A stretch of 64,000 bases of DNA from Deefgea rivuli DSM 18356 (GTDB lineage: Bacteria; Pseudomonadota; Gammaproteobacteria; Burkholderiales; Chitinibacteraceae): NCBI RefSeq assembly GCF_000620145.1, contig NZ_JHVM01000003.1, positions 124,001 through 188,000 on the forward strand. The letters are read 5' to 3'. Below the pieces are notes generated by a model. That model made no database searches and was not told where the DNA came from. It was given only the letters and a program-made list of their open reading frames with translations. The position numbers and the translations under genes were made by a program. Below, piece after piece: positions 1-64,000 of this stretch (the stretch's first letter is position 1; each line of letters begins with the position of its first letter).

Positions 1-914
1 GCAAAGCCGGGGCGTGCCAAAGCGCGCTTGAGTGAGGCTTGTGCTGTAGCGTGATCAATCCCTGCGCCGAGTGCAATCCGTGGGCTATTGCTATCGCGTG
101 CGGTAGTGGGGTTGCCGATGCCAGTGCCAATATAAACGTCGGGCTGCGTACTGAGTAAAAATTCCAAACTGACCGTGCCGTGACTGCCTGGCACCAGCGC
201 ACTGGCGATATTATCGCCGCCTGCTGCGGTGATAAACGTCCCTAACATGCCATTGGTCAGTGTTTCGCAGCAGCCTTGACTCAGCCCGACACGGCTTTCC
301 AAAAAGACACTGGTTTTACGCGGTAATTGACGCAAACCTTGGCTGACTTTGGCCATTTCTACGTGATAAAAATCAAGGTATTGCTCTGCAGCCTTTTTCC
401 TTCCTAGGACTTGACCCAATACCTTGATGCTCAGTGCTGTGTTCTTGAGTGGATTTTTATTAAAGTCGATATAAATAACACTGATGCCCGCTTTGGATAA
501 GCGTTGCATTGTGGCGTGATCGTTGACATTTGGACCATGACCGCCAAGGCTAAAGATGGCCAGTTGTGGCTTGAGCGCGATGGCTTCTTCAACACTAAAA
601 CTTTGGCTGCTGCGCCCTAAGCGTGCCACCTGATCGAGATTGGGATAGACCTTGCGATATTGCGCATAGCTGCCCGGATCAAGTTGTTCAAAATCGCCCA
701 GCATGCCAACGATGCGTTGGCGTGGCAGCTCGCGATCTAAAATCGCCAAGCTAGTTAACATGCGGCCTTCGCCTAAAATGATGCGATCAATCTTGGCTGG
801 GATCGCTACCGTGCGCCCGGCGAGATCGGTGACGGTGGCCGCAGAGACCTGAGCGGCAACACTCAGCAAGCTCACCAAGCATAGAGCGATGGTTTGTTTC
901 TGGAAGAATTTCAT
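1..914 (-). CDS. Iron-siderophore/haem ABC transporter periplasmic binding protein (partial)
   Basis: The gene starts at an ATG ending at 914 and runs off the left edge, so the C-terminus is missing. The N-terminus reads MKFFQKQTIALCLVS and then a hydrophobic stretch ending VSA, a Sec signal peptide of about 23 residues. The mature part opens with TVTDLAGRTVAIP, the usual start of class III periplasmic binding proteins (PF01497, FecB/FhuD/BtuF-like), and the fold continues through the visible 300 residues. Such proteins carry ferric siderophore, haem or cobalamin to an inner-membrane ABC permease. It lies 66 bases downstream of the TonB-dependent receptor on the same strand, which supports an iron role. 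A hairpin terminator lies between the two genes, so it may be expressed at a lower level. The exact ligand cannot be read from the sequence. Confidence 0.85.
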   Translation of the reverse strand, partial: MKFFQKQTIALCLVSLLSVAAQVSAATVTDLAGRTVAIPAKIDRIILGEGRMLTSLAILDRELPRQRIVGMLGDFEQLDPGSYAQYRKVYPNLDQVARLGRSSQSFSVEEAIALKPQLAIFSLGGHGPNVNDHATMQRLSKAGISVIYIDFNKNPLKNTALSIKVLGQVLGRKKAAEQYLDFYHVEMAKVSQGLRQLPRKTSVFLESRVGLSQGCCETLTNGMLGTFITAAGGDNIASALVPGSHGTVSLEFLLSTQPDVYIGTGIGNPTTARDSNSPRIALGAGIDHATAQASLKRALARPGF

Positions 915-936
915 TGCGTATTCCAATCTTTGAACG

Positions 937-967
937 AAAAACACCACTGCCAGACCGCGCAGTGGTG
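937..967 (-). terminator. Intercistronic Rho-independent terminator between receptor and binding protein
   Basis: A perfect 9-bp stem (942-950 with 959-967, arms CACCACTGC and GCAGTGGTG) with an 8-base loop is followed on the minus strand by five T residues. It sits just after the receptor stop codon and before the binding-protein start. It probably ends most receptor transcripts and lets a fraction through to the downstream gene. Confidence 0.75.
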
Positions 968-980
968 CTGTGCTGCGAGT

Positions 981-2963
981 TTAGAATTGCCAGCTTGCTT
1001 CTAGGCGCACATCGCGCCCTGGTTCTGGATAACCGAGCACTTTGCCTTGCCAGCCGTTATAGGCATAAGTCGCTTGGTCGTAGTAATGCTGATCAAATAA
1101 ATTCTTCACGGCTAAATTGAGGCGTAAAGTCTCTTTGGCCCATGGTTTCCAGCTGATGTAAACATCGTGTACGCCATAGCCCGCTTTAGTTTGCTCAGTT
1201 TTTGTACCGATGGGTTGATAATCCAGCGACTCAACAAAACGCCCCAACCAACCCATTTCCAGCCCTTGCGCGGGTAACTGATAAGCTAATCGACTCACCC
1301 AAGTACGGCCGGTGCTAACGCCCAAGCCCAGATCACCATCATTAAATTTACGGCCATCCAGTTCAGGTCGGCTATCAGCTACGCTCAAACCCAGCGATAG
1401 ATCTCCCCAGCGATATTGCGCAGCTAATTCATAGCCATCAATCGTTGCTGAGCCTAGATTGCCACGGCAACCGCCTCGTGAGCTGGGGCAGCTAAATGTG
1501 GTGATAAAGTTGTCTATCGTTTGGCGATAAACATTACCGTTCAGACTCAGGCCGCCTTGCTGGTAGACAAATCCCAGCTCGCTGTTATCCGCTTCTTCGG
1601 CTTCGATTTGACGATTGTTTTTCCATTGTGCGATATCGAGCATAAATGCTTCTTTCAGGCCGACTCCGCGCAATGCTTTGGCATAGCCCGCGCGTAATTG
1701 CAGCGCATCAGTCGCTTGCCAGCGCACGCTGGCGCTCGGGCTAAGGCCGTCACTGTTAAACTGCTGTTGGTGATTATCGGTGTAGCTGTAGTCGTCGTAG
1801 CGCAGGCCGCCGGTGAGGGTGATGGTATTAAAATGCAGCTCCCCTTCAACAAAACCACCCAATACACTCATTTCTTCTCGACCGTTTCCGGTTAAGCCAA
1901 ATGGATTGGCAATTTGATTTGCAGCCGATTTTTCTTCCCGCCAATTAAGGCCATATTTCAGCAAATGCTCACTAATCGCTTGCTTAAACAGCACATCAGC
2001 ACCCGTGGTCGTGAGCGTCTCACCCCAAGTACGACCTGTTTTACTAGTTCGTTCGCTATCAACTTCCGAGCGATACAGCGTGGCATCCAAGCCGTCGAGC
2101 CAACCCAATTGTTGACCTTGGTATTTCAGAGTGGCGGTATCGCGCGCTAGACTTTGTGGAATGGCATCATTGGGCAATACGGGATGGGCAAAGCCAACCA
2201 TATTGGCGCGAGCGGTGCGGATGCCTTCATCGCTACTGCGTTGAAAACTAGCGCTCAGGCGTTGTTGCTCGGTTAGTTGCACGCCGAGTTTGGCGAGATA
2301 GTTATATTGTTCGGTCGATGTGTTGGCTATGGTTTGGCCATTACCGGCTTGATAATCTCGAGTTTGCATCGTGGTCGCACTCAGTAATGCATCGACCTGA
2401 GTGCCGATTTTGCCGTACGCACTTGCACTGCTGCGCCAGCCTTCATTGCTAAATGCGCTGCCTGTGAGCATGCCACCGAGTTGTTGTCCGGGGCGCAACA
2501 TGTCGAGTGCCGAGACGGTTTCATAGCGAATTGCGCCACCCAGTGCGCCAGGACCCGCACTGGCCGACGCCGTGCCTTTTTCAACTTCGACTTGCTTGAT
2601 CAGTTGTGGATCAAGAATCAAAGCACTCTGATGGTGATAGACCTTGCTATTGATCAGTGCGCCATCGACGCTCAGATTGAGTAATGACTCTTCCATACTG
2701 CGGATATACATTTTTTGCGAAATCGGATTGCCGCCACCACCGACGCTAATTTCTGGGTCGGCAACAAAAATATCCCTCAAATTTTGTGCTTGCCGATTAA
2801 TGAGATCGTCGCGTTGAATGACACCGTCTTGTGTGGGCGTGCTTGCGCTTACTTCAATTGGCTCTAGCACGGTTTCGTCTTGCGCCCAACTAAATTCAGT
2901 CGCCAAGCAAAGTGGCAACAGCAGCGTTAACACTTTGAGTGGCAGTGGAGGATTTTGCGGCAT
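981..2963 (-). CDS. TonB-dependent outer-membrane receptor (iron/siderophore type)
   Basis: This 660-residue protein has a signal peptide (hydrophobic core LTLLLPLCLA, cleavage near FSWA|QDE). An N-terminal plug domain follows (about residues 45-150, with DLINRQAQNLRDIF and KMYIRSMEE), then a 22-strand barrel ending in SWQF, the terminal aromatic residue expected of an outer-membrane protein. Such receptors import ferric siderophores, haem or other metal chelates using TonB energy. A plausible ribosome site (AGGAAC) precedes the ATG. The adjacent binding protein, the divergent AraC-type regulator and the Fur-like box upstream all point to iron import. The length is typical of the smaller members of the family. 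The ligand is not determinable here. Confidence 0.9.
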   Translation of the reverse strand: MPQNPPLPLKVLTLLLPLCLATEFSWAQDETVLEPIEVSASTPTQDGVIQRDDLINRQAQNLRDIFVADPEISVGGGGNPISQKMYIRSMEESLLNLSVDGALINSKVYHHQSALILDPQLIKQVEVEKGTASASAGPGALGGAIRYETVSALDMLRPGQQLGGMLTGSAFSNEGWRSSASAYGKIGTQVDALLSATTMQTRDYQAGNGQTIANTSTEQYNYLAKLGVQLTEQQRLSASFQRSSDEGIRTARANMVGFAHPVLPNDAIPQSLARDTATLKYQGQQLGWLDGLDATLYRSEVDSERTSKTGRTWGETLTTTGADVLFKQAISEHLLKYGLNWREEKSAANQIANPFGLTGNGREEMSVLGGFVEGELHFNTITLTGGLRYDDYSYTDNHQQQFNSDGLSPSASVRWQATDALQLRAGYAKALRGVGLKEAFMLDIAQWKNNRQIEAEEADNSELGFVYQQGGLSLNGNVYRQTIDNFITTFSCPSSRGGCRGNLGSATIDGYELAAQYRWGDLSLGLSVADSRPELDGRKFNDGDLGLGVSTGRTWVSRLAYQLPAQGLEMGWLGRFVESLDYQPIGTKTEQTKAGYGVHDVYISWKPWAKETLRLNLAVKNLFDQHYYDQATYAYNGWQGKVLGYPEPGRDVRLEASWQF

Positions 2964-3014
2964 ATCAATTGTTCCTAAAAAATGCAGTCATTACGACAAA
3001 CCCGACTACTAATT

Positions 3015-3033
3015 GAGAATTGTTATCATTACA
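3015..3033. promoter_or_regulatory. Probable Fur box between the receptor and AraC-type regulator genes
   Basis: The 19-mer GAGAATTGTTATCATTACA matches about 14 of 19 positions of the classical Fur box (GATAATGATAATCATTATC), counting the W position. It lies 52 bases upstream of the receptor start and 77 bases upstream of the divergent regulator start, so it could control both. The match comes from the sequence; iron control is inferred from the genes. Confidence 0.6.
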
Positions 3034-3109
3034 ATGCTGTCATTATCTCAATGCAGGCCAAGCAAAACGTTTGTGAACGACAATTTTTTATTTGCAAAAA
3101 GATCAAATC

Positions 3110-4075
3110 ATGGGAAAACGAGAAGCGGTGCTTGATACGGCCAATTTGTATTGGCAGCAAAATAAAAATCATTACTCACTCTGGGGGGAAAGTGCGGTTC
3201 AGCCGGTACTAGAGGGGGTTTTTCTGGAGCGGGAGTTAAGACCCGGCCTGTTTTTACACGCGACTCACGTTGATTATCATTGCGGCGTATCAGGCGCTGG
3301 TCATCTCTCCTCAGGCTTGAAATTGATCATTATGTTGCAGGGGCGAATTGGTCTTCGCTTTGATCAAACTCATTTGGCGCTGGGTGGCGTTGCGCATAAC
3401 TGCCTTTTACTACGCCCAAGAACGCAAGATTCATCGGCACGGATTCCATTTCGGCGTGAAGTGATGCAGTCCGGCCCGCAAAAACAAGTGGTTTTAACCG
3501 CGAGTGCAGAATGGTTGGCCCAAACAGGGTTGGATCAAATTGTGCTTAACTCAGGGCAAAAGCAGCGAGCAGCACAAGAACTAGCAATCCATCACCATGC
3601 GGCATCGGCGCAAATGCTGCAAATTGCAACTCATTTATTGCATTCGGCATCTGATCTAAATCCGCTGAATGCATTGCAGCAAGAAAGCCAAGCATTGGCC
3701 TTATTGGCCATCGCGTTACAAGAACCGGACTCGCAAACGGTATGCCCGTTAAATTCTCGGGCGCAGCAGCGAATTAAAATGTTACTGGATTTACTCCATA
3801 GCGATTTAAGCGTCGATTGGACTTTGCTTGCCTTGGCGAAACATTTGGGTAGCAATCCCACGACATTACAAGTGCATTTTCGTCAGGCCACAGGCTATAG
3901 CATTGCAAACTATTTGCGTCGCCTGCGTTTGCAGCAGGCGTATGAGCAAATACGGCAAGGCCTTTCAGTGACCGAAGCGGCATTTAATGCGGGGTATAAC
4001 TCGTCGGCAAATTTTGCAACCGCATTTAAGCGCTTATATGGTATCTCTCCAAGGCAAGCACAAAGTGGCTACTAA
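3110..4075 (+). CDS. AraC-family transcriptional regulator (PchR-like)
   Basis: A C-terminal pair of helix-turn-helix motifs (about residues 225-315, with LALAKHLGSNPTTLQVHFRQ and VTEAAFNAGYNSSANFATAF) is typical of AraC/XylS activators. The N-terminal 200 residues look like the effector-binding half found in PchR/YbtA regulators of siderophore uptake. I place the start at the ATG at 3110 (MGKREAVLD); a TTG at 3092 is the alternative and neither has a strong ribosome site. It is divergent from the TonB-dependent receptor across a Fur-like box, so it probably activates that receptor when the matching siderophore is present. The target is inferred from position only. Confidence 0.85.
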   Translation: MGKREAVLDTANLYWQQNKNHYSLWGESAVQPVLEGVFLERELRPGLFLHATHVDYHCGVSGAGHLSSGLKLIIMLQGRIGLRFDQTHLALGGVAHNCLLLRPRTQDSSARIPFRREVMQSGPQKQVVLTASAEWLAQTGLDQIVLNSGQKQRAAQELAIHHHAASAQMLQIATHLLHSASDLNPLNALQQESQALALLAIALQEPDSQTVCPLNSRAQQRIKMLLDLLHSDLSVDWTLLALAKHLGSNPTTLQVHFRQATGYSIANYLRRLRLQQAYEQIRQGLSVTEAAFNAGYNSSANFATAFKRLYGISPRQAQSGY

Positions 4076-4132
4076 TTTAAGTAAGAAAATATTTTGAAAA
4101 AAATCTAGAAAGAATCCAGTCCTAGAAAATAG

Positions 4133-4270
4133 CGTAGCTTGATCCAGACTCAGGCGCGCTATTTCAATTTGCAAGGCGAGCGAGTGATGGGCCGATATTT
4201 TGATCGGCAGGTCGCCGAGCAGCTGCGTGTCACGACCTTAAATCGCTTCACGCAACGGGCACACGAGTGA
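4133..4270 (+). pseudogene. Possible remnant of a protein-coding gene (45-codon open tail)
   Basis: Between the AraC-type gene and trpE an open frame bounded by stops reads like natural protein, with segments YFNLQGERVMGRYFDRQVAE and LRVTTLNRFTQRAHE before a TGA at 4268. An internal ATG lies at 4187 but no ribosome site precedes it. The composition is charged and helical and codon use resembles the neighbours. It could be the 3' end of a deleted gene or chance. I do not recognise the family. Confidence 0.25.
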
Positions 4271-4290
4271 TCTCAATAAGTGGCAGGCGC

Positions 4291-5760
4291 TTAGGCGTCC
4301 AAACCTTGTTCAGCAAGTTCTGCTGCGCGTAACACGGCACGCGCTTTATTGAGTGTTTCTTGCCATTCACTTTGCGGCACAGAGTCAGCGACGATGCCGG
4401 CACCGGCTTGCATATAGAGTGTTTTGTTTTTCACCACAGCGGTGCGCAGCGCAATCGCCACGTCCATATCGCCGTTAAAACCCAGATAACCGACTGCACC
4501 AGAATAAACCCCGCGTTTGGTGGGCTCTAATTCATCGATGATTTCCATTGCACGCACTTTCGGTGCGCCAGAGACAGTTCCAGCAGGGAAGGTGGCTTTG
4601 AGTACGTCAATCGCGCTGAGTTTCGGTTTGAGCTTGGCTTCAACGCTGGACACAATGTGCATCACGTGTGAATAACGCTCGACGATCATTTTGTCGATGA
4701 GTTTTACTGAACCCGTTTGCGCAACGCGGCCGGCATCATTACGACCCAGATCAATTAGCATCACGTGTTCGGCGATTTCTTTGTCATCCGCCAGCAATTC
4801 GGTTTCTAGCGCTAGATCTTCATCGCGATCTTTACCGCGTGGGCGAGTTCCGGCAATTGGGCGCACGGTGACTGTGTCGTCTTCAAGGCGAACGAGGATT
4901 TCTGGTGATGCGCCAACAATTTGCATATCGCCAAAATCATAATAAAACATATACGGCGACGGATTGATGCTGCGTAGCGAGCGATACAAAGACATCGCCG
5001 AAGCCTCAAACGGCGCGCTCATGCGTTGCGCCAGCACCACTTGCATCACGTCGCCATCTTTGATGTAGTCTTTGGCTGTGAGAACGGCAGATTTAAACGC
5101 GTCTTCACCAAACTCAGAGACCGGCGCGACGTGATGGGATGTCGGCAGTGAGAGCGGGATTTCTGCCGGTTCGCGCAATTTCATACGCAAATCGTGCAAG
5201 CGCGCTTCGGCGATATCAAACGCCATTTCTTTATTTGGATCGGCGTAAACAATCAAAAACAATTTACCGCTTAGATTGTCAACGACGACAATTTCGGTTG
5301 ACAGTAAAAGCTGAATATCGGGCGCGCCAATGGGGTCGGGCTTGTCGCAACTGGCGAGTTTACGTTCGATGTAGCGTATCGTTTCGTAACCAAAATAGCC
5401 GACCAAACCGCCCATAAAACGTGGCAAACCTTTGCTTGGCGGTGCTTTAAAGCGGGCTTGATAACTTTCGATAAAATCCAGCGGATTGCCCTCAAACGTT
5501 TCAAGCACATCATCGTTATGGATTAGCTCGGTTTTATTGCCGCAGACTTTAATTCGCGTACGCGCAGGCAGGCCAATAAAAGAATAACGACCAAAACGCT
5601 CACCACCGACGACAGATTCGAGCAGATAAGAGTAGGGGCGATTGGCGAGTTTGAGGTAGACCGATAGTGGGGTGTCGAGATCGGCAAAGAGTTCTTGGAT
5701 CAGCGGAATGCGGTTATAGCCTTGGCTGGCCAAGGCATCAAATTCGGTACGAGTGATCAT
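4291..5760 (-). CDS. trpE: Anthranilate synthase component I
   Basis: This 489-residue enzyme forms anthranilate from chorismate with the TrpG glutaminase, the first step of tryptophan synthesis. The sequence shows the LLES tryptophan feedback motif (residues 46-49), [25 protein letters not shown] and the chorismate-binding stretch [20 protein letters not shown]. The frame stays open upstream to 5985, but the ATG at 5760 ([10 protein letters not shown]) has a GGAG ribosome site and matches family starts. trpG, trpD and trpC do not follow. The gene is downstream of gph and separated from it by a terminator, a promoter and a candidate leader peptide, so tryptophan-responsive control is likely. 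Confidence 0.97.
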
Positions 5761-5806
5761 GGGTATTACTCCAATTGAATTGCAAGAAGGGCGTGCGTAC
5801 GCGAAA

Positions 5807-5875
5807 TCAGCGACGCCATCGCCATGCAAGTCCTGCAAAACCAGTTTCGCGGGTCGGTGTGGAGTAAAAAGCCAT
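5807..5875 (-). CDS. trpL: Candidate trp leader peptide (22 residues, ends WRWRR)
   Basis: A short frame from an ATG at 5875 to a TGA at 5807 encodes a peptide ending GLAWRWRR, with two Trp codons in the last five. It begins about 30 bases after a good promoter and ends 46 bases before trpE, as expected of a trp leader. Codons 3-6 contain TTACTCCA, the exact complement of the trpE ribosome site TGGAGTAA. No intrinsic terminator lies between the leader and trpE, so classical attenuation is not evident; control could be translational. The leader's own ribosome site is weak, so it remains a candidate. Confidence 0.45.
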
Positions 5876-5913
5876 GTTAAATGAGTTCTATATGGGAATC
5901 GATGTGAGCTGCA

Positions 5914-5942
5914 ATTGTGCGTGAACTGAGGTGTACCGTCAA
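5914..5942 (-). promoter_or_regulatory. Predicted sigma-70 promoter for trpE
   Basis: On the minus strand, TTGACG (5942-5937) and CACAAT (5919-5914) are separated by 17 bases. This puts the transcript start near 5907, just ahead of the candidate leader peptide. Confidence 0.5.
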
Positions 5943-5971
5943 ATTCAAAAACTTGGATCATGAAAAGTACG

Positions 5972-5998
5972 AAAAACCCTCGCACAAAGCGAGGTTTT
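5972..5998. terminator. Bidirectional-looking terminator after gph
   Basis: The stem CCTCGC/GCGAGG (5978-5983 with 5989-5994) has a 5-base loop, a run of A on the left and T on the right, so it could stop transcription in either direction. On the minus strand it separates gph from the trpE promoter. Confidence 0.7.
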
Positions 5999-6103
5999 AA
6001 TTGTTATTAGCGCGATACGCTGATGCACTTCTTAGTTGTTATTAATTTTGCTGTTCTTTCGTGCTTTTCGTGATCTCGTTTGTGAACTTGTTTTTTAATA
6101 CAC

Positions 6104-6772
6104 TTAATCGTTAAGCGCTAAAAAATCACGCAAATCGTCAAAACGATGAATCACTTCATCGGCGCCGAGCGATTCGATATCGCTGCCGTAGCCATAACTA
6201 ACCGCCACGACAGGGCAGCCTGCTGCGCGAGCGGCGAGGATGTCGTTTTCTGAATCGCCGACCATCAACATATTCGCCAATTCAACATTGAGTTGCAGCG
6301 CTGCAAATTGCAGTGGCTCAGGGGCGGGTTTCTTTTTCGGCAGCGTGTCGCCTGCGACGATGACATCAAAATGCTCAAAAACACCGAGTTCACGCAGCAA
6401 GGGAATGGTGAAACGCTCGGGTTTATTGGTGATAATCGCCAGCGGCATGCCGCGCTCGTGCAGCATATGCAAGGTTTCTTGTACTTTTGGATAGAAGGTC
6501 GTAGCCAGCGTGAGGCCAGCGCGATAGTGCGTATTGAACAGCGCCATACCCTGTAGCTGTATCTCGCTGCCGGTGTATTCTGCATTATGGCTATCAGCCA
6601 ATACCCTTGCTACTAAACTGGCCGCGCCGTCGCCGACAAAACTGGCAACGCGGTCACTATTGAGCGCAGACAATCCCAAATCAGCGCGCGATAAATTGGC
6701 TGCGCGTGCGAGGTCGTGAATCGAATCGACTAAAGTGCCGTCCAAATCAAAAGCAATGGCTTGAATGCTCAT
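6104..6772 (-). CDS. gph: Phosphoglycolate phosphatase (HAD superfamily)
   Basis: This 222-residue HAD hydrolase removes phosphate from 2-phosphoglycolate, formed during repair of 3'-phosphoglycolate DNA ends. Motif I is FDLDGTLVDS near the N-terminus, the conserved lysine lies in the KKKPAPEPL stretch and motif III is MVGDSENDILAARAAG. I choose the ATG at 6772 (MSIQAIAFDL), preceded by GGAG; the frame extends 11 codons further upstream without support. It lies after rpe and arsC on the same strand, with a long hairpin of palindrome family A between arsC and gph. The rpe-gph-trpE order is common in beta- and gammaproteobacteria. Confidence 0.93.
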   Translation of the reverse strand: MSIQAIAFDLDGTLVDSIHDLARAANLSRADLGLSALNSDRVASFVGDGAASLVARVLADSHNAEYTGSEIQLQGMALFNTHYRAGLTLATTFYPKVQETLHMLHERGMPLAIITNKPERFTIPLLRELGVFEHFDVIVAGDTLPKKKPAPEPLQFAALQLNVELANMLMVGDSENDILAARAAGCPVVAVSYGYGSDIESLGADEVIHRFDDLRDFLALND

Positions 6773-6785
6773 ATAGCTCCTTATT

Positions 6786-6834
6786 GGGTATGTGCTTGCA
6801 GTCATTTATTATTAATGCCTGCAAGCACATACCC
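6786..6834. repeat. Palindrome family A, copy 1 (arsC-gph gap)
   Basis: Perfect 16-bp arms (GGGTATGTGCTTGCAG with its complement at 6819-6834) enclose a core with a further CATT/AATG pairing. It begins at the arsC stop on the minus strand. It may act as a terminator or mRNA-end stabiliser. Confidence 0.8.
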
Positions 6835-6835
6835 A

Positions 6836-7180
6836 TTATTTACTCAATAAATTGAGCAGATTTTCTACTGGCCGACCGATTGCCGCCTGATTTTGATAAA
6901 TCAAAATCGGCCGTTCAATCAGCTTGGGATGTTGCACCAACAGCTCAACAATCTCAGCGTCATTTAAAGCACATCCCGCCGACACTTCGCGCCATAGCTC
7001 TTCTTTTTGTCGAACTAATTCCAGCGGTGCTAGTTTGAGTTGCGCTAGTAATTCGACGATTTCGGCTTTAGACAATGGCTCGTCCAAATAGCGGCGTATA
7101 GTCGGTGTAAAGCCACGCGCTTCGAGTGCTGCCAACGCTTCGCGACTTTTACTGCAACGCGGATTGTGTAGCAAAATCAT
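6836..7180 (-). CDS. arsC: ArsC/YffB-type glutaredoxin-dependent reductase
   Basis: This 114-residue thioredoxin-fold protein has the ArsC family start [15 protein letters not shown], with the redox cysteine at about residue 9, and a later RPILIY segment that holds the conserved arginine. Family members reduce arsenate with glutathione/glutaredoxin; the YffB branch has no proven arsenate role. No arsenical pump or arsR lies nearby, so a detoxification role is not supported by context. The start codon overlaps the rpe stop by four bases (ATGA), so the two are translationally coupled. Confidence 0.88.
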
Positions 7181-7866
7181 GGTGTTGCCTGCTTGACCGT
7201 TTCGAGTTCCGCACGCATTTGGTCGATGACGGCTTTGTAATCGGCTTGACCATAAATCGCTGAGCCAGCAACAAAGGTATCAACCCCAGCAGCAGCGCAG
7301 GCAGCGATGTTATCGACTTTGACGCCGCCATCAATTTCCAACCAAATTTCACGCCCCGTTTTGGCGGTGTAGGCGTCAATCAGCGCGCGCGCTTGGCGCG
7401 CTTTGGTCAACGTCGCAGGAATAAACGATTGGCCGCCGTAGCCAGGATTCACCGACATCAGCAAAATCATATCGATTTTATCCATGACGTAATCCAGGTA
7501 ATGCAGCGGCGTTGCTGGATTAAATACCAAACCCGCTTTACAGCCACATTCTTTAATCAGGCCGAGCGAGCGGTCGATATGTTCCGACGCTTCGGGGTGG
7601 AAAGTGATGATATCCGCGCCGGCTTTAGCAAAGTCAGGAATGATGCGATCGACGGGTTTGACCATTAAATGCACATCAATCGGCGCGTCGGTCCACGGGC
7701 GAATCGCATCGCAAATCATCGGGCCTATGGTCAGATTGGGCACGTAATGATTGTCCATCACGTCAAAGTGAATGATGTCGGCACCGGCGGCGATGACGTT
7801 TTTAACTTCTTCGCCCAAGCGGGCAAAGTCGGCAGACAAAATACTGGGGGCGATGCGAAAAGTCAT
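7177..7866 (-). CDS. rpe: Ribulose-phosphate 3-epimerase
   Basis: This 229-residue TIM-barrel enzyme interconverts ribulose 5-phosphate and xylulose 5-phosphate in the pentose phosphate pathway. Visible family motifs are [13 protein letters not shown] near the N-terminus, [31 protein letters not shown] and [10 protein letters not shown], which carry the metal ligands and phosphate-binding loop. A GGAG ribosome site precedes the ATG. It is the first gene of the minus-strand rpe-arsC-gph unit and is divergent from apaG. Confidence 0.96.
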
Positions 7867-7950
7867 TGTGTGCTCCTTGGGCGGACAGCTAATCCGAATA
7901 GTGTGACAGTTTATCGCGAAAAGCTGATGACTTTGCTCAATAAGTCAGCT

Positions 7951-8032
7951 AAGCAATATTCCTATCTGATTGTCCTGCTTTGCCGTTGCGGTGTATGCCT
8001 GCGGCTTGTCCGCATTGCCATAAAACTTTTGC
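7951..8032. repeat. Repeat family B, degenerate copy (rpe-apaG gap)
   Basis: The stretch contains TATGCCTGCGGCTTGTCCGC and ends CCATAAAACTTTTGC, matching the clearer copy at 15561-15644 in the same orientation. The left end has decayed. Confidence 0.5.
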
Positions 8033-8055
8033 ATGAGTGCTTATGCTGCGAGCAG

Positions 8056-8077
8056 ACTGGTAAACTGTCGTACCAGT
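8056..8077. promoter_or_regulatory. Perfect dyad ACTGGTA-N8-TACCAGT upstream of apaG
   Basis: A 7-bp perfect inverted repeat with an 8-base spacer ends 33 bases before the apaG start. This size and position suit an operator for a dimeric regulator or a leader hairpin. No known regulator is assigned. Confidence 0.35.
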
Positions 8078-8110
8078 AGCCTATTTACCCAGCGCACCCG
8101 AGGAAAATTT

Positions 8111-8488
8111 ATGGAACATTCTTATAAAATCAGCGTGCAGGCGCGGCCATTTTATTTGGCGGAGCAATCGGACGTGAACGCCGAGCAATACACGTTTGCT
8201 TATCAAATCACCATCAGTAACGAAGGCTCGATTGCGGCGAAATTGCTGTCGCGGCACTGGATTATTGAAGACGCGGAAGGCCGCAAGCAAGAAGTGAAGG
8301 GGCCCGGAGTGATTGGCGAACATCCTGAACTCGCACCCGGGCAAAGCTTTGAATACACCAGCGGTGTGACGCTTAATTCGCCAGTCGGCACCATGCGCGG
8401 CAGTTATCAAATGGTCGCCGCCGATGGCACTGAGTTTGATGCCGAAATCAGCCCATTTATCCTTTCTATGCCACGGACACTGCATTAA
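8111..8488 (+). CDS. apaG: ApaG (Co2+/Mg2+ efflux-associated) protein
   Basis: This 125-residue protein has the whole-family ApaG fold, with YTFAYQITISNEGS, LLSRHWIIEDAEG, GVIGEHPELAPGQSFEY and GTMRGSYQMV. ApaG was linked genetically to cobalt and magnesium sensitivity; its biochemical role is unclear. The frame is open upstream to 8033, but the ATG at 8111 has an AGGA ribosome site and gives the usual length. Its stop overlaps the start of the ABC transporter gene by one base (TAATG), so the two are coupled. Confidence 0.95.
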   Translation: MEHSYKISVQARPFYLAEQSDVNAEQYTFAYQITISNEGSIAAKLLSRHWIIEDAEGRKQEVKGPGVIGEHPELAPGQSFEYTSGVTLNSPVGTMRGSYQMVAADGTEFDAEISPFILSMPRTLH

Positions 8489-10269
8489 TGCCCCCATCAA
8501 CAGAAACCAAGCCTGCTCCGCAATCGCGTAACGATTGGCAAACCATTTCGACTTTATTGCCGTATTTAATGCAGTACAAGTTCAGGGTCGCTGCCGCCTT
8601 AACCTTATTATTTGTCGCCAAATTTGCCAGCGTCGCCGTGCCTTTGGTGCTCAAAGACATTGTCGATCATCTCGGCGCTAAAAATACCGCGCTGCTATTG
8701 CCGCTGTCTCTCATTTTGGCCTATGGCGCATTGCGTTTGTCGACGGCGATTTTGGGCGAGTTGCGCGATGCGGTGTTTGCCAAAGTCACGCAGGGCGCCA
8801 TTCGCAAAGTGGCGCTGCAAGTGTTCGAGCATTTGCATCGCTTATCACTACGTTTTCATTTAGAGCGCCAAACTGGCGGCATGAGCCGCGACATTGATCG
8901 CGGCACCAAAGGGATTGCGTTTTTATTGAACTTTATGCTGTTCAATATTCTGCCCACCTTGGTCGAAATCAGCTTGGTCGCGATTATTTTGCTGAAAAAA
9001 TACGACTGGAAATTCGCCGCTGTGACTTTTGGTACGGTGGGGATTTACATCGCGTTTACGCTGGGGATTACTGAATGGCGCATGCGCTTTCGCCGCGATA
9101 TGAACGAGATGGATTCCAAAGCGAACACCCGTGCGATTGATAGTTTAATCAATTACGAAACGGTCAAATACTTTGGCAACGAGCGCTGGGAAGCAGATCG
9201 CTATGACCGCAGCATGCAAAAATGGGAAGTCGCAGCGGTGAATAATCAAGTTTCGCTGTCGTTTTTGAATGCGGTGCAAGCCAGCATTATCGCCGTCGGC
9301 ATTACGCTCTTGGTCGGCATGGCCGCCGATGGCGTCGTCAAAGGCACGATGACTTTGGGCGATTTGGTGTTGGTAAACGCGTTCTTGCTGCAACTCTACG
9401 GTCCGCTCAATTTTTTGGGTTTTGTGTATCGAGAAATTAAAAACTCGCTGGCCGATATGGAAAAAATGTTTGGTTTGCTCGGCAAAGGCGCAGAAATTCA
9501 AGATGCGCCGAACGCGCAAACCTTGCAAACGACGCAGGCCGCCGTTGAATTTAGCCATATTCAATTTGGTTATGAAGACAATCGGCAAATCTTGCAGGAT
9601 GTGAGCTTTAGCATTCCAGCCGGTAAAACCGTTGCGGTAGTGGGGGCGAGTGGTGCGGGTAAATCGACCTTGTCGCGCTTGCTCTATCGTTTTTACGATG
9701 TTGATAGCGGCAAAATCAGCATTAATGGCACCGATTTGCGCGACTTAAGCCAAGCCAGCCTGCGCGCACACATCGGGATTGTGCCGCAAGATACGGTACT
9801 GTTTAACGACACGATTTATTACAATATCGCCTACGGTCGCCCGACAGCGAGCAAAGAAGAAGTCATCGAAGCGGCCAAATCGGCGCATATTTACGACTTT
9901 ATTTTGGGTTTGCCAGACGGTTTTGAAACGACCGTCGGTGAGCGCGGCTTGAAATTGTCGGGTGGCGAAAAGCAACGCGTCGCGATTGCGCGCACCATCC
10001 TCAAAAATCCACCGATTTTGATTTTCGACGAAGCCACCAGCGCACTCGATTCGCACACCGAAAAAGCGATTCAAGCTGAGCTAAAAGCGATTTCAGCCAA
10101 TCGCACGACCTTGGTCGTGGCGCACCGTTTGTCGACAATTTCGGATGCCGATGAGATTTTGGTGATGCGTGACGGGCAAATCGTTGAACGCGGCAATCAC
10201 CGTAGCCTGTTAGAGCAAAACGGCGTTTACGCGCAAATGTGGGCTTTGCAGCTTAATTCTGAAGAGTAG
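8488..10269 (+). CDS. Atm1/HMT-like ABC exporter (fused permease and ATPase)
   Basis: This 593-residue half-transporter has a six-helix membrane domain (about residues 20-310) followed by an ATPase domain. Visible motifs are Walker A GASGAGKST (about 386-394), signature LSGGEKQRVAIAR (about 490), Walker B ILIFDEATSALD and the H-loop VAHRLST. The membrane domain segments HRLSLRFHLERQTGGMSRDI and NYETVKYFGNERWE are hallmarks of the Atm1/ABCB7 branch, which exports glutathione-linked sulfur or metal compounds from the cytoplasm. It is coupled to apaG, and both have metal-homeostasis associations. The substrate is inferred from the family. Confidence 0.92.
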   Translation: MPPSTETKPAPQSRNDWQTISTLLPYLMQYKFRVAAALTLLFVAKFASVAVPLVLKDIVDHLGAKNTALLLPLSLILAYGALRLSTAILGELRDAVFAKVTQGAIRKVALQVFEHLHRLSLRFHLERQTGGMSRDIDRGTKGIAFLLNFMLFNILPTLVEISLVAIILLKKYDWKFAAVTFGTVGIYIAFTLGITEWRMRFRRDMNEMDSKANTRAIDSLINYETVKYFGNERWEADRYDRSMQKWEVAAVNNQVSLSFLNAVQASIIAVGITLLVGMAADGVVKGTMTLGDLVLVNAFLLQLYGPLNFLGFVYREIKNSLADMEKMFGLLGKGAEIQDAPNAQTLQTTQAAVEFSHIQFGYEDNRQILQDVSFSIPAGKTVAVVGASGAGKSTLSRLLYRFYDVDSGKISINGTDLRDLSQASLRAHIGIVPQDTVLFNDTIYYNIAYGRPTASKEEVIEAAKSAHIYDFILGLPDGFETTVGERGLKLSGGEKQRVAIARTILKNPPILIFDEATSALDSHTEKAIQAELKAISANRTTLVVAHRLSTISDADEILVMRDGQIVERGNHRSLLEQNGVYAQMWALQLNSEE

Positions 10270-10280
10270 TTTGATGATGG

Positions 10281-10325
10281 GTATTGCCATCCAGCCATTG
10301 TATTGTAATGATTAGGTGGCAATAC
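10281..10325. repeat. Palindrome family A, copy 2
   Basis: The arms GTATTGCCA (10281-10289) and TGGCAATAC (10317-10325) pair perfectly, with a core containing GCCATT and AATG. It starts 12 bases after the ABC exporter stop. Confidence 0.7.
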
Positions 10326-10444
10326 TGGTTATCATTGCTGTTCGCGATCAACGTTGGATTGCAGGCTTAGCGCTAGCCCCGCTTGCAGCGTTGAGTCAAA
10401 CACGTAGATTTCACGTTTAAATTACGAGAAATGGAGAATAGATT

Positions 10445-11014
10445 TTGGTAGCTGAATCATTCGCGGTAATTGTTGGTTTACTTGGTCAATACCGATCCGA
10501 GAGGGGAAGCCAAGCCCAACTTGAATTCAATGACTTCATGGAATGGCTTGCGAAAGCGAATCATACGGAAACTAAAGGACTTCTTGAGTTAAACGTAAAT
10601 ACCACAATTTATATTAAGGCTCTTCTTAATCAAGACCATAAACTCTTTAAAGAAAAATTGGATAAAATTGATGCAGCAATAACTGCTTTTGCTAGCACCA
10701 TTGATGGTTTTGATGTATTGGCAAATGCAGTAAATCCAAGTGCTACTCTTTCAGGGCAAGCAGTAAATATACTCGAGCAATTTCAAGCGTCTGGAGCAAC
10801 AAAAGTTCTCGAAGTGAAAAGGACGGGAGGCTCTCAATATCTGTTTATCGAAACTAGCGGAGGACTAGAAATAACCGAGCCAAGGTTTGTGAACGATGAT
10901 CTTAAAATATTGCTTGAATATGGTTTACTTCGCCACGAATACAACTCAAAAGGTGACAACCTCTATATATTTACGCGAGCGGCATCAAATTTAGTTGGCA
11001 ATAACAATTCATAA
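10445..11014 (+). CDS. Conserved hypothetical protein, 189 residues
   Basis: I do not recognise a named family, although proteins of this type occur as stand-alone genes in other proteobacteria. It starts at a TTG with a GGAGA ribosome site about eight bases upstream. There is no signal peptide. The N-terminus (VAESFAVIVGLLGQYRSERG) is amphipathic, the middle is helical (LDKIDAAITAFASTIDGF), and the C-terminus (about 145-185, with FVNDDLKILLEYGLLRHEY) resembles a small winged-helix unit. The gene is visibly richer in A and T than its neighbours, is flanked by palindromes on both sides and is not in an operon. This suggests an acquired cassette. Confidence 0.8.
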   Translation: MVAESFAVIVGLLGQYRSERGSQAQLEFNDFMEWLAKANHTETKGLLELNVNTTIYIKALLNQDHKLFKEKLDKIDAAITAFASTIDGFDVLANAVNPSATLSGQAVNILEQFQASGATKVLEVKRTGGSQYLFIETSGGLEITEPRFVNDDLKILLEYGLLRHEYNSKGDNLYIFTRAASNLVGNNNS

Positions 11015-11044
11015 CATGATCATCACGTATGCCGCAATGATTTC

Positions 11045-11080
11045 GTAGGGCGACAATGAGCGAAGCGAATTGCGCCGCAT
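11045..11080. repeat. GTAGGGCG..AGCGAAGCG..GCGCC type dispersed element
   Basis: The segment starts GTAGGGCGACAATGAGCG and ends AATTGCGCCGCAT, with an imperfect inverted symmetry around AGCGAAGCG. From memory, closely similar short palindromes are scattered in the intergenic DNA of many proteobacteria. Only one copy is seen in this window. Confidence 0.45.
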
Positions 11081-11163
11081 GGTGAAATGCCTTCTGGCGA
11101 TACCGTGCTTGCGCCAATCTGTACTGCGGTGGTTTTTTCGGCTTCATGCAGAAGAATAATTCT

Positions 11164-11220
11164 GCATGGGTATTGGTACGTAGCCATTGTAAATAAATGA
11201 TTACAGGTCAATACCCATGC
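11164..11220. repeat. Palindrome family A, copy 3
   Basis: Perfect 12-bp arms, GCATGGGTATTG and CAATACCCATGC, enclose an inner imperfect stem (GTAGCCATT with AATGATTAC). Confidence 0.8.
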
Positions 11221-11387
11221 TAAATTATCCGTTCTAGTTCACACTAAAATCTTTTATCGACTCTCATTCATTTTCACATTGAATGCCTTCACTACGACAA
11301 TTCTGCTCGTTGCGATATACGGTCAACTCCTAGTGAACAGAGTATTTCTGTTTCAAATCAATGCCTAATTAAATCCCTAATACTTTA

Positions 11388-11402
11388 TGTAAATTTTTTA
11401 CA
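11388..11402. promoter_or_regulatory. TGTAAA-TTT-TTTACA dyad upstream of sdaC
   Basis: A perfect 6-bp inverted repeat with a 3-base spacer lies 87 bases before the sdaC start. The half-sites are those of TyrR boxes, but the spacing (3 instead of 6) is wrong for TyrR, so the binding protein is unknown. Confidence 0.25.
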
Positions 11403-11488
11403 GTAATGTTTATGCGAAGCGCGTGTAATCCATTCACGCACTACTACATATCGCGATCCGGTATGGACACATTTCAAAGGGTGGGAAC

Positions 11489-12724
11489 ATGAAATTAGAT
11501 CGGAAAGATTGGGAGTGGGTTTTAACCTGTTTTGGTACTGCGGTGGGCGCGGGGATTTTGTATTTGCCGATTCGGGCGGGCTTAGGCGGTATTTGGCCGA
11601 TGCTGATTTTAACGGCGATTATTTTCCCCGTGACCTATGTGGCGCATCGCGGGATTACACGTGTGGTGGCGTCTTGCCCTAAGCCAACCGACATCATTGG
11701 CGCGGTTGAGTACGATTTAGGCCGCAATGTGGGCTTTGCCGTATCGATTTTGTATTTCCTCTCGATTGTGACGATCTGCGTCGGCTACGCCACGGGTGTC
11801 ACCAATATCGTCGCGTCTTTCTTGCACAATCAGCTCGGGATTGAAGGCTTTTCTCGCACGTTGCTGACCTTTTTGCTGCTGGTGGGTTTAACCGGTGTGA
11901 TTTTGGCAGGTGAAAAATTCATGGTGCGCGTGACGTCATTAATGACGTTTCCACTGATTATCATGTTGGCAGGTTTGTCGATTTATATGATTCCGCAATG
12001 GAATTTGTCGATTCTAGACGTGCCATTTGAAGCGGGGAGTGTGTTTAAGAATTTATTGCTCTTGTTTCCGATTTTAGTTTTTGCGATGAATTTTTCGCCG
12101 GTTTGCTCAACGTTAGCCTCGTCGTATCGCAGCCAATACAGCGCTGATGAAGCGGTAAAACGCACGGATGGCATTATCAAATGGACCTCACTGATTCTCT
12201 TGGTGTTTGTGATGTTCTTTGTGTTTTCTATGGTGCTGGCGACGTCGCCTGAAGTTTTGGCGGCATCGCAACAGAATAACGTCGATATTTTAACGACGAT
12301 TTCCCTGCTGGTTTCGCAGCCATTTTTGAAATATTTAATCCCAGTTATCGCGTTTTTAGCGATTGCCAGTTCCTACTTTGGCCATTTTGTCGGCACGCGC
12401 GAAGGTTTGGTCGGAATTACCACGCGTGTGATGACTTGGAAAAATCCAAGTGACGAAGCACGACTTGATCTTAAGAAAATCAATCTGATCGTGACGCTGA
12501 TTATGATGGTTGGGCTGTGGTTCCTCGCCGTTTATAACCCGCCGATTCTCAAAATCATTGGTGCTTTGTCTGCTCCCGTGATTGCGATCTACGCCTACTT
12601 GATGCCAGTGATGCTGATGAAACGTATTCCACGCCTGATGATTTATCAATCGCGTACCGCTGGGTTTATTTTCGTCATGGGTATGGTTGGGATTGTTGGC
12701 GACTTTATCGGTAGCTACTTGTAA
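11489..12724 (+). CDS. sdaC: Serine transporter (HAAAP family)
   Basis: This 411-residue inner-membrane protein has about eleven hydrophobic segments and the hydroxy/aromatic amino acid permease opening TCFGTAVGAGILYLPIRAGLGG. The family imports serine with protons. A GGGTGGG ribosome site precedes the ATG. The next gene is L-serine dehydratase, so uptake and deamination are paired as in many gammaproteobacteria. Threonine transport would be the alternative, but the sdaA neighbour favours serine. Confidence 0.92.
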   Translation: MKLDRKDWEWVLTCFGTAVGAGILYLPIRAGLGGIWPMLILTAIIFPVTYVAHRGITRVVASCPKPTDIIGAVEYDLGRNVGFAVSILYFLSIVTICVGYATGVTNIVASFLHNQLGIEGFSRTLLTFLLLVGLTGVILAGEKFMVRVTSLMTFPLIIMLAGLSIYMIPQWNLSILDVPFEAGSVFKNLLLLFPILVFAMNFSPVCSTLASSYRSQYSADEAVKRTDGIIKWTSLILLVFVMFFVFSMVLATSPEVLAASQQNNVDILTTISLLVSQPFLKYLIPVIAFLAIASSYFGHFVGTREGLVGITTRVMTWKNPSDEARLDLKKINLIVTLIMMVGLWFLAVYNPPILKIIGALSAPVIAIYAYLMPVMLMKRIPRLMIYQSRTAGFIFVMGMVGIVGDFIGSYL

Positions 12725-12802
12725 TTTGAAAATTGGGGGCTGGGCAAACCGCCTGGCTCGCCGCGAATACAGTCAGTAGCGATCCTGCTGATGGAGGTGT
12801 GT

Positions 12803-14173
12803 ATGTTAAGTGTTTTTGATTTATTTAAAATTGGAATTGGCCCTTCTAGCTCGCATACCGTGGGGCCGATGGCGGCGGCGAAACGATTTGTCGATCAACT
12901 CTTACTTGCGCATCAATTACAGCAAGTCGCCCGCATCAAGGTTGATTTATACGGTTCGCTGGCACTGACAGGGGAGGGGCATGGCACTGTAGGTGCTACG
13001 CTACTTGGCTTAGAAGGCAATACACCGAGAGGTATTGATCCAGAGATAGTTGGCGTGCGTTTAAATCAATTGCAACAAGCTGATGCACAGTTGAACTTAT
13101 CCGGCACGCACTGCATCGCTTTTAATTTTACCCAAGATTTAAATTTACAAAAGCACATGTTTTTAAAGCAACACCCAAATGGATTGAAATTTCGTGCTTT
13201 TAATGCGGACGGTCAAGTGATCGCCAACGAAGTGTATTTTTCAATTGGTGGCGGATTTGTGGTTAGCGAGGCCGAGTTTGGTCAAATCCGCACAGATGAA
13301 GAGATGGTTCCATTTCCGTTTCGCACTGCCGAAGATTTGCTGTTGCACTGCCGTGCGCAGAAAAAATCAATCGCGCAAATCGTCATGGCGAATGAATTGG
13401 CGACGCAATCCGAAAGCGCCGTACGCGAGCAATTGCTTGAGATCGCCAATGTGATGCAGCAGTGCATACACAATGGCTGTACGCGCGAGGGTGAATTGCC
13501 CGGCGTGTATCACGTAAAACGCCGCGCGCCAGCGATTTTTCGCAAAATGGTCGGCATGCAGTTGACGGGGCGCGCCGATTTTATGTTGTGGCCAATGATT
13601 TATGCGTTTGCTGTGTCGGAAGAGAACGCCAGCGGCGGCCGAATTGTCACCGCGCCAACCAATGGCGCGGCGGGGATTATTCCGGCGGTGTTGCAGTATT
13701 ACCGTAATTTCACGCCGACGGCGAATGATGCCGGTATCGTGGATTTTCTTCTGACTGCTGCCGCGATTGGTATGTTGTACAAAATGAATGCATCGATTTC
13801 TGGTGCCGAAGTGGGCTGTCAGGGTGAAGTGGGCGTCGCCTGTTCGATGGCGGCGGGCGCGTATTGCGCAGTGTTGGGCGGCACTTTAGAGCAAGTCGAA
13901 AATGCGGCAGAAATCGGTATGGAGCATCATTTAGGGCTGACTTGCGATCCGGTCGGCGGCTTGGTGCAAATTCCTTGTGTGGAGCGCAACGGTGTTGCCG
14001 CTGAAAAAGCCATCAAAATCGCGCAACTGGCGCTGATGGAAAATGGCGAGCATAAAGTGAGCTTGGATAAAGTCATCGAAACGATGTACCGCACCGGCAT
14101 GGATATGCACAATATTTACAAAGAAACGTCTTTGGGTGGCTTGGCGCTGACAGTGGGGATTCCGGCTTGTTAG
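12803..14173 (+). CDS. sdaA: L-serine dehydratase (iron-sulfur type)
   Basis: This single-chain 456-residue enzyme deaminates serine to pyruvate and ammonia using a 4Fe-4S cluster. The beta-like N-terminal domain carries the [13 protein letters not shown] motif, and the alpha-like C-terminal domain carries the cysteine-bearing segments [18 protein letters not shown] and [13 protein letters not shown] choose the ATG at 12803 ([11 protein letters not shown]), with GGAGG six bases upstream. The ATG at 12791 would include that site in the coding sequence. It follows sdaC by 78 bases and is probably co-transcribed. Confidence 0.96.
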
Positions 14174-14207
14174 AATGCCAAAATAAAATGCCCCATAGGA
14201 AGCAATA

Positions 14208-14690
14208 ATGCAAAAAGTTCTCATGGTCTGTACCGGAAATATTTGTCGCAGCCCGACGGCGGATGGCGTGCTGCGACATTTCGTGGCTGAGCAGCGCTTG
14301 GGTGGGCGGATTGAGGTGGATTCAGCGGGTACACAAAGCTATCACATTGGCGAAGCACCGGATCGGCGCTCGCAAAAACACGCTTTACGCCGTGGTTATG
14401 ATTTATCTGCATTGCGGGCGAGGCAAGTCAATGCGCAGGATTACGCCGAGTATGATTTGATTTTGGCGATGGATAAAAGCCATCTTTCCTATCTAAAACA
14501 GCATTGCCCGGCCGAATTTCAGTCCAAAATTCAATTGTTTTTGGTTTTTTCAAGCAAATTTACCGAGCAAGAAGTGCCCGATCCTTACTACGGCGGCGAG
14601 CAGGGATTTGAGCATGTACTTGATTTAATTGAAGATGCTTGCAAAGGCGTTTTGCAAGCGTGTTTACAGCCGAGTTCGCAAGCAAGGTAA
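14208..14690 (+). CDS. Low-molecular-weight protein tyrosine phosphatase
   Basis: This 160-residue phosphatase has the active-site loop VCTGNICRSPTADG (residues 7-20, with nucleophile Cys and phosphate-binding Arg) and the general-acid motif DPYYGG. Family members act on phosphotyrosine, for example on exopolysaccharide kinases, or on small aryl phosphates. No kinase or capsule gene is nearby, so the partner is unknown. It follows sdaA by 34 bases and may be read from the same transcript. Confidence 0.92.
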   Translation: MQKVLMVCTGNICRSPTADGVLRHFVAEQRLGGRIEVDSAGTQSYHIGEAPDRRSQKHALRRGYDLSALRARQVNAQDYAEYDLILAMDKSHLSYLKQHCPAEFQSKIQLFLVFSSKFTEQEVPDPYYGGEQGFEHVLDLIEDACKGVLQACLQPSSQAR

Positions 14691-14699
14691 ATCCCTTAT

Positions 14700-14729
14700 T
14701 TGCACTCAATCGTCAAACAGCGATAAAAT
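14700..14729 (+). promoter_or_regulatory. Predicted promoter of the manganese riboswitch transcript
   Basis: TAAAAT at 14724-14729 is preceded at 18 bases by TTGCAC (14700-14705), a weak -35. The predicted start near 14736 coincides with the left end of the riboswitch. Confidence 0.4.
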
Positions 14730-14736
14730 GCCGCCT

Positions 14737-14935
14737 TACCCTTCGGGGGAGTAGTCGACCGCCTCATTGAATTTATCAATTTGAGCGGGGCTTGCATCAA
14801 CATATTTGCGGTATGCCGCATGGTGCAGGCAGCGAATGTGAGGTTCACATCGCCTGACGAGACCTGAAGCTATTGACCGTGCTCAAGGATGGGCCGCGGC
14901 GATAGCTTCATGTCCTGCCCATCCGGAGCGTTAGT
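14737..14935 (+). ncRNA. yybP-ykoY manganese riboswitch
   Basis: The leader of the Gdt1-type exporter shows the family hallmarks in order: GGGGGAGTAG near the 5' end, GCATCAACATA in the middle, and GCCTGACGAGACC near the end. The yybP-ykoY class binds Mn2+ and turns on efflux genes such as mntP, alx and Gdt1/MneA homologues. Downstream, two stems compete: GAAGCTAT (14866-14873) with ATAGCTTC (14902-14909), and GGATGGGC (14887-14894) with GCCCATCC (14917-14924). They interleave and cannot form together; the second directly abuts the ribosome site GGAG at 14925. No T-run follows, so control is probably translational. Confidence 0.9.
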
Positions 14936-14938
14936 TTG

Positions 14939-15508
14939 ATGTTTGATACCTTTTTAATTTCTACCGGTGTTGTTGCCATTGCTGAAATGGGCGACAAAAC
15001 CCAATTGCTGTCATTGATTCTTGCTGCCCGTTTTCGTCGGCCGATGCCGATTATCGCGGGCATTTTTGTTGCTACCGTCTTGAATCACTTTGCTGCAGCA
15101 TGGATAGGCCAGCAAGTGGCGGGCCTAATTTCGGCAGATGTTTTGCGCTGGGTTGTGGGGATTGGCTTTTTGGCAATCGCCTGTTGGGCCTTGATTCCCG
15201 ATCAAATTTCGGAAGAGGAATCACAAGTCAAACCGTATGGCGCATTCATTGCAACGACAATTGCATTCTTTTTTGCTGAGATTGGTGACAAAACACAAGT
15301 AGCAACCGTTGCGCTCGCGCTAAAGTACAGCCCTTTATGGCAGGTCGTAATGGGAACAACGGTTGGCATGATGCTGGCTAATGTGCCTGCGGTATTTTTA
15401 GGCAATTGGATTTCGGCACGAATGCATTTGCTGCAAATGGTTCGTTTTGTTGCCGCAGGGATTTTTGCATTAATCGGTATTTTGGCTTTGCTGGGTATTG
15501 CGGGCTAA
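14939..15508 (+). CDS. mneA: TMEM165/Gdt1-family manganese exporter
   Basis: This 189-residue membrane protein has two copies of the family motif E-x-G-D-K-T-Q (AEMGDKTQ near residue 17 and AEIGDKTQ near 120), each at the start of a three-helix repeat, giving about six membrane segments. Bacterial homologues export Mn2+ from the cytoplasm. The yybP-ykoY riboswitch directly upstream is strong independent support. The ATG at 14939 has GGAG ten bases upstream; an overlapping TTG at 14936 is the alternative. A terminator follows. Confidence 0.93.
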   Translation: MFDTFLISTGVVAIAEMGDKTQLLSLILAARFRRPMPIIAGIFVATVLNHFAAAWIGQQVAGLISADVLRWVVGIGFLAIACWALIPDQISEEESQVKPYGAFIATTIAFFFAEIGDKTQVATVALALKYSPLWQVVMGTTVGMMLANVPAVFLGNWISARMHLLQMVRFVAAGIFALIGILALLGIAG

Positions 15509-15524
15509 GTTAAAGCTAGGTATT

Positions 15525-15550
15525 AAAAAGCGAGCCACGTGCTCGCTTTT
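15525..15550 (+). terminator. Rho-independent terminator after the manganese exporter
   Basis: The stem GCGAGC (15530-15535) pairs with GCTCGC (15541-15546) around a 5-base loop, with flanking A and T runs. Confidence 0.75.
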
Positions 15551-15560
15551 AAGTAATAAA

Positions 15561-15644
15561 GCAAAATTTTTCTTGCATTGTTGTCTCGCCTTGTCGTACG
15601 TCTGTACTGCCTGCGGCTTCGACGCCTTGCCATAAAACTTTTGC
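15561..15644. repeat. Repeat family B, copy in the exporter-permease gap
   Basis: This 84-base element begins GCAAAATTTTTCTTGCATTG and ends GCCATAAAACTTTTGC, with internal TTGTCTCGCCTTGTCGTACG and CTGTACTGCCTGCGGCTTCG. It is the reverse complement of the copy at 25901-25984, with substitutions. Confidence 0.75.
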
Positions 15645-15693
15645 ACGATAACTTATTTATAACAAATAACAATACACAGCGCGGGGAATAGGT

Positions 15694-16986
15694 ATGTTGG
15701 AGTCATTTTTTAAGCTCAAAGAGCATGGCACAGATGTTAGAACTGAAGTCATTGCTGGATTGACGACGTTTTTAACGATGGCTTATATCGTCTTTGTGAA
15801 TCCATCGATTCTGGCATTAACAGGGATGGATTTTAACGCGGTGTTTGTTGCGACGTGTTTGGCTGCTGCGCTGGGCACTGCGATTATGGCCTTGGTTGCC
15901 AATTATCCCATCGCGCTCGCACCAGGCATGGGCTTAAACGCTTACTTCACTTTCACCGTTGTACAAGGCATGGGCGTGCCGTGGCAAACCGCGCTGGGTG
16001 CTGTGTTTATTTCCGGTATTATTTTCCTCGTTGTGAGTTTGTTTAAAGTGCGTGAAGCGATTGTTAATGCGATCCCTTACTCATTAAAGCTCGCTATTTC
16101 TGCGGGTGTCGGTATGTTTTTGGCGATTATTGCGCTTAAAAATGCTGGCGTGGTTGTGGCGTCTCCAGCGACTTTGGTGACACTGGGCAATATCCATGCG
16201 CCGCAAACCTTATTGGCGATTTTGGGCTTTTTCATGATCGTCGCGATGGAATATCGCAAGATCCATGGCTCTATCATTATTTCTATTCTAACCATTACTT
16301 TACTGTCGATTGCTTTGGGTTTGAGCGAGTTTAAAGGCGTATTTTCAATGCCGCCTTCAATGGCGCCGACCTTTATGCAAATGGATTTAGCTGGGGCTTT
16401 AAACGCTGGCTTGCTTGGTGTGATTTTCGTGTTCTTTTTTGTCGATTTATTTGATACGACGGGCACTTTGATTGGTGTGTCACACCGCGCAGGTTTGCTG
16501 GATAAAGACGGCAAATTGCCTCGTCTGAAAAAAGCGCTGCTGGCGGATTCTGTTGCCATTACCGCAGGCGCCGCAATGGGAACTTCATCGACCACTGCGT
16601 ATATTGAATCTGCTGCAGGCACGGCTGTAGGCGGGCGCACGGGTTTAACGGCTTTGGTGGTGTCGCTGCTATTTTTGGCTGCACTATGGTTCTCACCATT
16701 AGCTGCAACGGTGCCTGCTTATGCAACAGCACCGGCACTGTGCTATGTCGCCGTCTTAATGGCGCGTGGTCTGGCTGAAATCGAATGGGATGATTTAACT
16801 GAGTCTGCTCCCGCTGTAATGACTGCATTTGCAATGCCATTTACGTTCTCGATTGCCGATGGTATCGCTTTTGGTTTTATTAGCTATACCGTAATCAAAC
16901 TCTTGGCTGGACGCTACAAAGATTTGAGCGTGGCCGTGCTAGTGATTACGGCGCTGTGGATTTTTAAATTCGCCTTTTTCCATTAA
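15694..16986 (+). CDS. NCS2-family purine permease (AzgA-like)
   Basis: This 430-residue transporter has about 12-14 hydrophobic segments and AzgA-branch motifs: [21 protein letters not shown] near the start, [30 protein letters not shown] and the later [17 protein letters not shown]. The family imports adenine, guanine or hypoxanthine with protons. The apt and hpt genes follow at once, so imported bases can be converted directly to nucleotides. Which base is preferred cannot be told. Confidence 0.93.
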
Positions 16987-16996
16987 GAGAAAAACA

Positions 16997-17560
16997 ATGA
17001 TCAATCCCAGCTTAGATGAGCCGCCGTATGCCGATTATATTCGCTCACGCATTCGTACCGTACCCAACTGGCCCCAAGCTGGGGTAATGTTTCGCGACAT
17101 TACGCCACTACTGCAAGACAAAAAAACCTTTCGCGTGTTGGTCGATATTTTTGTGCATCGTTATATGGATCAACAGCTCGACGTCGTTGCTGGGGTGGAT
17201 GCGCGTGGGTTTATCTTGGGCGCGGTCGTTGCCTATGAATTGAATTTGGGTTTCGTGCCGATCCGTAAAAAAGGCAAGCTGCCGTTTGATACGATCTCGG
17301 AAGAGTATGAGCTGGAATACGGCTCGGCAACGGTTGAACTCCATGCCGATGCTTGTAAAGCGGGTGACCGCGTCTTGTTGATTGATGATTTGGTTGCAAC
17401 GGGTGGCACGATGATTGCTGCGGCCAATCTGCTAAAACGGATTGGTGCCAATGTGATTGAGGCGGCGGCGATTGTTGATTTGCCTGAACTCGGTGGCTCG
17501 CAGCTAGTGAAGCAACAAGACATTAAGTTATTTACCGTTTGTGATTTTTCTGGGCATTAA
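16997..17560 (+). CDS. apt: Adenine phosphoribosyltransferase
   Basis: This 187-residue enzyme makes AMP from adenine and PRPP. The sequence has the PRPP-binding loop [14 protein letters not shown] and the family segments [16 protein letters not shown] and [17 protein letters not shown]. It starts 11 bases after the NCS2 permease stop, so the two form an operon for adenine salvage. Confidence 0.97.
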
Positions 17561-17636
17561 GTAGCTCGTTAGTGCAACTAAATGCATTAATGACCCAGCA
17601 CTGACGAAGTATTGAAATTACTAAAAAGGAATTATC

Positions 17637-18191
17637 GTGACGATGCAATTGCCCGAAGCCAGAACCATTCTTGATAATGCCGACTGCCTGCATGATGAAG
17701 TTGAGGTGAATGCGGCGCTCGACAAAATGGGCGAAGCCATGTGCGCCGCCTTGGCTCATACCAATCCTGTGGTCTATACCGTTCTGAATGGCGGGCTGAT
17801 TGTTTCTGGTCATTTATTGCCACGACTGCGCTTTCCGCTCGAAATTTCTTATATGCACGCGACGCGTTACCGCAATGAAACTAGCGGTGGCGAACTCGAT
17901 TGGAAAGTAAAACCACGTGAAGATCTGCGTGGCCGCACTGTGATTATTGTTGACGACATTTTGGACGAAGGTCACACGTTGGCAGCAATTGTTGAGTATT
18001 GTAAGCAGCAAGGCGCGAGTGCCGTTCATGTGGCCGTATTGATTGATAAAAAACACAACCGTAAAGCCCCAGGCATCAAGGCTGATTTTGTCGGCATGGA
18101 AGTTGAAGATCGCTTCTTGTTTGGTTGTGGTATGGATTACCAAGGTTATTGGCGCAATACCTTGGCCATTTACGCAGTAAAGGGGTTGTAA
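17637..18191 (+). CDS. hpt: Hypoxanthine-guanine phosphoribosyltransferase
   Basis: This 184-residue type I phosphoribosyltransferase carries the PRPP loop VIIVDDILDEGHTLAAI and the C-terminal DFVGMEVEDRFLFGCGMDYQ segment typical of the hypoxanthine/guanine enzymes. It has a GTG start with AAGGA six bases upstream; the ATG at 17643 is too far from that site. It completes a purine-salvage group with the NCS2 permease and apt. Confidence 0.93.
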   Translation: MTMQLPEARTILDNADCLHDEVEVNAALDKMGEAMCAALAHTNPVVYTVLNGGLIVSGHLLPRLRFPLEISYMHATRYRNETSGGELDWKVKPREDLRGRTVIIVDDILDEGHTLAAIVEYCKQQGASAVHVAVLIDKKHNRKAPGIKADFVGMEVEDRFLFGCGMDYQGYWRNTLAIYAVKGL

Positions 18192-18225
18192 AGCTAGGGT
18201 GCTGCTTGCAACCGTGGAGGAATTC

Positions 18226-19884
18226 ATGGCAACCAGTACCGATATTATCGTAAGACATTTTCGCCAGATTCTAATCTGGCCTCTGCAGCTGATGCCCTAT
18301 GAAACGACAGGGCAGGGCAGTACGATGGGGCGGCACTGGATGCTGATGCTCGAAGCCGCGGCTGCCGGCTCTCCGTGGCAGCCACGCCCCACCGAATTTG
18401 ATGGCGATCCAGCGGAGTTTCAAGAGCGCCATTACCGCGAATTCGTCACTTTCCTGCCTTATGTGCAGCGTTTTCTCTACGGCGAAGGCCGCTCCAACGA
18501 TTTAAATGCCAAAAGCTTTGGCCAATCACCCCTGCATGTATTTCGCCGCAATGATGTTCGCAAAGTCGTCATGATGTTTAAAGACGGCGCGGTGCATCAC
18601 TTTACCGTTGCGCATATCGATCTGTATTTCTTTTACGATATTGATGTCGTCATCCTCGCGTTTGAAATCCAAGGTGACAATTTGCCGCTCAAACGCGTGC
18701 AAGATGCGCTCTTTCGTTTTGGTCGCGCTTTTCCAGCGCAATGGGATGAAAACCAAACCGCTGCCAGTTGCCTACGCAAAGTCGCTTGGTTGGGTGAGGA
18801 CGGTGAGGTGCTTGCCTCATCAGATTATGAAGATCGCGCCACTTATTTAAGCCACCTTGGTCGATATCGCGCACCGAAAATGGCGGCGCACTGGGAGTAT
18901 TTGCTCAATCCCTTGGTGCTACATCATTCGGCGGCCACGGGTGCTTTGCGCTATCGACAAATCGAATACCATCGAATGCCCATTCTGGCTTATGTTGCCG
19001 TGGATGATCCGTTTGCTTTGTCTGAAGAAGACTTTTATCGCCTAGGCATGGTCACTCGGCCTGGTGATGGTGATGCTTTGCCCTATACGCGTAAAGTATT
19101 TGAAGAGTTCGAGCAGCAGTGCTGTTACGACCGGTTTTGGATTCCTGAGCGAAAAAATGAAGCCACATCAACCAGAATGATGTGCAATGGTCATGCTTTT
19201 GTTTTAGTGGGTAAGCACGGCAATTCTTTCTTTTCTGATCCCTACACAGGGGCTTTGGGGCAATTTCGCCACCAGTATTTTTTACTAACGCTGATCGCGC
19301 ATTTTCATAAAGCGGCTTTGTTAATGTTTTCAGATCGACTTGCGGTGGCGCTTGCCAATCTGAACTTGCAAGACGCGCAATCGATTCGGCAGTTCAAACG
19401 TGAAACACGTCATTTGCAAGAAGCATTTTTGCGTTTTAACCAGCGCTATTGGTTTCGCGAAGTATCCAATCAAATTATCTCCGATCAAATCTACCAAATG
19501 CTGCATAAAAATTTGGAAGTGCTGCGTCTGCATCAAGATGTGCGCGATTCAATTCAAAGTATGAGCCAGTATTTAGAGAATGACGACTTACGCCGTCAAG
19601 CCGATACGGTTGTTCGACTGACGGTCGTGACGATTTTTGGCTTAATTGGCACCACCGTCACTGGATTTTTAGGAATGAATTTGTTTTCCTTAGCCGAGCA
19701 ATCGGTGTGGGATCGCACGGTGTATTTCTTCATTGTGTTCATCACGATGCTGATTTTGACTTTTGTTACCGTAGCTAAATCCAAAGGCTTTGCTGAGTTT
19801 TTAGATGCCGTAGCTGACGATAGAATTGGCTGGTCAGCCAAACTAGCGATCTTGTTAAAGGCGTGGAAACGAAAGAAAGTATGA
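18226..19884 (+). CDS. Long CorA-like divalent cation channel homologue
   Basis: This 552-residue protein ends with two membrane helices (about 460-485 and 500-525) separated by the CorA signature GMN in GFLGMNLF. A long helical region precedes them, as in the CorA stalk. Canonical CorA is about 315 residues; here the N-terminal soluble part is about 450 residues, so the protein is a divergent member with an enlarged cytoplasmic domain. The ATG at 18226 has an ideal GGAGG site; the frame continues upstream without support. Mg2+, Co2+, Ni2+ or Zn2+ transport is possible. Confidence 0.8.
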   Translation: MATSTDIIVRHFRQILIWPLQLMPYETTGQGSTMGRHWMLMLEAAAAGSPWQPRPTEFDGDPAEFQERHYREFVTFLPYVQRFLYGEGRSNDLNAKSFGQSPLHVFRRNDVRKVVMMFKDGAVHHFTVAHIDLYFFYDIDVVILAFEIQGDNLPLKRVQDALFRFGRAFPAQWDENQTAASCLRKVAWLGEDGEVLASSDYEDRATYLSHLGRYRAPKMAAHWEYLLNPLVLHHSAATGALRYRQIEYHRMPILAYVAVDDPFALSEEDFYRLGMVTRPGDGDALPYTRKVFEEFEQQCCYDRFWIPERKNEATSTRMMCNGHAFVLVGKHGNSFFSDPYTGALGQFRHQYFLLTLIAHFHKAALLMFSDRLAVALANLNLQDAQSIRQFKRETRHLQEAFLRFNQRYWFREVSNQIISDQIYQMLHKNLEVLRLHQDVRDSIQSMSQYLENDDLRRQADTVVRLTVVTIFGLIGTTVTGFLGMNLFSLAEQSVWDRTVYFFIVFITMLILTFVTVAKSKGFAEFLDAVADDRIGWSAKLAILLKAWKRKKV

Positions 19885-19981
19885 GCCGCATGCATGAAGA
19901 AGTGACGATTGTGCATCTCAAATTTGTGCTGAACGTGTTAGAATCTGCCATCTTTTAACGGCCATCGGAAGCGATCCGCTT

Positions 19982-21229
19982 ATGTTCTCGAAGTCACAAA
20001 CTATTGCCTCATACGATCCAGATCTAGCCGCAGCGATGGCTGCCGAAGTTGTTCGTCAACACGAACACATCGAATTGATCGCCTCTGAAAACTACACAAG
20101 CCCAGCGGTTATGGAAGCGCAAGGTTCACAGCTGACCAATAAATACGCCGAGGGTTATCCAGGTAAGCGATTTTACGGTGGCTGCGAACACGTGGATGTG
20201 ATCGAGCAGCTTGCCATCGACAGAGTAAAAGCTTTGTTCGGCGCTGAGTACGCTAATGTGCAGCCACATTCTGGCTCACAAGCCAACCAAGCCGTGTATT
20301 TCTCGATCCTAAAACCGGGCGATACCATCATGGGTATGAACCTTGGTCACGGCGGTCACTTGACGCATGGTTCGCCAGCGAACTTGTCAGGTAAATTATT
20401 CAATATCGTTGCTTACGGCTTGAATGAAAACGAAGAAATCGATTACGACGATATGGAACGCGTCGCAATGGAAACTAAGCCAAAATTGTTGATCGGCGGC
20501 GCTTCAGCTTACGCCCTACGTTTTGACTGGGCACGTATGCGTGAAATCGCCGACAAAGTAGGCGCTTACTTCATGGTTGACATGGCGCATTACGCTGGTT
20601 TGATCGCTGCGGGTGTTTACCCAAATCCAGTACCACACGCTCACTTCGTAACTTCAACGACGCACAAAACATTGCGCGGCCCACGTGGCGGCATTATTTT
20701 GGCTAAAGCTGAATTCGAAAAATCATTGAATTCAAACGTGTTCCCTACGCTGCAAGGTGGCCCATTGATGCACGTCATCGCGGGTAAAGCGGTTGCATTT
20801 AAAGAAGCGGCAACTGAAGAATTCAAAGTTTACCAAGCGCAAGTGATCTTGAACGCACAAGCAATGGCAAAAACCTTGACTGAACGCGGCCTGCGTATCA
20901 TTTCTGGCCGTACTGAATCGCACGTGTTCTTAGTTGATTTGCGCCCTAAAGGTTTGACTGGCAAAGCCGCTGACGCTTTCCTGAGCAAAGCGCACATTAC
21001 TGTGAACAAAAACGCGATCCCGAACGACCCAGAAAGCCCGTTCGTGACTTCAGGTATCCGTATCGGCGCGCCAGCGATTACCACGCGTGGCTTTAAAGAA
21101 GCAGAAGCAATCGAAGTGGCTAACTTGATTGCTGATGTTTTGGATAATCCGACCGACGAAGCAAATATCGCAGCCGTATCAGAAAAAGTAAAAGCATTGA
21201 CTGCGCGATTCCCAGTTTACGGCGCGTAA
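19982..21229 (+). CDS. glyA: Serine hydroxymethyltransferase
   Basis: This 415-residue PLP enzyme interconverts serine and glycine while charging tetrahydrofolate with a one-carbon unit. The PLP lysine lies in [13 protein letters not shown] (about residue 228). Other family motifs are [32 protein letters not shown] and [19 protein letters not shown] site precedes the ATG. A strong terminator follows 20 bases after the stop, so it is a single-gene unit. No glycine riboswitch is seen upstream. Confidence 0.98.
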
Positions 21230-21246
21230 TTGGTGTTGATTTAAAG

Positions 21247-21275
21247 AAAGGTGGAGCACCTTGCTCCACCTTTTT
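21247..21275 (+). terminator. glyA terminator
   Basis: A perfect 8-bp stem GGTGGAGC/GCTCCACC (21250-21257 with 21263-21270), a 5-base loop and five T residues. Confidence 0.9.
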
Positions 21276-21299
21276 GCATTATTAAGATTGTTGTTTTTA

Positions 21300-21354
21300 A
21301 TGACGTATATCGCTGTAGCTCTTTATCAGTAATGACTGCATTGATATACGTCAT
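21300..21354. repeat. Palindrome family A, copy 4 (divergent)
   Basis: Perfect 12-bp arms ATGACGTATATC and GATATACGTCAT. It lies directly after the glyA terminator, so terminating glyA cannot be its main role. The arm sequence differs from other copies but the overall size is kept. Confidence 0.6.
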
Positions 21355-21433
21355 ATTTAATTGGTATTGGCTTGGCTGTGTGTCTCGATCAGCTTAAGAT
21401 GCTCTTTATTCGTTCTTTGTAGGTTTGCGTGTT

Positions 21434-21886
21434 ATGAAATGTCCATTTTGCGGCTCGCCCGATACTCAGGTAGTTGACTCCCGTATTTCCGATGAGGGCG
21501 ATACGGTTCGTCGCCGTCGCCGCTGCACCATTTGCGACAAACGCTTCACCACATTTGAAACCGCCGAAGTACGCATGCCGCAAGTGGTCAAGCAAAACGG
21601 CCAGCGCGCCGAATTTGATCGCGAGAAAGTGCGTACCAGCTTCCAGCGCGCACTGCACAAACGCCCCGTTCCAACGCCTCTCGTCGACGAAGCCCTTTCT
21701 CGAATCATCCAAAAAGTCCTCACCGTCGGCGATCGTGAAATCATGTCGCGCCAAATCGGCGAAATGGTTATTGCTGAGCTCGCCAAACTGGATAAAGTCG
21801 CCTACATCCGCTTTGCCTCTGTCTACCGATCTTTTCAAGATGTCGAAGATTTTCGCGACGTCATTCGTGAAGTGAGCAAGGAATAA
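21434..21886 (+). CDS. nrdR: Transcriptional repressor NrdR
   Basis: This 150-residue regulator has an N-terminal zinc ribbon (MKCPFCG and CTICDKRF, four cysteines) and an ATP-cone (about residues 47-135). NrdR represses ribonucleotide reductase genes according to ATP/dATP levels. I place the start at the ATG at 21434, since the zinc ribbon begins there in the family; a TTG three codons upstream is not needed. It precedes ribD by four bases, the usual order in proteobacteria. Confidence 0.96.
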
Positions 21887-21890
21887 TCGC

Positions 21891-23015
21891 ATGAGCGCAT
21901 CGGTGATTGATTTTGTGATGATGGCACAAGCCTTGCGCTACGCCGCACTGGGTGAATGCGGCAGCTCGCCCAACCCGAGCGTGGGTTGCGTGATTGCAAA
22001 AGACGGCATTATTTTGGGCCACGGCCACAGCCAAGCCACGGGCGGCGCGCATGCTGAAGTCATGGCGCTGGCGATGGCGATGGCGATGGCAGGAGTAAAT
22101 ACACAAGGTGCGACTGCGTATGTGACCTTAGAGCCGTGTAGCCATTTTGGTAAAACGCCACCTTGCGCAAATGCTTTGATTCAGGCAAAAGTAGCCCGAG
22201 TTGTCGTTGCTTTGCGCGACCCTAACCCACTGGTCGCCGGACAAGGCATTGCTCGTTTGCGTGATAATGGGATTGAAGTTGAGGTCGGCGTTTTAGCCGA
22301 TGCAGCGCTGGAACATCACAAAGGCTTTTTTAGCAGCATGATTTTGCAAAAGCCTTGGGTTCGTATCAAAGTTGCGGCAAGTCTGGATGGTCGAATTGCA
22401 CTAAAGGATGGACAATCCAAGTGGATTACTGGCGCGGCAGCACGCACCGATGTGCAGCGTTTACGTGCAAGATCGTGCGCAATGGTGACGGGCGTGACTA
22501 CGGTACTAGCTGATGATCCACAACTTAATGTGCGAGATTTTTCTGTAACGCGCCAGCCGTGGAAAGTCGTACTCGATAGCCAAATGCGCACGCCGACCAA
22601 TGCCAAAATTTTGCAGCAAGATAAAGTATTGATTGTTGCCGCGCAAGAATCAGAGCGCCGCGCCGCGCTTGAAGCTAGTGGTGCCGAAGTTATTATCCTT
22701 GGCGAGACAAGCGGCCAACGCGTGGGTTTAGCTGCGTTGGTGACACATTTAGCGCAGCGCGGTTGCAACGAAATCACCATCGAAGCGGGCGGCACATTAT
22801 GCGGGGCGTTTTTACAAGCGGGCTTAGTGGACGAAATGATTTTGTACCAAGCGCCTGTTTTAATCGGCAATGGCCAGCCCTTGGCGAACTTTACCCTCGC
22901 GCAGCTAAGCGAAAAATATCAGCCACAAGTTTTTGAGCGACGCATGGTTGGTGCGGATCAACGTATTACATTGCGCTTTAGCGATATTAAGCAGACCTTG
23001 CAAGGAGCGACTTAA
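21891..23015 (+). CDS. ribD: Bifunctional riboflavin deaminase/reductase
   Basis: This 374-residue enzyme carries out the second and third steps of riboflavin synthesis. The N-terminal zinc deaminase shows HAEV and TLEPCSHFGKTPPC, and the C-terminal reductase (from about 150) shows RIKVAASLDGRIAL and GGTLCGAFLQAGLVDE. Within the deaminase a tandem hexanucleotide (22062-22091, units like ATGGCG) encodes MALAMAMAMA between the zinc motifs, about four residues longer than the usual loop. It starts an operon with a zinc-ribbon gene, ribE, ribBA, ribH and nusB. Confidence 0.96.
   Translation: MSASVIDFVMMAQALRYAALGECGSSPNPSVGCVIAKDGIILGHGHSQATGGAHAEVMALAMAMAMAGVNTQGATAYVTLEPCSHFGKTPPCANALIQAKVARVVVALRDPNPLVAGQGIARLRDNGIEVEVGVLADAALEHHKGFFSSMILQKPWVRIKVAASLDGRIALKDGQSKWITGAAARTDVQRLRARSCAMVTGVTTVLADDPQLNVRDFSVTRQPWKVVLDSQMRTPTNAKILQQDKVLIVAAQESERRAALEASGAEVIILGETSGQRVGLAALVTHLAQRGCNEITIEAGGTLCGAFLQAGLVDEMILYQAPVLIGNGQPLANFTLAQLSEKYQPQVFERRMVGADQRITLRFSDIKQTLQGAT
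22062..22091 (+). repeat. Five-unit ATGGCG-type hexanucleotide repeat inside ribD
   Basis: The five consecutive units are ATGGCG, CTGGCG, ATGGCG, ATGGCG and ATGGCA. The unit length is a multiple of three, so slippage would add or remove Met-Ala pairs without a frameshift. Confidence 0.85.
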
Positions 23016-23183
23016 ATGTCCGACGCAACGACTTTGCTTTGCCCCGACTGCGGCAAAGCGATTGAAGTATTGATGGCTTGCGGTGCGAAAAGTTATTTTT
23101 GCAATCACTGTAATGAGCTCAAGTCATCCAAACGAATTCAAGCCGCAAATCCAGAGGCATTTCCGCCCAAAGACTCGGAATAA
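23016..23183 (+). CDS. Small zinc-ribbon protein (YfgJ-like)
   Basis: This 55-residue protein begins MSDATTLLCPDCGKAIEVL and has four zinc-ligand cysteines as CPDC and CNHC, with the segment MACGAKSYFCNHC between. This resembles the C-terminal half of E. coli YfgJ (CPDC...LKACGAVDYFC). Its ATG immediately follows the ribD stop and it ends eight bases before ribE, so it is translated within the riboflavin operon. The function is unknown; a role in riboflavin synthesis is suggested only by position. Confidence 0.8.
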   Translation: MSDATTLLCPDCGKAIEVLMACGAKSYFCNHCNELKSSKRIQAANPEAFPPKDSE

Positions 23184-23191
23184 GGAACCTT

Positions 23192-23806
23192 ATGTTTACA
23201 GGAATCATTCAAGCAGTCGGTCAAATTGAAGCGCTTGAGCCATTTGATGGCGGCGTACGCTTAACAATCGACGCTACGGATTTAGACCTTTCCAATGTCG
23301 CCCTGGGGGATAGTATCTCTCACAACGGTGCATGCATGACCGTGGTGGAGCTAATACCCCAGAGTAAGTATATTATTGATGTGTCCAATGAATCGCTGCG
23401 TTGTACCGCAGGGCTGGATGTTGTCGGTGGTGCGGTTAATTTAGAAAAAGCGATGCGCTTGGGCGATATGCTCGGTGGGCATTTGGTGTCTGGCCATGTG
23501 GATGGTGTCGGCCGCGTGATTAGTTTTGATGCGATTGGCGAAAACCGCGAGCTGATTATTTTGGCGCCGAAAGCGCTGGCTAAATACTTGGCGGTAAAAG
23601 GCTCGGCCGTGGTGAATGGCGTGTCGCTAACGACCAATTGGGTGCGCGACACAGCTGAGGGTTGTGAGTTTTCAATCAATCTGATTCCGCACACGCTTGC
23701 AGTTACAACGCTAGGGCAGATTCAAGTCGGCCAAAGTGTGAATTTGGAAATCGATCTGATTGCACGTTACGTTGAACGCATGGTGTCTTTGGAGGCAAAA
23801 GCATGA
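23192..23806 (+). CDS. ribE: Riboflavin synthase alpha subunit
   Basis: This 204-residue enzyme has two tandem lumazine-binding halves: the first opens [16 protein letters not shown] and the second opens [15 protein letters not shown]. It dismutates two lumazine molecules into riboflavin and a pyrimidine. An AAGGA site precedes the ATG. The stop overlaps the ribBA start by four bases, so they are coupled. Confidence 0.97.
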
Positions 23807-24927
23807 GCCACACTACACCTACAAGCCAAGTCGCTCCCGTTAGCGAGATCATCGCAGAATTAAAAGCTGGCCGCATGGTCGTTTTGGTTGATGAAGAAGA
23901 CCGTGAAAACGAAGGTGATTTGGTGCTTGCGGCTGATTTTGTCACGCCAGAAGCCATTAATTTTATGGCCAAATTTGGCCGTGGTTTGATTTGCCTGACG
24001 CTCAATCAAGAGCGCTGCCAGCATTTAAACCTGCCAACGATGGTTAAAAATAATGGCTCATCGTTTGGTACGAATTTTACCGCGTCGATTGAAGCCGCAG
24101 AAGGCGTAACGACGGGTATTTCCGCGCATGATAGAGCCTTGACGATTCAAAAAGCGGTCGCGTTTGGTGCCAAAGCCAGCGATTTGGTGTCGCCCGGACA
24201 CGTATTTCCAATTATGGCGCAACCTGGTGGTGTCTTGGTTCGTGCCGGACATACTGAGGCGGGCTGTGATTTGGCGATGATGGCAGGTTTAACGCCAGCA
24301 TCGGTGATTTGTGAAATTATGAACGAAGATGGCACGATGGCGCGCTTGCCAGAGTTGCTGGTTTTCGCGCAAGAACATCAGCTAAAAATTGGTACGATTG
24401 CCGATTTGATTCATTACCGCAGCCAAACTGAGTCCTTAGTCGAATGTGTTGGTCGCCGTGTTGTACGCACATTTGCTGGCGAATTTGATTTGGCGGTTTA
24501 CCGCGACAAACTGACCGCAGCCACGCATTTGGCGCTGATCAAAGGCCAGCCAGAGCCGGATGAAGAAATCCTCGTGCGTGTGCACGAGCCTTTGTCGGTA
24601 ATGGATTGGATCGATTTAGATGCGCGCTCGCATTCTTGGAATATTGAATCGACGCTGAATGCGATTAATGAAGCTGGCAAGGGCGTGGTGATTTTATTGC
24701 ATCGTACTGAATTAGGTAGCGATGTTTTGGGTCGGGCGCTACCAGAATTAAAACTGAATCAGCCGCAAAAATGGGACTTACGTACCTATGGTATCGGGGC
24801 GCAGATGTTGAAAGACTTGGGGGTTGGACGTATGCGCCTCATGTCACCCGAAAGAAAAATCCCAAGCATGATGGGTTTCGGTTTAGAGATTACTGCCTTT
24901 GAGGCACCTAAAGGAAAAGAGCAATGA
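23803..24927 (+). CDS. ribBA: DHBP synthase with degenerate GTP cyclohydrolase II-like domain (RibBX type)
   Basis: The N-terminal 200 residues are a complete 3,4-dihydroxy-2-butanone 4-phosphate synthase, with [12 protein letters not shown] (acidic metal site), [15 protein letters not shown] and [12 protein letters not shown]. The C-terminal 150 residues align with GTP cyclohydrolase II but lack its zinc site: where the cyclohydrolase has R-x-H-S-x-C-x-T-G-D and R-C-D-C, this protein reads [15 protein letters not shown] with no cysteine. It therefore fits the known RibBX hybrids, and a separate functional ribA is expected elsewhere. The databases usually label it ribBA. It overlaps ribE and ribH by four bases each. 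Confidence 0.93.
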
Positions 24928-25391
24928 CACATAATATTTCAACTATTGCACCTAATTTTTCTGGCGCAGGCATGCGTGTTGGTGTGGTAATGAGCCGGTT
25001 TAATACGCCAGTTTGTGAAGGTCTGCGCGATGTGTGCTTGGCTGAGTTAGTGGCGCTGGGCGTTGCGCAAGAAGATATTTTATTGGTTAGTGTTGCCGGC
25101 GCACTGGAAATCCCTGTTGTATTGCAAACTATGGCAGAAAGCGATCGTTTTGATGCCTTGATTGCGCTGGGCGCGGTGATTCGTGGCGACACTTATCATT
25201 TTGAACTCGTTGCCAATGAATCTGGCGCGGGTGTGACTCGCGTAGGCTTGGATTGCGGCATTGCGATTGCCAATGCAATTTTAACTACAGATACCGACGA
25301 ACAAGCAGAAGTACGAATCCAAGAAAAGGGCCGTGATGCGGCTCGCACTGTCGTTGAAACGGCTAATTTAATCAAGGCATTACAAGCATGA
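24924..25391 (+). CDS. ribH: 6,7-dimethyl-8-ribityllumazine synthase
   Basis: This 155-residue enzyme condenses the ribitylamino-pyrimidine with DHBP to give lumazine. Family motifs are VGVVMSRFN at the start, VAGALEIPV in the middle and [20 protein letters not shown] with the catalytic histidine. It overlaps ribBA and nusB by four bases each, giving a tightly coupled riboflavin operon. Confidence 0.97.
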
Positions 25392-25882
25392 GTGAAGCAA
25401 ACGCAGCAGTTCCAGCAGCGCCCCGCGCAAAACCAAAATCAGCTCGCCGTCGTGCGCGCGAATTTGCGATGCAAGGCATTTATCAATGGCTAATGAGTAA
25501 TGAGAGCGGTAGTAATATTGACCGCTATTTACGCGATAGCACGCCTTATTTTCCAAAATGCGACGAGCTACTGTTCCGTGCTGTGTTGTTTGGCGTTATT
25601 AAAGACATAGGCCCACTGACTAAAGCGCTTGAACCCCACGTTGAGCGCCCACTCAATGAAGTGAGCATCGTTGAAATGGCGGTTTTATACGTTGCCGCGT
25701 ATGAAATCGTGTCTATGCCAGAAACGCCATATCCAGTCATCATCAACGAAGCGATTGAACTGACCAAATCATTTGGCGGCGCGGATGGACATCGCTTTGT
25801 GAATGGCGTACTCGACAAACTCGCGGCGCTCGTTCGCGCGGATGAATTTGCCGCAGCGGCTGCAAAACGCCGTAACGCTTAA
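25388..25882 (+). CDS. nusB: Transcription antitermination factor NusB
   Basis: This 164-residue all-helical protein contains the NusB core, from [15 protein letters not shown] to [29 protein letters not shown]. It binds boxA RNA with NusE for rRNA antitermination. It follows ribH with a four-base overlap, a classical ribH-nusB arrangement. The first 20 residues are a basic, Ala/Pro-rich extension. Confidence 0.96.
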
Positions 25883-25900
25883 TTATAAGTAAGTGACCCT

Positions 25901-25984
25901 GTAAAAGTTTTATAGCAAGGCGAGCAAGCCTAGGCAGTACAGTTGGTACGGCAAGGCGAGACAACGACGCAAGAAAACTTTTAC
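25901..25984. repeat. Repeat family B, best-preserved copy (nusB-thiL gap)
   Basis: This 84-base element has perfect 11-bp inverted ends, GTAAAAGTTTT and AAAACTTTTAC. Inside, GCAAGGCGAG occurs twice in direct orientation, flanking CTAGGCAGTACAGTTGGTACG. It extends an upstream open frame into thiL, creating a false N-terminus. Confidence 0.85.
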
Positions 25985-26026
25985 TTCAATGAAACTGCCC
26001 GAGCAATCGGGCAGGGTGGCTTTGTT

Positions 26027-26989
26027 GTGAATGAATTCGATCTAATCGCTCAATATTTTACTCGCTCCACGCCCAGTGTTGATTTAGGCATTGGCGACGA
26101 TGCTGCGCTCGTCACCGTTACGCCGGGGCATCAATTGGCGATTTCGGTCGATATGCTGGTTGCAGGACGGCATTTTTTTGCCGATGCCGACCCAGAGCGG
26201 CTGGGGCATAAATGCCTTGCGGTCAATTTATCCGACATGGCCGCGATGGGCGCAAAACCCACATGGTTCACGCTGTCATTGGCTTTGCCAGCAATGGACG
26301 AAGCGTGGTTAGCTGCGTTTAGTCGCGGCATGTTTGCACTGGCTGATCAATTTGGCGTTGAGCTGATTGGTGGTGATACGACACGCGGGCCTTTGTCGAT
26401 TTCAATTCAAATTGCTGGCGAAGTACCTAAAGGCAAAGCTTTGCTGCGTAGCGGCGCGCAAATTGATGATGACATTTGGGTGTCTGGCTTGCTGGGGGCA
26501 GCCGCTGCAGCGGTGATGCATCGCACGCAGCGAGCTCAACTGAACGCAGAAACAGCTCAGCGTTGCGACTTACGTTTAGACCTGCCGCAGCCACGCGTTG
26601 AATTGGGCTTGGCGCTGAGCGAACTAGCTAACGCAGCGCTGGATCTCTCCGACGGACTAATTGGCGACCTGTCACACATTTGTGAGCAGTCTAATTGCGC
26701 TGCGGAAATTTACTTTAATAAAATCCAGCAAGCTATTGAATTAAAAGAATTAGATTCATTGCTGGCGCTTGAGGCCAGCCTTGCGGGTGGCGATGATTAT
26801 GAGTTGTGCTTTACCGCCAGCGAGCAAAATCGCGCGGCTATTCTAGCTTTAGGCAAGTTACTCAACCTGCCGCTATCCCGCGTCGGAAAAATTATTCCAC
26901 GCAATGGTTTAACTCGCTTAGTTCAAGTGTTGAATGAAGATGGGCAGGTCATGGATTTATCCTTCACTGGATTCGATCATTTCAAATGA
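26027..26989 (+). CDS. thiL: Thiamine-monophosphate kinase
   Basis: This 320-residue enzyme phosphorylates thiamine monophosphate to thiamine pyrophosphate. Family features are GIGDDAALVTV, the AVNLSDMAAMGAKPTWF stretch, DLSDGLIGDLSHIC and AGGDDYELCFTA. The start is the GTG at 26027 (VNEFDLIAQYF), with an AGGGTGG site upstream; the longer frame from 25943 lies in repeat family B and is rejected. It overlaps pgpA by four bases and continues the order nusB-thiL-pgpA found in many proteobacteria. Confidence 0.96.
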   Translation: MNEFDLIAQYFTRSTPSVDLGIGDDAALVTVTPGHQLAISVDMLVAGRHFFADADPERLGHKCLAVNLSDMAAMGAKPTWFTLSLALPAMDEAWLAAFSRGMFALADQFGVELIGGDTTRGPLSISIQIAGEVPKGKALLRSGAQIDDDIWVSGLLGAAAAAVMHRTQRAQLNAETAQRCDLRLDLPQPRVELGLALSELANAALDLSDGLIGDLSHICEQSNCAAEIYFNKIQQAIELKELDSLLALEASLAGGDDYELCFTASEQNRAAILALGKLLNLPLSRVGKIIPRNGLTRLVQVLNEDGQVMDLSFTGFDHFK

Positions 26990-27480
26990 AGAACACCCCG
27001 CAAGTCCCTGTTAATTGGTCGTTTTTAATCAAAAACCCAGCCCATTTTATTGCTTTTGGTTTTGGTAGCGGTTTGCCGTGCAAAGCCCCCGGCACTTGGG
27101 GTACGTTGGCGGCTTTGCCCTTGTTTGCGCTACTGCAAATGTTTTTTTCGACTAATACGATTGCGCTACTTTGCATTCCGATGTTTGTCATCGGCGTGTG
27201 GGCGGCCGAAATCACGGGGCGCAATTTAGGCGTGCCTGATTTTGGCGGCATTGTCATCGATGAAATCGTCGCGATGTGGCTGGTTTTATGCGTTGCACCA
27301 GCCACAATGCCTGGCTGGATTGCTGCCTTTGTGCTGTTTCGCTTGTTTGATATTCTGAAACCTTGGCCGATTCGCTGGCTGGATCAATACGTAAAAGGCG
27401 GCTTTGGCGTGATGATTGACGATATTTTAGCGGCCGTTTTTGCGATTGTGCCTTTGCTGCTGCTCGCACCGTATTTGTGA
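26986..27480 (+). CDS. pgpA: Phosphatidylglycerophosphatase A
   Basis: This 164-residue inner-membrane lipid phosphatase makes phosphatidylglycerol. The motif [21 protein letters not shown] near the N-terminus and [11 protein letters not shown] in the second half are diagnostic; about three or four hydrophobic segments are present. It overlaps thiL. pgsA, which makes its substrate, is two genes downstream. Confidence 0.95.
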
Positions 27481-27488
27481 ACTGGCCA

Positions 27489-29369
27489 ATGAGCGAAAAT
27501 ATCCCGTCAGATGATGCTGAACAACGCGCAGCTTTACTGAATATCGTTAAAAACCTTCCCGATTTGCCCGGCGTTTATCGCTATTTGGCTGCTGATGGCA
27601 CCGTGCTGTATGTCGGCAAAGCCAAAAGCCTCAAAAAACGCGTCGGCTCTTATTTTCAGAAAAACGATCAAAGTCCACGTATTCGCTTGATGTTGGCGCA
27701 GGTGGCTCAGCTTGAAACGACGGTAGTGCGCTCAGAAGCTGAAGCTTTGGTGCTTGAGAACAACTTAATTAAAGCTTTAAGTCCGCGCTATAACATATTG
27801 TTTCGAGACGATAAATCCTATCCTTATGTGATGTTGAGCGGGCATAAGTCCCCACGCCTCGCCTACTATCGCGGCACGCTAGATAAGAAAAATACTTACT
27901 TTGGCCCGTTCCCAAATGGCTACGTGGTTAAAGAAAGTATTCAACTGCTGCAAAAAGTATTTTTGCTCCGCACCTGTGAAGACTCGGTGTTTGGCAATCG
28001 TTCACGCCCCTGTTTACTGCACCAAATCAAACGCTGCTCTGCGCCTTGCGTGGATTTGATTTCGCCAGAGGATTATCGTCAAGACGTTGCTAATGCGATG
28101 TTGTTCTTGTCGGGTAAAGAAAATGAAGTCATCGCGACGCTTGAAAACAAAATGAAAGCGTTGGCCGCCGAATGGCAATTTGAAGGCGCTGCCGCAGTGC
28201 GCGATCAAATTCAAGCTTTGTCGCAAGTGCAAGAGCGGCAATTTGTATCGTCCAATACCAGCGAAATGGATGCTGATATTGTCGCTTGCGTCGAAAGTGA
28301 AGGCATTTTGTGTGTGAATTTGGCGATGGTTCGCGGCGGGCGACATGTCGGGGATAAGAATATTTTCCCTAGTCACGCCGACGATTACACGCCTGCCGCA
28401 GCGATTCATGCGTTTTTAGCGCAACATTATTTAGAGCGCAGCACGCCGGGCGTGATTTTGTGTTCGCCCGCACCCGAAGAAGCCGAAGTTTTGGCAGAAC
28501 TCCTGTCAGAGCAAGCGCAGCGCAAAGTGCTCATTAATAGTAATCCCAACGGGGATCGACGTATCTGGCTAGAGATGGCGGCACGCAATGCGCAGCTGGC
28601 AATACTCCAGCGGCAACAAGCTAAGTTTAACCAAGCGGGGCGCTTGGCTGCGCTAATTGAAGCGCTCGGTTTGCCGGAAGAAACTCAACGTTTAGAGTGT
28701 TTTGATATTTCGCACACGATGGGCGAAGCCACGGTAGCCTCGTGCGTGGTGTATGACCGGCAAGATATGCAACCCAAAGAATATCGTCGCTACAATATCG
28801 CGACGACCACTTCGGGCATTGCCAAAGACGGTTTTGCAGTCATTACACCAGGGGATGATTACGCGGCGATGCGGCAAGTCTTAATGCGGCGCTATGAAAA
28901 AGTCGCCGCAGGCGAGGGCGTCATGCCTGATGTGATTTTGATTGACGGCGGCAAAGGCCAACTCGGTATTGCGATTGAGGTGATGAATGAAATCGGTCTG
29001 ACTGCGCCATGGTTGGTCGGTGTCGCCAAAGGTGAAACCCGTAAACCGGGTTTAGAGCAATTGATCGTGCCGCGCACTGGAAACACGGTACAATTGCGCC
29101 GCGACCATCCGGGGCTGCATTTGGTGCAACAAATCCGCGATGAAGCGCATCGTTTTGCGATTACTGGGCATCGCGCACGCCGTGCTAAAGCGCGAATGAG
29201 TTCGAGCTTGGAAGACGTTGAAGGCATAGGCCCAAAACGGCGGCAGAAATTACTGGCGCGTTTTGGTGGTTTGCAAGGTGTCAAAGCGGCCAGTGTTGAT
29301 GAATTAATGCAAGTCGACGGCATCAATCAAGCGCTTGCCGAGAAAATCCACGCCGCTTTACGCGGCTAA
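27489..29369 (+). CDS. uvrC: UvrABC nuclease subunit C
   Basis: This 626-residue excision-repair nuclease makes both incisions around bulky DNA lesions. It contains an N-terminal GIY-YIG domain ([22 protein letters not shown]), a UVR helical hairpin that contacts UvrB (about 205-240), the RNase H-like 5' nuclease ([18 protein letters not shown] and [11 protein letters not shown]) and C-terminal helix-hairpin-helix motifs ([19 protein letters not shown]). I choose the ATG at 27489; a GTG at 27477 overlapping the pgpA stop is possible. No SOS-like box is seen just upstream. Confidence 0.97.
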
Positions 29370-29381
29370 TCAAATACTTGT

Positions 29382-29482
29382 GCAAAAGTCTTATGACAAG
29401 ACCGTCAGGCCCTAGGCAGTACTTTAGTACGGCAAGACGAGACAACGATTCAAGACTGGGTGGCCTTAGGCCAAACTTTTGC
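29382..29482. repeat. Repeat family B, expanded copy (uvrC-pgsA gap)
   Basis: It begins GCAAAAGTCTTATGACAAG and ends CCAAACTTTTGC, with CCTAGGCAGTACTTTAGTACG and GCAAGACGAGACAACGATTC inside. About 16 extra bases (TGGGTGGCCTTAGGCC, itself partly palindromic) enlarge it to 101 bases. Confidence 0.7.
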
Positions 29483-29504
29483 TTATCCACTTATAAGTGC
29501 CTCA

Positions 29505-30077
29505 ATGCCATTTAATTTACCTATTTTATTGACTTGGTTGCGCGTTGCGCTGATTCCGGTGTTTGTCGGCGTGTTTTCTTTGCCGCAAGCCGAATATCCT
29601 TTGGCTTGGCAGAATATGGTCGGCGCAGGTCTGTTTTTATTGGCAGCAGTGACCGACTGGTTTGATGGCTTTTTGGCGCGCCGCTGGAACCAAACTTCAC
29701 AATTTGGCGCTTTTCTTGATCCTGTAGCCGATAAGCTGATGGTCGCTGCGGCGCTCATTTTGCTGGTGGAACTCGATCGCACCGCGAGTTGGTTGGCTGT
29801 GGTGATTATTGGCCGCGAAATTACCATTTCAGCGCTACGTGAATGGATGGCGCAACTGGGCAAGTCTAAGAGTGTGGCGGTGAGCTTGATTGGTAAGCTC
29901 AAAACAACGGCGCAAATGGTCGCAATTTTCCTCTTGGTTTGGGCTGAGCCGATTATCCCTGGCGTTTCCACACATTTGATCGGTACGGCGGCTATGTATA
30001 TCGCTGCGGTATTAACGATTTGGTCGATGTTTTATTATTTACGCGTTGCCGCCGAGCAATTTAAAGAGGGCGTTTAA
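29505..30077 (+). CDS. pgsA: CDP-diacylglycerol-glycerol-3-phosphate 3-phosphatidyltransferase
   Basis: This 190-residue integral membrane enzyme makes phosphatidylglycerol phosphate. The CDP-alcohol motif is intact: [18 protein letters not shown] followed by [10 protein letters not shown]. Several hydrophobic helices surround it. The ATG at 29505 (MPFNLPILL) is chosen because the longer frame reads through repeat family B. The usual tRNA genes downstream of pgsA in related bacteria are not present. Confidence 0.95.
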
Positions 30078-30133
30078 AGCGCCTGCAGGACTGAATCAGA
30101 TATTGTTGCGCGAATTGCAACGCCTATAGTCGC

Positions 30134-30184
30134 TAGGTATTGCTATCCAGTCCTTGCATTTAAATCAATAGCACCATATACCTA
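30134..30184. repeat. Palindrome family A, copy 5 (bulged)
   Basis: The left arm TAGGTATTGCTAT pairs with ATAGCA and ATACCTA, the right arm being interrupted by a 4-base bulge (CCAT). It lies between pgsA and the MFS gene. Confidence 0.6.
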
Positions 30185-30197
30185 CCCATATTGATAC

Positions 30198-31340
30198 GTG
30201 TTCAAATCCAAGCCCTTACTGGCAATTGCCGGATTCTATTTCGCCTACTTTGCCTTTAACGGCATTTTCTCGCCCTACTGGGGGCTTTATTTAAGCCACC
30301 TTGCCTTTCCCGCCTGGCAAATCGGCATTCTGACTTCACTCACGCAAATTAATCGAATCTATGCACCCAGTTTGTGGGGCTATCTCGCCGATCGCACAGG
30401 AAAACGCCAAACCATTTTGCGCTTAGCAGGTGTTTGTGGATTTGCTTTTTTCTTGCCGCTACTACTGGCCAAATCATTCTGGCCGCTCTTTATTGCCGTT
30501 TTGTTGGGCAGTTTCTTCTGGAGTGCCGCGCTGCCTTTGGTTGAGGCCACGACGATGAGCTTGTTGAAGGGCGATGGCGGCGCGTATGCGCGCTTACGCC
30601 GCTGGGGTTCAATTGGCTTTATGGTGGCGACCTTGCTGGTGGGTTATGCCATTGAAGGCTTTGGGATTGGCACATTGCCATGGGCGGTCATCGCAGTGAT
30701 GGCGAGTCTGGCCTTGTATGCATGGCAAGTACCCAATGCACCCCTTGCGACGACTGAAGATGTTGCCCAGCTACCGTTTCGGAGCATCCTCCAGCAAAGT
30801 GAAGTCCGTTCTTTGCTGCTAGCCTGCTTTTTTATGGCTTTGGCGCATGGCGCTTATTACAGTTTTTACTCGATTTTTGTCGCCGAACAGGGTATCAGCC
30901 AGAGTGTAATTGGCTGGCTTTGGTCGATTGGCGTACTCGCCGAAATTCTTGTTTTTAGTTGGATGCCGCATTTAAGTCAGCGTTTTACCTTGCGCGGCCT
31001 GTTTTTGTTTGGGCTGATTATTGCGGTGGCTCGCTTTGGGCTGATTGCCGTGGGTGCTCAGTCGATTGTCTTGTTGGTCGTGGCGCAAATCGGCCATGCA
31101 TTTACCTTTGGTAGCAATCATGCCGTTGCGATGAGCTATATCCATCGCTACTTTTCGGGCTGCCACCAAGCCAAAGGGCAGGCGCTGTATATCGCTGTTA
31201 CATTTGGCTTGGGTGGTAGTCTGGGTGGTATATTGGCAGGATTAGCTTGGCGCTCGCTGGGCGGCACGACGATTTTCTTGCTGTCGTCTGGCATGGCTTT
31301 GCTGGGCTTGTTGATTGCTTGGCGTGGTGTAAAAAACTAG
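30198..31340 (+). CDS. MFS transporter (HcaT/PPP-like)
   Basis: This 380-residue protein has about 12 membrane helices and the MFS_1-like (3-phenylpropionate transporter) opening FYFAYFAFNGIFSPYWGLYL. The cytoplasmic loop SLWGYLADRTGKRQ is the family's D-R-x-G motif. The substrate is unknown. It begins with GTG without a strong ribosome site, just after palindrome copy 5, and is followed three bases after its stop by copy 6. Confidence 0.85.
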   Translation: MFKSKPLLAIAGFYFAYFAFNGIFSPYWGLYLSHLAFPAWQIGILTSLTQINRIYAPSLWGYLADRTGKRQTILRLAGVCGFAFFLPLLLAKSFWPLFIAVLLGSFFWSAALPLVEATTMSLLKGDGGAYARLRRWGSIGFMVATLLVGYAIEGFGIGTLPWAVIAVMASLALYAWQVPNAPLATTEDVAQLPFRSILQQSEVRSLLLACFFMALAHGAYYSFYSIFVAEQGISQSVIGWLWSIGVLAEILVFSWMPHLSQRFTLRGLFLFGLIIAVARFGLIAVGAQSIVLLVVAQIGHAFTFGSNHAVAMSYIHRYFSGCHQAKGQALYIAVTFGLGGSLGGILAGLAWRSLGGTTIFLLSSGMALLGLLIAWRGVKN

Positions 31341-31342
31341 AT

Positions 31343-31387
31343 GTATGTGAATGCAGGCATTAACTATAAAAGCCTGCATTCATATAC
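31343..31387. repeat. Palindrome family A, copy 6
   Basis: The arms GTATGTGAATGCAGGC and GCCTGCATTCATATAC pair at 15 of 16 positions, the exception being a G-T pair. It starts three bases after the MFS stop and ends 15 bases before the next start codon, next to its ribosome site. Confidence 0.8.
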
Positions 31388-31402
31388 CCATGAGGTAAGC
31401 TT

Positions 31403-32395
31403 ATGATGATAGTCATGCAGCTCAATGCTGAAGAGGCGCAAGTCGCGGCAGTGATCGAGCAAATTCGCGCCGCGGGCTTAAAAGAGCATGTTTCGCGCGG
31501 TGCCGAATTGGTCATTATCGGCGCGATTGGCGACGAAGATCGCTTAAGCAGTGCAAGGTTCGAGCGTTTGCCTGGCGTTGAGCGCGTTTCTCGCGTTACC
31601 AAACAATACAAAATGGTCTCCCGCGATACGCACCCAGTAGGAACGAGCTTTAAAATTCGCGGCGCTCTGATTGGTGGCGAGCAAATTCAGGTGTTTGCTG
31701 GTGTGCGTAGTTTGGATGCGGCATTGCCAGTCAATTCGGTAACGAGCATGGTTCAAGCTGCAGCTTGCCGTTTGCTGTGGGCGGGTTCTGAATCACTCAA
31801 TCAAAACCCTTATGAATTCAATGGATTTGAAGCTGAAAAACTCATTGAATTACGCGCCGCAGCGCGGAGTCATGCGCTGCCTTTTGCTGCCGAGCTAAAT
31901 GATTTTTCAGTACTGGAAACCTCGCTAGCAAATGATGTTGACGCTTTGATCTTGGGCGCGCGCAGCATGCAAAATCGCGCTTTATTGCGAGAGTTGGGGC
32001 GAATCAATAAGCCTGTCATCTTGCGTCGTGGCCTGGCGGCGAGTCTCAGTGAGTGGCTGTTGGCGGCAGAAACGATTGCGGCTGGCGGCAATCATCATAT
32101 TATTTTGTGCGAACAAGCCACAAAAAATGGTTTGGATATTGCAACGATCCCATTCCTAAAACGCGAAACGCATTTGCCGGTTTTTGTCGATGCAAGCAAT
32201 GGCGCAAAAGTGTGGATGGTGCCAGCACTGGCGCAAGCGGCGATTGCGGCGGGTGCCGATGGCCTAATGTTGGACATTCATCCGAATCCAGCCGAGGCGC
32301 CACATGGTGGCGATCAAGCTTTGGATTTGGCGCAACTTCAACAATTAATGACGGCTCTGGCGGTGATTGCCCCTGCGCTGGGTCGAAGAATTTGA
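31403..32395 (+). CDS. DAHP-synthase-like protein lacking catalytic residues
   Basis: This 330-residue protein aligns end to end with class I-beta DAHP synthases (Thermotoga type), including the N-terminal ACT-like domain (1-70) and the barrel. The active site is not kept, judged against the Thermotoga sequence recalled from memory. AGVRS (99-103) replaces AGPCS, losing the metal-ligand Cys. SLNQNPY (131-137) replaces KPRTSPY. RRG (208-210) replaces KRG. DASN (263-266) replaces DPSH, losing the ligand His. LD (290-291) replaces VE. The RGIRTFE loop is deleted. It looks like a pseudoenzyme that may still bind an aromatic amino acid. tyrA follows after 17 bases and an AKR gene overlaps tyrA. 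An AGGT ribosome site precedes the ATG. Confidence 0.85.
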   Translation: MMIVMQLNAEEAQVAAVIEQIRAAGLKEHVSRGAELVIIGAIGDEDRLSSARFERLPGVERVSRVTKQYKMVSRDTHPVGTSFKIRGALIGGEQIQVFAGVRSLDAALPVNSVTSMVQAAACRLLWAGSESLNQNPYEFNGFEAEKLIELRAAARSHALPFAAELNDFSVLETSLANDVDALILGARSMQNRALLRELGRINKPVILRRGLAASLSEWLLAAETIAAGGNHHIILCEQATKNGLDIATIPFLKRETHLPVFVDASNGAKVWMVPALAQAAIAAGADGLMLDIHPNPAEAPHGGDQALDLAQLQQLMTALAVIAPALGRRI

Positions 32396-32412
32396 TTTTG
32401 GCGGGCAAATAA

Positions 32413-33294
32413 ATGCAGTCTGTTGAACGATTGGTGTTATTAGGTACGGGCTTGATTTCCGGTTCGTTTGCCTTGGCATTAAAACGCGCGCGCTTAGTGA
32501 AGCGCGTCGCTGGTGTGGGGCGTAGCTTAGAAAACCTAGAGCGCGCCGTTGAGTTGGGTGTCATTGACGAAGCATCAACGGATGCTGCGCAGGCGGTAAT
32601 CGGCGCGGATTTGGTTTTGCTCGGTACGCCCGTTGGGCAGATGGGCAAATTAATGCAACAAATAGGGCCCAATTTGTCGGCTAATTGCATCGTTACTGAT
32701 GGCGGCTCGACCAAGCAGGATGTTTGCGCGCTGTTTCGTGAATATTTACCGCAGCAATTGTCGACCTGTGTACCAGGACATCCGATTGCGGGCTCGGATT
32801 TGTCGGGCGCATCGGCTGCGCAATTTGGCCTATATGAAGGTCGCCGCGTTGTGCTGACGCCGCTAGCAGAGGGCGCTGCTCCTGCTGTTGAGCGCGTGCG
32901 CGAACTATGGCAAGCCTGTGGCGCGATTGTCTATGAAATGGATGCGGCACAGCACGATGGTATTTTTTCTGCAGTGAGCCATACGCCGCATCTACTGTCT
33001 TTCGCCTATATGAATTCAGTTTTAGATCGTTACAATGCGGAGCAGTGCTTGGATTTTGCGGCCAGTGGTTTTCGCGATTTCACGCGAATTGCTGGCTCGC
33101 ATCCCGATATGTGGCGCGATATTGCGCTAGCCAATCGCGAAGCGATTTTGCAGGATCTCAGGTCGAATGTGACGCAAATGACGCAGTTGATTGAGTTGGT
33201 CGAGTCGGGCGATGGCGTCGCCCTTACGCAGTACATTCAACGCGCAAGCCAGGCTCGAATTGAGTGGGGTAAGCCGAAAAAAGGATCATTGTGA
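32413..33294 (+). CDS. tyrA: Prephenate dehydrogenase
   Basis: This 293-residue NAD-linked enzyme makes 4-hydroxyphenylpyruvate for tyrosine. It has the dinucleotide motif LLGTGLISGSFALAL (residues 8-22), VLLGTPVGQ, GHPIAGSDLSGA and AVSHTPHLLSFA with the catalytic histidine. There is no fused chorismate mutase or ACT domain. It follows the pseudo-DAHP synthase and overlaps the aldo-keto reductase start. Confidence 0.95.
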   Translation: MQSVERLVLLGTGLISGSFALALKRARLVKRVAGVGRSLENLERAVELGVIDEASTDAAQAVIGADLVLLGTPVGQMGKLMQQIGPNLSANCIVTDGGSTKQDVCALFREYLPQQLSTCVPGHPIAGSDLSGASAAQFGLYEGRRVVLTPLAEGAAPAVERVRELWQACGAIVYEMDAAQHDGIFSAVSHTPHLLSFAYMNSVLDRYNAEQCLDFAASGFRDFTRIAGSHPDMWRDIALANREAILQDLRSNVTQMTQLIELVESGDGVALTQYIQRASQARIEWGKPKKGSL

Positions 33295-34280
33295 GTTATC
33301 TTGCCGCAGAAAATCGTTACGATGCAATGCCGTATCGCCGCTGTGGAAATAGCGGCCTGAAATTGCCCGCTATTTCCTTGGGTTTATGGCATAACTTTGG
33401 CGACAACAAGCCTTACGACAATAGCCGCGCAATGTTGCTGCGCGCGTTTGATTTGGGTATTACGCATTTTGATTTAGCCAACAACTACGGCCCCCGTCCG
33501 GGTGCGGCTGAAGAAACATTTGGTAAAGTTCTAAAGCAAGATTTGCGACCGTATCGCGATGAAATGATTGTGAGTACGAAAGCCGGCTGGGAAATGTGGC
33601 CAGGGCCGTATGGCGAATGGGGTAGCCGCAAGTATTTGATGGCGAGTTTGGATCAAAGTTTGCAGCGCATGGGTTTGGATTACGTCGACATTTTCTACTC
33701 GCACCGCCCAGATCCAGAAACGCCAATGGCAGAAACCATGGGTGCGCTCGATGCAATCGTTCGCCAAGGTAAAGCGCTTTATGTTGGAATTTCATCGTAC
33801 AGCCCAGAGCAAACCGCTGAGGCTGCGAAAATTCTAAAAGAGCTGGGTACGCCATGCTTGATTCATCAACCCAAATATTCAATGTTCTCCAGAGAGATTG
33901 AGCGCGGTTTGACCGATGTTTTGCGTGAAACCGGCATGGGTAGTATTGCTTTTTGCCCTCTGGAGCAAGGCTTGTTAACGAGTCGATATCTGGATGGGAT
34001 TCCGCAGGATTCACGCGCGGCAGCGACGGACAATCACTTTTTGAGTTCTGCGGCCGTTGAGCTGCAGTTATCGCATATTCGGCAACTTAATGTGGTGGCG
34101 CAGCGGCGAGGACAAACCTTGGCGCAAATGGCGCTGGCTTGGGCTTTGTTGACGGTAACGTCGGTGATTATTGGCGCAAGCCGCGTGGCGCAACTGGAAG
34201 AAAACGTCGGTGCAATTGCGAAATTGGATTTCTCTGCTGAAGAATTGCTGGAAATTGAGCGTATATTGGCATCGACTTAA
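33291..34280 (+). CDS. L-glyceraldehyde 3-phosphate reductase-like aldo-keto reductase
   Basis: This 329-residue AKR resembles E. coli YghZ/Gpr, which detoxifies L-glyceraldehyde 3-phosphate and methylglyoxal, with the opening YRRCGNSGLKLPAISLGLWHNFG. Catalytic residues are recognisable in FDLANNYGPRPG (Asp, Tyr) and STKAGWEMWPGPYG (Lys); DIFYSHRPDP carries the family His. The GTG start overlaps the tyrA stop (GTGA) with AAGGA upstream. It may be co-transcribed with tyrA for convenience rather than for pathway reasons. Confidence 0.9.
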   Translation: MSYLAAENRYDAMPYRRCGNSGLKLPAISLGLWHNFGDNKPYDNSRAMLLRAFDLGITHFDLANNYGPRPGAAEETFGKVLKQDLRPYRDEMIVSTKAGWEMWPGPYGEWGSRKYLMASLDQSLQRMGLDYVDIFYSHRPDPETPMAETMGALDAIVRQGKALYVGISSYSPEQTAEAAKILKELGTPCLIHQPKYSMFSREIERGLTDVLRETGMGSIAFCPLEQGLLTSRYLDGIPQDSRAAATDNHFLSSAAVELQLSHIRQLNVVAQRRGQTLAQMALAWALLTVTSVIIGASRVAQLEENVGAIAKLDFSAEELLEIERILAST

Positions 34281-34301
34281 GTTTGTGTGATTTCGTATAA
34301 T
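34272..34301 (+). promoter_or_regulatory. Predicted promoter for cmk
   Basis: A perfect -10 TATAAT (34296-34301) is preceded at 18 bases by TCGACT (34272-34277). The predicted start near 34308 falls inside the left arm of the terminator, so the cmk mRNA would begin with that hairpin. Confidence 0.45.
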
Positions 34302-34303
34302 TC

Positions 34304-34333
34304 AAAAGCCAGCGAGTGTTCGCTGGCTTTTTT
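34304..34333 (+). terminator. Terminator between the aldo-keto reductase and cmk
   Basis: The 12-bp stem AAAAGCCAGCGA/TCGCTGGCTTTT has a 4-base loop (GTGT) and a run of six T residues. It ends 15 bases before the cmk start. Confidence 0.85.
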
Positions 34334-34348
34334 GATGATGGAGTGAGT

Positions 34349-35008
34349 ATGAGTCAGGAATTAGTCATTGCAATTGACGGCCCTTCGGCGTCGGGCAAAG
34401 GAACTGTAGCGCAGGGCGTGGCGCGTGAGTTGGGCTTTGCCTATCTTGATTCGGGCGCTTTGTATCGGCTAACTGCGTTGGCGGCGCAGTTGAAAAATAT
34501 TGCTTGGGATAATGAGGTTGAAGTTGCAGTGATTGCTGCAGCACTTGATGTTGAGTTTATTGGTGAACAAATTTATTTGTCTGGCGATGACGTTACTTTG
34601 GCGATCCGCGCAGAAGAAATCGGCTCAGGTGCATCGCAAGTGGCGGCGCTGCCGCAAGTTCGTGCTGCTTTATTGCAAAGACAGCGCGCCTTTGTGGGCG
34701 AACAAGGCTTGGTGGCCGATGGGCGAGATATGGCCTCAGTCGTATTTCCAAGTGCGCAATTGAAGGTTTTTTTGACGGCTAGTGCTGAAATTCGCGCTGA
34801 GCGACGATTTAAACAGCTGATCGCACGGGGTGAGCTTGCTGACTTGGCGGCAATTACGGCAGACCTGCTTGCGCGTGACGAGCGAGATCGCGCCCGTACC
34901 GTTGCGCCGCTTGAGCAGGCGGCAGATGCTTTATTGCTTGAGACCTCTAGTTTGACGGCGAATGAGGCGATTGCTCAAGTATTGGCATGGTGGCAATCTA
35001 GGGCGTAA
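34349..35008 (+). CDS. cmk: Cytidylate kinase
   Basis: This 219-residue kinase phosphorylates CMP and dCMP. The P-loop is IDGPSASGKGTVA near the N-terminus, and YLDSGALYRL and ADGRDMASVVFPSAQLKVFL follow as family motifs. The ATG at 34349 (MSQELVIAI) has GGAG upstream; the frame from 34316 begins inside the terminator hairpin and is rejected. cmk-rpsA-ihfB is a widely conserved order. Confidence 0.96.
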   Translation: MSQELVIAIDGPSASGKGTVAQGVARELGFAYLDSGALYRLTALAAQLKNIAWDNEVEVAVIAAALDVEFIGEQIYLSGDDVTLAIRAEEIGSGASQVAALPQVRAALLQRQRAFVGEQGLVADGRDMASVVFPSAQLKVFLTASAEIRAERRFKQLIARGELADLAAITADLLARDERDRARTVAPLEQAADALLLETSSLTANEAIAQVLAWWQSRA

Positions 35009-35024
35009 AAAATGCGCTAAGCAC

Positions 35025-35053
35025 TTGATAGAGCAAGAACATTTCCGTATAAT
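35025..35053 (+). promoter_or_regulatory. Predicted strong promoter for rpsA
   Basis: TTGATA (35025-35030) and a perfect TATAAT (35048-35053) are spaced by 17 bases. The leader would be about 125 bases long. Confidence 0.75.
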
Positions 35054-35184
35054 CACCAGATTCGATTTTGGCTTTCGGGTTTGACTCTTGAGCCAGGGTT
35101 GAATTATCAAGCGCGCCCTGTGCTTGATTTTGATTAACTAACCTGCTGATACATCCCGTATTGGCTAATGGAATTTTCCAATAA

Positions 35185-36876
35185 ATGACTATTGATACTA
35201 TGGAAAGCTTTGCCGCCCTTTTTGAGGAAAGCTTAACCCGTCAAGAAATGCGTTCGGGTGAAGTAATTACTGCAGAAGTGGTTGGTATCGACAACAACTT
35301 CGTAACCGTAAATGCCGGTTTGAAGTCTGAATCGCTGATCCCGTTGGAAGAGTTTAAAAACGACAACGGTGAAATCGACGTTAAGATCGGTGATTTCGTA
35401 CCTGTTGCGATCGATAGCCTTGAAAATGGCTACGGCGAAACTAAGCTTTCTCGCGAAAAGGCCAAGCGCCTCGCGTCTTGGATCGAGTTGGAAGACTGCC
35501 TCGAACGCGGCGAGATCATGTCTGGCGTTATTTCTGGCAAAGTAAAAGGCGGTTTGACTGTTATGGTCAACGGCTTGCGCGCTTTCTTGCCAGGTTCATT
35601 GGTTGACATTCGTCCAGTTAAAGATACAACACCGTACGAAGGTAAAATGGTTGAGTTTAAAGTTATTAAACTTGATCGTAAACGCAATAACGTCGTTGTT
35701 TCACGCCGTGCAGTCCTTGAAGACTCATTGGGTGAAGAACGTCAGAAATTGCTAGAAACCTTGAAAGAAGGTTCGATTGTTAAGGGTATCGTTAAAAATA
35801 TCACTGACTACGGCGCGTTCGTTGATCTTGGCGGTATTGATGGCTTGCTCCACATTACTGACTTGGCATGGCGCCGTGTTAAACACCCATCTGAAGTATT
35901 GGCAGTGGGTGATGAGCTTGAAGCTAAAGTTCTTAAATTCGATCAAGACAAAAACCGTGTATCTCTTGGCTTGAAACAATTGGGCGAAGATCCATGGGTG
36001 GGTCTATCACGTCGTTATCCATCGGGCACTCGCATGTTCGGTAAAGTAACGAACTTGACTGACTACGGTTCATTCGTTGAAATCGAACAAGGCATTGAAG
36101 GTCTGGTTCACGTTTCTGAAATGGATTGGACTAACAAGAACGTTCACCCATCTAAAGTAGTTTCTTTAGGTGATGAAGTTGAAGTGATGATCTTGGATAT
36201 CGACGAAGACAAACGTCGTATCAGCCTTGGCATGAAACAATGCATGGCTAATCCATGGGATGATTTTGCAGAAAACTTCAAGAAAGGCGACAAACTGAAG
36301 GGCGCGATCAAATCGATCACTGACTTCGGTGTGTTTGTTGGCTTGGCTGGCGGTATCGACGGTCTGGTTCACTTGTCTGACTTGTCTTGGCACGTTGCTG
36401 GTGAAGAAGCGGTTCGCAACTTCAAGAAAGGCGATGAAGTTGAAGCAATGGTTCTTTCTATTGACGTTGAAAAAGAGCGCATCAGCCTCGGCATCAAACA
36501 AATGGAAGGTGATCCATTTAACAACTACGTTTCTACGTCAGACAAAGGCGCGATCGTTAAGGGCACTGTTAAGTCACTCGACGCTAAGGGCGCAACAATC
36601 GCTTTGTCGGATGATGTAGAAGGCTACTTGCGTTCGACTGAAGTTTCACGTGACCGTGTTGAAGACATCCGCACTGTTCTGAAAGAAGGCGACGAAGTTG
36701 AAGCTGTCATCATTAACGTTGACCGCAAAAACCGTTCGATCAACTTGTCGATCAAAGCAAAAGACCAAGCAGAACAAAGCGAAGTAATGAGCAAAATTTC
36801 AGCAACTGATGACAACGCTGGTATGACAAGTCTTGGCGCGTTGTTGAAAGCTAAATTGTCAGGCTCTGCTGAGTAA
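35185..36876 (+). CDS. rpsA: 30S ribosomal protein S1
   Basis: This 563-residue protein contains six S1 RNA-binding domains, beginning near residues 20, 105, 190, 275, 365 and 450, with repeated patterns such as [20 protein letters not shown] and [19 protein letters not shown]1 binds mRNA leaders and helps translation start. The ATG at 35185 (MTIDTMESF) has no clear ribosome site, as is common for rpsA, which is autoregulated in E. coli. A small TGGAATTTTCCA palindrome directly before the start could hide the site. It is strongly codon-biased relative to its neighbours. Confidence 0.97.
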
Positions 36877-36890
36877 AGGTATTTGTTAGA

Positions 36891-37175
36891 ATGACCAAAT
36901 CAGAACTCATCGCGAAACTTGCTGCTCGTTATCCGCAGTTAGTAGCAAAAGACGCAGAGTTAGCCGTAAAAACGATACTTGATGCGATGGCGCGTAGCCT
37001 TTCGCAAGGCCAACGTATCGAAATTCGTGGATTTGGCAGCTTTGACTTGAACTATCGTCCGCCACGGACGGGGCGCAATCCGAAATCAGGCACGAAAGTG
37101 TCTGTGCCGGAAAAGTTTGTTCCCCATTTCAAGGCCGGCAAAGAGTTGCGCGAGCGCGTTGATTTAGACGCATAA
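36891..37175 (+). CDS. ihfB: Integration host factor beta subunit
   Basis: This 94-residue HU/IHF-family protein bends DNA as a heterodimer with IhfA. The arm motif [15 protein letters not shown] with the intercalating proline and RGFGSFDL are typical of the beta subunit. It follows rpsA by 14 bases, a conserved pairing, and is closed by a strong terminator. Confidence 0.96.
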
Positions 37176-37200
37176 GCATCAAACTCTTTAACAAATTAAA

Positions 37201-37230
37201 AGGCGACACTCTAAGAGTGTCGCCTTTTTT
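37201..37230 (+). terminator. rpsA-ihfB terminator
   Basis: An 11-bp perfect stem AGGCGACACTC/GAGTGTCGCCT with a 3-base loop is followed by a run of T residues to 37230. Confidence 0.92.
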
Positions 37231-37296
37231 ATTGCAGACTTAAACCCGAACCAACGATTATTTGCGCTACAATATTACAAAAATAGAGGGTTAATG

Positions 37297-37596
37297 ATGC
37301 GTTATTTGTTTTGGCTGATTAAATTTATCGCTTTTGTCATGTTATTTGGTTTTGCAATGCACAATGCAAATCCAGTTACTTTAAATTTCTATTTAGGCTA
37401 CGCGTGGAATGCGCCACTGGCTTTGATTTTATTGGTATTTTTTGTTTTGGGCGCTGCAATCGGATTGTTGGCGAGTTTGGGGCAAGTCATTCGTCTCCGC
37501 CGCGAGCTGCTTGTGTTACGCAAAGAAAAACGCCAAGTCGCCACGGCAAGTAATTCAAATGCCGAGGTATTACAGCCTCCGCGCGATGCACTCTAA
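37297..37596 (+). CDS. lapA: LapA (YciS) lipopolysaccharide assembly protein A domain
   Basis: This 99-residue membrane protein has two hydrophobic helices (about 3-22 and 38-63) and a basic, helical cytoplasmic tail (LRRELLVLRKEKRQ). LapA acts with LapB in controlling lipopolysaccharide synthesis. The ATG at 37297 is six bases from GAGGG and is preferred over the adjacent ATG at 37294. lapB follows by 16 bases. Confidence 0.88.
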   Translation: MRYLFWLIKFIAFVMLFGFAMHNANPVTLNFYLGYAWNAPLALILLVFFVLGAAIGLLASLGQVIRLRRELLVLRKEKRQVATASNSNAEVLQPPRDAL

Positions 37597-37612
37597 TTTT
37601 TAAAGCTCCCTT

Positions 37613-38785
37613 ATGATAGAAATTCAATTTTGGTGGCTTGCCATCCTCCCAGTATTTTTCGGCATTGGCTGGTTAGCTGCGCGGGTTGATATCAAGCACG
37701 TTATCGCAGAAAGTCACTCGCTGCCCGTTGCCTACTTTAAAGCAGTTAATCATTTACTGGCTGGCGAGATGAATAAAGCCGTCGATATTTATGTCGATAT
37801 CGCCAAAAATCACTCTGAAACCATCGAGTTGCAAGCCACATTAGGCCAATTATTTCGCCGCCGCGGCGAATTAGAGCGCGCCATTCGAATGCATCAAAAA
37901 ATTCTTGCTCGCCGAGAACTTAGCGATGTGCAGCGTCAGCAAACACAGCTCGATTTAGCCATTGATTTTATTAAGGCAGGTCTATTTGATCGTGCTGAAA
38001 AAATACTGCACGATCTTGCAAATACTGAATCAGCACGCTTAGCTCGAAAAGAGCTGCTGGCTATTTATCAACAAGAGCATGAATGGCAAAAAGCCATTGC
38101 CACCGCTGAATTATTACGCGATGAAAGCCATAGCTTTCAGCATGAGATCGCACAGTTTTATTGTGAACTTGCGGCAGAAAGCTTAATTCGCAACAATACC
38201 GACAAAGCCATTGAAGAACTTAATCTTGCCTTAAAAGAGCATCGGCAAAGCGCAAGGGCGCGTTTAATGCTGGGTGAAATTGCCTTTTCAAAAGGTGAAA
38301 TGGATTTTGCGATTGAGCACTGGCTAAAAATGCCTGCGCAAGACGTGCATTATTTAGCATTGGCAGCTCGCCACATCTTGAATGCTTACTCAGCAAAAAA
38401 TCAATTGCCCGATGGTATTACCTTATTGATTCGCTATGTGCAGCAGCACCCTGAGCTAGATGTCGTTGATTTAATTTATGAGCAATTGCTGGCAACATCA
38501 GGTATCGATGCGGCGTATGAATTCGTTCGAGAGCGATTGCGCGAACATCCAAACATGCCTGGCCTTAGAAAGCTGATAGAAGCACACCTTTTAATCGCGC
38601 CAGATGAACAAAAAGTTGAGCTAGAGATTATCAGCAAGCTTCTGCATGACAATACTCGCACGTACAGCATGTATTACTGCAGCGAATGTGGCTTTAAAAC
38701 TCGGCAATTCTTTTGGCACTGCCCAGGCTGCAATCAATGGGAAACCTATGCGCCAGTGCGCGGAAAAAGCCGCGCCTCAGTTTAA
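37613..38785 (+). CDS. lapB: LapB (YciM) lipopolysaccharide assembly regulator
   Basis: This 390-residue protein has one N-terminal membrane helix (about 4-20), a series of TPR-type helical repeats through about residue 350, and a C-terminal rubredoxin-like zinc ribbon (CSECGF ... HCPGCNQW). LapB guides FtsH to degrade LpxC and so balances lipopolysaccharide synthesis. lapA-lapB-pyrF is the standard order. Confidence 0.95.
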
Positions 38786-38813
38786 AAAATTAATTTGTTT
38801 TCAGGAAATCACT

Positions 38814-39509
38814 ATGAATCCCAACCCACGCGTTGTCGTTGCTTTAGATTTTGCCTCGGCAGCAGCAGCACTGGCTTTTGCCGATACCGTCAGCCCTAGC
38901 TTATGCCGCCTCAAAGTAGGTAAAGAATTGTTTACCGCAAGCGGTCCCGCGCTAGTTGAGCAACTGGTCGCGCGTGGATTTGATGTATTTTTAGACCTGA
39001 AATTTCATGACATTCCCCATACCGTTGCACAAGCCTGCAAAGTTGCGGCCAGTCTTGGCGTTTGGATGGTTAATGTGCATGCATCGGGCGGTAGAAAGAT
39101 GCTTGAAACCACACGCGACGCTTTGGAAGGGTTACCACAGCGGCCTTTATTAATTGCGGTCACGGTCTTAACTAGCATGGGTGCTGATGAGCTCGCTGAA
39201 ATGGGATTGCCAGCACCTGCTGAACAAGTGGATAAACTAGCTCGCCTCACCCAATCGTGCGGCCTTGATGGCGTTGTGTGCTCGGCACAAGAAGCGCAGC
39301 ACTTAAAACAAGTCTGCGGTGCAGACTTTAAACTGATTACGCCTGGCATTCGTCCGCAAGGCAGCGATAGTAATGATCAAACCCGCATTATGACGCCCAA
39401 AGCGGCCATGCTCGCAGGTTCGGATTATTTGGTGATTGGCCGCCCAATCACGCAAAGCAGCGACCCCGTACTGACATTACAAAACATCAATGCGGAGCTG
39501 GCTTTATAA
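38814..39509 (+). CDS. pyrF: Orotidine 5'-phosphate decarboxylase
   Basis: This 231-residue enzyme makes UMP. It has the catalytic motif [13 protein letters not shown] (Asp-Lys-Asp) and the later [19 protein letters not shown] phosphate loop. The ATG at 38814 ([13 protein letters not shown]) has AGGA upstream; the longer frame overlapping lapB is rejected. It directly abuts hldA. Confidence 0.97.
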
Positions 39510-40439
39510 ATGCAGGCACTTATTCAGAAAATTAAAGCCGCCAAAGTACTGGTTGTCGGCGATGTGATGCTAGATCGCTACTGGTTTGGCGATGTTGAGC
39601 GCATTTCGCCAGAAGCGCCTGTGCCTGTTGCACGAATCACCAAAACCGATGAGCGCGCCGGTGGTGCTGCCAATGTGGCGCGAAATATCGCAGCATTAGG
39701 CGGCCAAGTTAAATTGCTGTCGGTAATCGGGGACGATGAAGCGGGCGCCAGCCTTGAACGCCTACTGATTGCACAAGGCATTGAGACTGTATTGCACCGC
39801 GATGCGGAAATTTCGACCACAGTAAAATTGCGTGTTCTTGCAAGGCAGCAACAACTATTGCGGATCGATTTTGAGAACAAACCAAGTCATGATGTTTTGG
39901 CTACAAAATTAGATGATTTCAAAGCCTCGCTTAGTGGCTGCGATGTGGTTATTTTGTCAGATTATGGCAAAGGTAGCTTGGCACACGTTCAACAAATGAT
40001 TGCGGCCGCGCGAGCAATGGGGAAATCTGTTTTAGTCGACCCGAAAGGAGATGATTACGAGCCTTATCGTGGTGCAACACTACTAACACCAAACCGCAGT
40101 GAATTCCGCCAAGTTGCTGGCAAATGGGAAAGCGAAGCTGAGCTCATCGATAAAGCAAATCGACTACGCAATCAGTTTGAATTGGATGCCTTACTAGTTA
40201 CGCGCAGCGAAGAAGGAATGACGCTATTTCGCGAAGGCCAAGTCGTGCATAAGCCAACTCAAGCGCATGAAGTATTTGATGTTTCAGGCGCTGGAGATAC
40301 AGTAATTGCAACGCTAGGATTGATGCTGGCTGCGGGCCTAGATTTACCTGAGGCGATGGATTGGTCTAATCGCGCTGCAGGTATTGTGGTGGCAAAATTA
40401 GGCACAGCAGTAGCGAGTAAAGAAGAGTTATTTCAATAG
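39510..40439 (+). CDS. hldA: D-glycero-beta-D-manno-heptose-7-phosphate kinase
   Basis: This 309-residue PfkB/ribokinase-type kinase phosphorylates heptose 7-phosphate at C1 for lipopolysaccharide core synthesis. It has AGGAANVARNIAALGG near residue 50 and the catalytic GAGDTVIATL near 255. The nucleotidyltransferase half of HldE (about 150 residues) is absent, so a separate hldC/rfaE2 is expected elsewhere. The start directly follows the pyrF stop, and lapAB upstream also serves lipopolysaccharide. Confidence 0.95.
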   Translation: MQALIQKIKAAKVLVVGDVMLDRYWFGDVERISPEAPVPVARITKTDERAGGAANVARNIAALGGQVKLLSVIGDDEAGASLERLLIAQGIETVLHRDAEISTTVKLRVLARQQQLLRIDFENKPSHDVLATKLDDFKASLSGCDVVILSDYGKGSLAHVQQMIAAARAMGKSVLVDPKGDDYEPYRGATLLTPNRSEFRQVAGKWESEAELIDKANRLRNQFELDALLVTRSEEGMTLFREGQVVHKPTQAHEVFDVSGAGDTVIATLGLMLAAGLDLPEAMDWSNRAAGIVVAKLGTAVASKEELFQ

Positions 40440-40441
40440 CA

Positions 40442-40486
40442 GTATTGCCACCTGAATCATATTATATAAGCCTCAGGTGGCAATAC
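40442..40486. repeat. Palindrome family A, copy 7 (convergent gap)
   Basis: Perfect 14-bp arms GTATTGCCACCTGA and TCAGGTGGCAATAC. It fills the gap between convergent hldA and the diguanylate cyclase, where a two-way terminator would be expected. Confidence 0.85.
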
Positions 40487-40491
40487 ACTTG

Positions 40492-42276
40492 TTAGTCGAG
40501 TGTTTCTACGCGGTTTTTTCCCGATTTTTTTGCATGGTACATCGCTTGATCGGCGCGCTGTATCGTATCGTCTCGGCTCTCGCCAACTCGATAGAGCGTG
40601 ACACCAGCACTGAATGTAATGAGCATTTTTTCATTATTGTGCAAAAAGAAGCGCTTGGTCAGCTCGCGCTGAACGCGCTGCATCACCTGAATAGCCCCTT
40701 CAAGATCAGTTTCCGGCATAAGCACCACAAACTCTTCTCCGCCATAGCGAGCAACGGTATCGGTTGGCCGAACTAGGTCTTTTACCACTTTGACTAAGTG
40801 CACCAACGCTGAATCTCCTACTGCGTGGCCTTGGGTGTCGTTTAATTTCTTAAAATTATCAATATCTAACAAGGCAACGGCCAGTGGTGAGGAAGATCGC
40901 ATCGCTCGCGCCGTCTCAATCTCATAGGCCTCTTCAAGCCCACGTCGATTTAATGCACCAGTTAACTGATCGGCGCGCACTTTATCGCTCAGTTGACTGA
41001 GTTCAGCCTCCAGTTCTGTAACACGTCGGTGTGCTTCATCCGCCTGCTTTCTTGCATCACGTAAATCATCTCTGGAGCGCAGCACATCGGTTTGCATGCT
41101 TCGCGTATCATGCAGCAGATCTTCCATGATGTGCCGAATGCTAGTTAAATCATTGGCCGAATCAATTTTCTCGGCATAAGTGCTGATTTTGTCATGATAC
41201 TTATCGGTACTTTCCGACATGACACCCAGACGGTCGATAAACGAGGTTAGCATGTTCTTCAAGACCGCTTGCGCTTCAACCAAGCTGTGCTTCACTTGGC
41301 TTTGTTTAAACAGCACCTCTTTTAAACCCACTTCAGCATCGTAAATCACCCGCATATCCAGCGGCTGCGCCATGATGTGCTGCACCACGGCAATTTGCCC
41401 ACGCACCCATTCATCATCAACCACAATCGCCGCCATATTGTCAGTCAACAAACGCAGCAAACCCATTAAGCCATCGCATAGGCGTAGCTCATTATCGTTT
41501 TCCAACTCTAGCTTGAGCCAAAATTTTCGCAACCGCGGCAGCCATTTATCCATGCCAGCAGCACTTTCTACGACTTTGGCTTCTTGCGCGACGGCATTGG
41601 TTTCCGCTTGTAAATCTGGATTATGCAAGAGCCTAGCCGACAAACCGAACTCCAGAGCCTGAGCAAATGCATCGCGCCATTCGCGCCAATTCACATCTTC
41701 TGTATTTGTAGTGGCACTATCCCCACCATTCATTGCCGTAAACTCGGCCTCTGACACGCCGATTTCACTGCCGACTATTGGCGCTATTCCAGTTTCAGCC
41801 CATGCGGTCACTAGGCCATTCAGCTTTTCATTGAGGATGCTGCTGTCTTGCTTGAAATTGATTAAAACCCGATCCAATGCATCCTTTTTTCGACTGGGCG
41901 TGTAGCTTGGATTGCGTAAATCCCATTGCAAAATCAAGTCTCGAATCAAATCCGCCCAGCTTTTGCTTAACTCAGCCTGACCACCTTGACTGTTGACGAC
42001 ACGAAAAATTTGCTCTGGAATTTCCGCCCATTTTTCTTCGATAATTGCATGGCGAATTTGCTCAATCTGCCGAGTTAAAACGCTGGACTGTTGCGGTAAA
42101 TTGCCCAACGCATCGACTAATTCTTTGAGCCCAGGGTGAACCCGATCAATGTCCGAGGTTTGTGCAATTTCATGGTAAATCGCTTCATAATGATCTGGGG
42201 ACGGCAAAATCCGACGCACAGCAAGCTGCTTAAGCGTTTCTCGGGCAATTTCGGTTGGGTTGGTCAACTTGGTCAT
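40492..42276 (-). CDS. Diguanylate cyclase with long N-terminal region
   Basis: This 594-residue protein ends in a full GGDEF domain (about 430-594) with active site RYGGEEFVVLMPE and the product-inhibition I-site RPTD five residues upstream, so it should make c-di-GMP. The first 400 residues have no membrane helix, PAS or GAF I can recognise; they open TEIARETLKQLAVRRILPSPDHYEAIYHEI and end in a coiled coil before the GGDEF domain. Related proteins with this N-terminus occur in other betaproteobacteria. It is probably a soluble cyclase with an unknown sensor. Confidence 0.93.
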   Translation of the reverse strand: MTKLTNPTEIARETLKQLAVRRILPSPDHYEAIYHEIAQTSDIDRVHPGLKELVDALGNLPQQSSVLTRQIEQIRHAIIEEKWAEIPEQIFRVVNSQGGQAELSKSWADLIRDLILQWDLRNPSYTPSRKKDALDRVLINFKQDSSILNEKLNGLVTAWAETGIAPIVGSEIGVSEAEFTAMNGGDSATTNTEDVNWREWRDAFAQALEFGLSARLLHNPDLQAETNAVAQEAKVVESAAGMDKWLPRLRKFWLKLELENDNELRLCDGLMGLLRLLTDNMAAIVVDDEWVRGQIAVVQHIMAQPLDMRVIYDAEVGLKEVLFKQSQVKHSLVEAQAVLKNMLTSFIDRLGVMSESTDKYHDKISTYAEKIDSANDLTSIRHIMEDLLHDTRSMQTDVLRSRDDLRDARKQADEAHRRVTELEAELSQLSDKVRADQLTGALNRRGLEEAYEIETARAMRSSSPLAVALLDIDNFKKLNDTQGHAVGDSALVHLVKVVKDLVRPTDTVARYGGEEFVVLMPETDLEGAIQVMQRVQRELTKRFFLHNNEKMLITFSAGVTLYRVGESRDDTIQRADQAMYHAKKSGKNRVETLD

Positions 42277-42344
42277 GGCGGGTCTTGAGCAGCTAGAATA
42301 AAATCATTATAGGAGGCAGATTGCGTGTGATTGCAGTTTATCAA

Positions 42345-42370
42345 TAAAAAACGCCACGATGAACGTGGCG
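42345..42370 (-). terminator. ispH terminator
   Basis: A 7-bp CGCCACG/CGTGGCG stem with a 5-base loop is followed on the minus strand by a run of T residues, 22 bases after the ispH stop. Confidence 0.88.
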
Positions 42371-42391
42371 CTTTGTTAATGGATCACCAGC

Positions 42392-43327
42392 TTAAGACAG
42401 CAAGCCTTTTGGCAAAGAAAAAATCACATTTTCTTCAATCCCATCCATTGCTGTAACTGAATTGGCACCAAACTCTTGGATTTTCGCAATCACTTGCTGT
42501 ACCAGCACATCGGGAGCGGATGCACCGGCTGTAATTCCCACTTTGCCCTTGCTGGCAAACCAGTCAGGATTAAGTTCGGTTTCATTGTCAACCATATAAG
42601 CATCAATCCCAAGGCCTGCGCCGACCTCACGCAAGCGATTAGAATTTGAACTATTAGGTGAACCGACCACCACCAGAATATCAATGTCTTTGGCCAATTG
42701 TTTGACTGCATCTTGGCGATTTTGCGTTGCGTAGCAAATATCATCTTTTTTCGGCCCAACAATCTCAGGAAAACGCGCGCGTAGTGCTTCAATCACCACT
42801 TGTGCATCATCCACCGAGAGTGTGGTTTGTGTGACGTAGGCCAATTTACTATTGTCGGTCACGTTCAAAGTAGCGACATCTTGCGGCTCTTCAACCAAAT
42901 ACATGCCCGCTTGCGCCTGACCCATCGTGCCTTCGACTTCTGGGTGGCCTTTGTGGCCAATCATGACGATTTCAAAACCTTGCTCGCGCAAACGCTTCAC
43001 TTCAAGGTGAACTTTGGTGACGAGCGGGCAAGTCGCATCAAAAATATTCAGGCCACGTTCCGCAGCTTCAGCACGCACCGCTTGCGACACGCCATGTGCA
43101 GAGAAAATTAGCGTATTGCCAGTCGGCACATCGCAGAGATCTTCGATGAAAATTGCGCCTTTGAGTTTGAGATCTTCAATAACAAATTTATTGTGTACGA
43201 CTTCGTGGCGTACATAAATCGGCGCACCGTATTTTGCGAGCGCCTTTTCAACTATCGCAATTGCGCGATCAACCCCAGCGCAAAAACCACGCGGCTGCGC
43301 CAAAATAATATTCATCGGTTTATTCAT
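42392..43327 (-). CDS. ispH: 4-hydroxy-3-methylbut-2-enyl diphosphate reductase
   Basis: This 311-residue iron-sulfur enzyme is the last step of the MEP isoprenoid pathway. Cluster cysteines are in [25 protein letters not shown] and [27 protein letters not shown] is also conserved. It is the last gene of the minus-strand ribF-ileS-lspA-ispH run and overlaps lspA by four bases. Confidence 0.97.
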
Positions 43328-43809
43328 TGCGAAATAAGCTCCGGTTTCTTCAAACTATCAATCACCATCAAGACTGCACCAATGCAGATGGCTGAATCAG
43401 CAATATTAAATGCTGGGTAATACCAGCGATGGTTCCAATGAAACAATAGAAAATCAATCACGTGACCAAATACCATGCGATCAATTGCATTACCTAGCGC
43501 GCCGCCCAAAATTAAAGACAGCGCAATCGCATAACGCGTTTCTGCATGATGTTTTTTAATCAAAAACACCAGTACGACCGACACGACTAAGGCCAAGCCC
43601 GTAAAGAAATAACGTTGCCAGCCACCTGCATCAGCCAAAAATGAAAATGCTGCGCCGGGGTTGTAGCGCAAAGTCAGATCAAAAAAGCCTGGGATGATTG
43701 TTTTTACTTCGGCGTATTGAAAAAACGCCTCAATCCCATGCTTGGTCGCTTGATCTAAAATCAGCACCGCCAAAGCCAGCAGCATAAATTGCACGAAACG
43801 CTTAGGCAT
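43324..43809 (-). CDS. lspA: Lipoprotein signal peptidase
   Basis: This 161-residue inner-membrane aspartyl protease removes lipoprotein signal peptides. It has four hydrophobic helices and the two catalytic aspartates in [20 protein letters not shown] and [11 protein letters not shown]. The start [10 protein letters not shown] at 43809 overlaps the ileS stop by eight bases; the longer frame from 43965 is a shadow of the ileS C-terminus. Confidence 0.96.
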
Positions 43810-46681
43810 GTTGACGAGCCTCTCCCGCGCCATGCAAATTGCAATCGCAGCGCACACACAGCCCCGGATGCGCCGCAATCGTGCCGACACTCGGGTGGTA
43901 ATGCCAGCAACGCTCGCACTTTTCTGCGTCGGATGCTGCAACTGCAATTGCAGTTTCACCTTCAAGCAACAAGGCTTGCGACGTAATCATAATGAACTTG
44001 AGTTCGTCTCCCAAAGACGCCAGTGCTTGATGGGCTTCGCCTTGCGCCGTAATGGTGATTTCAGCTTGCAAACTAGAACCCAAAGCGCCTGCTGCTCGTT
44101 GTAACTCGATGTCTTTTTGTGCGTTGGCGCGAGCTTCGCGCACCAGCGAAAATGCCGTTTGCAGTGCCTCTGCATCGTTGATCGTCGGAATATCCAGCCA
44201 TTGATCAACAAACACATTGCCGTCATTTTTAAGTGCTTCCCACGCTTCATGTGCGGTGAACGACAATATGGGTGACAATAAGCGCACCAAAGCTTGGGTG
44301 ATATACCATAGGGTGGTTTGTGCTGAGCGACGGCCAACAGATTGGGCTGGCATCGTATACAGACGATCTTTGATGATGTCTAAGTAGAATGCGCCCAATT
44401 CATCCGCACAATAACGATGAATTTCTTGCACGCCCAAATGAAATTCATATTTCGCGTAGCACGCCGTCAAATTGCTTTGAAATGCCGCCAATTCGACCAA
44501 GGCGTAGCGATCTAACGTCAGTAACTCATCGACTGGCAACACATCTGCCGCGCTAAAATCAGATAAATTCGCCAGTAAGAAACGTAGCGTATTGCGTACG
44601 CGGCGATATGAATCGGTGGTGCGTTTCAAAATTTCATCAGAAATCGATACTTCGCCCGAATAATCGGTGCTTGCTGTCCATAGGCGCAACATATCCGCGC
44701 CCATTTGGTTGATCACCGATTGCGGCGCAACCACATTGCCTTTGGATTTCGACATTTTCATGCCTTTGCCATCGACCACAAAACCATGCGTCAGCAATTG
44801 CTTGTACGGCGCGCGACCGACTGTAGCGCAAGCGGTTTTTAGCGATGATTGGAACCAGCCGCGATGCTGATCCGAGCCTTCCAGATACAAGTCAGCAGCA
44901 GGGCGGCTATCATCGCCATGCTGAAGTTCTTCGCGCTGTTTGATCACCGCAAAGTGTGTTGACCCCGAATCAAACCACACGTCGATGGTGTCTTTGAGTT
45001 TTTCGTAATGCGCCGCGTCGTCACCCAATAGTTCAGTCGCGTCGAGTTTAAACCAAGCTTCGATGCCTTCCACTTCAATCAGTTTGGCAACTTGTTCCAG
45101 CAATTCAGTCGAGCGTGGGTGTAGTTCGGCCGTTTCTTTATGGATAAAGAAAGTCATCGGCACGCCCCAAGTGCGTTGACGTGATACGCACCAGTCTGGG
45201 CTATTTTTGATCATCGCTTCTAGGCGCGCACGACCCCAAGCAGGGAAGAACTCCGTCGCATCCACAGCGCGATTGGCTTTGTCGCGCAGCGTCTCACCGC
45301 CGACTTCTTTATCCATGCCGATAAACCATTGCGTGGTTGCACGGAAAATTAGCGGGGTTTTATGACGCCAGCAATGCGGATAGCTGTGTTCGAGTTTTTT
45401 GTTCGCCAGCAAAGCACCGCGCTCTTCGAGCAGCGCAACCACTTTTGGATTGGCTTTCCACACGGTTTCGCCTGCAAAAAACTCGGTCGTTGAGATGTAA
45501 CGGCCATCATTGGCGACCGGATTATCCACTGGCAGTTTGTATTTCAGACCAACTTGGTAATCTTCCAAGCCATGCGCGGGTGCGGTGTGCACCAAGCCCG
45601 TGCCGGCTTCAGCAGTGACGTGCTCGCTGCAGATAATCGGCACTTGGCGATCATTGAACGGATGTTGCAGCATTAAGCCATTGAGCGCAGCGCCTTTGGC
45701 TTGCGCGATCACTTCATTGGCGTCGATGTCGTAGCGTTTGAGCGCAGCTTCGGCCAATTCACGAACCAAAATCAACAAACCCTTTTCGGTTGCGATCAAG
45801 TCGTAAGTAAATTCTGGATGCACTGAAACGGCCTGATTGGCTGGCAAAGTCCACGGGGTAGTCGTCCAAATCACGGCAAATGCGCCTTGGTCGCCGAGGT
45901 TCACACCACCAAAGGCTTTGGATAAAGCGGCAGAATCAACAACTTGGAAGCCCACATCAATCGCCGCAGACACTTTGTCTTCGTACTCAACTTCAGCTTC
46001 AGCCAGCGCCGAGCCACAGTCCACGCACCAATGTACTGGCTTTTGGCCTTTCACCAAATAACCGTTGTGATGGATTTTGCCCATCGTGCGCACGATGTCG
46101 GCTTCAGTTTTGAAGTTCATCGTGAGGTATGGGTTTTCCCAGTCAGCCAAAACGCCTAAGCGAATAAAGTCGACCTTTTGGCGCTCAATTTGGATTGCAG
46201 CATATTCGCGGCACAATTCGCGGATGAATGAGCTTGGCAAATGGATCGCCTTTTCATCTAGATCATTGGCTTTGCGGTAATCCACAATCCGCGCATGAAT
46301 TGCTGGATTGGCTTTGATCGCTTCTTTATCCGATTTCACCAGTTTTTCGATTTGATGCTCAATCGGCATGCCGTGACAATCCCAGCCCGGCACGTAGGGC
46401 GTGTCAAAACCGCTGAGTGATTTTGATTTTAAGATGATGTCTTTGAGTACTTTATTCATCGCGTGGCCGATATGGATATCGCCATTGGCGTACGGTGGGC
46501 CGTCATGCAAGATGAATTTAGGGCGATTTTGTTCTTTGGCGACTTGGCGAAGCTGCTGATAAATTTTGGCGTCTTGCCATTGCTTTAAAAATCCAGGCTC
46601 GCGTTTGGCTAAATCGCCACGCATTGGGAATGGCGTATCCAATAAATTGACTGGGTATTTGTTAGCGGGTTTATCACTCAT
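43802..46681 (-). CDS. ileS: Isoleucyl-tRNA synthetase
   Basis: This 959-residue class I synthetase has the HIGH motif (GDIHIGH, residues 67-73), the KMSKS loop ([10 protein letters not shown], about residue 643) and a C-terminal zinc finger with CERCWHYH and CVRCDCN. An editing domain (about 190-390) lies between. ileS-lspA overlap ensures coupled translation. Confidence 0.98.
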
Positions 46682-46713
46682 TGTTATCTCTATGTGCTCA
46701 ATTATTTAATGGG

Positions 46714-47631
46714 TTAGCGCGCAGCAAACCAAGCGCGAGCCTGATCGCAGTCTTTTTGAATCTGCGCGATCAAGGTATCAAAATCGGGGTATTTCTCTTC
46801 GTCGCGTAATTTAGCTAGAAAATTAACGCGTAAATGCGCGCGATAAATATCGCGGTTAAAATCAAATAGATGCACTTCTAATTTTGGTTTTGCATCGCCG
46901 CCATGAATTGTCGGTCGGAATCCTAGACTGGCCACACCTTGATAGGTGCGCTCTAAACCTTGAACTTCAACGACGAAAATCCCAAATAGCGGCGGCGTAT
47001 TATGTTTGAGTTGAATATTGGCCGTTGGAAAACCAAATTCACGCCCTAAGCGCTCACCACCCACTACGCGCCCTGCAATGGAATACGGTCGATCCAGTAG
47101 CGCGGCGGCGTGCGCCATATTGCCGCTTTGTAGCGCCAAACGCACTGCGGTGGATGATACGCGTTCGTTATCGTGTTTTAGCGTCGGCAAACTACAGGCG
47201 CTAAAGTCAGTTGATTGGGCCAGCAAGTTAAAATCACCGCTGCGTTTGGCACCGAACTGAAAATCATCGCCGACCAAAACAAATTCAGCATTCAGCCTGC
47301 GGGCAACAATTTCATCGCGAAAGGTGAGGGCGTTGATACTGGCAAATTCACGGTTAAAACGCTGCACAATCAAATAATCAATTTCGGCCTCACGCAATAA
47401 CTCGATTTTCTCGCGCAGACTGGTTAAACGCGCAGGGGCGGAATCAGGCGTAAACAATTCACGCGGGTGCGGCTCAAAAGTCATTACAGCGGTGACTAGT
47501 TGGCGCGCTTTTGCCTCGGCTTTAAGCCGATCTAGCATGGCAATGTGGCCGCGATGCAGGCCATCAAAATTGCCAATCGTTAATGCTGAGCGAGGAAGTG
47601 GGGTGTGCGGCGTGCCGCGAAGTACATGCAT
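46714..47631 (-). CDS. ribF: Bifunctional riboflavin kinase / FAD synthetase
   Basis: This 305-residue enzyme converts riboflavin to FMN and FAD. The N-terminal nucleotidyltransferase has TIGNFDGLHRGHIAML, and the C-terminal flavokinase (from about 185) has GRVVGGERLGREFGFPTANI. It lies 32 bases upstream of ileS, the usual position in proteobacteria. Confidence 0.97.
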   Translation of the reverse strand: MHVLRGTPHTPLPRSALTIGNFDGLHRGHIAMLDRLKAEAKARQLVTAVMTFEPHPRELFTPDSAPARLTSLREKIELLREAEIDYLIVQRFNREFASINALTFRDEIVARRLNAEFVLVGDDFQFGAKRSGDFNLLAQSTDFSACSLPTLKHDNERVSSTAVRLALQSGNMAHAAALLDRPYSIAGRVVGGERLGREFGFPTANIQLKHNTPPLFGIFVVEVQGLERTYQGVASLGFRPTIHGGDAKPKLEVHLFDFNRDIYRAHLRVNFLAKLRDEEKYPDFDTLIAQIQKDCDQARAWFAAR

Positions 47632-47729
47632 TTAGCTATCGTGGCCACTTAAAGCAGCAAATATCAAACATCCGATTCTAACGCCTAGGCCGAAAATTGT
47701 CAGGGTTTTGTGGCAATCGGCAAAAGCCA

Positions 47730-48434
47730 CTACTGACTCATCTCAACGATTCCGCCTTGCTGCGCGATGCCCGTGATAATTTTACCTTTATCAAGACGTA
47801 TACGCACCGGCTGACCTTCCGCAGCGCTACTCATGGCAATACCCTCGTTAGTGATTTCAAGTCCATCTTGACGGAAAATAATTTTCACTTTTTGATTTTG
47901 TGTAATCACCATTGCTGCACGTAATTGTTCTTGTCGTAGTGCCTGACCCGCAGCAACGGGACTATTCAATGCGCGCCCCAGTACGGCATTCGGATCCAAA
48001 ATGACCGAGCCGGGCAGGGTGCCCAAATCACCTTGCTGCATTGCTATGTCGCCAGTGCTCAATTCTTGATTCGCCGCTAACGGGCGCGCAGCAATAGCAT
48101 AATTAACCATAATGCTAATTTTGACTGGGAGGTTAAAGCTCCAACTCGCACCCTCAATACATTTGACGCGTAGCATGGTGTTACCCACTAAACGATAACC
48201 GGAGGGCGTACTGATTTCTCGCTGCTTGCAGCCATCCAGCTTCAAGCGAGAATCAATTGGCCGCGCTTCAAACGCCACTGCGCCCGGACTATTGCTGAGC
48301 GCAGCACTCAGCCAATCATTCACCTCCCGCGTAATCACGGCCAAATCTTGATTTGGTGTCGCCGCGATTGCGGTTGGCATTGCCGACATTACGCCGCTCA
48401 ATAACAAGAAACCATAGAGTGTTTTTTTTCGCAT
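47730..48434 (-). CDS. flgA: Flagellar P-ring assembly chaperone FlgA
   Basis: This 234-residue protein has a Sec signal peptide (MRKKTLYGFLLLSG ... TAIA) and the SAF/FlgA domain (about 110-230), with GDIAMQQGDLGTLPGSVI, PVAAGQALRQEQL and IRLDKGKIITGIAQ. FlgA helps polymerise the periplasmic P ring. No flgM, flgB or other flagellar gene is near, so the gene is isolated from the flagellar cluster. A TATAAT lies eight bases upstream of the start on the minus strand (48447-48442). Confidence 0.93.
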   Translation of the reverse strand: MRKKTLYGFLLLSGVMSAMPTAIAATPNQDLAVITREVNDWLSAALSNSPGAVAFEARPIDSRLKLDGCKQREISTPSGYRLVGNTMLRVKCIEGASWSFNLPVKISIMVNYAIAARPLAANQELSTGDIAMQQGDLGTLPGSVILDPNAVLGRALNSPVAAGQALRQEQLRAAMVITQNQKVKIIFRQDGLEITNEGIAMSSAAEGQPVRIRLDKGKIITGIAQQGGIVEMSQ

Positions 48435-48504
48435 AGCGCAAATTATAGTCGCATCGCGCGCCTTAGCCTACAATCGATATTTTTCTTAGGTTTCTATTGG
48501 TTAC

Positions 48505-49986
48505 ATGATGCTAGAAATGCTGTTTGGAGTGACGACACTCGTGGTTTTGCTGGCAGGTGTTTTAGTGGTGAGCCGCCTGCACAACCTTGCAAATTCACAG
48601 CGCGAAGTGCTTGAGACACTAACGCAAGACTTAGAATCCAAGCACCGAGAAATGCTCAACGACCTGCATCAGGGTATGAGCAAACAAACCGAAGCGATGC
48701 AGCAGGGCTTAGTGCAGCACGGCAGCCTGCTCAATGAAGCGGTCAATCGTTCTAGTGATCGGCTGCGCGACAGCATGAGCGAATCTTTTGAGCGTCTACG
48801 CCTCAGTGTCGGCAATGAAATGAAAGAAAGTCGCGAAACAATTTCTCGTCTGCAAACCATCCAGAGCGAAGCTTTATCGACACTACGCCTGACTTTGGTC
48901 GCTAGTTTGGGCGAGTCACGCGAGCAAATGCTCAAGCAATTGGGCGATATTTCGGGGGTTTTGCAAGGCAAGCAAGACGCGCTGCGCGAAGATATGCTGC
49001 TCAAACTTTCAACCATGCTCGCTGAGCAATCCAAGCGTGAAATGGAGCAATTGCAAGCGGCGTTGCAACAATCATCGCTCGCGCTAACAACGAGTGTGGG
49101 TGAATTGACCAAAGCAACCGATGCGCGTCTCGGTGAAATTTCCGGCAAAGTCACCGAGCGACTGGATGAAGGTTTTAAGAAAACCAATGAAACTTTTGCC
49201 AACGTGATGGCGCGCCTAGCAACGATTGATGAAGCACAAAAGAAAATTGATGGTTTGACGACCAATGTCGTGAGCTTGCAAGAATTGCTTGGCGACAAAC
49301 GGAGTCGCGGCGCATTTGGTGAGGTTCAACTGGAGCATTTAGTGAGTAATGTCTTGCCTGCGCAAGTGTACGAGCTACAAGCGACCTTACCCGGTGGCGT
49401 GCGCGTGGATTGCTTGCTCAAGTTACCTGAGCCAACGGGTACGGTTGCAGTTGATTCGAAATTTCCACTCGAAAACTACCATCGCATGTTTGGTGGCGAT
49501 ATGGATAAAGCCACCGCAACACGTTTTTTCAAAGCCGACGTTAAAAAACACATTGACGATATTGCCAATAAATACATCATTGCCAGTGTCACTGCCGATG
49601 GCGCGGTGATGTTTATCCCAGCCGAGGCCGTGTTTGCTGAAATTCACGGTTATCACCCCGAACTGGTCGAATACGCGATGAAACGCCGCGTCTGGATTGT
49701 GTCGCCAACCACCTTGATGGCGGTGCTCAATACCGCGCGCGCGGTAATTAAAGACGTCGAAACGCGTAAGCAAGTGCATATTATTAAAGATTCGCTCGGG
49801 CGTTTGGCGCAAGAATTCGGCCGCTTTGATAAACGCATGAAAAATCTCGCCACGCATATCCGCCAAGCACACGAAGACGTGCAAGACGTTAGCGTCACGA
49901 GCGAAAAAATCTCTCGACAATTTAGCAATATTGAGCAAGTGCAGCTGGAAGGTGAGGTGATTGAACCGCTTGCTTTAATTGAGTGA
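48505..49986 (+). CDS. rmuC: RmuC-family recombination-limiting protein
   Basis: This 493-residue protein has an N-terminal hydrophobic helix, a long coiled coil (about 25-245, rich in Gln, Glu and Leu) and a C-terminal nuclease-like RmuC domain (about 255-470) with RGAFGEVQLEHLVSNVLP and VDSKFPLENYHRMF. RmuC reduces inversions at short repeats in E. coli. The start is the ATG at 48505 or the adjacent one at 48508. Confidence 0.93.
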   Translation: MMLEMLFGVTTLVVLLAGVLVVSRLHNLANSQREVLETLTQDLESKHREMLNDLHQGMSKQTEAMQQGLVQHGSLLNEAVNRSSDRLRDSMSESFERLRLSVGNEMKESRETISRLQTIQSEALSTLRLTLVASLGESREQMLKQLGDISGVLQGKQDALREDMLLKLSTMLAEQSKREMEQLQAALQQSSLALTTSVGELTKATDARLGEISGKVTERLDEGFKKTNETFANVMARLATIDEAQKKIDGLTTNVVSLQELLGDKRSRGAFGEVQLEHLVSNVLPAQVYELQATLPGGVRVDCLLKLPEPTGTVAVDSKFPLENYHRMFGGDMDKATATRFFKADVKKHIDDIANKYIIASVTADGAVMFIPAEAVFAEIHGYHPELVEYAMKRRVWIVSPTTLMAVLNTARAVIKDVETRKQVHIIKDSLGRLAQEFGRFDKRMKNLATHIRQAHEDVQDVSVTSEKISRQFSNIEQVQLEGEVIEPLALIE

Positions 49987-49987
49987 T

Positions 49988-50032
49988 GTATATGCTTGCG
50001 GCCATTATTAACAAATGGCTACAAGCATATAC
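49988..50032. repeat. Palindrome family A, copy 8
   Basis: The outer arms GTATATGCTTG/CAAGCATATAC and inner arms GCCATT/AATGGC are both perfect. It starts two bases after the rmuC stop codon. Confidence 0.85.
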
Positions 50033-50233
50033 CTATTGTTTATTAAAATAATTTAATAAAAAACGGAAGTGCTTCTATTTGGCGTAATCGAGCGCTCTGC
50101 ACTTTACTTGCCTTTGCGCTGAACAACCGCGCGCAGTCAAAATTAACTCTTTATTGATACGGCATCGCTGTGTTTGCGTAACCTGTAACAAGCCTCAAGC
50201 GAATGTAGTCGCCAAATTTCGCCTACTGTTTAG

Positions 50234-50262
50234 TTCACAGCGGGGGCGTCTACAGGTAAAAT
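50234..50262 (+). promoter_or_regulatory. Predicted acnB promoter
   Basis: TTCACA (50234-50239) and TAAAAT (50257-50262) are separated by 17 bases, each matching five of six consensus positions. The leader would be about 55 bases. Confidence 0.5.
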
Positions 50263-50321
50263 GGTATTGATTTGCTTTTGATCAAGTTTTACCCCCTTTC
50301 AAATTTAATAAAGGTATCGCC

Positions 50322-52907
50322 GTGTTAGTAGCCTACCGTCAACATGTTGCTGAGCGCGCCGCGCAAGGCATCGCACCACTGCCATTGTCTGCACAACAAA
50401 CCGCTGATTTGATCGCTTTGTTGCAAAACCCACCCGCAGGCGAAGAAGCCTTTTTGCTCGATCTGATCACACACCGCGTTCCAGCGGGTGTGGATGATGC
50501 CGCTAAAGTCAAAGCCGCGTTTTTAGCTGCTGTTGCCAGCGGTGCAGATACCTGTGCCTTGATTTCTCGCGCCAAAGCGGTTGAGTTGCTCGCCACGATG
50601 CTTGGCGGCTTTAATATCAAGCCACAAATTGACTTGCTCGGCGACGCTGAAGTGGGCGCGATTGCTGCTGCTGGCCTGAAAAACACCTTGTTGATGTTTG
50701 ATTATTTCCACGACGTCAAAGAATTGGCGGACGCAGGCAATGCGAATGCCAAGTCAGTCTTGCAATCTTGGGCGGATGCCGAATGGTTTACGAGCCGTCC
50801 AGAAGTGCCGGCACAAGTCACTGTGACTGTATTTAAAGTAACGGGCGAAACCAATACCGATGATTTGTCGCCGGCACCCGATGCTTGGTCGCGCCCAGAC
50901 ATTCCATTGCATGCTTTAGCAATGCTGAAAAACCCACGCGAAGGCATCAATCCAGACGTGCCGGGCGCAGTTGGCCCAATGAAACAAATTGTTGAGTTGC
51001 AAGCAAAAGGCCACCCAATCGCCTATGTTGGCGACGTGGTTGGTACTGGCTCAAGCCGCAAATCAGCGACCAATTCAGTACTGTGGTGGACTGGCGACGA
51101 CATCCCGTTCGTACCGAACAAACGCTTTGGTGGCTATTGCATCGGTGGCAAAATTGCTCCTATTTTCTTCAATACGATGGAAGATGCAGGTGCATTACCA
51201 ATTGAATTCGATGTAACGAATTTGAATATGGGCGACGTGATCACGATTTACCCGTACGAAGGCAAAGTCGAAAAAGACGGTCAAGTCGTTACAACGTTTG
51301 AACTTAAAACTGAAGTACTACTCGACGAAGTACGCGCCGGCGGCCGGATTAACTTGATTATTGGTCGTGGTTTGACGTCAAAAGCGCGCGAAGCACTTGG
51401 CTTGCCAGCTTCAACGATTTTCCGCTTGCCGCAAGATCCAGCCGCATCAACCAAAGGCTTTACACAAGCGCAAAAAATGGTTGGTCGTGCGTGTGGTTTG
51501 CCAGAAGGCCAAGGCGTTCGCCCAGGCACTTACTGCGAACCAAAAATGACTTCGGTTGGCTCGCAAGATACAACAGGCCCAATGACGCGCGATGAGTTGA
51601 AAGATTTGGCTTGTCTTGGCTTCTCGGCGGATTTGGTGATGCAATCGTTCTGCCACACTGCTGCGTATCCAAAACCAGTTGACGTAAAAACTCACCACAC
51701 ATTGCCAGAATTTATCCGCAATCGCGGCGGCGTTTCATTGCGCCCAGGCGATGGCGTAATCCACTCATGGCTGAACCGCATGTTGTTGCCGGATACTGTA
51801 GGCACTGGTGGCGATTCGCACACTCGTTTCCCAATCGGCATTTCATTCCCAGCCGGTTCTGGCTTGGTGGCGTTTGCTGCTGCGACTGGCGTGATGCCAC
51901 TTGATATGCCTGAATCAATTTTGGTGCGTTTCAAAGGAGAATTGCAGCCCGGCATCACTTTGCGTGACTTGGTGAATGCGATTCCTTTGTACGCCATCAA
52001 GGCAGGCTTGTTGACTGTTGCGAAAGCCGGCAAGAAAAACATTTTCTCTGGTCGTATCCTTGAAATCGAAGGTTTGCCAACACTTAAAGTTGAACAAGCA
52101 TTTGAATTGACCGATGCCTCAGCAGAGCGCTCGGCAGCAGGTTGCTCGGTTCGTTTGGATAAAGAGCCAATCATTGAATACCTCAATTCAAATATCGTTT
52201 TGTTGAAATCAATGATCACCAACGGTTATGGCGATGCGAAGACTTTGGCGCGCCGTGTTGCAAGCATGGAAAGCTGGTTGGCAAATCCAAGTTTGATCGA
52301 GCCAGATGCGGATGCAGAATACGCCGCGATTATCGAAATCGATTTGGCTGACGTGAAAGAGCCAATCTTGGCTTGCCCGAACGATCCAGACGACGTGAAA
52401 ATTTTGTCTGAAGTGGCTGGCACCAAGATTGATGAAGTGTTTATCGGCTCTTGCATGACCAATATCGGTCACTTCCGCGCAGCAGGTAAATTGCTGGAAG
52501 GTAAGCGTGATTTGCCAACGAAACTGTGGATCGCGCCGCCGACCAAAATGGATGCTGAGCAACTAACTGCCGAAGGTTACTATGGTACGTTTGGCGCAGC
52601 TGGCGCGCGGACTGAAATGCCAGGTTGCTCATTATGCATGGGTAATCAAGCACAAGTTCGTGAAGGCGCGACTGTGGTGTCGACTTCAACGCGTAACTTC
52701 CCGAATCGCTTGGGTAAAAACACCAACGTGTATTTGTCGTCGGCTGAATTGGCGGCGATTGCATCACGTTTGGGCCGCATCCCAACTGTTGCGGAATACA
52801 TGGCAGATGTGGCTGTACTCGACAGCAAATCAGCAGAAGTTTATCAATACCTAAACTTCAACCAAATCGAGTCTTACCAAGCCGAAGCGGATAAAGCGAC
52901 CGTTTAA
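50322..52907 (+). CDS. acnB: Aconitate hydratase B
   Basis: This 861-residue TCA-cycle enzyme isomerises citrate and isocitrate. The N-terminal HEAT-like domain starts [19 protein letters not shown], as in other AcnB proteins; cluster cysteines lie in [15 protein letters not shown] (about 710) and [12 protein letters not shown] (about 768 and 771). The start is GTG with AAAGGT upstream. It is a single-gene unit closed by a strong terminator. Confidence 0.98.
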
Positions 52908-52921
52908 TTACGGCCTTGACC

Positions 52922-52949
52922 AATAGCCCGCTCCGGCGGGCTATTTTTT
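52922..52949 (+). terminator. acnB terminator
   Basis: The 10-bp stem AATAGCCCGC/GCGGGCTATT has a 4-base loop and is followed by four more T residues. Confidence 0.9.
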
Positions 52950-53139
52950 CGCCTAAGCATTTCTTTTGAAATGGTTTTTTGCTTGCCCGAGCAGGGCAAT
53001 TCGGGCAGAATTGACGCCTTTTTCGGATCAAGTCGCACGATTTGATATTTTATTAGCATTAATGGCTTGCCCACCCATCGGGCGCCGGCTGTATTGGCGA
53101 ACAAAGTGGCAAGACCTTCTAGCCCAGGAGGTATTGGAC

Positions 53140-54279
53140 ATGTCCAATCTGGCTACAGCACCGACCCTTGTGAAACCCGCGGTCGAGCTGGACTTAGCAA
53201 CACCACTCCCATCACTACCTGTTTCCGCCTATTTTGATGAGGCACTGTTCAAGCAAGAGCTAGCACAGTTGTTTTCTAATGGACCCCGTTATATTGGTCA
53301 TGAGCTGATGGTGCCCGAAATCGGCGATTACCATGTTCTTGAATCCAGTAATGGCGCGCGCTATTTAAAGCACACCGATCAAGGTGTGAAATTACTCTCT
53401 AATATTTGTCGACATCGCCAAGCCAAAATGCTCGACGGCCGTGGCAGCTCGGCGCACACCGTTTGCCCTTTGCATCGCTGGACTTATGACCAACACGGCC
53501 AATTACTGGGCGCACCGCATTTTTCAAATAAACCTTGCCTACACCTACCTGAAACTCAATTGCAGAGCTGGAATGGTTTATTGTTTGAGTCTGGACGCGA
53601 CATTGAGCGCGACTTGAAAAACCTGGGCGTACGTGAAGACCTCGATTTTTCCAAGTATGTTTTTCACAGCGTGATGGTGGATGAATACGAAGGCAACTGG
53701 AAAACCTTTATCGAGGTGTATCTCGAGGATTACCACGTTGTGCCATTTCACCCTGGCCTCGGCAAATTTGTTGATTGCAATGAATTAAAGTGGGAATTTG
53801 GCGAGTGGTATTCGGTGCAAACCGTCGGCGTACACCATGAATTAGCGCGCCCTGGCTCAAAAGTTTACCAAGACTGGCACGATCAAGTGAAGCGCTATGC
53901 CAAAGGCAAAACGCCAAAGCATGGTGCAATTTGGCTCACTTACTACCCGAACATTACCGTTGAATGGTATCCGCACACACTGGTGATTTCGACCATCATC
54001 CCAACTGGGCCGCGCAGCTATAAAAATGTCGTCGAGTTTTACTACCCCGAAGATATTGCCTATTTCGAGCCGGACTTTATCGCCGCCGAACAGGCCGCGT
54101 ACGCCGAAACGGCGGTGGAAGACGTTGAAATCATCAATCGAATGGAAGCAGGGCGCAGCATTTTATACGCCGAAGGGCGTAATGAAGTGGGGCCTTACCA
54201 AAGCCCGATGGAGGATGGCATGCGGCATTTTCACCAGTTTTTACGTCGCGAACTGGGTGACTTCATTCCAAAGGGATGA
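53140..54279 (+). CDS. Rieske 2Fe-2S ring-hydroxylating oxygenase, alpha subunit-like
   Basis: This 379-residue protein has an N-terminal Rieske domain with ligands in CRHRQ and CPLHRW (about residues 90-115) and a C-terminal catalytic domain with the mononuclear iron motif NWKTFIEVYLEDYHVVPFHPG (about 190-205, two histidines). It resembles stand-alone oxygenases such as VanA- or choline monooxygenase-type proteins. No reductase or beta subunit is nearby, so the electron donor is encoded elsewhere. The ATG at 53140 has a perfect AGGAGG site; the frame from 52966 is rejected. The substrate is unknown. Confidence 0.88.
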   Translation: MSNLATAPTLVKPAVELDLATPLPSLPVSAYFDEALFKQELAQLFSNGPRYIGHELMVPEIGDYHVLESSNGARYLKHTDQGVKLLSNICRHRQAKMLDGRGSSAHTVCPLHRWTYDQHGQLLGAPHFSNKPCLHLPETQLQSWNGLLFESGRDIERDLKNLGVREDLDFSKYVFHSVMVDEYEGNWKTFIEVYLEDYHVVPFHPGLGKFVDCNELKWEFGEWYSVQTVGVHHELARPGSKVYQDWHDQVKRYAKGKTPKHGAIWLTYYPNITVEWYPHTLVISTIIPTGPRSYKNVVEFYYPEDIAYFEPDFIAAEQAAYAETAVEDVEIINRMEAGRSILYAEGRNEVGPYQSPMEDGMRHFHQFLRRELGDFIPKG

Positions 54280-54300
54280 CGCAATTAGTCATCTTCAGAC

Positions 54301-54323
54301 AAAGCGGCTTCGGCCGCTTTTTT
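54301..54323 (+). terminator. Terminator after the Rieske oxygenase
   Basis: The 8-bp stem AAAGCGGC/GCCGCTTT has a TTCG tetraloop and is followed by three further T residues. Confidence 0.85.
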
Positions 54324-54351
54324 ATTCAATCGACATGCAATCGAGTATGAT

Positions 54352-54399
54352 GGGTATATCAATGAAGTCATTGCTTTACAAAAGCCATAGGCTAATACC
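54352..54399. repeat. Palindrome family A, degenerate copy
   Basis: It begins GGGTAT and ends AATACC at matching distance, with GTCATT and AGCCAT inside, but the arms pair poorly. It overlaps the region just before the EamA gene. Confidence 0.35.
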
Positions 54400-55293
54400 T
54401 TGTCAATAATACAAAGAACAACTCATTTCTGCAAAAACTCCGGTTCGTTCTGGATGATTTTGGCTGGTTTGTCTTTTGGCTTTATGGGCGTTTTTGTCAA
54501 AATTGGCGCTGAGACACTCAGCACTGCCGAACTTGTCTTTTATCGCTGCGCGGCAGGGTTGATCGTCATTAGCTTAATGACTTTACCGCGCAGGCAATCA
54601 TTCAAAGTAAGTCCAGCAATGCTGCGCTTGCATTTATCTCGCAGCATTTCGGGCTTTATCGCCTTGTTATTTTATTTTTATGCCATCAGCCAACTACCGC
54701 TTCCGACAGCGGTGACACTTAATTACACCTCACCTTTATTCTTTGTCTTTTTAGTTCTGCTACAGCAAAAGAAATGGCCGCAATGGCAATTACTGTGCAG
54801 CGTTGCACTTGGGTTTGTTGGCGTCGTTTTATTATTAAAACCGACATTTAGTGCGGCGCAGTGGTTACCCGGTATTTTAGGTCTACTCTCTGGATTCTTG
54901 GCCAGCGTAGCCTACTTAAACGTGAATGAGCTGGGCAAAGCGGGTGAGCCTGAATGGCGGACGGTGTTTTATTTCTCTCTAGTCTCGACACTCGGAGCGG
55001 GAATTTTAATGGCATTTCAGTCGACAAGCCTGCATCGACCCGATTTAAGCGGATGGTTGGTTATTTTAGGCATGGGAATCACCGCAACGCTCGCGCAGCT
55101 CTCAATGACACGCGCTTATCGCAAAGGTCGCTCCATGGTTGTTGTGAGTTTGGCCTATCTGACAGTACTGTTCTCAACTTTACTCAGCTGGATCATTTGG
55201 GGCGCAAGCCCGAGTGCAAGCGCTATTTTGGCGATGTTGCTGATTGTTGGAGCAGGGATTTGGTCGAGCGCGACACGTTCACAACGCGCATAG
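54400..55293 (+). CDS. EamA/DMT-family transporter
   Basis: This 297-residue inner-membrane protein has ten predicted helices in two EamA repeats; the first begins WMILAGLSFGFMGVFVKIGAE. These transporters export metabolites or amino acids; the substrate is unknown. The start is uncertain: the TTG at 54400 gives an 18-residue lead before helix 1, while the ATG at 54454 would start inside helix 1. No good ribosome site is seen for either. It follows the Rieske gene but a terminator separates them. Confidence 0.85.
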   Translation: MSIIQRTTHFCKNSGSFWMILAGLSFGFMGVFVKIGAETLSTAELVFYRCAAGLIVISLMTLPRRQSFKVSPAMLRLHLSRSISGFIALLFYFYAISQLPLPTAVTLNYTSPLFFVFLVLLQQKKWPQWQLLCSVALGFVGVVLLLKPTFSAAQWLPGILGLLSGFLASVAYLNVNELGKAGEPEWRTVFYFSLVSTLGAGILMAFQSTSLHRPDLSGWLVILGMGITATLAQLSMTRAYRKGRSMVVVSLAYLTVLFSTLLSWIIWGASPSASAILAMLLIVGAGIWSSATRSQRA

Positions 55294-55351
55294 CGCCACG
55301 GTTTGCGCCGTGACGGCAAGCGGTTAGAATAGACCACTTAAGGGAGTGCTT

Positions 55352-56110
55352 ATGCGTTTTTTAGTTAGCAATGATGATGGCTATTTTTCACCCGGAATTG
55401 CAGCACTTGCAATGGCTTTGGGCGATCTGGGCGACACGTTTGTGTGTGCTCCAGAGCGAGATCGCAGCGGTGCAAGCAATTCACTCACCTTGGATCGGCC
55501 ACTTTCCGTACGTCAAGCCGCCTCGGGGTTTCATTATGTTAACGGCACGCCGACCGACTGCATTCATTTGGCCGCCACAGGCTTAATGAGCGAGCGCCCC
55601 GATATGGTCGTCTCTGGCATTAACCATGGCGCCAATATGGGAGATGATACGATTTATTCTGGTACGGTCGCCGCTGCAACGGAAGGCTTTCTGCTAGGCA
55701 TTCCCGCGATTGCAATTTCATTGGCGTCACACAATCCCGTTCATTTTGAAACTGCGGCTCGTGTTGCAGCGGATTTAGTAAAGCGTTTTATGCAAGAACC
55801 ATTTCGCGGCGCTGTATTGCTGAATGTGAATGTACCTGATGTGCCATACGAATCCTTATCCGGCACTAAAGTCACGCGTCTAGGCCGCCGTCACAAATCC
55901 GCGCCCGTTATTCGCTCAGAAAATCCGCGTGGCGATACCATTTGGTGGGTCGGTCCGATTGGCAAGGTCGCCGATGCCAGCACGGGCACTGACTTTGACG
56001 CCATCGCCAATGGCTATGTGTCAATCACACCATTATCGGTCGATTTAACGGCGCATGAGCAACTAGAATTTATCTCGACATGGGTTAACGGAGCCAACGC
56101 GTCATGCTAG
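55352..56110 (+). CDS. surE: 5'/3'-nucleotidase SurE
   Basis: This 252-residue survival protein is a metal-dependent nucleoside monophosphatase. It has the N-terminal [12 protein letters not shown] with metal-binding Asp-Asp, [15 protein letters not shown] and [23 protein letters not shown]. The ATG at 55352 has AGGGAG upstream. It starts the surE-pcm-nlpD-rpoS stationary-phase cluster. Confidence 0.97.
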
Positions 56111-56754
56111 CGCAAGGCAGCGGCATGACATCGGTGCGCACCCGCACGCGCATGATTGAGCGACTTCGGGCACAGGGCATCTGTGACGAGAAGGTTTTGG
56201 CTGTAATGGGCCAGGTGCCTCGCCATGCCTTTGTCGACGAGGCTTTAGCGCATAAGGCGTATGATGATTTGTCATTGCCGATTGGTTTTGGGCAAACAAT
56301 CTCACAGCCTTATATTGTTGCGCGCATGTCCGAGCTGGTTTTTGCGGTACCACAGCATCGCAATGTACTGGAAATTGGCACTGGTTGTGGCTACCAGACC
56401 AGTATATTGTCCAAACTATTTAAAACAGTTCACAGTATCGAGCGCGTTGGTGGTTTGGTGCGCAATACACGCGATCGTTTGAGCTCACTAGAAATTCACA
56501 ATGCACGCCTACGACACGCCGACGGCAGCAGGGGCCTACCTGACCTAGCGCCGTTTGATGCCATTCTCATTACCGCAGCAGCGCCCATCGTGCCGGAAAA
56601 TCTGATGGATCAATTGGCGATGGGGGGCAGGCTGGTCTTTCCGGTGGGTGATGTCGACCAAGAGTTACGAATGATTGAACGTGTCGACGATGGTTTTACT
56701 GAAACTCGTTTAGAGAAGGTCAAGTTCGTTCCTTTACTGCCTGGCATCGCCTGA
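56104..56754 (+). CDS. pcm: Protein-L-isoaspartate O-methyltransferase
   Basis: This 216-residue methyltransferase repairs isoaspartyl residues in aged proteins. It has [17 protein letters not shown] and the SAM motif [15 protein letters not shown]. It overlaps surE by seven bases, the standard pairing. Confidence 0.96.
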
Positions 56755-56790
56755 TTGGCGATCCAATTTAAGACTTTTAGGAGTATCTGC

Positions 56791-57792
56791 GTGAGCAGCA
56801 TTCGTCTTTGCATATTATCGACCTTGGCGCTGTGTGCGTGCTCTAGCGCGCCCAATGTACCCGCACCCATCGTGGATCGCAGCCAAGTTACCACCCCAAG
56901 CCCTGCAATCACCCCCGCACAACAAACTATTAGCACTGCAAATAATGTTAGCGCCGCAGAAAGCTACACCGTCAAGAAAGGTGACGGCTTGTATCGAATC
57001 GCACTCGACAATGGTGTTGCTTACAAAGATTTGGCGGCATGGAATGGCATCACGGATGTGAATGGACTCAAAATCGGACAGGTTTTACGTCTCACGCCAC
57101 CGAATAGCCAAATCAACTCAGGGGTTGAAGTTCGTCCTTTACAGGATGTTGGCAGCAGTACAGCAGTAACAAACGCCAAAGAATTAACCCCCACTACGGT
57201 CAAAAAATACCCGCGTGCAGTGAAAGAAAGCTACTCCGAACAGGGCGCATCTTCAGTTGCCGCACTCGCCGAAGGTGAAAAAGTTGTTCTAAAACAACAA
57301 AATATTTCGACCCCAGAAAAACCTGTATTGACAAAACCGGCAGCCATTGCGTCGGCAACACCTAAAGTAGAAAACACTGATAAAACAAGCGTTACAGTGG
57401 CATCAAGCCCTACTGAGAGTAATACCTCTGCAACAAATTGGGGTGCACCAACGGCAGGTAAAGTAGTAAGTTCGTTTACGGTTGAGCGCAAGGGCATTGA
57501 TATAGCAGGACAAATGGGGCAATCTATTATTGCGTCAGGGAGTGGTAAGGTCGTTTACGCCGGAGCAGGACTCAGGGGCTACGGAAAAATGATTATTATT
57601 CAGCATAGCGATGGTTTTTTATCGGCTTATGCACATAACAGCAAACTGATCGTCAAAGAAAATGATGTCGTAAAAAAAGGCGAGAAAATCGCTGAAATGG
57701 GCAACACCGATAGCGACCAGGTAAAGCTACACTTCGAGCTTCGTAAGTTTGGTAAGCCGGTTGATCCTAGTAACTATATAAAATTAAACTAG
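56791..57792 (+). CDS. nlpD: NlpD-like lipoprotein with LysM and M23 domains
   Basis: This 333-residue protein starts at GTG with AGGAG nine bases upstream. The N-terminus ends in a lipobox-like LCAC near residue 17. A LysM domain (about 58-102, SYTVKKGDGLYRIA) binds peptidoglycan; a C-terminal LytM domain (about 225-333) reads KGIDIAGQMGQSI, LRGYGKMIIIQHSDG and HFELRKFG. As in E. coli NlpD, the zinc-site histidine before KGIDIAG is missing (VERKGIDIAG), so it is probably an amidase activator rather than an enzyme. It precedes rpoS by nine bases. Confidence 0.93.
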   Translation: MSSIRLCILSTLALCACSSAPNVPAPIVDRSQVTTPSPAITPAQQTISTANNVSAAESYTVKKGDGLYRIALDNGVAYKDLAAWNGITDVNGLKIGQVLRLTPPNSQINSGVEVRPLQDVGSSTAVTNAKELTPTTVKKYPRAVKESYSEQGASSVAALAEGEKVVLKQQNISTPEKPVLTKPAAIASATPKVENTDKTSVTVASSPTESNTSATNWGAPTAGKVVSSFTVERKGIDIAGQMGQSIIASGSGKVVYAGAGLRGYGKMIIIQHSDGFLSAYAHNSKLIVKENDVVKKGEKIAEMGNTDSDQVKLHFELRKFGKPVDPSNYIKLN

Positions 57793-57801
57793 AGACACCT
57801 C

Positions 57802-58761
57802 ATGAGCGATCAAGTCGATATTTTAGAAGAAGACCTCGTTGAAGAAGAGGACGAACTTGCTGAAGCCGAGTCGGATGATGTTGAGGCCGATACGGAAGCT
57901 AAAGATGATTCAGATCGTTACACCGCCGAAAGTACGGGAGACGTAACGCAGATTTATTTGAATGAAATTGGCCAGAGTAAATTATTGACTCCCGATGAAG
58001 AGCGCGCTCTATCTCGACGTGTTGTGCAGGGTGATTTTACCGCCAGACAAAAAATGATTGAGCACAACCTTAGGTTGGTTGTGAATATCGCCAAGCATTA
58101 CATCAACCGTGGCATGACGCTCCTCGATTTAATCGAAGAGGGCAATATCGGCCTGATGCATGCACTGGAGAAATTTGACCCTGAGCGTGGCTTTCGCTTT
58201 TCGACTTATGCCACTTGGTGGATTCGACAGAGCATTGAGCGCGCCATCATGAATCAATCGCGCACCATTCGCTTACCAGTTCATGTCATCAAAGAACTCA
58301 ACGTCTATCTGCGCGCGCAGCGCCATTTAGAAGCCAGTTTAGGGCACGAACCCGCGATTGAAGACATTGCCCATTTGGTGGGCAAAAACGTCGAAGAAGT
58401 TCGTCGCGTTATGAGCCTCAATGAGCGCGTCGCGTCGCTCGATGCGCCACTCGATATCGATCCAATGCTGTCGATTGGCGAATCGATCCCCGATGATCAG
58501 CACGATGGTCCAGAAGCCATCTTGCAAAATGCTGAAGTAGAAAAGTACGTCAAAGAATGGCTCAAACAACTCAATGACAAGCAACGCATGGTGATCGAGC
58601 GCCGCTATGGCTTAAATGGCTATGAGATCTGTACCTTGGAAGATTTGGCGGCGAACCTCAGCTTAACCCGCGAGCGAGTGCGGCAAATTCAAATTGAAGC
58701 GCTAGATCAATTGCGCCGCATTTTGCGCCGTTATGGCGTGTCGCGTGACGTAGTGTTGTAA
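57802..58761 (+). CDS. rpoS: Stationary-phase sigma factor RpoS
   Basis: This 319-residue sigma-70 family factor has region 2 (DLIEEGNIGLMHALEKFDPERGF, FSTYATWWIRQSIERAIMNQ), region 3 and region 4 (LSLTRERVRQIQIEALDQL). The N-terminus is unusually acidic (EEDLVEEEDELAEAESDDVEADTE), a lineage feature. The nlpD-rpoS order and closeness make the assignment firm; in relatives an rpoS promoter lies inside nlpD. Confidence 0.97.
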   Translation: MSDQVDILEEDLVEEEDELAEAESDDVEADTEAKDDSDRYTAESTGDVTQIYLNEIGQSKLLTPDEERALSRRVVQGDFTARQKMIEHNLRLVVNIAKHYINRGMTLLDLIEEGNIGLMHALEKFDPERGFRFSTYATWWIRQSIERAIMNQSRTIRLPVHVIKELNVYLRAQRHLEASLGHEPAIEDIAHLVGKNVEEVRRVMSLNERVASLDAPLDIDPMLSIGESIPDDQHDGPEAILQNAEVEKYVKEWLKQLNDKQRMVIERRYGLNGYEICTLEDLAANLSLTRERVRQIQIEALDQLRRILRRYGVSRDVVL

Positions 58762-58780
58762 TCAATTTGCTTCTCCCAAT

Positions 58781-58810
58781 AAAAAACCCAGTCAATCGAC
58801 TGGGTTTTTT
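58781..58810. terminator. rpoS terminator
   Basis: A 13-bp perfect stem with arms AAAAAACCCAGTC and GACTGGGTTTTTT and a 4-base loop. The A-run on the left allows it to work on both strands between convergent rpoS and dapD. Confidence 0.93.
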
Positions 58811-58818
58811 ATTACTAA

Positions 58819-58867
58819 GGGTATTGCCAAGCAAGCCTTAACCAAGAAGACCTACGTAGCAATACCC
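58819..58867. repeat. Palindrome family A, copy 9 (convergent gap)
   Basis: The 9-bp arms GGGTATTGC and GCAATACCC are perfect. It lies nine bases after the dapD stop (minus strand), beside the rpoS terminator. Confidence 0.75.
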
Positions 58868-58875
58868 GGCGTCAA

Positions 58876-59697
58876 TTAAATGCCGCGCAATAATTCATTA
58901 ATACCTACTTTCGAGCGCGTTTTTGCATCTACTTTTTTCACAATCACTGCGCAGTACAGGCTGTATTTACCATCAGCAGATGGCAAATTACCCGAAACCA
59001 CAACCGAGCCAGCAGGAATGCGTCCATAAGTGACTTCACCGGTTTCGCGATCATAAATGCGCGTTGATTGGCCGATGTACACGCCCATTGAAATCACCGA
59101 GCCTTCTTCAACAATCACACCCTCAACCACTTCCGAGCGCGCGCCGATAAAGCAATTGTCTTCAATAATGGTTGGGCCAGCTTGCAATGGCTCCAAAACA
59201 CCACCAATACCGACACCGCCTGACAAATGTACGTTTTTACCAATTTGTGCGCAAGAACCCACAGTCGCCCAAGTGTCAACCATCGTACCTTCATCAACAA
59301 AAGCGCCGATATTCACGTACGAAGGCATCAGCACGACGTTCTTGGCAATGTAAGCACCTTTACGTGCAATTGCATTCGGTACGACACGGAAACCACCAGC
59401 ACGGAAATCTTCTTCGCTGTAATCGGCAAATTTGCTGGGCACTTTGTCAAAATATTGTGTACAACCGCCGTCCAGCACCACATTGTCGTTAATGCGGAAT
59501 GATAGCAAAACTGCTTTTTTGATCCATTGGTGCGTAAACCAGTCGCCGTTGATTTTTTCCGCAACGCGCAACTGTCCTGCATCCAAAGCGGCAATCACTT
59601 CGTTGACGGCAACGCGTAAATCAGCCGAAACGTTGCTTGGCGTAATGTCTGCACGGTTTTCAAAAGCGGTTTCGATAATGGCTTGTAAATTACTCAT
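58876..59697 (-). CDS. dapD: 2,3,4,5-tetrahydropyridine-2,6-dicarboxylate N-succinyltransferase
   Basis: This 273-residue left-handed beta-helix enzyme makes N-succinyl-2-amino-6-ketopimelate for lysine and peptidoglycan. Hexapeptide repeats span about 100-240, with [24 protein letters not shown] and [27 protein letters not shown] site precedes the ATG. It follows dapC on the same strand by 39 bases. Confidence 0.98.
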
Positions 59698-59736
59698 GAT
59701 TGCAGCTTCCTTAGTTTTACGGATGAATGAGGTTCA

Positions 59737-60927
59737 TTAATTAAGCGTTTTGCAATATTGCACAATGCGTTCTGCGGCGGCGACGCACTCTTCCAATGGC
59801 GCGACCAAAGCAATGCGGATGTAACCCAGTCCAGGATTAATGCCGTGCGCTGGCCTTGCTAAATAAGAGCCGGGCAGGACGGTCACATGCTGCTGCGCAA
59901 ACAAACCCAGTGCAAAAGCTTCATCATCCATCGGCACTTTGGCCCATAGATAAAATGCGGCATCGGGCAAGCTCACATCAAGCACTGTTTGCAATACAGA
60001 AGTTACCGCAGCAAATTTTTCCGCATAGCGCTGACGGTTGTCGATGACATGCGTTTCATCATTCCATGCCACAGCGCTTGCCGCCATCACCATCGGGCTC
60101 ATGGCGCAGCCGTGATAGGTGCGATACAGCAGAAACTTCTCAATGATCTTAGCTTCGCCAGCGACAAAGCCGGAGCGCATACCGGGCACATTGGAGCGCT
60201 TTGATAACGATGAAAACATTACTAGGCGGGTGTAGTCGCGCCCCAATTTTGCGGCCGCTTCTAAACCACCCAGTGGCTTATTATCGCCAAAGTAGATTTC
60301 GGAATAACACTCATCCGATGCAATCACAAACCCATATTGATCTGATAGTGCGAATAAGCGCTCCCAATCACTTAAAGTGGCTACTGCACCAGTTGGATTG
60401 CCCGGAGAACACACAAATACCAACTGCGTGCGCGCCCAAACCTCGGCCGGCACACTGTCCCAGTCGGGCTGGAAACGATTTTCTGCGGTGCAATTCACAA
60501 ACCACGGATCGGCGCCAGCTAAAAATGCTGCGCCTTCATAAATTTGATAGAACGGATTGGGTGACAGCACCACAGGCCGATCTACTGTTGGGTCAATGAC
60601 CGCTTGCGCAAAGGCAAACAAAGCTTCACGACTGCCATTGACAGGTAAAATTTCAGTTGCGATATTGAGCGCTGGCAAATCATAGCGGCGCGAGACCCAG
60701 TCACTAATGCTTTGTCGTAATTCCGCTGAGCCCAGCGTCGCAGGGTAGCTTGATAGACCCGCCATATTCGCCATCAGCGCGGCCTTCACCAACTCAGGAG
60801 CAGGATGCTTAGGCTCGCCAATGGATAAATTAATCGGGTTTAGCTCTGGATTCGGCCTCACTCTGGCGAACAGTTGACGCAATTTCTGAAACGGATAGGG
60901 TTGAAGCAGTTCTAGTCGCGGCGACAT
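59737..60927 (-). CDS. dapC: Succinyldiaminopimelate transaminase
   Basis: This 396-residue class I aminotransferase makes N-succinyl-diaminopimelate from the DapD product. It opens MSPRLELLQPYPFQKLRQLF, has the substrate-loop INLSIGEPKHPAP and the PLP lysine in FSSLSKRSNVPGMRSGF (about residue 241). I chose the ATG at 60927; the frame runs to 61116 without support. It overlaps nothing and precedes dapD, forming a dapC-dapD lysine unit. Confidence 0.95.
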   Translation of the reverse strand: MSPRLELLQPYPFQKLRQLFARVRPNPELNPINLSIGEPKHPAPELVKAALMANMAGLSSYPATLGSAELRQSISDWVSRRYDLPALNIATEILPVNGSREALFAFAQAVIDPTVDRPVVLSPNPFYQIYEGAAFLAGADPWFVNCTAENRFQPDWDSVPAEVWARTQLVFVCSPGNPTGAVATLSDWERLFALSDQYGFVIASDECYSEIYFGDNKPLGGLEAAAKLGRDYTRLVMFSSLSKRSNVPGMRSGFVAGEAKIIEKFLLYRTYHGCAMSPMVMAASAVAWNDETHVIDNRQRYAEKFAAVTSVLQTVLDVSLPDAAFYLWAKVPMDDEAFALGLFAQQHVTVLPGSYLARPAHGINPGLGYIRIALVAPLEECVAAAERIVQYCKTLN

Positions 60928-61015
60928 GGCGCGGCTCTTTGGGAATTGGGGAAAGACGGCAATTATAGCCTTTTGCGCGCAGCCTGTGCCACGCAAGAAA
61001 CCACAAAAACTAAGC

Positions 61016-61540
61016 TCACTTGGCTTTTTCTGCAAAATGCTGCAAGAATTTTTGCAGTTTAGGCTCCACGACAGCCATGCAATAGGGCTGATTTGGATGT
61101 TGGCGATAATAATCATGATGTTCTAGCTCGGCAGGCCAAAACATTGCCGCCGTGGCGAGTTCAGTCACGATAGGTGCTGAGTAATCTCCCGCCAAAGCAG
61201 CGATTTTCGCGCGCGCAACCTCTGCGTGAGCAGACGACTCCGTAAAAATCGCTGAGCGATATTGCGTACCAACATCATGACCTTGTTGGTTGAGTGTCGT
61301 TGGATTGTGGATAACGAAAAAAATATCGAGCAAATCGTTTAGCGTAATTTGATGTGGATCGAACTGAATCTGCACCACCTCGGCATGACCCGTATTGCCC
61401 TGGCAGACTTGATTATAAAGGGGCTGATCGACATACCCTCCCATATAGCCAGACGTCACGTCACTTACTCCGACAACACGCTGAAAAACAGCTTCCAGAC
61501 ACCAAAAGCAGCCACCACCTAAAGTAATCGTTTCAAGCAT
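61016..61540 (-). CDS. msrA: Peptide methionine sulfoxide reductase MsrA
   Basis: This 174-residue enzyme reduces methionine S-sulfoxide in proteins. The active site is LGGGCFWCLEAVFQ with the catalytic Cys at residue 11; later family motifs are SGYMGGYV and GNTGHAEVVQIQFDP. It lies upstream of dapC on the same strand and could be read into it. Confidence 0.96.
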   Translation of the reverse strand: MLETITLGGGCFWCLEAVFQRVVGVSDVTSGYMGGYVDQPLYNQVCQGNTGHAEVVQIQFDPHQITLNDLLDIFFVIHNPTTLNQQGHDVGTQYRSAIFTESSAHAEVARAKIAALAGDYSAPIVTELATAAMFWPAELEHHDYYRQHPNQPYCMAVVEPKLQKFLQHFAEKAK

Positions 61541-61561
61541 GATGAATCCTAAAGTATTAGT

Positions 61562-61641
61562 GCCAAAGTTTTATAAGGAGATGGAGATGGCAAGTCGCGG
61601 CAGCACACACAAAGCAAGGCGATGATTCAAGAAAGTTTTTA
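61562..61641. repeat. Repeat family B, degenerate copy (msrA-queF gap)
   Basis: It starts GCCAAAGTTTTATAAGG and ends TCAAGAAAGTTTTTAC, with AAGCAAGGCGATGATTCAAG near the right end. The middle has diverged. Confidence 0.55.
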
Positions 61642-61649
61642 CTTAAACG

Positions 61650-62477
61650 CTATTGACGTGCCGTTCGTGCATTGCTGGGCTGCTCTGCATTAAAATTAGT
61701 ACGGAACGGATTAATATCCAAGCCGCCGCGCCGCGTATAACGGGCATACACCGCCAATTTGAGTGGCGCGCAATCGCGCATAATATCTACAAAAATTCGC
61801 TCGACACATTGCTCGTGAAATTCATTATGATTGCGAAATGAAATCAAATAACGTAATAAACTTTCGCGATTAATCGTTGTGCCGGTGTATTGAATCTGCA
61901 CGCTCGCCCAGTCAGGCTGCCCCGTAACTAAGCAATTAGATTTTAATAAGTCAGATGTTAATGTTTCGCTGATCGTTCTATCACTTGGGTCGCAACGTAA
62001 AATATCCGCACACGGCGAATATACATCAACATCAATATCTAGATTATCAATATTGTAGCCGGTCAATTCACCCATCTTAAATTGAGAAAATAAAGCAGGT
62101 TCAGTAAGCTTAACTTGCACTGCTGCGCCAACGCTGGCAGAAATGTCTACTCGCAAGGTTTCGAGCATACTTTCAAAACTCACCATTTTCGTTTGATTAA
62201 AACTATTCAAATACAGCTTAAATGACTTCGATTCAATAATGTTTGGGCTATTTGCAGGAATATGGAAAGTGGCAATCGCAATCTGTGGCTTGCCTTTGGC
62301 ATTAAGCCAAGACAATTCATAGCCATTCCAGATATCCACACCAAAAAATGGCAATGCCTCAGTTACGCCGATCTCACTTCGCTTTTGCATTCGTGCAATT
62401 GGAAAGAGCAGGGCAGGCGAGTACGTTGTGATGTAATCGCTGGTTTTACCCAAAGGAGAAAGAAGAACATCACTCAT
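61650..62477 (-). CDS. queF: NADPH-dependent 7-cyano-7-deazaguanine reductase
   Basis: This 275-residue QueF of the long, two-domain type reduces preQ0 to preQ1 for queuosine. The nucleophile Cys is in [11 protein letters not shown] (about 182), and [16 protein letters not shown] carries the conserved substrate-binding Glu and His. An AGGA site precedes the ATG. No preQ1 riboswitch is seen upstream, and no other que gene is near. Confidence 0.96.
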
Positions 62478-62558
62478 TGCTGCATTTCCTAATTTATATT
62501 TAAAAATCGTACCGTTTATCTTTAGCCGTGAGCCGCCTAGTAATTCATAACAGCAAAC

Positions 62559-63146
62559 TTAACGATATTTTCGAATCAAGCCAACCATCACGCCAAAAAT
62601 CTCCAGACTTGACTCAGGGCGAATAATAGAAAAATCAGCATTATGTGGAATTAAAAAATAACCAGCCTTATCTTTGCCAAGCTCTTTGAGCGTGTATTCA
62701 TTATCGACAACGGCAACGACAATGTTTCCGACCAAGGCCGCGTGGCGTTTTTCTACGACTGCGATATCGCCATCAAAAATACCCGCATCCATCATTGAGT
62801 CGCCTTTGATTTTCACCAAAACAGATGAAGAGGGGTGTGGCATCAGGAATTCATCGAGTGAAATGGCTTCGCTCATTGCGTCGTTCGCCGCGGCCGGCAA
62901 GCCAGCGGGCAGATTAAAATCTGCCAACTCGCGCTCAAAAAAGCGTTTTGTCGGCGCGAGCCGTTTGTCTGGCGTCACCTCAATAAAACCCGCCAATGTT
63001 AAACGCTTCACTAGCGCCGACACGGCCGATTTTGACGCCATACCTAACAGCTCGCCAATGGCAGAGTACGACGGAATATTGCGATAATCGGCGTAATAGT
63101 CTTGCAGCTTGCCAAGGTATTCCGCATCACGATTGGGGTTGGCCAT
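62559..63146 (-). CDS. lexA: LexA-type repressor (S24 family)
   Basis: This 195-residue protein has an N-terminal winged helix-turn-helix (about 5-65, PSYSAIGELLGMASKSAVSALV) and a C-terminal S24 domain. Ser is in KGDSMMDAGI, Lys in YTLKEL, and a possible Ala-Gly self-cleavage site lies in LPAGLPAAAN. It differs clearly from E. coli LexA in the DNA-binding part. A GAAC-N4-GTTC palindrome lies between the -35 and -10 of its own promoter, which suggests self-repression. It may be the main SOS regulator of this lineage or a second LexA. Confidence 0.88.
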   Translation of the reverse strand: MANPNRDAEYLGKLQDYYADYRNIPSYSAIGELLGMASKSAVSALVKRLTLAGFIEVTPDKRLAPTKRFFERELADFNLPAGLPAAANDAMSEAISLDEFLMPHPSSSVLVKIKGDSMMDAGIFDGDIAVVEKRHAALVGNIVVAVVDNEYTLKELGKDKAGYFLIPHNADFSIIRPESSLEIFGVMVGLIRKYR

Positions 63147-63175
63147 TACGCACCTCTAGATCAAAGTATTTTGAT

Positions 63176-63204
63176 AGCGTATTGAACGTTCGTTCTGTTG
63201 TCAA
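63176..63204 (-). promoter_or_regulatory. lexA promoter with GAAC-N4-GTTC operator
   Basis: On the minus strand, a perfect -35 TTGACA (63204-63199) is followed after 17 bases by TACGCT (63181-63176). The spacer contains GAACGTTCGTTC (63184-63195 on the plus strand), a GAAC-N4-GTTC palindrome like Gram-positive SOS boxes and unlike E. coli CTGT-N8-ACAG. Confidence 0.6.
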
Positions 63205-63279
63205 GCATGGTATTGTTTCGCCGTAACGCAAGCAGTCGATTACAATTGCGGATTATAAAATAAGATTGCCGAGCGTACT

Positions 63280-64000
63280 GTGCGGATTTTGCTTGCCCCA
63301 ATGGAAGGCTTACTGGATTGCGTCCTGCGCGATGTATTGACGCAAGCTGGAGGAATTGATCTTTGCGTCACTGAATTCGTTCGAGTTAGCGAGAGCCTCC
63401 TCCCTCAACGCACCTTTCAGCGCATCGCACCCGAACTCAATCACAATAGCCAGACCCCAAGCGGAGTTCCTGTTCGTGTGCAGCTACTTGGCTCGGACCC
63501 GATGCGCTTAGCCGAAAATGCGGCTCGACTCGCAGAGCTAAAACCTTACGGCATCGACCTAAATTTTGGTTGCCCAGCAAAAACGGTCAACCGCCATCGT
63601 GGTGGTGCAGTTTTACTCAAAGAACCCGAGACGATTTATCAAATCATCACCGCAGTGCGAAAGGCTGTGCCGGGGTATATTCCTGTAACAGCCAAAATGC
63701 GGCTTGGCTACGAAGATACCTCGCAAGCCATCGAGTGTGCTCAAGCCATTGCCAGTGCAGGTGCAGCCGAAGTGGTCGTGCATGCGCGCACCAAAACCGA
63801 CGGCTATAAACCACCCGCATACTGGGAGTGGATTGCGATCATCAAAGAAAATGTCACCATTCCCGTCGTTGCAAATGGCGAAATTTGGACGCTTGAAGAC
63901 TTTAAGCGCTGCCAGCGCATTTCAAATTGTGATGACATCATGCTCGGGCGGGGAATTGTTGCCAACCCCGGTTTGGCACTAGAAGCAAAACGAGGGCAGG
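63280..64000 (+). CDS. dusC: tRNA-dihydrouridine synthase C (partial)
   Basis: About 240 residues are visible before the right edge. The GTG start begins [20 protein letters not shown], the DusC opening. Other family motifs are [15 protein letters not shown] with the catalytic Cys, [15 protein letters not shown] and [12 protein letters not shown]. DusC reduces U16 in tRNA with FMN and NADPH. It is divergent from lexA. Confidence 0.94.

Follow-up and report, generated by a model that had tools for sequence, protein, structure and literature searches.

A Deefgea homologue of class I-beta DAHP synthase, encoded upstream of tyrA, lacks the active site yet is retained under purifying selection, with a putative tyrosine-sensing domain

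The gene and its product

The window is a 64,000-nt stretch of the genome of Deefgea rivuli DSM 18356 (contig NZ_JHVM01000003.1, positions 124,001 to 188,000); the genus is placed in the Neisseriales, family Chitinibacteraceae, by the NCBI taxonomy. At 31403–32395, on the plus strand, there is an open reading frame of 330 aa preceded by a GAGG ribosome site. It is followed after a gap of 17 nt by tyrA (32413–33294, plus strand), which encodes a prephenate dehydrogenase of 293 aa with PDH_N and PDH_C domains; no ACT domain was found in this protein by profile search. The full length, open frame, ribosome site and tight linkage to tyrA given in the initial annotation all agree with our data.

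On the basis of the reading frame, Pfam matches, alignment and closest solved relative, the 330 aa product is a class I-beta DAHP synthase pseudoenzyme. Residues 1–67 (31403–31603) match the ferredoxin-like domain DAHP_snth_FXD (PF18152; E 1.7e-21, 76.2 bits against a cut-off of 27) and retain H29 and S31. The N-terminal domain had been described as ACT-like; it is indeed present, but Pfam types it as ferredoxin-like. Residues 89–317 (31667–32353) match the DAHP_synth_1 TIM barrel (PF00793; E 8.4e-34, 117.1 bits against a cut-off of 25.5). The top solved relative is the class I-beta DAHP synthase of Thermotoga maritima (1rzm, E 9e-56), to which residues 1–329 align, and the presence of the ferredoxin-like domain plus the I-type barrel along the whole protein points to descent from an enzyme of this class. 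The orthologue in D. chitinilytica LMG 24817 is 64% identical at the protein level.

An AlphaFold2 model built from a 41-sequence alignment (mean pLDDT 84.4, pTM 0.73) contains the barrel strands, and its top solved match is again 1rzm (Foldseek E 5.0e-32, TM 0.81). The weakest stretches of the model are the linker at 66–73 and the loop at 132–139.

Upstream of the gene, between it and an MFS gene, there is a strong inverted repeat at 31343–31387, and the 80 nt 5' of the gene fold at −28.5 kcal/mol. By eye, this repeat is not present in the other six Deefgea genomes.

Loss of the active site

We scored eleven catalytic positions in T. maritima numbering: the metal ligands C102, H272, E298 and D309 and the substrate residues R126, K131, R133, R186, K207, R237 and R240. 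Their roles are those that we take from structural work on the T. maritima and E. coli DAHP synthases. R186 alone is retained in the window protein. The four metal ligands are all replaced: Cys102 by Arg102 (31706–31708), His272 by Asn266 (32198–32200), Glu298 by Asp291 (32273–32275) and Asp309 by Gly302 (32306–32308). Among the substrate residues, Arg126 is replaced by Trp126 (31778–31780) and the catalytic Lys207 by Arg208 (32024–32026). The KPRTSPY motif reads SLNQNPY, so that K131S and R133N fall within the altered substrate motif at residues 131–135 (KPRTS to SLNQN, 31793–31807), which lies in the lowest-confidence loop of the model (132–135 and 137–139). Finally, R237 is Gln and residues 240–246 are absent; of the RGIRTFE loop there is a remnant, E237–T240 in window numbering (32111–32122), with a seven-residue deletion after T240.

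The initial annotation had named R102, N266, D291, R208, the lost K-P-R motif and the RGIRTFE deletion, all correctly in window numbering. The list was right as far as it went, and it omitted the changes of Asp309 to Gly302, Arg126 to Trp126 and Arg237 to Gln.

The importance of these positions is supported by the retention of all eleven in 31/31 intact orthologues and in all 38 informative members of a class-wide sample of homologues. That sample consisted of 40 loci, namely the 37 strongest PF18152 matches among those listed (with the window and genome G050 left out) and three weaker ones. Of the other two loci, one (L119) stops at a contig edge after 240 aa and is intact so far as it is present, and one (L129) is uninformative. 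Three of the 38 vary at T134 or S135.

A protein that passes both Pfam cut-offs could still be an active DAHP synthase if its ligands had moved to other positions. However, no shifted set of Cys, His, Glu and Asp is visible in an alignment with the 31 intact orthologues, and the protein does not reach the curated NCBIfam thresholds for this enzyme (NF006421, 271.7 against 335; TIGR01361, 189.6 against 267.75). We therefore regard persisting activity by this route as highly improbable. As judged from the residues lost at the metal and substrate sites, which is also how the initial annotation had reached this view, it is near certain that the window protein has lost catalysis. Annotation at the level of Pfam is misleading here, as both domains pass and would name the gene a DAHP synthase despite the lost active site. 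Chance or a sequencing fault is excluded because the active site is lost in all seven Deefgea genomes searched and every frame is open.

Orthologues in the family and linkage to tyrA

The search for orthologues beside tyrA suggested in the initial annotation was carried out in 43 genomes of the family and four further genomes of the order (47 loci). In 43/43 family genomes, and in 47/47 when the order is included, there is an orthologue with tyrA downstream of it in the same orientation. The adjacent genes are conserved too, with cmk present in 45/47 loci and rpsA in 44/47, some loci being cut by contig ends. The initial annotation had cited the linkage to tyrA as a sign of selection. It is no evidence of a new role, as the intact orthologues are equally upstream of tyrA; the adjacency is inherited from active ancestors.

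All eleven catalytic positions are present in 31 of the 47 orthologues, made up of 27/27 in nine genera of the family and the four from the order. The remaining 16 are dead: 7/7 from Deefgea and 9/9 from a second genus of the same family, g8 (including loci L083, L075 and L066), in the same gene place. C102, K131, R133, R237, E298 and D309 are absent in all 16, and H272 is absent in 14, being still present in Deefgea genomes G004 and G006. In g8 the changes are C102Y, R237H, H272D, E298D, D309A and deletion of K131–P132, and R126, R186, K207 and R240 are kept in 9/9. In Deefgea, position 102 is R, S or H, position 126 is W (7/7), position 207 is R, position 298 is D and position 309 holds assorted residues. 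The loop at the RGIRTFE region is short in three Deefgea genomes and long but degenerate in four, and in the four long-loop genomes R237 is His, as in g8. Among positions that are invariant in intact proteins, E298D (16/16) is the sole identical replacement throughout both dead genera.

The distance to tyrA is 17–19 nt in Deefgea and 17 nt or less in g10 and g11. The remaining genera of the family have gaps of 148–1014 nt, and in most of them an extra gene lies between the I-beta gene and tyrA. We inspected this gap in 16 of the 47 loci. In two examples (G011 and G030) the intervening gene encodes a protein with META and DUF4377 domains (Pfam), and we dropped the idea that it is a chorismate mutase. 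By eye, the META and DUF4377 gene occurs in g2, g3, g4 (in part), g5, g6, g7, g8 and g9 (e.g. L064 and L083). It is missing from the loci with gaps of 19 nt or less, which are those of Deefgea, g10 and g11.

Two further features of the family loci were seen. In several g8 genomes (e.g. G022, G030, G063 and G064) a terminator-like hairpin with a T-run ends less than 30 nt before the start codon. Since this leaves scant space for a promoter, transcription may involve read-through or attenuation. Loci L046 to L050 encode a second, longer I-beta type (about 375 aa) with the motif CTRMGAYKPRTSPYAFQGHG, and in G049 and G050 this longer type is found alongside the 338-aa type.

One loss or two

Six neighbouring genes, each sampled from 32 to 47 genomes and together giving 1980 columns, yield a tree with the arrangement (g8,(g6,Deefgea)) and a support of 100 for each group. 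The active site is intact in 6/6 g6 genomes, so this tree implies either two losses, or a single one that was later undone in g6 by full repair or by replacement. The tree of the I-beta gene alone unites Deefgea and g8 (support 95), which we read as long-branch attraction. In AU tests on this gene, the best tree (Deefgea with g8) has p 0.77 under LG and 0.743 under C20, and a grouping of Deefgea with g6 is not rejected (p 0.258 and 0.335, respectively). LG rejects the full species arrangement, ((g1,g6),g8), with p 0.0099, whereas C20 does not (p 0.251). We considered whether Deefgea and g8 might go back to one common loss and rejected this, given the support of 100 in the six-gene tree, the non-rejection in the AU test and the finding of E298D as the only common replacement. 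Two independent losses, one in Deefgea and one in g8, are therefore likely on these sequence comparisons.

Selection on the dead gene

The initial annotation had proposed that the gene is kept by selection, and measurement of omega bears this out. Under a codon model, whole-gene omega is 0.105 in Deefgea, 0.092 in its four close genomes (with a tree length of 0.77, short of saturation) and 0.059 in g8; the last value barely exceeds the range of 0.024–0.058 found for five intact genera (g6, g3, g9, g10 and g7, with g2, g4, g5 and g11 left out). The hypothesis that omega equals 1, assessed in the four dead sets with kappa and tree shape fixed from the free model, is rejected in Deefgea (2dlnL 681.1), in its four close genomes (254.6) and in g8 (1077.3). 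As a codon control, omega for tyrA is 0.074 in Deefgea, 0.068 in g8 and 0.055–0.103 in the five intact genera.

These values bear on the possibility that the gene is decaying and on its way out. The active site is gone and the barrel changes more rapidly than it does in the five intact genera, as would be expected of decay. Nevertheless, the frame is open in 16/16 genomes of two genera, the protein has diverged within Deefgea to 57–64% identity without any broken copy, and an omega far below 1 refutes this explanation, to which we give almost no weight.

Constraint is unevenly distributed along the protein. In the sensor region (codons 2–70) omega is 0.045 in Deefgea and 0.034 in g8, values inside the spread of the intact genera (0.018–0.099), whose constraint this region thus matches. 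In the barrel it is 0.123 in Deefgea and 0.067 in g8, with 0.017–0.050 in the intact genera. This amounts to a relaxation of the barrel by a factor of 2.5 to 7 in Deefgea and of 1.3 to 4 in g8, which still leaves it far from neutral. Sensor omega is lower than barrel omega in 4/4 dead sets, whereas it is higher in 4/5 intact genera. Of the 166 positions that are invariant in the 31 intact proteins, 19 belong to the sensor region and 147 to the barrel. All Deefgea keep 18/19 of the former and 59/147 of the latter (Fisher p 6e-6), and all g8 keep 18/19 and 105/147 (Fisher p 0.027). The contrast between sensor and barrel is modest in g8. H29 and S31 are retained in 16/16 dead orthologues (7/7 Deefgea and 9/9 g8). 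They are also present in 27/27 intact family members, so their presence alone is a matter of inheritance. Taken together, the codon and alignment data make it near certain that both dead groups are under purifying selection that is strictest on the sensor domain. Selection on this region could reflect folding or oligomer contacts.

The lineage-wide change is concentrated in the I-beta gene. Invariant positions altered in every member of the genus number 39/200 in Deefgea and 37/200 in g8, against 0 to 2 in the eight remaining genera that are represented by two or more genomes. The same counts for neighbouring gene products, in Deefgea and g8 respectively, are 0 and 1 of 108 for TyrA, 1 and 5 of 96 for Cmk, 3 and 3 of 104 for PgsA, and 11 and 18 of 340 for UvrC. 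Some divergence is thus also seen in the other genes of g8, at a level far below that of the I-beta gene.

Other DAHP synthases in the genome

Besides the pseudoenzyme, the genome from which the window comes encodes two class I-alpha DAHP synthases and a KDO8P synthase. Copy a best matches the Phe-sensitive AroG of E. coli (546 bits). Copy b (L101:965–2014, minus strand), the additional AroF-type enzyme, best matches the Tyr-sensitive AroF (406 bits, against 376 for AroG). At a segment where a Ser/Gly difference, we assume, sets control by Phe or Tyr, copy b has Gly like AroF where AroG has Ser (FLGLN, FVGIN and FLSVT, respectively). The case of a genome with no other DAHP synthase, which the initial annotation had raised against its own reading, is excluded by these AroG-type and AroF-type enzymes. 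No live class I-beta paralogue was found in the window genome, and no class II DAHP synthase was matched in seven Deefgea or nine g8 genomes.

Matches in the score class of copy b (269.5–275 bits) occur in 7/7 Deefgea and in no other genus of the family; elsewhere in the family a second match in the class I-alpha range is found in g10 only (3/3). It is plausible that the AroF-type enzyme took over tyrosine-controlled DAHP synthesis in Deefgea. Replacement by AroF cannot be the general cause of the loss, as g8 has a dead orthologue with a single class I-alpha enzyme (9/9 genomes); in the two g8 genomes inspected (G013 and G030) this enzyme is AroG-type at the Ser/Gly segment.

In two g4 genomes there is a short class II match that lacks the middle of the profile, in frames of 387 aa (G019:C20:25154–26131) and 383 aa (G009:C25:30669–31643).

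Proposed role

The data suggest that the gene encodes a selected pseudoenzyme that is most likely a tyrosine-responsive, non-catalytic regulatory subunit. We put the probability of this reading, which is drawn from sequence comparison, at about 0.5. The ancestor would have been a class I-beta DAHP synthase, encoded upstream of tyrA and equipped with a sensor domain of the tyrosine type. In Deefgea, DAHP synthesis would have been left to the AroG-type and the additional AroF-type class I-alpha enzymes, and the I-beta protein would have shed its metal and substrate residues yet been retained. Its paired ferredoxin-like domains would bind tyrosine, and the barrel, now a scaffold, would relay the signal to a partner in the aromatic pathway. 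In the T. maritima enzyme, H29 and S31 presumably hold the hydroxyl group of tyrosine where two sensor domains meet, and we infer tyrosine binding by the pseudoenzyme. The partner and the direction of the effect are our guesses. Candidate partners are TyrA, AroQ-PheA, stand-alone AroQ, AroF and AroG. AroQ-PheA is encoded in 7/7 Deefgea genomes as a single frame of 360–369 aa with CM_2 and PDT domains, and 5/7 also have a 92-aa frame for a chorismate mutase that stands alone.

The initial annotation had proposed a regulatory role in the sensing of aromatic amino acids through binding of an active DAHP synthase or TyrA. Sensing fits the retention of H29 and S31 in 16/16 dead orthologues, but neither named partner is supported. 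The live enzymes are of class I-alpha only and no live I-beta was found, so that the usual mixed oligomer of a dead protein with a close live paralogue is unavailable. TyrA is a possible natural partner by position. As a co-evolving partner, though, we rejected it, since the count at invariant positions gives no signal of a compensating, lineage-wide adjustment (0 of 108 in Deefgea and 1 in g8).

A structural scaffold, which holds an aromatic-pathway complex together and has lost tyrosine sensing, would account for several of these features. The predicted fold is intact and, outside the sensor, the same parts are kept in both dead groups and may be interfaces: the linker and N-terminal hairpin (66–92) keep 6/7 invariant positions, and barrel helices 5 (213–231) and 6 (248–258) keep 10/14 and 4/5. 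The strictest conservation, however, is in the sensor domain, including H29 and S31 in all 16, and we consider a pure scaffold unlikely.

Somewhat less likely again is that the barrel has adopted a different, metal-free reaction. Eight invariant barrel positions carry one conserved new residue in 7/7 Deefgea, and three of these eight were once catalytic (R126W, K207R and E298D); the four substrate residues kept throughout g8 (R126, R186, K207 and R240) might also serve a new enzyme. Against this, the two genera have no new pocket in common, with E298D alone shared among the replaced invariant positions; 8/11 catalytic positions are variable within Deefgea, and the barrel is the relaxed part of the protein.

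We thus favour the tyrosine-responsive regulatory subunit. A bolder form of this proposal is that Deefgea and g8 each evolved, on separate occasions, a dedicated tyrosine sensor for the shikimate pathway, in that a DAHP synthase gave up its catalytic site and retained its allosteric domain; the sensor would now control an unrelated enzyme of the pathway instead of the activity that the protein once had. We offer this tentatively, as rather more doubtful than the proposal itself. Aromatic synthesis begins with DAHP synthase, which also serves as a model of allostery. A sensor that outlives its catalyst, with intact sister genera and a probably independent repeat, would be a natural experiment in how a regulatory domain becomes a free-standing regulator.

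Comparison with known systems

The T. maritima class I-beta enzyme (1rzm, 1vr6 and 3pg9) resembles the window protein in its full-length alignment, in both domains and in the fit of the model to 1rzm (TM 0.81), and orthologues of this type are intact in nine sister genera. In contrast, the window protein is without the four metal ligands and six of the seven substrate residues counted.

In Shewanella oneidensis, an aroA I-beta 'pseudogene' is fused to AroQ-PheA (Song et al., 2005; PMC1173090). The likeness, as that paper presents the gene, is that a degenerate I-beta DAHP synthase is joined to an aromatic branch enzyme. There it is fused to PheA and called a pseudogene, whereas in Deefgea it is free-standing, upstream of tyrA and under purifying selection. 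By analogy, dead I-beta domains tied to aromatic branch enzymes may recur. In titles and abstract openings of the open-licence papers listed, which are weak evidence of novelty, we found no dead DAHP synthase beyond this one (PMC1173090), and no open-licence paper was found with 'DAHP synthase' and 'pseudoenzyme' together. A search for PF00800 in 369 genomes of the class, of which 300 matched, gave no PheA fusion of the Shewanella type among the matches listed; three frames of more than 700 aa (G202, G150 and G127) encode PheA of ordinary length and extend into upstream DNA.

HisZ is related to a tRNA synthetase but is catalytically dead. As the regulatory protein of ATP phosphoribosyltransferase, it mediates end-product feedback on the first step of its amino acid pathway (PMC9734150). 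The Deefgea protein, on the reading proposed here, would likewise mediate feedback by an end product. The partner of HisZ is known and its effect has been measured, whereas both are conjectural for the Deefgea protein.

In trypanosomatids, the AdoMetDC prozyme and a dead deoxyhypusine synthase are described as dead paralogues that activate a live partner (PMC5201418, PMC3663545). In both cases a dead copy is present, with a regulatory role there and a proposed one in Deefgea. The prozymes pair with a live copy of their own enzyme, in contrast with Deefgea, in which no live I-beta was found.

The DAHP synthase of Mycobacterium tuberculosis is a class II enzyme. In its complex with chorismate mutase, it boosts this second aromatic enzyme by complexing with it, and it is described as the first enzyme of the pathway, that is, as active (PMC4281200). 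The DAHP synthase is therefore an active partner in M. tuberculosis, whereas it is dead in Deefgea. On the accounts in these papers, a dead enzyme kept as a regulator is a protein of a known kind (PMC10211241, PMC5201418, PMC3663545).
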